A stretch of 21,858 nt of DNA from a virus: the IMG/VR virus record IMGVR_UViG_3300009164_000399, positions 1 through 21,858 of that record; one strand, 5' to 3'. Under the pieces are notes generated by a model that was given only the letters and a program-made list of their open reading frames with translations, searched no databases and was not told the DNA's origin. Below are positions 1-21,858 of the stretch, in pieces (position 1 is the first letter of the stretch; the number at the start of each line of letters is the position of its first letter). The position numbers and the translations under genes were made by a program.

Positions 1-108
1 AGTTCAGTTTGGGGCGGCGTCAAGTCAGCACTTGAGGATGTCGATGCCAAGGTTTTTCTGACTTTCCACTTGGCCTAGTCAAAGACCAAATCAAGCCGCC
101 CCGCCTTT
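1..108. other. Non-coding left edge, with long-range inverted repeat
   Basis: No convincing gene lies here. The stretch is downstream of the DUF669 gene on the minus strand. GGGGCGGC at 11-18 is repeated inverted as GCCGCCCC at 95-102, and TCAAG at 20-24 pairs with CTTGA at 31-35. The outer arms are 76 bases apart. The T-run at 106-110 follows them only in the plus direction, where no gene enters. It may be a folded intergenic spacer or part of a structure that continues beyond the window. Confidence 0.35.
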
Positions 109-588
109 TTACTTCTTAGCCCAAGGTGGCGCAGCCTTGGTGCTGGCGTTGCCAGTTGCTGCGTCTGGCTTTGGCTGCGGCGGCAAGCTGCCGGCGTTGC
201 TGCGCCAACCCTTCACCTCGTTCTGGGGGCCGTACTCGCCTGATGCTGGGCGCACATCGACCTTAATGGACAAATGGCCGTTGATCAGCTGGTCGGTATC
301 GTTGACCGCAGGCAGGCCCAACGCACGCATGAGATCGCCCAGTTGCTGGCGTCCGATTTCTTCCGCTTTCGGATTTGGGTTCTTGATGTTGAAGTTGCCA
401 AACACGCAACGACCCTGGCCACTTGGGCCGGTGATGTCGTAACGCACCTTGATGTATTCACCAGTGCCGGCCTTGGTGGGCTTGAGTTCTGCCTCGGTGA
501 TGATGGCCGTGTACCAGCCAGCCGGCAGGAGGTCATAGGACTGGGACGGTTGCAGCTCTGCTGCGCTGTAGGTTTCTGAAAGTTTCAT
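109..588 (-). CDS. DUF669 family ssDNA-binding-like protein
   Basis: A 159-residue protein that looks like the DUF669 family, phage proteins believed to act as single-strand DNA-binding partners of recombinases. Visible landmarks are an N-terminal LPAGWYTAIITEAELKPT strand region (about residues 21-38), a central GNFNIKNPNPKAEEIGRQQL segment (about 64-83) and a proline-rich tail ending PPWAKK, similar to the short tails of other members. The start at 588 is chosen over an ATG 129 bases upstream because AAGGAAT sits at the right distance before it and the longer form would overlap the upstream gene. It is the last gene seen in a leftward operon, 5 bases after the preceding stop. Pairing with a Sak4-like ATPase supports a recombination or annealing role. 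The family call is from motif memory. Confidence 0.8.
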   Translation of the reverse strand: MKLSETYSAAELQPSQSYDLLPAGWYTAIITEAELKPTKAGTGEYIKVRYDITGPSGQGRCVFGNFNIKNPNPKAEEIGRQQLGDLMRALGLPAVNDTDQLINGHLSIKVDVRPASGEYGPQNEVKGWRSNAGSLPPQPKPDAATGNASTKAAPPWAKK

Positions 589-593
589 GGTTC

Positions 594-980
594 TTATTCC
601 TTGTGAGCGATTGAAAAACTTGGTCTGCCGGGTTTCGCGGTGATCGCCGGTGCCAGCAGTTTGGTTATGGTCGGGTCGGTTGCTTTCCATACAGTAAGGT
701 TCAACTCCGGTTTCCACCGGCAGAGGGTTGAAAGATGAGATTCAAGGCCATGCTGGGCGGCAAGTTCTTGAATCTTGTCAGCATCAACTTTTCTGTCGAT
801 GCGACCGGTGATCTTGATGACGTAGCCATCAACGTCTTTGGTGACGGTGCTGTCGAGGTCAGTCTGCAACGCAAAAGACTTGACCATCTCATCCTCGAGG
901 CGGCGGCGGTTTTCGATGGCCTGACGCTCAACCTCTTTCTCGGCATACCATTCGGCAGCAATCTCACGCATGGCTCTCAT
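594..980 (-). CDS. Phage protein of the recombination module, function unknown
   Basis: A 128-residue protein. The first 35 residues are highly charged and probably helical (EWYAEKEVERQAIENRRRLE). The rest carries a basic RIDRKVDADKIQELAAQHGL segment and a RWKPELNLTVWKA segment, and it ends near a GRPSFSI motif. I remember similar proteins beside DUF669 and Sak4 genes in other phages, possibly filed as DUF7173, but this is recollection, not a search. The start at 980 overlaps the stop of the upstream ATPase gene by 4 bases (ATGA), which suggests coupled translation; a second ATG at 971 is possible. It is probably an accessory factor for ssDNA handling, inferred from the neighbours. Confidence 0.72.
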   Translation of the reverse strand: MRAMREIAAEWYAEKEVERQAIENRRRLEDEMVKSFALQTDLDSTVTKDVDGYVIKITGRIDRKVDADKIQELAAQHGLESHLSTLCRWKPELNLTVWKATDPTITKLLAPAITAKPGRPSFSIAHKE

Positions 981-1651
981 GCTGCACCGCCGATCTTCTT
1001 GATAATCTCGCCAAGGTCAGGTGCCTCCCATGTGCCCAACTTGCCGCTGCGATCCTTGGCGATCCACAACCCGTCAGAGTCACACATCAGCGCCCGCTGG
1101 CTCACGCCGTCGGCGTCCTTTTCAACTCTTAAAGCAAGCACTTCGTCGAAAAAATAAGGCAAGCTCTGGCCTGTCTTGTTCCCCGGCATACTGGGCGAAT
1201 ACAAAATCCTGCCCATCTCATCGGCAGTCTTTTCGAGTTTCGCGGTCATCAAGACATGGCGACCAGGCAAGTCTCGAAAGGCGCGGATTACGTCGGCCAT
1301 CTGTTCTTGCATGGCACCGTAGGCTTGGCGCGGATCTTTTGCGATCTTCTTCTCGCTGTTCAAGCAGACTTCAGCGATCTCCGAGATTGAGTCAAGGGCC
1401 ACGCTCTGGAACTTCTTGGCGTCTCCGCTGGACAGCCATTCGTAGGCCTCCATCAGGTCGGCCATGCTGGTGATCTCAAGGTAAGGCAAGTCGGCGTCCT
1501 GAATGGACAGCAAGCCACCCTCCGCTGACAGCACCACCACGTTGGGCAGCGTCTTAATGAGGCTGGTCTTGCCTGCCCCTGCTTGGCCGTAGACCAAGAC
1601 TTTGACCCCATTGGCCGACAAGCCGCTGGTGGTTTTAAGTGAAATAGCCAT
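977..1651 (-). CDS. Sak4-like RecA-fold recombination ATPase (AAA_24 type)
   Basis: A 224-residue single-domain ATPase. A Walker A motif, GQAGAGKT, lies at residues 22-29 and a Walker B-like VALDSIS at 84-90 with Asp87. A conserved HVLMTAKLEK strand follows near residues 131-140, and the end is GEIIKKIGG. Length and motif layout fit the phage RecA/Rad51-like ATPases known as Sak4, which promote single-strand annealing with an SSB partner. The ATG at 1651 is preceded by CGGAGAAA as ribosome site. The downstream unknown gene and the DUF669 gene form the rest of the module. A generic phage AAA_24 protein with another role is the main alternative. Confidence 0.82.
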   Translation of the reverse strand: MAISLKTTSGLSANGVKVLVYGQAGAGKTSLIKTLPNVVVLSAEGGLLSIQDADLPYLEITSMADLMEAYEWLSSGDAKKFQSVALDSISEIAEVCLNSEKKIAKDPRQAYGAMQEQMADVIRAFRDLPGRHVLMTAKLEKTADEMGRILYSPSMPGNKTGQSLPYFFDEVLALRVEKDADGVSQRALMCDSDGLWIAKDRSGKLGTWEAPDLGEIIKKIGGAA

Positions 1652-1682
1652 GTTGGGTTTCTCCGGTTTGGCGTTGGTAGAT

Positions 1683-1699
1683 GCCGGTGACCGACCGGC
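1683..1699 (-). other. Small intercistronic stem-loop
   Basis: GCCGGT (1683-1688) and ACCGGC (1694-1699) are perfect 6-bp inverted arms around a 5-base loop. They sit in the 59-base gap between the membrane peptide gene and the Sak4-like ATPase gene. No T-run follows, so it is more likely an mRNA processing or stability element than a terminator. Confidence 0.3.
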
Positions 1700-1710
1700 G
1701 GCGGTAGAAC

Positions 1711-1809
1711 TTAGGGCTTCATCACAAAGATAAAGTAGTACGCCAGCGGTGCGCCGATGATGGCGGCGGCTAGGGTGGCTTGGGCCACCTCAATCAGCAG
1801 GCGCTTCAT
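1711..1809 (-). CDS. 32-residue single-pass membrane peptide
   Basis: A very short gene encoding a peptide that begins MKRLLIEVAQATLAAAI and ends YYFIFVMKP. Residues 4-30 are almost wholly hydrophobic, with one Glu at position 7, giving one predicted membrane helix. The charges are KR at the start and K near the end. Reality is supported by an ATG that overlaps the upstream stop by 4 bases (ATGA) and a GAGGTGG ribosome site just before it. It lies inside the leftward early operon. Size and topology suit a phage membrane effector, such as an exclusion, holin-like or host-membrane peptide, but no family is recognised. Confidence 0.6.
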   Translation of the reverse strand: MKRLLIEVAQATLAAAIIGAPLAYYFIFVMKP

Positions 1810-2006
1810 GCTGCCACCTCTGCGGCAAGGCCAAGCATCCACTCGGTGGCTTGCTCGATGGTCATCCAGTCGCTCATGTCGATGAACGTCTTACCCATAA
1901 AGTAACCGGCCTGCACGCGACCTTTGCGTGCGCGGGTGACCATCTCAACGCCAGAAGCGGCGCGGGCGAAAAGGGTGGCTTGTGCAAGTGCGTGTACGTT
2001 GTTCAT
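1806..2006 (-). CDS. Small hypothetical protein (66 aa)
   Basis: Not recognised. The 66-residue product starts MNNVHALAQATLFARAAS and ends with a probable helix containing MTIEQATEWMLGLAAEVAA. A basic patch, RARKGR, lies in the middle. The ATG at 2006 is preceded by AAAGGAAC at good spacing; an upstream in-frame ATG at 2105 would overlap the previous gene by 62 bases and is less likely. It is translationally linked to the following membrane peptide gene by a 4-base overlap, so the two products may work together. Confidence 0.65.
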   Translation of the reverse strand: MNNVHALAQATLFARAASGVEMVTRARKGRVQAGYFMGKTFIDMSDWMTIEQATEWMLGLAAEVAA

Positions 2007-2022
2007 CTTTGTTCCTTTTGTT

Positions 2023-2036
2023 GGGGCCGAAGCCCC
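2023..2036 (-). other. UUCG tetraloop hairpin between early genes
   Basis: Read on the minus strand, which is the transcribed strand here, this is GGGGC-TTCG-GCCCC: a perfect 5-bp GC stem closed by the very stable UUCG tetraloop. It lies in the 37-base gap between two early genes, just upstream of the ribosome site of the second. There is no T-run after it. It probably protects or delimits mRNA rather than terminating it. Confidence 0.5.
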
Positions 2037-2043
2037 GTTTGGT

Positions 2044-2334
2044 TTAAGCAGCAAGGTTGGCAATGATTCGGCCAAGGCGCTCGTACGTTGCGCGGTCATC
2101 AGCAAGTTGTTGCTTGGTAATGTTCAAGCCACGCGCTTGACCGGGGCCAGCGTCACCAAACAAAGCGCACTCGCTGCGATATTGGGTCATCGACTCTGCG
2201 TAGTGTTCTTCGCCGTAGGCAATAGATTGGCTAACCAAGTAGCGGTACTCAATCGGGGTCAGCGACGACTTGCGCGACAAGGCGGCGCAGTAGTCATCGA
2301 AGTCTTCAAATTCGTTGATGTTGGTGGTGTTCAT
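2044..2334 (-). CDS. Hypothetical early protein (96 aa), first gene of leftward operon
   Basis: Not recognised. The 96-residue product is acidic near the start (MNTTNINEFEDFDDYCAAL) and mostly helical in character, with LTPIEYRYLVSQSIAYGEEHYAES in the centre and an ATYERLGRIIANLAA end. The ATG at 2334 has a clear AGGAGAG ribosome site; an ATG 63 bases upstream is possible but would start upstream of that site. As the first gene after the divergent control region it is probably expressed early. It could be a regulator or host-interaction protein, but nothing in the sequence decides this. Confidence 0.7.
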   Translation of the reverse strand: MNTTNINEFEDFDDYCAALSRKSSLTPIEYRYLVSQSIAYGEEHYAESMTQYRSECALFGDAGPGQARGLNITKQQLADDRATYERLGRIIANLAA

Positions 2335-2446
2335 TTCTGTCTCTCCTGTTTTGCGCTTGTCGGGACATCCGGTCAGCGCATGAGTTGAACTGTACACGCA
2401 CTCGTGCTAGGATGCAAGCACTTTCTGCAACTTTTTTTGACATCAC
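2335..2446. promoter_or_regulatory. Divergent early control region
   Basis: This 112-bp gap separates the leftward operon from the rightward genes. Plus-strand candidate: TTGAAC (2385-2390), a 17-base spacer, then TAGGAT (2408-2413). Minus-strand candidate: TTGCAT (2417-2412), a 17-base spacer, then TACAGT (2394-2389). Both have consensus spacing but imperfect boxes. The two promoters overlap, so one bound repressor could control both directions. No good ribosome site lies before the plus-strand gene at 2447, which may be translated from a short leader. Confidence 0.55.
2404..2421. promoter_or_regulatory. Imperfect palindrome, candidate operator
   Basis: GTGCTAGGATGCAAGCAC is an 18-bp palindrome matching in 7 of 9 half-site positions. 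It covers the -10 box of the plus-strand candidate promoter and the -35 box of the minus-strand one. That position, next to a helix-turn-helix gene, is what a phage switch operator would show. A single copy only was seen. Confidence 0.5.
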
Positions 2447-2632
2447 ATGAACCTTACCGAAATTCAACAACGTCTTGCTGATCGCCGCTTGCCCGTAGTG
2501 GCTGAGGCAACTGGGCTGTCTGTGTTCACGCTGTACCGGCTGCTCAACGGCAAGACCAAGCCGAGCAAGTCCACCATGCGAAGCATTGAGAACTATCTGC
2601 GCGACACCAGCACGGTGGCGGTCAATGAGTGA
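2447..2632 (+). CDS. Small helix-turn-helix DNA-binding protein (Cro/CI-like)
   Basis: A 61-residue protein. ADRRLPVVAEATGLSVFTLY (about residues 11-30) reads as a classic helix-turn-helix: a first helix with Ala in the turn-side position, a Gly turn and a recognition helix with SVFTLYRLLNG. KTKPSKSTMRSIENYL resembles the following helices of Cro/CI-type repressors. No dimerisation or cleavage domain is present, so it is Cro-sized. The start at 2447 lies about 27 bases after the expected transcription start and has no ribosome site. It probably binds the palindrome at 2404-2421 and regulates itself and the leftward operon. The gene overlaps the next by 8 bases. Confidence 0.7.
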   Translation: MNLTEIQQRLADRRLPVVAEATGLSVFTLYRLLNGKTKPSKSTMRSIENYLRDTSTVAVNE

Positions 2633-3473
2633 CCCGTTCAAGATAGACAGCCCTACTTGCATCAGCTTTAGCGGCGGGCGCACCAGCGCCTATATGTTGT
2701 GGCGCGTCCTCCAGAGCAATAGCGGGTTGCCAGACGAGGCGCAGGTGTGTTTTGCGAACACGGGCAAGGAAGATGAAGCGACGTTGCGGTTTGTTGACCG
2801 TTGTGCCCAAGAATGGGAAATTCCGATCACTTGGGTGGAATACATCAACGCTGATGAAACGAAGGATCGGTTTTGCGTTGTTGACTTTGAGACAGCCAGC
2901 AGGAACGGTGAACCGTTTGAGGCAATCATTCGCAAACGCAACTACCTTCCCAACCCTGTCAGTCGGTTCTGCACGGTGGAGCTGAAGGTCAGGGCCATTC
3001 ATCGTTATTTGAAAAGCATTGGATGGACTGAGTGGGAGTCCATGCTCGGCATCAGGGCCGATGAGCAGCGAAGGCTGGCAAAGATTGGTCAGCAAGACTA
3101 TGGCAAGCACGAAGAGAAGATTGCTCCACTTGGTCGAGTTGGGGTGACGAAGGAAATGGTAGGAGAGTTTTGGAGAGCCATGCCGTTTGATTTGGAGCTT
3201 CCAAACATGAACGGCGTGACCATGCACGGCAATTGCGATTTATGCTACTTGAAGGGAGGATCACAAATCTTTTCTCTCATTCAAGAAAAACCAGAACGTG
3301 CTGTTTGGTGGGCAAAAATGGAGGCGTTGGCGTTGGCGTTGGCGTCTAAGCCTGACGGTGCAAAGTTTCGTACCGACCGCCCCTCCTACGCCGCTATGTT
3401 GAAGTTCAGCAAAGAGCAACGCGATATGTTTGACAAAGACGAAGAAGCAATCAGTTGCTTTTGTGGAGATTGA
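2625..3473 (+). CDS. PAPS reductase-like PP-loop ATPase with cysteine cluster
   Basis: A 282-residue protein of the PAPS reductase / N-type ATP pyrophosphatase fold. The PP-loop SFSGGRTS lies at residues 14-21, and an LGIRADEQRR motif (141-150) matches the G-R-x-x-E-x-x-R region of the family. Cysteines 116 (RFCTVELK), 204 and 207 (GNCDLCYLKG) and 278/280 (CFCGD at the C-terminus) could hold an iron-sulfur or zinc centre. Such genes are common in phages, but their reaction is unclear; sulfur transfer to nucleic acid or a metabolite is as likely as sulfate reduction. The ATG at 2625 overlaps the end of the helix-turn-helix gene by 8 bases; an in-frame ATG at 2586 is too far inside that gene to be likely. 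Confidence 0.82.
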   Translation: MSDPFKIDSPTCISFSGGRTSAYMLWRVLQSNSGLPDEAQVCFANTGKEDEATLRFVDRCAQEWEIPITWVEYINADETKDRFCVVDFETASRNGEPFEAIIRKRNYLPNPVSRFCTVELKVRAIHRYLKSIGWTEWESMLGIRADEQRRLAKIGQQDYGKHEEKIAPLGRVGVTKEMVGEFWRAMPFDLELPNMNGVTMHGNCDLCYLKGGSQIFSLIQEKPERAVWWAKMEALALALASKPDGAKFRTDRPSYAAMLKFSKEQRDMFDKDEEAISCFCGD

Positions 3474-3476
3474 TGA

Positions 3477-5513
3477 ATGGCTAATCTGGTTCACATTTTT
3501 GGCGGCTCATGGTCGCCGCCTCCCGTGCCGGTGCTGGCCTCGCCAGAGCAGCAATTTGAGAACGCTTTGCGCGATGCTGGTTTGGACTTGCCCGACAAGC
3601 CCATTGAGTTTGACGGCAAGATGCACCGCTTCAAAAGCGGCACGAAAGGCACGCCTGGCTACGACAAATCGGGCTGGTACATCATTTTTGGCAATGGCAT
3701 TCCAGCCGGTCAGTTTGGGTGCTGGCGCTCTGGCATCGTTGCCAATTGGCGGGCTGAAGTCAGCAGGCAGATCAGTCCAGCAGATGAGATGGCGTTTGCT
3801 CGTCGCATGGCCGAAGCCAAGGCCGCACGCGAGATTGAGCAGGCCCGCAAGCACGAGGTGGCTGCGGATGTGGTTGACACCATCTGGAGCGACTGCATAG
3901 GTGCCTCGCCAGATCACCCGTATCTCAAGCGCAAGGGCATCGCGCCCCACGGAGCCAGAGTCACAGGCGATGGGCGGCTGGTGGTGCCTTTGTACGATCA
4001 GGATGGCACCTTGGCATCTTTGCAGTACATCGACAGCGAAGGCGGCAAGCTATACCACCCAGGCGGGCAGACGGGCGGCAAGTTCTGGGTGTTGGGGTCA
4101 ATGGACGAGCCTGGCAGCATCTACGTTGCCGAAGGCTTTGCCACCGCCGCCACGATCCATCAGGTCACCTCAAGGCCGGTTGTCGTTGCATATTCAGCGT
4201 CCAACCTTGTGCCGGTGACCGCAATCATGCGCGGCTTGCACCCAACCAGCGATTTGGTGATTGTGGCCGACCATGACAAAAGCGGAGTTGGCCAGCGGTA
4301 CGCAGAGCAAGCCTGCGCGAAGCACGGCGCACGCATGGTGATGCCGCCAGATGAAGGCGATGCGAACGATTACGCGCAGGCAGGCGGGGATTTGTTGGCG
4401 TTGTTGACGCAAGAAACTGGCACGGCAGTCTTTGACAAGTTGCAAGTGGTCTTTGGTGACCAGTTGAGCGCCGAGTACGAAGCGCCAAACGAGTTAGTTG
4501 AAGGACTGATGACCATTGGCAGCTCGGTGGTGGTCTATGGCGATAGCAATAGCGGAAAGACATTTTGGGCACTTTCAGTTGCCACCGCCATTGCAACCGG
4601 CACGTTGTGCTACGGACGCAAGACCGACCCAGGCTTAGTTATTTATTTGGCCTGCGAAGCCCCAGCCAGCATTCGTGCGCGTATGCAAGCCATCAAGAAG
4701 TTCCACGGTTGCAATCTTGAGAACTTGGCAATGGTGCCCGTGCCCATGAATTTCTACACCGGCGATCAAGACGCCTACGATGTGATTGAGTTGGTGCGAT
4801 CCATTGAGCAAATGAAGGGCAAGCCCGTGCGTCTCATCATTGGCGACACCTTGGCACGCATGAGCGCAGGCGCGAATGAGAACAGCGGCGAAGACATGGG
4901 GCCGGTTATGGCGCGTTTTGACCAAGTAGCCACCGCCACCAAAGCTGCTCTGATGATGATTCACCACAACGGCAAAGACGTAGCCAAGGGCGCTCGCGGC
5001 TGGTCAGGCATCCGCGCACATATTGACACCGAGATTGAGGTGATTGAAAAGGACGGCATTCGCATGGTAAACGTGACCAAGCAACGTGAGTTGCCAAGCA
5101 AGGGCGAAACGATCTACTTTAAGCTGGAAGTGGTGGAGATGGGGGTGTCTAAGTTTGGCAATCCCGCAACAACTTGCGTTGCCATTCCAGACGATGAATC
5201 TACTAATAATCAATCAAATAAAAAACCATCAAAACATGATGAAAATGTCAGAATGGTTGAGCGTGCTTGGTGGGCATCTGGTACACAGGAGCGCAGAGGG
5301 TTACCTTATTTGAGCAGGGATGGATTGAGAGATTTGCTTATTAAAGATGGTATGGCAGAGAGAACTGCTAGAAATAAAATGGATGCTTCTAGGCCAGATG
5401 GGATCATTGCACAATTGCTTAATGCAGGAACTTTGGAGTCATGCGATGGGGGATGGTTGTTTGTCAATGAGGTGCAGTTGAGCGTGATGTTGATGCAAAA
5501 GAACGAAAAATGA
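3477..5513 (+). CDS. Toprim primase / RepA-like helicase fusion
   Basis: A 678-residue replication protein. Residues 160-310 carry a Toprim primase domain: VAEGFATAATIH with Glu219, VIVADHDKSG with Asp265 and Asp267, and GDANDYAQ near 294-301. No clear zinc-finger set is seen at the N-terminus. Residues 340-560 form a RecA/RepA-type ATPase: Walker A YGDSNSGKT at 354-362, Walker B LIIGD with Asp457, and an MMIHHNGKD motif near 493-501. The last 100 residues look like a separate winged-helix-like tail. The start at 3477 has GGAG 9 bases upstream and lies 4 bases after the preceding stop. It probably unwinds DNA and primes synthesis at the phage origin. DNA coding for the last 100 residues is visibly AT-richer than the rest. 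Confidence 0.88.
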   Translation: MANLVHIFGGSWSPPPVPVLASPEQQFENALRDAGLDLPDKPIEFDGKMHRFKSGTKGTPGYDKSGWYIIFGNGIPAGQFGCWRSGIVANWRAEVSRQISPADEMAFARRMAEAKAAREIEQARKHEVAADVVDTIWSDCIGASPDHPYLKRKGIAPHGARVTGDGRLVVPLYDQDGTLASLQYIDSEGGKLYHPGGQTGGKFWVLGSMDEPGSIYVAEGFATAATIHQVTSRPVVVAYSASNLVPVTAIMRGLHPTSDLVIVADHDKSGVGQRYAEQACAKHGARMVMPPDEGDANDYAQAGGDLLALLTQETGTAVFDKLQVVFGDQLSAEYEAPNELVEGLMTIGSSVVVYGDSNSGKTFWALSVATAIATGTLCYGRKTDPGLVIYLACEAPASIRARMQAIKKFHGCNLENLAMVPVPMNFYTGDQDAYDVIELVRSIEQMKGKPVRLIIGDTLARMSAGANENSGEDMGPVMARFDQVATATKAALMMIHHNGKDVAKGARGWSGIRAHIDTEIEVIEKDGIRMVNVTKQRELPSKGETIYFKLEVVEMGVSKFGNPATTCVAIPDDESTNNQSNKKPSKHDENVRMVERAWWASGTQERRGLPYLSRDGLRDLLIKDGMAERTARNKMDASRPDGIIAQLLNAGTLESCDGGWLFVNEVQLSVMLMQKNEK

Positions 5514-5539
5514 GTTTACAAAAAGTCAAGAATTGTTGC

Positions 5540-5588
5540 GCCCCTAATGCCCCTAAACGCCCCTAGGGGCACTCAGGGGCACAGGGGC
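5540..5588. repeat. Three GCCCCT then three AGGGGC hexamers, mirrored
   Basis: GCCCCT occurs at 5540, 5549 and 5559, followed by AGGGGC at 5565, 5575 and 5583. The centre, 5559-5570, is a perfect 12-bp palindrome. Spacers are 3, 4, 0, 4 and 2 bases. The array can form a cruciform or serve as an iteron-like binding array. More copies, GCCCCT at 5605 and 5618 and AGGGGC at 5663, lie in the adjoining hairpin. Confidence 0.85.
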
Positions 5589-5601
5589 AAAGGCGTTGGA
5601 A

Positions 5602-5671
5602 TGTGCCCCTAAACCCCGCCCCTCTCCTACCCCCTTTTAGGCAGGGGTAGGGGAGGTAGGGGAGGGGCACA
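5602..5671. repeat. 70-bp GC-rich hairpin with G-quadruplex motifs on both strands
   Basis: Outer arms TGTGCCCCT (5602-5610) and AGGGGCACA (5663-5671) are perfect. An inner stem pairs 5621-5633 with 5644-5656 over 13 bp with one G-T pair. The plus strand has four GGGG tracts (5644, 5650, 5659, 5664) with loops of 2, 5 and 1 bases. The minus strand has four tracts of at least four G (opposite 5606, 5614, 5619, 5630) with loops of 4, 1 and 7. No T-run follows directly, so a simple intrinsic terminator is unlikely. Confidence 0.8.
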
Positions 5672-5699
5672 AGACGATGCGAAAATTTTTGGGTAAGGC

Positions 5700-5729
5700 T
5701 TGTTGTTGTTGTCCCTATAGGGGTATGAT
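5700..5729 (+). promoter_or_regulatory. Candidate promoter for the AT-rich orphan gene
   Basis: TTGTTG (5700-5705), an 18-base spacer and TATGAT (5724-5729). The -10 box matches the consensus at five of six positions, while the -35 box is weak. It points at the gene starting at 5758, which has its own ribosome site. Confidence 0.45.
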
Positions 5730-5744
5730 GTGGAACCTATAGGG
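5713..5744. promoter_or_regulatory. Paired CCTATAGG palindromes, candidate operators
   Basis: CCCTATAGGG at 5713-5722 and CCTATAGGG at 5736-5744 share the palindrome CCTATAGG with centres 22 bp apart, about two helical turns. They bracket the -10 box of the candidate promoter. This is the usual geometry for two dimers of a repressor binding the same face of DNA. Confidence 0.5.
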
Positions 5745-5757
5745 CACAGGAGCGAAC

Positions 5758-6039
5758 ATGAAAACGTATGAAGGCAGAATTCCAGATAAAGCTGAAGGCT
5801 GGCGGGTTAAAGCACAGGTCAAGGACGGCGATCAAAAATGGTTTTTGTTTGAAAAAATGCAAGCACATTCTGATGAATGGGCAACTTATAAAGTTGTTGC
5901 TGATGGCAGAGTTGAACAAAAAGCTAATTATTGGTTGGTGAAAAATATTAAAACAGGCCAGCAGGTATATCCTGCTGATATGGAGTTAATGAAACAATAT
6001 AGGTTAAATTTGTTTCAAAAAATTAAAGCCTTTATATGA
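5758..6039 (+). CDS. Hypothetical AT-rich orphan protein (93 aa)
   Basis: Not recognised. The 93-residue product starts MKTYEGRIPDKAEGWRVKAQ and is rich in Lys, Trp and Tyr, with short alternating segments that suggest a small beta-rich fold (WFLFEKMQ, WATYKVV, NYWLVKN) and a C-terminal helix ending LFQKIKAFI. An AGGAG ribosome site lies 5 bases before the ATG. The DNA is clearly AT-richer than the packaging genes, and the gene has its own promoter-like signals. It sits between the structured region and the terminase genes like a moron, a gene added later with its own control. It could be a regulator or a host-takeover protein. Confidence 0.65.
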   Translation: MKTYEGRIPDKAEGWRVKAQVKDGDQKWFLFEKMQAHSDEWATYKVVADGRVEQKANYWLVKNIKTGQQVYPADMELMKQYRLNLFQKIKAFI

Positions 6040-6069
6040 TTTGATCATTGGTTTGACCATCTTCAACTC

Positions 6070-6255
6070 ATGACATACACTCTGCCCATGCCATACACCA
6101 AGCAACAGAACCGACTCTTTCAAGCCGCAGCTCATGACCCCGCTGTGGCCAAGCGAGTTGGTATTCCGCAAGACAAGGCCAGGCAGATGGCCAGCGAAGG
6201 GGTCAAGCACAAGCCGCAAGCGTTGGCGGCTGCGTTGATGCGGGGCAAGCCGTGA
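6070..6255 (+). CDS. Small conserved-looking phage protein upstream of terminase (61 aa)
   Basis: A 61-residue basic protein, MTYTLPMPYTKQQNRLFQAA at the start, then a segment with GIPQDKARQMASEGVKHKP. I recall short proteins with this PYTKxQ and KARxMASEG pattern near terminase genes in other phages, but I cannot give a function. The stop overlaps the GTG start of the next gene by 4 bases. No ribosome site is visible before the ATG at 6070, and the in-frame ATG at 6088 is no better, so the start is uncertain. Confidence 0.65.
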   Translation: MTYTLPMPYTKQQNRLFQAAAHDPAVAKRVGIPQDKARQMASEGVKHKPQALAAALMRGKP

Positions 6256-6569
6256 CTGACAGCAAAGTGTTGCCGTCTGTTAAAAAACGCAGACTGCCTC
6301 CAGCCGCTGGGATGGGGCGGGTTAAAGGCGTGCCAAACAAGGTCACAACGGCTTTCAGAGAGACGATTCAGAAGTTGTTGGAGGACAACAGCGAGAACGT
6401 CGGCAAATGGCTGGAAAGCGTTGCAAAGGATGACCCAAGCAAGGCGCTTGACCTTGTGTCCAAATTGGCCGAGTACGCTGCGCCAAAACTTGCGAGAACC
6501 GAACTGGTTGGCGATGCTGACGCTCCGCTGCGAACCGTGATCGAATGGCAGCGACCGAGCGACGAATAG
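6252..6569 (+). CDS. Terminase small subunit-like protein
   Basis: A 105-residue basic protein with a GRVKGVPNK motif at residues 22-30, seen in small phage DNA-binding proteins encoded just before terminase large subunits, followed by a helical segment (FRETIQKLLEDNSENVGKWL, DLVSKLAEYAAPK). It probably recognises phage DNA and brings it to the packaging motor. It starts at a GTG that overlaps the preceding stop (GTGA). The TerL gene starts 24 bases before its stop, in another frame. The role is inferred from motif and position; the sequence is too short to be sure. Confidence 0.65.
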   Translation: MTDSKVLPSVKKRRLPPAAGMGRVKGVPNKVTTAFRETIQKLLEDNSENVGKWLESVAKDDPSKALDLVSKLAEYAAPKLARTELVGDADAPLRTVIEWQRPSDE

Positions 6570-7891
6570 TAGTGCCGTACGCGCCCAGGCGGGCGTTTGC
6601 GGCCTTCCATGATCGTCGGGCTAGGTGGGCCTGCCTTGTGGCTCACAGACGCGCTGGGAAGACTGTGGCGTGCATTAACGATCTTATCCGCAGATCATTC
6701 ACCGACAACAAGACGGATGGCCGTTACGCCTACATCGCGCCGTTCTACAGCCAGGCGAAGAGCATCAGTTGGGACTACCTGCTGCGTTATACCGCAGACG
6801 TTCGTACTCAGGCGAATGCGTCAGAGCTTTGGGTGGAGCTGCTCAATGGGGCACGCATTAGGCTTTTTGGAGCAGATAACCCAGATGCCTTGCGAGGTTT
6901 GTACCTCGACGGCGTGGTGTTGGACGAGGTGGCCGACATGAGACCAAGGGTCTGGGGCGAGATCATCCGACCGCTGCTGGCCGACCGCGAAGGCTGGGCT
7001 TCGTTCATTGGCACACCAAAGGGGCACAACTTCTTCCACGCCATCTGGACGCAGGCCCAAGGCTCGCCCGATTGGTACTCGACCAGCATCAAGGCGAGTC
7101 AATCCGGCCTGATCAAGCCCGACGAGTTGGCCGACGCCAGCCGAGGCATGACTGAGGATCAGTACCAACAAGAATTTGAATGCAGCTTTGAGGCTGCAAT
7201 CTTGGGTGCGTATTACGGGCGTGAGCTGCGGGCCATTGAGGACGAGGGGCGCGTGACCGTTGTGGATTACGACCGCAACCTGCCCGTTTTCACCGCTTGG
7301 GACTTGGGTTTCCACGATGACACGGCTATCTGGTTCTGGCAAATGTCTGGCGGCGAGCTGCGAATCATCGACTACTACTCGGCCAGCGGCTTAACCATTG
7401 ACGACTATGCCAACGTGGTGATTGGCAAAGCGTATCGCTATGCAACACACTACCTGCCCCACGACGCACGGGCCAAGACGCTGGCATCAGGCGGCAAGTC
7501 CATCATTGAGCAACTAGACGCTCACCTTGGCATTAAGAACATGGCCATCGTGCCTAGCCTAAGCGTGCAGGACGGCATCCAGGCAGCGCGGGTGATGATG
7601 CGTCGCGTGTGGTTTGACCGCGAACGCTGCGGCGAAGGCGTGGAACTGCTCAAGCAGTATCAGCGCGAGTGGGACGACGAAAAGAAAATGTTTAGAGAGA
7701 AGCCACGGCATGACTTCACCAGCCATTGCGCTGACGCTTTTCGCATGATGGCCATTGCTTGGGCAGAAATTAAGCCAAAAGAACCCGAAAAACCGCCAGT
7801 TTTTGCTGTAACGGGGCATAATTCGCGCATTGAGCTTGCCCCACTTGAAACTTTGTGGCGCGAGACACCGAGGCGATCAAACAGAATCTAG
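6545..7891 (+). CDS. terL: Terminase large subunit (packaging ATPase/nuclease)
   Basis: A 448-residue DNA packaging motor. ATPase part: Walker A AHRRAGKT at residues 33-40, Walker B VVLDE at 124-128 with the catalytic Glu128, and the coupling motif FIGTPKG at 154-160. Nuclease part: TAWDLGFHDDTA from residue 250, with Asp253 as likely metal ligand, and a C-terminal HCADAFRMM with Asp397. It docks on the portal, pumps DNA into the prohead and cuts it. The ATG at 6545 lies within the end of the small subunit gene; no strong ribosome site is seen, so translation may depend on the upstream gene. The stop overlaps the ribosome site of the next gene. Confidence 0.93.
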   Translation: MAATERRIVVPYAPRRAFAAFHDRRARWACLVAHRRAGKTVACINDLIRRSFTDNKTDGRYAYIAPFYSQAKSISWDYLLRYTADVRTQANASELWVELLNGARIRLFGADNPDALRGLYLDGVVLDEVADMRPRVWGEIIRPLLADREGWASFIGTPKGHNFFHAIWTQAQGSPDWYSTSIKASQSGLIKPDELADASRGMTEDQYQQEFECSFEAAILGAYYGRELRAIEDEGRVTVVDYDRNLPVFTAWDLGFHDDTAIWFWQMSGGELRIIDYYSASGLTIDDYANVVIGKAYRYATHYLPHDARAKTLASGGKSIIEQLDAHLGIKNMAIVPSLSVQDGIQAARVMMRRVWFDRERCGEGVELLKQYQREWDDEKKMFREKPRHDFTSHCADAFRMMAIAWAEIKPKEPEKPPVFAVTGHNSRIELAPLETLWRETPRRSNRI

Positions 7892-7899
7892 GAGCAATC

Positions 7900-8223
7900 A
7901 TGGCAGGCGTAAACGCACCGTACCGATATCAATACGAACATGTCGCAGCAAGCGCAACCGCCCAAGTGCTGGGCGGCACAGGCGCTGTTGGTGATTACAT
8001 TCATAAATTGATTTGCACGGTAAGCACCGCTGCCACCAGTTCAGTTGTTATTGTTGACGGCACAGGCGCTGGCATCTTGACGCACACCGTGCTGCCCAAT
8101 AACGTGGGATCAGGCATTGGTTGCTACGTCATTGAACTGAACGCAATCAGCGCAAACGGCGCGTGGAAGATCACAACCGGCGCAGGCGTTGAGGTGATGG
8201 CAGTCGGCATCTTCTCCGCTTGA
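7900..8223 (+). CDS. Small structural-type protein between TerL and portal (107 aa)
   Basis: A 107-residue protein rich in Ala, Gly, Thr and Val, with alternating hydrophobic residues that suggest an all-beta fold (SSVVIVDGTGAGILTHTVL, then CYVIELN and VEVMAVGIFSA). No family is recognised. The start at 7900 has AGGAG 5 bases upstream; an in-frame codon at 7855 lies within TerL and has no such site. Composition and position inside the head cluster suggest a minor capsid or decoration protein, which is inference only. Confidence 0.7.
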   Translation: MAGVNAPYRYQYEHVAASATAQVLGGTGAVGDYIHKLICTVSTAATSSVVIVDGTGAGILTHTVLPNNVGSGIGCYVIELNAISANGAWKITTGAGVEVMAVGIFSA

Positions 8224-8225
8224 TC

Positions 8226-10427
8226 ATGGTCGGAGAGGACACCGTCAAGCCCGAGGTTCAGTACTATCTGAACCACATTGCAGCGTATGACCGCGAGTTT
8301 GCGTCATGGGAGACGCGAGCCAAGAAGATTCTGAAGCGGTATCGGGACGACACCCGAAACAGCCAAGACAGCGGCTCGCGGTTCAACATCCTCTGGTCAA
8401 ATGTCCAGACGCTCAAGGCCGCGACGTTTGCCCGTCTGCCGAAACCTGACGTCAGCCGCCGTTTCCGCGACAACGATCAAGTTGGCCGTGTGGCCGCGCT
8501 GTTGCTTGAGCGTGCGCTTGACTACGAGATCACGCACTATTCCGACTACCGCGAGACGTTGACCTCTGCGCTGTACGACCGCTTTCTGCCTGGCCGTGGC
8601 GTGGCGTGGGTGCGGTATGAGCCGCGATTTAAACAGGGCGAGGCTCAGATCACCGAAGACGAAGAGTCGCCCACCGACGAGATGTTGGATTACGAGTGCG
8701 CTCCTTGCGACTACGTCCATTGGCGTGACTTCGGCCACAACGTGGCTCGCACATGGGAAGAGACGTGCATTGTCTGGCGCAAGGTCTACATGACCCGCCC
8801 CATGCTGCGCGAGAGATTTGGCGACGAGTTGGCTAAGAAGATTCCGCTTGACTCTGAGCCTAGCGAGATGAAGAACGCTAGCCGAGAGGGCGTCGATAAG
8901 CGGGCAATGATTATTGAATTGTGGGACAAAGAGACCGGCAAAGCCATTTGGCTGTCCAAGTCGTTTAACGAGTTTTTGGACGAGCAAGATGACCCGCTAA
9001 AGCTGGAAGGGTTTTATCCCTGCCCAAAGCCGCTGTACAGCACGATCACCAACGAGAGTTTAGTGCCCGTTCCTGACTTTGCGCTATACCAAGACCAAGC
9101 CAACTCGCTTGACATCTTGAGCGACCGCATTGATGGCCTGGTCAAAGCATTGCAGGTCAAGGGCGTCTACGACGCTGCATCGCCTGAGCTGGCCCGTTTG
9201 TTCACCGAGGCCAACAACAACGATTTGATTCCGGTCAAGAACTGGATGTCGTTCTCGGAAAAGCGTGGTCTGGCTGGGTCAATTGACATGGTTGATCTGA
9301 CGCCAATTGCTGGCGCTTTGATGCAGGCATATCAGGCATTTGAGCAAGTCAAAAGCCAGATTTACGACCTCACCGGCATCAGCGACATTGTGCGTGGTCA
9401 GTCTGTGGCCTCTGAGACGGCAACTGCCCAGCAGATTAAAGGCCAATACGCCTCGCTGCGGCTCAAAAGCTATCAGGACGATGTGGCGCGGTTTGCTACG
9501 CACATGATCCAGCTCAAGGCTCAGATCATTTGCCAACTGTTTGATCCTCAGACCATTCTGATGATGTCTGCTGCCGATCAGCTTAGTCCGGTTGATCAGC
9601 AACTGGTGCCTCAGGCGTTGGAGCTGCTGCGCAACGAGCCTATGCGCTCGTTCCGCATTGAGATCAGCACCGACTCGCTCATCATGATGGATGAGTCGCA
9701 GGAAAAGCAAGATCGCATGGAGTTCTTGGGCGCAGTCTCAAGCTTTTTGGAAAAGGCCGTGCAAGCCAGCCAAGTTGCGCCTCAGATTGTTCCGCTGTCG
9801 CTTGATATGCTCAAGTTTGGCGTCGGTGCGTTCAAGATTGGCAAAAGCATGGAAGGCCAGATTGACCAGACTGCCCAGCAGTTTAAGGAGCAACTGGAGC
9901 AACAACAGCAGCAACCTGAACAGCCGCCCCCGCCCGATCCCGAAGAGTTGAAGATGCAACACCAGATGCAGATGGATCAGGCCAAGATGCAGGCTCAGGC
10001 TCAGTCCGATCAGATGAAGCTGCAAGCCGAGGCGCAATTTAAGCAGGCCGACCAGCAGCATCAAGCGCAGCTTGAGATGGCCCGCATGGATCATGAAACG
10101 CAACTCAAGGCTGTTGATGCTCAGTCAACACAAATGATTGAGCAGGCCAAAATGGAGGCCGACGCCGATCTCAAGTGGCGCATTGCCCAACTTGAGGCCG
10201 AAACCAAGGTTGTTGTGGCCCAGATTGCTGCCGCGCAAAAGTCTCAAGCCGACGCTATCCAAGCAGATCAGATGATCCAGCAAGAGGTTATTAGGACGTC
10301 TGGAGCCACCGACCTACAGCAGACTATGGCTGTGGCCATGGAAGGCTTTCAAGCGGCTCTAGAGCGCCTTGCCAGACCCCGCACCGTTGTGCGCTCGATT
10401 GACGGCAAAATTACTGGGCTGAACTGA
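8226..10427 (+). CDS. Portal protein, P22-like with coiled-coil tail
   Basis: A 733-residue portal, the dodecameric ring through which DNA enters and leaves the head. Family landmarks are RFNILWSNVQTLKAATFARLP near residues 52-72 and ALMQAYQAF with DLTGISDIVRGQ and ETATAQQIKGQYASL between about 365 and 411. After residue 550 the protein becomes Gln-rich, with a QQQQQPEQPPPPDPEE hinge and then about 110 residues of likely coiled coil, comparable to the long C-terminal helical barrel of the P22 portal. The ATG at 8226 is preferred; a TTG at 8220 overlapping the previous stop is an alternative. The stop overlaps the next ATG (TGATG). Confidence 0.9.
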   Translation: MVGEDTVKPEVQYYLNHIAAYDREFASWETRAKKILKRYRDDTRNSQDSGSRFNILWSNVQTLKAATFARLPKPDVSRRFRDNDQVGRVAALLLERALDYEITHYSDYRETLTSALYDRFLPGRGVAWVRYEPRFKQGEAQITEDEESPTDEMLDYECAPCDYVHWRDFGHNVARTWEETCIVWRKVYMTRPMLRERFGDELAKKIPLDSEPSEMKNASREGVDKRAMIIELWDKETGKAIWLSKSFNEFLDEQDDPLKLEGFYPCPKPLYSTITNESLVPVPDFALYQDQANSLDILSDRIDGLVKALQVKGVYDAASPELARLFTEANNNDLIPVKNWMSFSEKRGLAGSIDMVDLTPIAGALMQAYQAFEQVKSQIYDLTGISDIVRGQSVASETATAQQIKGQYASLRLKSYQDDVARFATHMIQLKAQIICQLFDPQTILMMSAADQLSPVDQQLVPQALELLRNEPMRSFRIEISTDSLIMMDESQEKQDRMEFLGAVSSFLEKAVQASQVAPQIVPLSLDMLKFGVGAFKIGKSMEGQIDQTAQQFKEQLEQQQQQPEQPPPPDPEELKMQHQMQMDQAKMQAQAQSDQMKLQAEAQFKQADQQHQAQLEMARMDHETQLKAVDAQSTQMIEQAKMEADADLKWRIAQLEAETKVVVAQIAAAQKSQADAIQADQMIQQEVIRTSGATDLQQTMAVAMEGFQAALERLARPRTVVRSIDGKITGLN

Positions 10428-11560
10428 TGGCTTTGTACGCTGATCGAGTCAAGCAAAGCCTGGGCATCACCGGCACCGGCACGGTTACGCTGACGTTGGC
10501 CACGACAGGCACCGGCTATCGATCCTTTCTGACGGCATTTGGCACCGGCACCCAAACAGTTGCATATTGCATTGCCGATCAATCTGGCCCCAACTGGGAA
10601 GTTGGCACGGGAACCTACAACGGCTCGGCCAACACGCTTGCCCGCACGACTGTGCTGGCCTCAAGCAATGGCGGCTCGCTGACCAACTTTAGCGGCGGCA
10701 CGCAAGACGTCTTTTGTACCGCGCCCGCCAAGTATTTGGACACTTTTACTTCATCCAACCAAGGTGTTGTGCCAGCAAGCGGCGGCGGCACAACAAACTT
10801 TCTTAGAGCTGATGGCTCGTTTGCAGCCCCGCCGACAACTGCTCCGGCTGGCGCAAATACCCAGATTCAGTACAGCAACGGCACAGCATTTGCAGCCAGC
10901 AGCACGTTTACCTACACCGTTGGCACGACAACTCTTACCGTGCCGACAATTAACGCCACCAAGATCACCACCAATAACGGCACAAGCGCAAGCGGAACAA
11001 ACTTTTTGTTGCAGGCTGGGTCAGGTACTGGCGTTGGAAATAATGGCGGCAATGCAGAATTTTATTCTGGTGGTGGTAGTAGCGGCGCCAATGGTGGTTT
11101 ATTGGCGTTTTATTCTGGTGGTGGAAGCGTAAATGGTTCTGGTGGCGATATTACTTTTAGTTCTGGAATTGGTTCTGGTACTGGTAGTGCGGGAAATTTG
11201 ACATTTAATGCTGGTGCGGCTCAAGGCACAGGCATTGGTGGGACGTTAAACATTTACGCTGGTCAATCAATTTCCGGCACAGGTGGGGACGTATTTCTTT
11301 TTCCTGGCTCTGGCACCGTCGCAAACGGTAGTTTGATTTTGTCGGATGGCAATATTTATCTTATCCAATGTCAACAAATTGGTGTTGATTCATGTATTGG
11401 ATTCTTTAGCGCCGCCCCAGTCGCCCAACCCACAACTGCAACCACCGCTGCAACCCGTGTTGCTGTTGTCGGAACCATTGCAAACATTGGCGACACCTAT
11501 GACGGCTACACACTTGCCAAGGTAGTCAAAGCACTTCGCAACTTAGGAATACTTGCATAA
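10427..11560 (+). CDS. Phage fibre / receptor-binding protein with glycine-rich solenoid
   Basis: A 377-residue fibre-type protein. Residues 1-105 form a Thr/Gly-rich domain (ending about CTAPAKYLD) common at the N-terminus of phage fibres. A linker with ASGGGTTNFLRADGSFAAPP (117-136) follows, then a Thr-rich stretch, then about 110 residues of glycine-rich repeats. The last 55 residues, with AAPVAQPTT and DGYTLAKVVKALRNLGILA, match a C-terminal module I know from many aquatic phage tail fibres. It probably contacts the host surface or decorates the virion. Its place between portal and scaffold is unusual. DNA over the repeats is AT-richer. The start overlaps the portal stop and the end overlaps the next start (TAATG). 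Confidence 0.75.
   Translation: MALYADRVKQSLGITGTGTVTLTLATTGTGYRSFLTAFGTGTQTVAYCIADQSGPNWEVGTGTYNGSANTLARTTVLASSNGGSLTNFSGGTQDVFCTAPAKYLDTFTSSNQGVVPASGGGTTNFLRADGSFAAPPTTAPAGANTQIQYSNGTAFAASSTFTYTVGTTTLTVPTINATKITTNNGTSASGTNFLLQAGSGTGVGNNGGNAEFYSGGGSSGANGGLLAFYSGGGSVNGSGGDITFSSGIGSGTGSAGNLTFNAGAAQGTGIGGTLNIYAGQSISGTGGDVFLFPGSGTVANGSLILSDGNIYLIQCQQIGVDSCIGFFSAAPVAQPTTATTAATRVAVVGTIANIGDTYDGYTLAKVVKALRNLGILA
11003..11329 (+). repeat. About six 16-residue Gly-rich protein repeats
   Basis: Residues 193-301 of the fibre protein repeat a unit of roughly 15-17 residues: two to four alternating hydrophobics (AEFYS, LAFYS, ITFSS, LTFNA, LNIYA, VFLFP) followed by a Gly/Ser/Asn-rich turn. One unit per turn fits a beta-solenoid. 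At DNA level the copies are diverged, so recent slippage is not the source of all of them. Confidence 0.7.
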
Positions 11561-12183
11561 TGGCAATCACTAAACAACTCACCAACGCGCAGGGTATTGT
11601 CTACGAATACCACCGCATCAATTCCATCATCATTGACGCTCAGGACAACCTGTACGCCACGGTGTCGTCCTACATCAGCGCAGACCGCGCAACAGACCAA
11701 GATCGCCCTGTTGACCGTTTCTCATGGCAGATTTATACGCCCATCACCACAGGTCTTGTGACTACGGCAGAAACCTTGCTTGTCGTTGATGCCACTTGCA
11801 AATTGTTTGGTGGTGTTGTAACGCCAGACGTTACACAGACTGATCTGGACAAGGCAAAGTCTAAGAAAAAAGCCGAGATCGCAGCGGCACGCAGCGTTGA
11901 GATGTACGCCGACAAGACGACATCGCTGGGTGTGTTTGGCAGTACAGAGTCGGACAACAACAAACTGAGCATCGCCATCCAGATTGCTCAACTGTCTCCC
12001 GAGCAGGAGTGCGGCTACAAAGATGTAAACGGCAACTGGACGATGTACACAGCAACGCAACTCGCGCAGATCGCGCTGGAGATTGCCGCCCAAGTGATCC
12101 CGTTGTACGAGAAGGAATCAGGGCTGGTGGCGCAAGTTGATGCCGCCACGACGGTGGAAGAAGTTGAAGCTGTGAGCTGGTAA
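11560..12183 (+). CDS. DUF4376-like protein, fibre partner
   Basis: A 207-residue protein. Residues 1-90 look beta-rich (VYEYHRINSIIIDAQDNLYA). Residues 96-207 resemble the DUF4376 domain often encoded with phage tail fibres: DLDKAKSKKKAEIAAARSVE, NNKLSIAIQIAQ, then DVNGNWTMYTATQLAQI and a helical tail. Such proteins may help fibre folding or form part of the fibre. It starts directly on the stop of the fibre gene (TAATG), which supports a shared role. The ending VEEVEAVSW is close to what family members show. Confidence 0.7.
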   Translation: MAITKQLTNAQGIVYEYHRINSIIIDAQDNLYATVSSYISADRATDQDRPVDRFSWQIYTPITTGLVTTAETLLVVDATCKLFGGVVTPDVTQTDLDKAKSKKKAEIAAARSVEMYADKTTSLGVFGSTESDNNKLSIAIQIAQLSPEQECGYKDVNGNWTMYTATQLAQIALEIAAQVIPLYEKESGLVAQVDAATTVEEVEAVSW

Positions 12184-12480
12184 ATGTTCGGCTTTGATGC
12201 CATCTCGGCGTTGCCCATCTCGGGCCTGCCGGTTGTTGTTACCCCTAAACCGTTTTGGGGCAGCAAGGGCGGCATAGGCGGCAAGAAGAAACGCAAGCAA
12301 AGGCATGATGATGTTGAGGAGCTTGTCACCGAGCTGCCAGCCGCTGAGATGGCTACGCAGATGCGTGAAGTCATGTTGCCGCCGATGGATATGCTGCCTG
12401 CGTTGGTGCAAACTCGCAAAGCTCAGGCTGAGTTTGAAGCCGAGCAAGATGATGAAGAAACCTTGTTGTTGTTGATGTGA
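12184..12480 (+). CDS. Small hypothetical protein with basic patch (98 aa)
   Basis: Not recognised with confidence. The 98-residue product starts MFGFDAISALPISGLPVVV, a hydrophobic first 20 residues, followed by a glycine and lysine patch (GGIGGKKKRKQRH) and an acidic, Leu-rich end (EAEQDDEETLLLLM). I recall similar MFGFxxISxxPIS starts in proteins of phage structural clusters. The ATG follows the preceding stop directly. No ribosome site is seen, so it is probably translated by re-initiation. Confidence 0.65.
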   Translation: MFGFDAISALPISGLPVVVTPKPFWGSKGGIGGKKKRKQRHDDVEELVTELPAAEMATQMREVMLPPMDMLPALVQTRKAQAEFEAEQDDEETLLLLM

Positions 12481-12488
12481 GGCAGACG

Positions 12489-12863
12489 ATGTCAGACGGT
12501 GGAAAAGGCGATAACAGACGGCCAGGCGACGATGCAGCGTTTGCATCCAACTTTGAGCGCATCTTTGATGGCGGCATCAAGCGTGGCTCTTGGGTGTTTG
12601 TGGATGGCCAACTGGTGCCCAAAAACGAGTACCGCGCCCCTGCGCCCAAAGCGCACATGATCATGACCGACATACAGCCTTACCAATCGATGGCCACGGG
12701 CGAGATGGTAGGCGGCAGGGCGCAGCATCGAGAGCATCTCAAACGCAACGGATTGATTGAGATTGGTAACGAAACCAAGTACCTCAAAAACGAACCCAAA
12801 CGGGAACCCGCAGCCGTTTTAAAACGACGGATTGCGGAAATTGTCAATGATCGGTTAAGATAG
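12489..12863 (+). CDS. Phage structural-cluster protein with REHL/IEIGNE motif (124 aa)
   Basis: A 124-residue protein. The N-terminus, GGKGDNRRPGDDAAFASNFE, and the later segment DIQPYQSMATGEMVGGRAQ followed by HREHLKRNGLIEIGNE, are two motifs I remember, sometimes in separate short proteins, from phage head gene clusters. Here they lie in one chain. No function can be stated. The ATG at 12489 has GAGG 6 bases upstream; a GTG at 12477 overlapping the previous gene is possible. The C-terminal half is basic (KREPAAVLKRRIAEIVNDRLR). Confidence 0.68.
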   Translation: MSDGGKGDNRRPGDDAAFASNFERIFDGGIKRGSWVFVDGQLVPKNEYRAPAPKAHMIMTDIQPYQSMATGEMVGGRAQHREHLKRNGLIEIGNETKYLKNEPKREPAAVLKRRIAEIVNDRLR

Positions 12864-12888
12864 CCACAATCTTTTGGAAGGATTCAAA

Positions 12889-13263
12889 ATGGCACTCGCA
12901 CGCGAAGTAATGTTGGCCGGATTTTCGGCAGGTCAGGCTCGGGGCATGGGCGGCGGTTACGCTGCTTTGGTCGCTTTGGGTTCTACCCAAACTGACGCCG
13001 CGCCCATCACGGCCAGCACGCACGTTGTGACCGGCGCAGACGGCACTAAGGGTGTTCGTCTGGTCGCTGAAATTGGCGATACGGTTTGGCTGTTCAACAA
13101 CAGCGGATCATCGCTCAAGGTGTATGGCGCAACCGGCGAGGCGATCGCGGTGCCTGGCACCGGCCTTGGCACCGCCAATGCTGCGTATACACACACGACC
13201 TATGCCGTGGTTGAGTATTATAAGGTCACAGCCACTCAATGGCTGCCTAGCAAGTCTGCATAA
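12889..13263 (+). CDS. Small structural-type beta-rich protein (124 aa)
   Basis: A 124-residue protein with a short N-terminal segment (MALAREVMLAGFSAGQARGM) followed by a Thr/Ala/Gly-rich domain of alternating hydrophobics: HVVTGADGTKGVRLVAEIGD, then TVWLFNNSGSSLKVY and YYKVTATQWLPSKSA. This pattern fits a compact beta-barrel seen in head decoration or fibre-base proteins. A strong GGAAGGA ribosome site precedes the ATG at 12889. The stop overlaps the scaffold start (TAATG), so it is made together with head assembly proteins. Confidence 0.7.
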   Translation: MALAREVMLAGFSAGQARGMGGGYAALVALGSTQTDAAPITASTHVVTGADGTKGVRLVAEIGDTVWLFNNSGSSLKVYGATGEAIAVPGTGLGTANAAYTHTTYAVVEYYKVTATQWLPSKSA

Positions 13264-14225
13264 TGGACGAGCAAAAAATGGAAGAACCGCAGGTTACCTT
13301 GCGCGATGCCATTGAGTCGGCTGTCGAGGAGCATGAGCCTGCTCCTGCCGTTGAACAAGACGCTGCCCCCGCAGACGCTCCACGCGACGATGCTGGCCGC
13401 TTTGCTGCCCCACCGCAAGACGAACAACCTGCACCCGCACCGACCAAGCCTCGGCCTTCTTCATGGAAGAAGGATTACGACGAGCATTGGACGAAGCTAG
13501 ACCCCAGCCTGCAAGACTACATCAGCCAACGCGAACAAGAATACGCGAAAGGCGTTAGCACCTACAAACAGAACTGGGATCAGGCTGCGCCAATCTATGA
13601 GGCAATGCAGCCGTTTATGCCGCTGCTTCAGCAAAACAACATTGACCCGAAGCAATGGATCAGCGGCCTGGGCAACGCCCACCGTATGCTGACCCAAGGC
13701 TCGGACGATGAGAAGCTGCGGATGTTTGCCCAGTTGGCCACCGACTACGGCGTGCCGCTTGGAGCGTTGACCGGCCAGCAATCTGGCATTGATCCGCAGT
13801 TCTCCCAGATGGCCCAGAAACTTGGGCAGATGGAGAACCGCTGGAGCCAGTTTGAACAACAACGAGAGCAGCAAGAAGATGTTGCTCGACAAAAAGATAT
13901 TTTTGCTTTCGCTCAGAAAGCACCTTATTTTGAGCAAGTACGCGAAACGATGGCTGGACTCCTTCAGGCAGGCGTAGCGGAAGATTTGCAAGTGGCCTAC
14001 GACAAGGCGATCCGACTGCACGATGATATTTGGCAACAGCAACAGGCCGAACAAGCCAAAGCCGCAGCCGAGCAAAATCAGCAAAAGGTCGCCCAAGCAA
14101 GGGCAAAGGCTGTGTCTCCAAGGTCTTCCTCCCCGACAGGGATGACGAGCGGCGGAAACGGCAAAAAGAGTCTGCGGGATATGCTGGCCGAGCAAATTGA
14201 CAACCAGCTTGCCTCGCGGGTTTAA
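13263..14225 (+). CDS. Head scaffolding protein
   Basis: A 320-residue protein placed directly before the coat gene, as scaffolds are. The first 70 residues are acidic, Pro- and Ala-rich and probably disordered. Then comes SSWKKDYDEHWTKLDPSLQD (residues about 66-85), a pattern common in phage scaffolds, followed by long helical Gln-rich segments (QMENRWSQFEQQREQQEDVA and about 255-275). The end, GKKSLRDMLAEQIDNQLASRV, is a likely amphipathic helix that could bind coat subunits. It would guide prohead assembly and then leave. No protease gene is seen nearby, so exit without cleavage, as in P22, is plausible. Confidence 0.85.
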   Translation: MDEQKMEEPQVTLRDAIESAVEEHEPAPAVEQDAAPADAPRDDAGRFAAPPQDEQPAPAPTKPRPSSWKKDYDEHWTKLDPSLQDYISQREQEYAKGVSTYKQNWDQAAPIYEAMQPFMPLLQQNNIDPKQWISGLGNAHRMLTQGSDDEKLRMFAQLATDYGVPLGALTGQQSGIDPQFSQMAQKLGQMENRWSQFEQQREQQEDVARQKDIFAFAQKAPYFEQVRETMAGLLQAGVAEDLQVAYDKAIRLHDDIWQQQQAEQAKAAAEQNQQKVAQARAKAVSPRSSSPTGMTSGGNGKKSLRDMLAEQIDNQLASRV

Positions 14226-14251
14226 TTTTGATTCATTGAAAGGAACTAATC

Positions 14252-15247
14252 ATGGCTTATGCCAATAGTGCCATCAGCGACATCATTGCCACCACCATTC
14301 AATCTCGTTCGGGTGAGCTGGCTGATAACGTGATGCAAAACAACCCGCTGCTTCAGCGTCTGAAGCAACGTGGCAACGTCCGTCCATTTTCGGGTGGTAA
14401 CGTGATCTTGGAAGAGATCATGTACAACGACACCACCACGAACAACACCAACAGTTATTCTGGTTATGAAGTGCTGAACATTGCACCTAACAGCCCGATT
14501 TCTGCTGCTCAGTTTGCAATTACCCAATATGCCGCTGCCGTGACCCTTTCCGGTTTGGAAATGCTGCAAAACTCTGGTAAAGAGCAAATCATTGATTTGC
14601 TTGAAGGCCGCATTCGTGTTGCCGAAGCGCAGCTTATGAACCGCATTGACACCGACATCTATTTGGATGGCACGGGCAACGGCGGCAAGAACATCACCGG
14701 CCTTGCTGCTGCTGTTCCTGATGCTCCGACCTCTGGCACCTACGGTGGTATTGACCGCGCAACGTGGACGTTCTGGCAGTCGCAGAAATACAGCGGCACC
14801 ACCAATGGCGGCGCAGCAGTTTCCGCAGCCAACATCACCCAGTACATGACCGCGCTGGCCATTCAATTGGTTCGTGGTAATGACAAGGCTGATTTGCTGG
14901 TTGCTGATAACAACTACTACAGCCTTTACGTCAATTCGCTGCAAGCCATTCAACGTGTTACCTCTGAAAACGAGGCCGGTGCTGGTTTTGCTTCGCTCAA
15001 GTTCTACGGTGGCGGTACTTCTGCTGACGTTGTGCTTGGCGGTGGTATTGGCGCTCACGCGACTAGCAACCATATGTGGTTCTTGAACACCAAGTACATC
15101 AGCTTCCGTCCTCACAAGCATAGGAATTTTGTCCCAATAGGTGGCGAGCGCCAAGCTGTCAACCAAGACGCAATTGTGAAACTGATCGGCGTAGCAGGTA
15201 ATCTTACTTGCTCTGGCGCTCAGTTCCAAGGCGTTCTGATCGCTTAA
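14252..15247 (+). CDS. Major capsid (coat) protein
   Basis: A 331-residue coat protein by position and by pattern: it starts MAYANSAISDIIATTIQSRS, then NPLLQRLKQRGNVRPFSGGN (about residues 31-50), then an extended-loop-like Asn/Thr-rich segment, and later NNYYSLYVNSLQAIQRV (about 219-235). This arrangement is typical of HK97-fold coats in podovirus-like phages with a separate scaffold. A good AAAGGA ribosome site and a 26-base leader suit strong translation. Coordination with scaffold before it and a decoration-type gene after it supports the call. No N-terminal delta domain or fused protease is visible. Confidence 0.88.
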   Translation: MAYANSAISDIIATTIQSRSGELADNVMQNNPLLQRLKQRGNVRPFSGGNVILEEIMYNDTTTNNTNSYSGYEVLNIAPNSPISAAQFAITQYAAAVTLSGLEMLQNSGKEQIIDLLEGRIRVAEAQLMNRIDTDIYLDGTGNGGKNITGLAAAVPDAPTSGTYGGIDRATWTFWQSQKYSGTTNGGAAVSAANITQYMTALAIQLVRGNDKADLLVADNNYYSLYVNSLQAIQRVTSENEAGAGFASLKFYGGGTSADVVLGGGIGAHATSNHMWFLNTKYISFRPHKHRNFVPIGGERQAVNQDAIVKLIGVAGNLTCSGAQFQGVLIA

Positions 15248-15259
15248 AGGAGCACAATC

Positions 15260-15805
15260 ATGGCATTTACTATTACCGACCACGAAGCAGGTTTTCTGCC
15301 AATTGGCGTTATTGATACCGGCGTTCTGACTGCTTCGTCAGTCTCGTCGGGTTCTACCACCACCATCCCAACGCCACCAGCCGTTCCCGGCCAGATCGTC
15401 AAGGGTTTTGATCCAACCTACGGAATGGGCGAGTTCATCCTGCTGAAGGGCGTGGCTTCGACGGCTGTTGGCTCGCTGGTGATCTTTAACACCACGAGCT
15501 ACACGACGACGCTTTGCCCTGTCACGGCCAACTTGGGTTCGCCTGTGGCCGTCAGCATGACCGCAAACACCTCGTCTTCAAACTGGTCTTATTACCAAAT
15601 TGAAGGCGTGGCTGTGGTTGCCAAGTCTACGGGTCTGGGTCTGGCTACCAACGTGGCCATTGCCGTCAACTCAATTGGCAAGGTGGGCACCAACGCTTCT
15701 GGCAAACAGATTCTTGGCGCACGCACGGCTAACTCAACTGTGTCGGCAACGACCACGGTGCAGCTTATTCTGAACCGTCCTCACCTCCAAGGCCGCGTGA
15801 CCTAA
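15260..15805 (+). CDS. Likely head decoration protein (181 aa)
   Basis: A 181-residue Thr/Ser/Val-rich protein directly after the coat gene. Segments such as GEFILLKGVASTAVGSLVIF, YYQIEGVAVVAKSTGLGLAT and TTTVQLILNRPHLQGRVT indicate beta strands throughout. Proteins with this profile in this position often cover the outside of the head. An AGGAG ribosome site precedes the ATG. The gene is followed by a strong terminator, closing the head transcription unit. Confidence 0.75.
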   Translation: MAFTITDHEAGFLPIGVIDTGVLTASSVSSGSTTTIPTPPAVPGQIVKGFDPTYGMGEFILLKGVASTAVGSLVIFNTTSYTTTLCPVTANLGSPVAVSMTANTSSSNWSYYQIEGVAVVAKSTGLGLATNVAIAVNSIGKVGTNASGKQILGARTANSTVSATTTVQLILNRPHLQGRVT

Positions 15806-15826
15806 TCGGTTTTTGCGCTCTTGGCC

Positions 15827-15860
15827 ATGCCCCCAGGCTTACAGCTTTGGGGGCATTTTT
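15827..15860 (+). terminator. Intrinsic terminator after the coat/decoration genes
   Basis: ATGCCCCCA (15827-15835) pairs perfectly with TGGGGGCAT (15848-15856), with a possible two further G-T pairs toward the loop, followed by a TTTTT run at 15856-15860. This is a textbook rho-independent terminator in the plus direction, placed 21 bases after the decoration gene. The next gene starts 20 bases further on, so downstream genes need read-through or their own promoter. Confidence 0.9.
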
Positions 15861-15879
15861 CAATCTAAATGCCTACAGC

Positions 15880-17229
15880 ATGAACATCGAAACCACCTGC
15901 AACACATCCGACGACATACTGTTTGAACAGATCAAGTTCAACAGCCACCGAGCCAATGACTGGCTTTTCTCCGCTGATGCTCACGACGGCTTTGCCGTCA
16001 TCGTCGGCGGTGGCCCAAGCGTTGCCGATTGGGTTGACGAGATCCGCGCCCGCAAGCAGCACGGCCAGACCATCTTTGCGCTCAATGGCGCAGCGCGGTG
16101 GCTCGCGCAGCACGACATTGAGGCCGACTACTGCATCATCGTAGACGCCAGAGAAATCAATCTGTCTATGCTTGGCTACGCCAAGCGATACCTGCTGGCC
16201 AGCCAATGCCACCCGAGCCTGTTTGACGCTTGCCCCGATGCTATGCTGTGGCATCAAGAGTACCCGCAAGACATGGAACGCTTTGACGCCTGCCTGCCCG
16301 CCAATTCACCCGCGCACACGCTGATCGGCGGTGGCACGACTGTGGGCCTGTCTGGTATGGTTGTGGCCTATTCAATGGGCTATCGCTCGTTGCACCTGTA
16401 TGGCTACGATTCAAGCTACCGCGACGGCCATTGCCACGCCTACAGCCAAAACGACCCCCAGCGCGTTGATTGCGTGGCCACAGTCGCTGGCAAGCAGTTC
16501 CAGACTACTTTGGCCATGGCCAAGCAAGCCGAGTTGTTTCCGCAGCTCTCAGACAGCCTCATTGACCTTGGCTGCACGATCACCATTCGAGGCGACGGTT
16601 TGCTGCCGTGGACAAGCAAGGCCGCGGCCATTGCGCCCGAGCCAATAGACGAGCAAGACAAGTACAAAGCCATGTGGTCGATTGACGCCTACCGCAACGC
16701 AGCGCCTGGCGAAGGCGTGGCCGATCTGTTCTGCCTTGCTACGTTGCCCACCGCATCCAGCACCGTCATTGACTTTGGCGCAGGCACGGGTCGCGGTGCA
16801 ATGCGTATACATGATGCGCATGATTGCCATGTGCTGATGTTGGACTTCGCAGACAACTGCCTTGATGAGCGTGTTAGGGCCAAACTGGGCGACAAACTGC
16901 GCTTTGCCATGGCCGATTTGACTCAGCCCATCCCGCATCGTGCCGACTTTGGGTTTTGCACCGATGTGATGGAACACATTCCGTCTGAACAGGTCAGTAC
17001 CGTGATCCATAACATCATGGCCGCAGCGCCGCAAGTGTTCTTTCAGATTTCAACCGTCACCGATACAATGGGCGCATTGATTGGCCATCCGTTGCACCTT
17101 ACGGTGCAGGACACAAACTGGTGGCGCGAACTTTTCTTGTCCCTCGGTTACACCGTCCGTTGGGAAAACACACAAGACACAGCGGTGATGTTTTTCGTAA
17201 CTCAACCACTTGAGGAAGAAAATGCTTGA
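15880..17229 (+). CDS. DUF115-like domain fused to a SAM-dependent methyltransferase
   Basis: A 449-residue two-domain enzyme. Residues 37-245 resemble DUF115 (MptE/Maf-like Rossmann domain): AVIVGGGPSVADWV at 39-52, TIFALNGAARWL, a YCIIVDARE strand ending near 92, HTLIGGGTTVG to 156 and LHLYGYDSSYRDG at 171-183. Residues 285-440 are a class I methyltransferase: motif I VIDFGAGTGRG at 296-306, MADLTQP with Asp346, and TDVMEHIP at 361-368. DUF115 includes flagellin sugar-transfer (Maf) proteins and a pterin diphosphokinase, so sugar or nucleotide-sugar chemistry is possible. The ATG at 15880 lies just past the terminator and lacks a clear ribosome site; a TTG at 15847 is inside the terminator stem and unlikely. 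It ends in an 8-base overlap with the next gene. Confidence 0.78.
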   Translation: MNIETTCNTSDDILFEQIKFNSHRANDWLFSADAHDGFAVIVGGGPSVADWVDEIRARKQHGQTIFALNGAARWLAQHDIEADYCIIVDAREINLSMLGYAKRYLLASQCHPSLFDACPDAMLWHQEYPQDMERFDACLPANSPAHTLIGGGTTVGLSGMVVAYSMGYRSLHLYGYDSSYRDGHCHAYSQNDPQRVDCVATVAGKQFQTTLAMAKQAELFPQLSDSLIDLGCTITIRGDGLLPWTSKAAAIAPEPIDEQDKYKAMWSIDAYRNAAPGEGVADLFCLATLPTASSTVIDFGAGTGRGAMRIHDAHDCHVLMLDFADNCLDERVRAKLGDKLRFAMADLTQPIPHRADFGFCTDVMEHIPSEQVSTVIHNIMAAAPQVFFQISTVTDTMGALIGHPLHLTVQDTNWWRELFLSLGYTVRWENTQDTAVMFFVTQPLEEENA

Positions 17230-17824
17230 TTCAGATTTCGGCGGGTCAATCCTGCCAGCAGTTCGGTTCTACTCTAAAGAGATGCTGCACGAATTCAAAA
17301 CGCAGCAAGAAGGTCGCCCCATCTACTACATGACCGACTTTGTTCGTATTGAGATTCCTGGGAACCAATACACCATCATTGACACTTTTGCCAACGATAC
17401 GCACAAAAAGCAGTACCCAACCCAATGGGCGCACTATCAGAACGAAAAGCGCGACATGGGCGAGGACGACATTTCTGGAACCTTGTTGCGCGATTGGCCG
17501 CTGCTCACCGCAGCACAGGCGCGTGAACTCAAGCACTACCACTTCTACACCGTTGAGCAATGCGCCAACGCATCCGACGAGCAACTGTCCAAAGTCAACA
17601 TGATTGTTGGCATGGGCAGTCATGCCTTCCGCGATCGTGCCCGCAACTATTTGGCCCGCGCTAAAGATTCGGCCATTGTGGATGCCCAGGCCGACGAGCT
17701 GCGCAAGCGCGACACCGAGATTGAGGCGCTTAAGCAGCAGATGTCGGAACTGATGAACAAGGTTGATGCGCCAAGGCGAGGCAGACCGCCCAAAATGGCC
17801 GATGAGGCCGTAACAGAAAGCTGA
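17222..17824 (+). CDS. Virion-cluster protein with coiled coil and AT-hook-like tail
   Basis: A 200-residue protein. The first half is mixed (GRPIYYMTDFVRIEIPGNQY; DTFANDTHKKQYPTQWAHYQ, near residues 31-74). After residue 145 a predicted coiled coil follows (ADELRKRDTEIEALKQQMSE), then PRRGRPPK at 184-191, the core of an AT-hook. The start at 17222 is fixed by GAGGAAG just upstream. It sits between the methyltransferase fusion and the head-tail adaptor, so it is probably a minor virion or assembly protein. The function is not recognised. Confidence 0.7.
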   Translation: MLDSDFGGSILPAVRFYSKEMLHEFKTQQEGRPIYYMTDFVRIEIPGNQYTIIDTFANDTHKKQYPTQWAHYQNEKRDMGEDDISGTLLRDWPLLTAAQARELKHYHFYTVEQCANASDEQLSKVNMIVGMGSHAFRDRARNYLARAKDSAIVDAQADELRKRDTEIEALKQQMSELMNKVDAPRRGRPPKMADEAVTES

Positions 17825-17825
17825 T

Positions 17826-18734
17826 ATGTCATCTACTCTCTTGCAACTCATCCAACAGGCCAGCGCCGAGATGGGGCTGACCATCCCGACGCAAGTTGTT
17901 GGGAACACCGACACTCAAGTAACGCAGATGCTGTACTTGATCAACTCGGTTGGTAATGAGTTGCGGCGAGAGTACCCGTGGCAGGCGTTGAACATTGCGT
18001 ATCGGTTCACAACCCAATATCTGATTACAACGGGCAACGTCACTCAAAACAGCGCAGTAGTCACCGGCATCCCTAGCACAACGGGGTTGTCGGCCTACTA
18101 TATGCTGTCTGGCACGGGCATCAATCAGGACACCTACATCCTGTCTGTTGACAGCAGCACTCAAGTCACGCTGACTCAGGCAGCATCTGCCAGCGGTACG
18201 GGCGTCACGCTTAACTTTGGCCAGACCATCTACCCGCTGCCGTCTGATTTTGACCGGCAGATTGACCGCACGCACTACGACAAGTCAAAGCGGTGGGAGA
18301 TGTTGGGGCCAGAGACAGCCCAGCAATGGGAGTTTCTTAAGTCTAGTTACATCAGCACCGGCCCACGGATGCGGTATCGCTTCATTGGCGGCAACTTCCA
18401 AATCTGGCCCAACATCACGACCAACGAGTATCTGGGTTATGAGTACGTTTCAAACGGCTGGGTCAATCAACCGACCACACCGCAGTCATCGTTTACAGCC
18501 GACACAGACACTTGCATCTTCCCTGACCGCTTGATGGTCTTGGGCCTCAAGCTCAGATTCTTTGAGGTCAAGGGCTTCGACAGCACGGCCTACTACCGCG
18601 ACTTCTACCAGCAGCTCAACGTGGCCAAGGCCAACGACGGCGGTTCAATGACCTTGAGCATGGCTCCGAAGATGAGCAGCGTGCTGATCGGGTTTGAGAA
18701 CATCCCAGATGGCAGTATTTACGGGCAGGGATAA
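17826..18734 (+). CDS. Head-tail adaptor protein (gp4-like position)
   Basis: A 302-residue protein. The N-terminal 55 residues are helical (TLLQLIQQASAEMGLTIPTQ; QMLYLINSVGNELRREYPWQ), as in adaptor proteins that bind under the portal. The middle, about 60-130, is a Thr/Ser-rich beta insertion, followed by YPLPSDFDRQIDRTHYDKSK, a segment widely seen in podovirus tail adaptors, and FRFIGG-type aromatic motifs around 180-200. It lies two genes before the gp10-like tail hub, the order expected if it is the first protein added to the filled head. Which P22 or T7 protein it equals is uncertain. Confidence 0.78.
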   Translation: MSSTLLQLIQQASAEMGLTIPTQVVGNTDTQVTQMLYLINSVGNELRREYPWQALNIAYRFTTQYLITTGNVTQNSAVVTGIPSTTGLSAYYMLSGTGINQDTYILSVDSSTQVTLTQAASASGTGVTLNFGQTIYPLPSDFDRQIDRTHYDKSKRWEMLGPETAQQWEFLKSSYISTGPRMRYRFIGGNFQIWPNITTNEYLGYEYVSNGWVNQPTTPQSSFTADTDTCIFPDRLMVLGLKLRFFEVKGFDSTAYYRDFYQQLNVAKANDGGSMTLSMAPKMSSVLIGFENIPDGSIYGQG

Positions 18735-18737
18735 GAG

Positions 18738-19871
18738 ATGGCTGAGAATCTCAAACTGGCAAAGGCGTTGCGGGAGGCAAAATCATTCTTTCAGGGCGCA
18801 TCTAATGCGGCAGCCTCTAACGTCTCTGCCCCTGTTGATGCGATTGCTTGGGCACTACGCAAAGCGGGCGTGCCTGTTGGGGATGCGCCAATGGGTGGCT
18901 CAGATTGGATGCGTCAGCATGGCTTGACGGCTGAAGCCCCAGGCGCAAGCGGCTTGATTGGCGAGTCTGTTGGCGGCGTTGCGCCGATTGTTGCCTCTGC
19001 CAAAGCAGCACAGATTGCCAAAGGATTGCTGCAAGCGGGTGAGAACTTGGCTGCACCAGCAACCATGAACCCGCAGGCTGGAGCGATTGTGTTTCACGGC
19101 TCACCGCACAAGTTTGAAGCCTTTGACAGCAGCAAGATCGGCACGGGCGAGGGAGCGCAGGCGTATGGGCATGGGTTGTATCTAGCTGAAGACCCAAGGG
19201 TTGCGCAAAGTTACAAAGATGCATTAACGCCCAACACAGGAACGTGGGACGCAACTAGCAACAAGCAAAGTTTGTATGATGCTGCGGCCAATCATGGGAC
19301 TACCGGCTATGCCTCCGCATTTGCTCAAAAGTATTTTGATTTGGTCAAGGGTGGCAAATCTGACAATCAAGCGAAGCGGCAACTCTTATCTCAACTGCAA
19401 AAGCGGATTGCTGCGGCAAAAACCCCCGGAGATGTCCAAGGCAGTCAGGAGGCGTTGCAATTTTTGCAAAACGCAAAAATCAACATGCCTGAAGGCTCCC
19501 TCTACAAAGTCGACCTCCCCGACGAAGCCATAGCCAAGATGCTGGACTGGGACAAGCCGCTGAGTCAGCAGCACCCAAATACCGCGCTTGCTTTGGAGGC
19601 TATCCGAGAATCAGCCGCAAAATCATTTCCAAACATTGCAACCGGTGACCCTACCGGCAAAGGCATTTATGCGGCATATCAGGCGCATCGAGGCGGTAAC
19701 GCAACCGCCGCATCTGATCGCTTGCGTGAATTGGGCATCCCCGGCATCCGCTACCTAGACGGCGGCAGTCGCGGCACGGGCACGGGCACCAGCAACTACG
19801 TCGTGTTTCCCGGCAATGAAAACCTACTTCGCATCCTTGAGCGCAACAATCAGCCGCTAGGAACCAAATAA
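18738..19871 (+). CDS. ADP-ribosyltransferase-like virion/effector protein
   Basis: A 377-residue protein. Residues 1-105 are Ala/Gly-rich, with APVDAIAWALRKAGVPVGDA and GGSDWMRQHGLTAEAPGA and a hydrophobic ESVGGVAPIVASAKAAQIAK stretch, typical of ejected or internal phage proteins. Residues 117-370 match the ADP-ribosyltransferase domain known from phage polyvalent proteins and toxins: IVFHGSPHKFEAFD with His120, IGTGEGAQAYGHGLYLAED at 134-152 with Tyr148, YKVDLPDEAIAKMLDWDKPL at 256-275, and GIRYLDGGSR plus GTSNYVVFP at 350-358. The usual third acidic residue is not obvious at the last motif. It is flanked by the adaptor and the tail hub gene, with start and stop almost touching (TAATG at the end). 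It may be injected with the DNA, or act inside the infected cell. Confidence 0.75.
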   Translation: MAENLKLAKALREAKSFFQGASNAAASNVSAPVDAIAWALRKAGVPVGDAPMGGSDWMRQHGLTAEAPGASGLIGESVGGVAPIVASAKAAQIAKGLLQAGENLAAPATMNPQAGAIVFHGSPHKFEAFDSSKIGTGEGAQAYGHGLYLAEDPRVAQSYKDALTPNTGTWDATSNKQSLYDAAANHGTTGYASAFAQKYFDLVKGGKSDNQAKRQLLSQLQKRIAAAKTPGDVQGSQEALQFLQNAKINMPEGSLYKVDLPDEAIAKMLDWDKPLSQQHPNTALALEAIRESAAKSFPNIATGDPTGKGIYAAYQAHRGGNATAASDRLRELGIPGIRYLDGGSRGTGTGTSNYVVFPGNENLLRILERNNQPLGTK

Positions 19872-21409
19872 TGGCACTCATCTCTCGCGCCAAATCCCGT
19901 TCCGTCTCGGTCACGGCCCCCACTGGCGGCTGGAACGCCCGCGACTCGCTGGCTGATATGCCGCCAGCCGATGCGGTCATCATGCAGAACTGGTTTCCGC
20001 TGACCACCGAGGTCACGCTGCGCAAGGGCTATACAGAGTGGGCCACGGGCATTAGCGGCCAGGTTGAAAGTATGTTTGTTTACGCAGGCGCAACGACAAA
20101 CAAGCTGTTTGCAGCCGCAGGCGGGGCGTTTTACGATACAACCGCCAACGCAGCGGTTGGCGCAGCGGTAGTCACGGGCAAATCTAACAGTCGCTGGCAG
20201 TACGTCAACATCACGACCGCAGGCGGCAACTTCATGTATGTTGCCAATGGGGTTGACAAGCCTCTTCTGTACAACGGAGCAACATGGACTGTCATTGACG
20301 GCGCATCCACGCCTGCCATCACGGGCGTGACCACGACCACGCTCAACAACCCAATCACCTTCAAGAACCGCTTGTGGTTCATTCAAGACTCAACGCTTGT
20401 CGTTTGGTATTTGCCGACCGACAGCATTGGCGGTGCAGCAAACAAGATTGATATGTCTGCCGTAGCCCAGTTGGGCGGTTACATTGTGTGTCATTACACA
20501 TGGTCGCTTGACGCAGGCGATGGCGTTGATGACTACTATGTGGCCGTGACCTCGATGGGTGAGATCATCATCTATCAGGGCACAGACCCTAGCAGCGCAA
20601 GCACGTTTGCGCTCAAGGGCGTGTGGCAGCTTGGACACCCCGTTGGCGAGCGTTGTTTATACAAACTGGCGGGCGATTTGTTGTACGTCAGCCAAGATGG
20701 TTTGATTCCCTTGGCCGGTGCATTGCAGTCCAGCCGAGTCAATCCCCGTGTGGCGTTGACCGAGAAAATTCAGTACGCTGTCAGCTCGGCCATTAGTACC
20801 TATGGCGACAACTACGGTTGGCAACTGATGTATCTCGCCCGCGAGAACCAGTTGTACCTAAACGTGCCTGTGTCTGAGGGGCAAGATCAACAGCAATATG
20901 TGATGAACACCATCACAAAAAACTGGTCACAGTTCACAGGCTGGCAGGCGAACTGCTGGGAACTTTTCTTAGATCACCCGTACTTTGGCGGCAATGGTTT
21001 TGTTGGGTTGGCGTATGAAGGTCTGACCGACAACGGATCAAACATCAACGGCAAGGCGCTGCAAGCGTTTTCTGGTTACAACTCAAACGGCCTGCTCAAA
21101 CGTTTTACCATGATGCGCCCAATTTTTCGCACCAACGGAACGCCTGCCGTACTGGGCACGATCAATCTGGACTTCAACCTTGATCTGTCTGCGGCATCGT
21201 TGAGCTTTTCACCGACCGCCTACGGTACTTGGGATTCGGCCTTATGGGACACTGGCGTCTGGGGCGGCGAGTTGAACGTGCTACAGCCTTGGCAGGGGGC
21301 CGTTGGCGTGGGCTATTACGGGGCACCTCAAATTCAATGCGCTGCCAATGGCATTGACATTCGCTGGGTCTCTACCGATGTGGTCTTTGAAGTGGGTGCA
21401 ATTCTGTGA
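19871..21409 (+). CDS. P22 gp10-like tail hub / DNA stabilisation protein
   Basis: A 512-residue protein. The start, SVTAPTGGWNARDSLADMPP then ADAVIMQNWFPLTTEVTLRK, is the hallmark of this family: GGWNARDSLADMPPADAVIxxNWFP. Repeated short beta units follow (MFVYAGATTNKLFAAAGGAF; NRLWFIQDSTLVVWYLPTDS; ITKNWSQFTGWQANCW), consistent with the beta-propeller-like hub that closes the portal channel and anchors the tailspike or needle. Its length is close to the roughly 470 residues of P22 gp10. It overlaps the previous stop (TAATG) and shares its end with a GTG start of the next gene. Confidence 0.85.
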   Translation: MALISRAKSRSVSVTAPTGGWNARDSLADMPPADAVIMQNWFPLTTEVTLRKGYTEWATGISGQVESMFVYAGATTNKLFAAAGGAFYDTTANAAVGAAVVTGKSNSRWQYVNITTAGGNFMYVANGVDKPLLYNGATWTVIDGASTPAITGVTTTTLNNPITFKNRLWFIQDSTLVVWYLPTDSIGGAANKIDMSAVAQLGGYIVCHYTWSLDAGDGVDDYYVAVTSMGEIIIYQGTDPSSASTFALKGVWQLGHPVGERCLYKLAGDLLYVSQDGLIPLAGALQSSRVNPRVALTEKIQYAVSSAISTYGDNYGWQLMYLARENQLYLNVPVSEGQDQQQYVMNTITKNWSQFTGWQANCWELFLDHPYFGGNGFVGLAYEGLTDNGSNINGKALQAFSGYNSNGLLKRFTMMRPIFRTNGTPAVLGTINLDFNLDLSAASLSFSPTAYGTWDSALWDTGVWGGELNVLQPWQGAVGVGYYGAPQIQCAANGIDIRWVSTDVVFEVGAIL

Positions 21410-21840
21410 GTCTTGTGCTTGACCCTGACATTGTTGGCCCGTGGGTGGCCGAGAAGTCTGGGTGCGACTACAAGCCTGGCGATGCCACTATCGGCTGGGA
21501 ACGCAACGGCGAACTGATCGCGGGCGTTCTGTACAACGACTACAACGAGGCCAACATCCAGATTCACAGCCGTGTGGATGGCTATGTACCGATGAAATGG
21601 TACTGGACAATTTTTGATTACCCGTTCAAACAGTTGGGCGTCAAGAGACTGAGTGGTATAGTTTACTCTACCAACTTGAAGGCCCAGAAGCTCAACGAGC
21701 ATCTAGGCTTTCAGCGCGAAGCGATCCTGAGAAATTACTTTCCAGAAGCCGACGCGATTGTCTATGTGATGTTCAAAGACGATTGCCGCTTTTTAGGAGA
21801 GAAATATGGGAAAAAAGAGCAAAGCGCCGAAGGCACCTGA
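21406..21840 (+). CDS. GNAT-like acetyltransferase-fold protein
   Basis: A 144-residue protein. The C-terminal half reads like the GNAT core: RLSGIVYSTNLKAQKLNEHL then GFQREAILRNYFPE (residues 81-114), with the N-x-x-A-x-x-L-x-x-x-L-G-F pattern, and IVYVMFKDD after. The acetyl-CoA pyrophosphate loop (Q/R-x-x-G-x-G/A) is not clear, so catalytic activity is uncertain. Such short GNAT-like proteins occur in tail regions of other podoviruses. The GTG start overlaps the preceding stop (GTGA). It might acetylate a virion or host protein or have become structural. Confidence 0.72.
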   Translation: MSLVLDPDIVGPWVAEKSGCDYKPGDATIGWERNGELIAGVLYNDYNEANIQIHSRVDGYVPMKWYWTIFDYPFKQLGVKRLSGIVYSTNLKAQKLNEHLGFQREAILRNYFPEADAIVYVMFKDDCRFLGEKYGKKEQSAEGT

Positions 21841-21858
21841 CTACACGGCATTGGCAGA
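21806..21858 (+). CDS. Start of a further virion-cluster gene (partial)
   Basis: An AGGAGAG ribosome site and an ATG at 21806 open a frame reading MGKKSKAPKAPDYTALA before the window ends. It overlaps the end of the GNAT-like gene by 35 bases in a different frame. The basic, Ala/Pro-rich start is like that of internal or ejection proteins coded after tail hub genes in other phages, as I recall. Only 17 codons are visible. Confidence 0.6.
   Translation, partial: MGKKSKAPKAPDYTALA

Follow-up and report, generated by a model that had tools for sequence, protein, structure and literature searches.

The DNA at positions 5540 to 5671 of an IMG/VR virus record, 3' of a primase-helicase gene, is very probably a phage replication origin, and its repeated hexamers would be iterons bound by the winged-helix C-terminal domain (CTD) of the protein encoded upstream. 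The window, that is, the whole stretch of DNA that we analyzed, is the complete 21,858-bp record. An earlier note had proposed a structured origin at this position, and the proposal received strong comparative support from iterons matched to the CTD, covarying stems, and DnaA boxes. Additionally, the element followed the replication gene and not its neighbors.

Layout of the element and its gene neighborhood

The features of the window that bear on this reading are as follows.

2447 to 2632, plus strand: Cro-like helix-turn-helix (HTH) gene, upstream; ruled out as the reader of the hexamers
3477 to 5513, plus strand: primase-helicase gene, encoding a TOPRIM domain (residues 215 to 304), an RSF1010 RepA-like AAA_25 helicase (residues 323 to 501), and the C-terminal winged-helix domain
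5232 to 5504, plus strand: the CTD (residues 586 to 676), putative reader of the hexamers, with its recognition helix at about residues 628 to 635 (ERTARNKM)
5540 to 5588, no strand assigned: left iteron array, three GCCCCT (5540, 5549, and 5559) and then three AGGGGC (5565, 5575, and 5583) around the palindrome GCCCCTAGGGGC
5583 to 5591, plus strand: AGGGGCAAA, the last hexamer of the array fused to a GGGGC(AAA) motif, which is found before the hairpin in most lineages, irrespective of hexamer type
5593 to 5680, no strand assigned: hairpin with outer stem, carrying arm iterons (GCCCCT at 5605 and 5618, AGGGGC at 5663); its stems covary in relatives
5606 to 5667, no strand assigned: potential G-quadruplex tracts (both strands), a by-product of the GGGG that hexamers and hairpin tip contain; the family as a whole does not conserve them
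5676 to 5681, plus strand: GATGCG motif directly 3' of the hairpin; most lineages have a similar motif there (GATGCGG/CGCGGGG)
5758 to 6039, plus strand: downstream open reading frame (ORF), function unassigned; missing beside many elements with the same hexamer type

All of the features that had been claimed for the element were found in its letters, namely, the nine hexamers, the palindrome of 12 bp, and the hairpin of 70 bp. Multiple short repeats thus adjoin the presumed initiator gene, as in iteron origins, with 9 copies of GCCCCT/AGGGGC per 132 bp at the element and 16 in the entire window, whereas 300 first-order Markov shuffles of the window never placed more than 3 within any 132 bp. 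The palindrome at 5559 to 5570 is perfect. The arrangement of the first six hexamers as three and three also held, but their order, which had been called mirror, is inverted (palindromic) and not that of a mirror repeat. The hairpin contains the expected 9-bp stem (5602 to 5610 with 5663 to 5671), which pairs perfectly, and the 13-bp stem (5621 to 5633 with 5644 to 5656), in which 12 of 13 pairs are Watson-Crick, and an outer stem lengthens it to approximately 5593 to 5680. The predicted folding of the element was stronger than that of 200 dinucleotide shuffles (z of -4.9 as DNA and -6.4 as RNA), and no known RNA family in Rfam was matched in the window.

The encoded protein matched Toprim_3 and AAA_25/RepA rather than the archaeo-eukaryotic primase (AEP) and SF3 helicase of pRN1-type origins, and a profile built from 16 relatives aligned residues 344 to 508 with RSF1010 RepA (1g8y) at an E value of 5.8e-11. 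Because the full-length AlphaFold model was poor (pLDDT of 62), we used a model of the CTD alone, in which the last 104 residues were folded as a winged helix (pLDDT of 88.5). The CTD sequence matched no solved domain, and a fold search of the PDB with the CTD model gave no significant match (best E value of 0.03); the matches were mostly winged-helix proteins, none of them close.

The order of a Sak4-type gene, HTH gene, primase-helicase gene, and intergenic element is common to Salicola phage CGphi29, Alteromonas phages PB15 and XX1924, and Idiomarinaceae phage 1N2-2, and in the window the Sak4-like gene lies upstream of the primase-helicase in divergent orientation. The record also encodes a terminase and many late-type ORFs, and its isolated relatives have portal and head genes. 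Other observations concern the flanks of the element. A PAPS reductase-like gene occupies positions 2586 to 3473, between the HTH and primase-helicase genes; it is missing there in L008, L009, L039, and other loci and thus looks like the occupant of a mobile cargo position. A TIGR-Tas link has been mentioned for Salicola phage CGphi29. Downstream of the element, two CCTATAGG palindromes (5714 to 5721 and 5736 to 5743), which occur nowhere else in the window, lie on either side of a possible -10 sequence (TATGAT) before the ORF at 5758 to 6039. The pair is kept in L020 to L024 and L035, with a similar pair in the Salicola phage locus L063 near 7318 to 7362, and is possibly an operator pair.

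Conservation of the layout and covariation of the hairpin

The primase-helicase is encoded in 60 viral loci, and nearly all of those that reach far enough carry a similar element 3' of the stop codon. The shared layout consists of a hexamer array in two orientations, GGGGC(AAA), a hairpin with hexamers in its arms, and then GATGCGG or a similar motif; the left array is conserved in 52 distinct relatives. A pattern scan found more GCCCCT elements, almost all of them 3' of a primase-helicase of the window's type, and the same layout with differing hexamers followed the gene in approximately 100 nonredundant loci, which are mostly fragments of uncultured viruses. Most of the other relatives had 5 to 13 copies of their own hexamer, and divergent ones carried GGGAAC, GGGGAC(A), GGTTCA, or GGTACA at the corresponding positions. 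At least 18 hexamer types were distinguished (for example, GCCCCT, GGGAAC, CGTAAC, GGTAAC, GGTACA, GGTTCA, and CTAACA); with 145 further loci included, single linkage of the hexamer spectra gave 19 clusters, of which one (L324) is spurious and the large one merges types that are related (AGGGGA and ACCCCC, for example).

The element lies approximately 200 to 300 bp further downstream in L089/L116 and L155/L184, yet it is kept. Because the gene that follows it is variable, we group the element with the replication gene. In one Salicola-side subclade (L233 to L235, L238, L239, L241 to L243, L251 to L254, L257, L260, L261, L264, L266, and L270 to L272), the primase-helicase is retained, but the gene is followed neither by a hairpin nor, within 2 kb, by a hexamer array. 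The CTD of this subclade is altered and ends in HENGWIVIDPGTASGMMLKK, and its origin must be elsewhere or differently built. A scan of bacterial genomes confirmed no prophage relatives, and plasmid matches covered at most 60% of the query.

The hairpin stems covary in relatives, a check that had been named beforehand: 86 cells were changed on both sides of a pair, compared with 26 in shuffles. Among 52 distinct class-1 elements the covariation score was 0.207 versus 0.058 in shuffles (reached in 0 of 500), and standard pairs made up 93.8% of the hairpin cells, compared with 33 to 55% when the structure was slid along the alignment. The outer stem, free of hexamers, had 41 double changes and not a single one-sided change. 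A lack of G-T intermediates would fit pairing in DNA and not in RNA alone. Across 106 elements the median folding z was -4.9 against mononucleotide shuffles. We rejected the free RNAalifold consensus of the entire element, in which left-array hexamers paired with the arms of the hairpin; unlike the named hairpin, this consensus had almost no covariation.

Two further observations were made on the hairpins. Their loops are often CTTTAG or CTATAG/GTATAC in many loci with any hexamer type, and such a recurrent loop could be either a start site for the primase or a loop that is stable in DNA. The long hairpin subtype with a C4/G4 tip tracks the downstream gene of the ORF 5758 type, while the left array tracks the primase clade (L020, L021, L023, L024, L035, L045, L028, L029, and L043 versus L016 and L018), a pattern that suggests another recombination breakpoint, located within the element 3' of AGGGGCAAA.

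Correspondence between the hexamer and the C-terminal domain

Natural chimeras separated the parts of the protein. The proteins of L038 and L039 were 95 to 99% identical to that of the window over residues 1 to 310 and approximately 20 to 45% identical in the helicase and CTD, and their hexamer is GGGAAC, not GCCCCT. At the DNA level, the window and L038 lose their similarity at 4410 and regain it at 6070; since the primase halves of the window, L038, L039, and L051 are nearly identical and are joined to different helicase halves, we place a recombination junction near residue 311 (4403 to 4410). L328 and L326 were 95 to 100% identical over most of residues 1 to 560 and 12 to 40% thereafter, with hexamers CTAACA and ACCCCC, respectively. 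The differences between L207 and L209, and other 90%-identical relatives, lie mainly in the CTD, and the hexamers are CGTAAC versus GGGAAC. The reverse combination was found in L310: its helicase was only 18 to 38% identical to the window type (mostly 70 to 85% to the Idiomarina type), its CTD blocks were 33 to 80% identical to window-type proteins, and its hexamer is GCCCCT.

The same pattern appeared when all loci were compared. Pairs of loci with helicases 70 to 90% identical and CTDs less than 30% identical shared a hexamer in 1% of cases, and pairs with helicases less than 30% and CTDs 50 to 70% identical shared it in 76%, a figure in which many comparisons involve the single locus L310. 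In a partial Mantel analysis of 106 nonredundant loci, the association of hexamer with CTD given the helicase was 0.41 (reached in 0 of 500 permutations, maximum of 0.15) and the reverse value was 0.17 (permutation maximum of 0.14); because the sequences are related, these measures are descriptive and the permutation counts are not strict probabilities. Residue by residue, the association with the hexamer averaged -0.02 for helicase positions and approximately 0.08 to 0.12 for CTD segments, and R639, N633, and R629, in the region of the recognition helix, were among the best-associated residues.

Two other candidate readers were rejected. The Cro-like HTH protein is 95% identical to that of the window in L038, L039, L050, and L051 despite their changed hexamer, and it is only 35 to 43% identical in many loci that still carry GCCCCT. 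Similarly, the ORF at 5758 to 6039 is missing beside many GCCCCT elements. Thus, with the one protein varying and the other missing at an unchanged hexamer, neither determines it. From these comparisons (chimeras, partial Mantel analysis, and the two-way table of locus pairs) we infer that the hexamers are matched to the DNA-binding domain of the initiator and that their reader is the CTD of the primase-helicase. Repeat and CTD appear to be matched like lock and key within each lineage, and the CTD and its cognate iterons behave as a cassette swapped between phages of the window's family.

Proposed origin function, alternatives, and related systems

Two other signals of an origin were looked for in the loci. 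The DnaA-box consensus TTATCCACA was 28-fold denser in the approximately 350 bp around and after the stop codon than elsewhere in the loci; it was present in 16 of the 106 loci, with at least four hexamer types, mostly 128 to 140 bp after the stop, and absent from the window. GC skew, which the earlier note had proposed as a check, was ambiguous: in 7 of 10 long relatives its cumulative curve reached the minimum where the primase gene begins or within approximately 2 kb upstream, but this position coincides with divergent transcription, which confounds the signal. In the mechanism that we envisage, the CTD would bind the left array and the iterons in the hairpin arms and a RepA-type ring helicase would assemble there. 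The inverted repeat would open or be extruded, as a cruciform or single-stranded hairpin, to provide the site of unwinding or priming; the TOPRIM domain would lay primers, and host DnaA may help in some lineages.

We consider it unlikely that the element serves transcriptional control instead, with the CTD repressing or activating from the hexamers around the boundary of early and late genes or with the hairpin acting as a terminator. The element does sit between the replication gene and the late genes, and in the window's subtype it precedes the possible -10 sequence flanked by CCTATAGG; a CTD that bound there for autoregulation would likewise tie the hexamer to the CTD. However, a search of 5400 to 5800 revealed no terminator- or promoter-like site, the downstream gene is not conserved, the element is kept despite extra DNA before it (L089, L155, and L184), and DnaA boxes cluster there. 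The earlier suggestion of an early/late control element may still hold for a side function.

A switch between G-quadruplex and cruciform, in which the G tracts themselves would be functional, is very improbable. As had been described, the plus strand of the window holds the tracts GGGGTAGGGGAGGTAGGGGAGGGG (loops of 2, 5, and 1) and the minus strand four tracts with loops of 4, 1, and 7; the window contains no others of this kind, and four-tract motifs also occur in some class-1 elements. However, even at G3 a four-tract motif was absent from 22 of the 41 elements of class 1 and from 47 of the other 65 (69 of 106 overall), and lineages with the G-tract-free hexamers GGTACA, CGTAAC, and CTAACA keep the layout unchanged. 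The tracts in the window are explained by the GGGG of its lineage's hexamer and by the C4/G4 hairpin tip. Thus, with the motif missing from about two-thirds of the elements, the tracts proved not to be conserved and the proposed fold switch was not supported.

A packaging (cos/pac) or recombination site is even less probable: terminase genes lie within approximately 1 to 2 kb beyond the element in the window and Salicola phage CGphi29, and module breakpoints fall close to it, but the genes annotated downstream of it in Alteromonas phages PB15 and XX1924 are small and hypothetical rather than terminase genes, and the repeats track the CTD, with L038 and the window differing in hexamer while their TerL proteins are 96% identical.

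If the element is an origin, this widespread phage group may carry CTD and iterons as a swapped, fast-diversifying cassette of at least 18 types that defines replication incompatibility groups, with the diversity driven by origin theft, decoys, or competition from coinfecting phages or satellites; we offer this idea only tentatively. Ectopic lambda origins arrest lambda (PMC4488673), and for geminiviruses, the reason why the iterons of close relatives diversify has been stated as an open question (PMC12548392). The hexamer/DNA-binding domain pairs and clean chimeras amount to a natural library from which a winged-helix recognition code should be workable and which could be used to test whether matched origins cause interference between phages. 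Probable origins can now be proposed for many uncultured phages.

The proposed origin would work like those of PICIs, pRN1, and RSF1010 but with a different protein architecture. PICIs provide an experimental precedent, since their origin lies directly 3' of the primase/initiator gene; their pri-rep-ori modules have a primase and an initiator, sometimes fused, two iteron sets, and several allelic variants (PMC6092414). The window likewise has two iteron sets after the stop codon, in the left array and the hairpin arms. In contrast to PICIs, its protein combines TOPRIM, an RSF1010 RepA-type helicase, and a winged helix, its hexamers are both direct and inverted with the second set in covarying hairpin arms, and the element is carried by phages and not by helper-dependent satellite islands. 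As in pRN1 and phage BIP-1, a long stem-loop lies 3' of the primase-helicase gene with structure kept over sequence, and the stem-loop origin of pRN1, which has a winged-helix primase-helicase, was shown to be essential for replication (PMC4234260). Unlike the window, with its TOPRIM domain, RepA-type helicase, and iterons, pRN1 has an archaeo-eukaryotic primase, an SF3 helicase, and no iterons.

The oriV of RSF1010 (IncQ), with RepA, RepB', RepC, and ssiA/ssiB, combines iterons with hairpin priming sites (PMC4234260, PMC4538821), and its helicase RepA (1g8y) is homologous to that of the window. RSF1010 uses three proteins with an AEP primase, whereas in the window one polypeptide combines the helicase with a different primase and the probable binder of the iterons, a single-protein counterpart to the three-protein replicon.

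The helicase of phage P4 alpha is of the SF3 type, and that of the window differs in being AAA_25 and RepA-like, not SF3/D5. As proposed here, P4 alpha (ori/crr) has a TOPRIM primase, a helicase, and a C-terminal winged-helix origin binder that acts on repeats (PMC4234260). Initiator specificity and iterons also covary among relatives for the lambdoid O protein and geminivirus Rep (PMC8022706, PMC12548392), as they appear to do here, but those proteins are unrelated to that of the window, and the iterons lie inside the O gene in lambda and upstream of Rep in geminiviruses.
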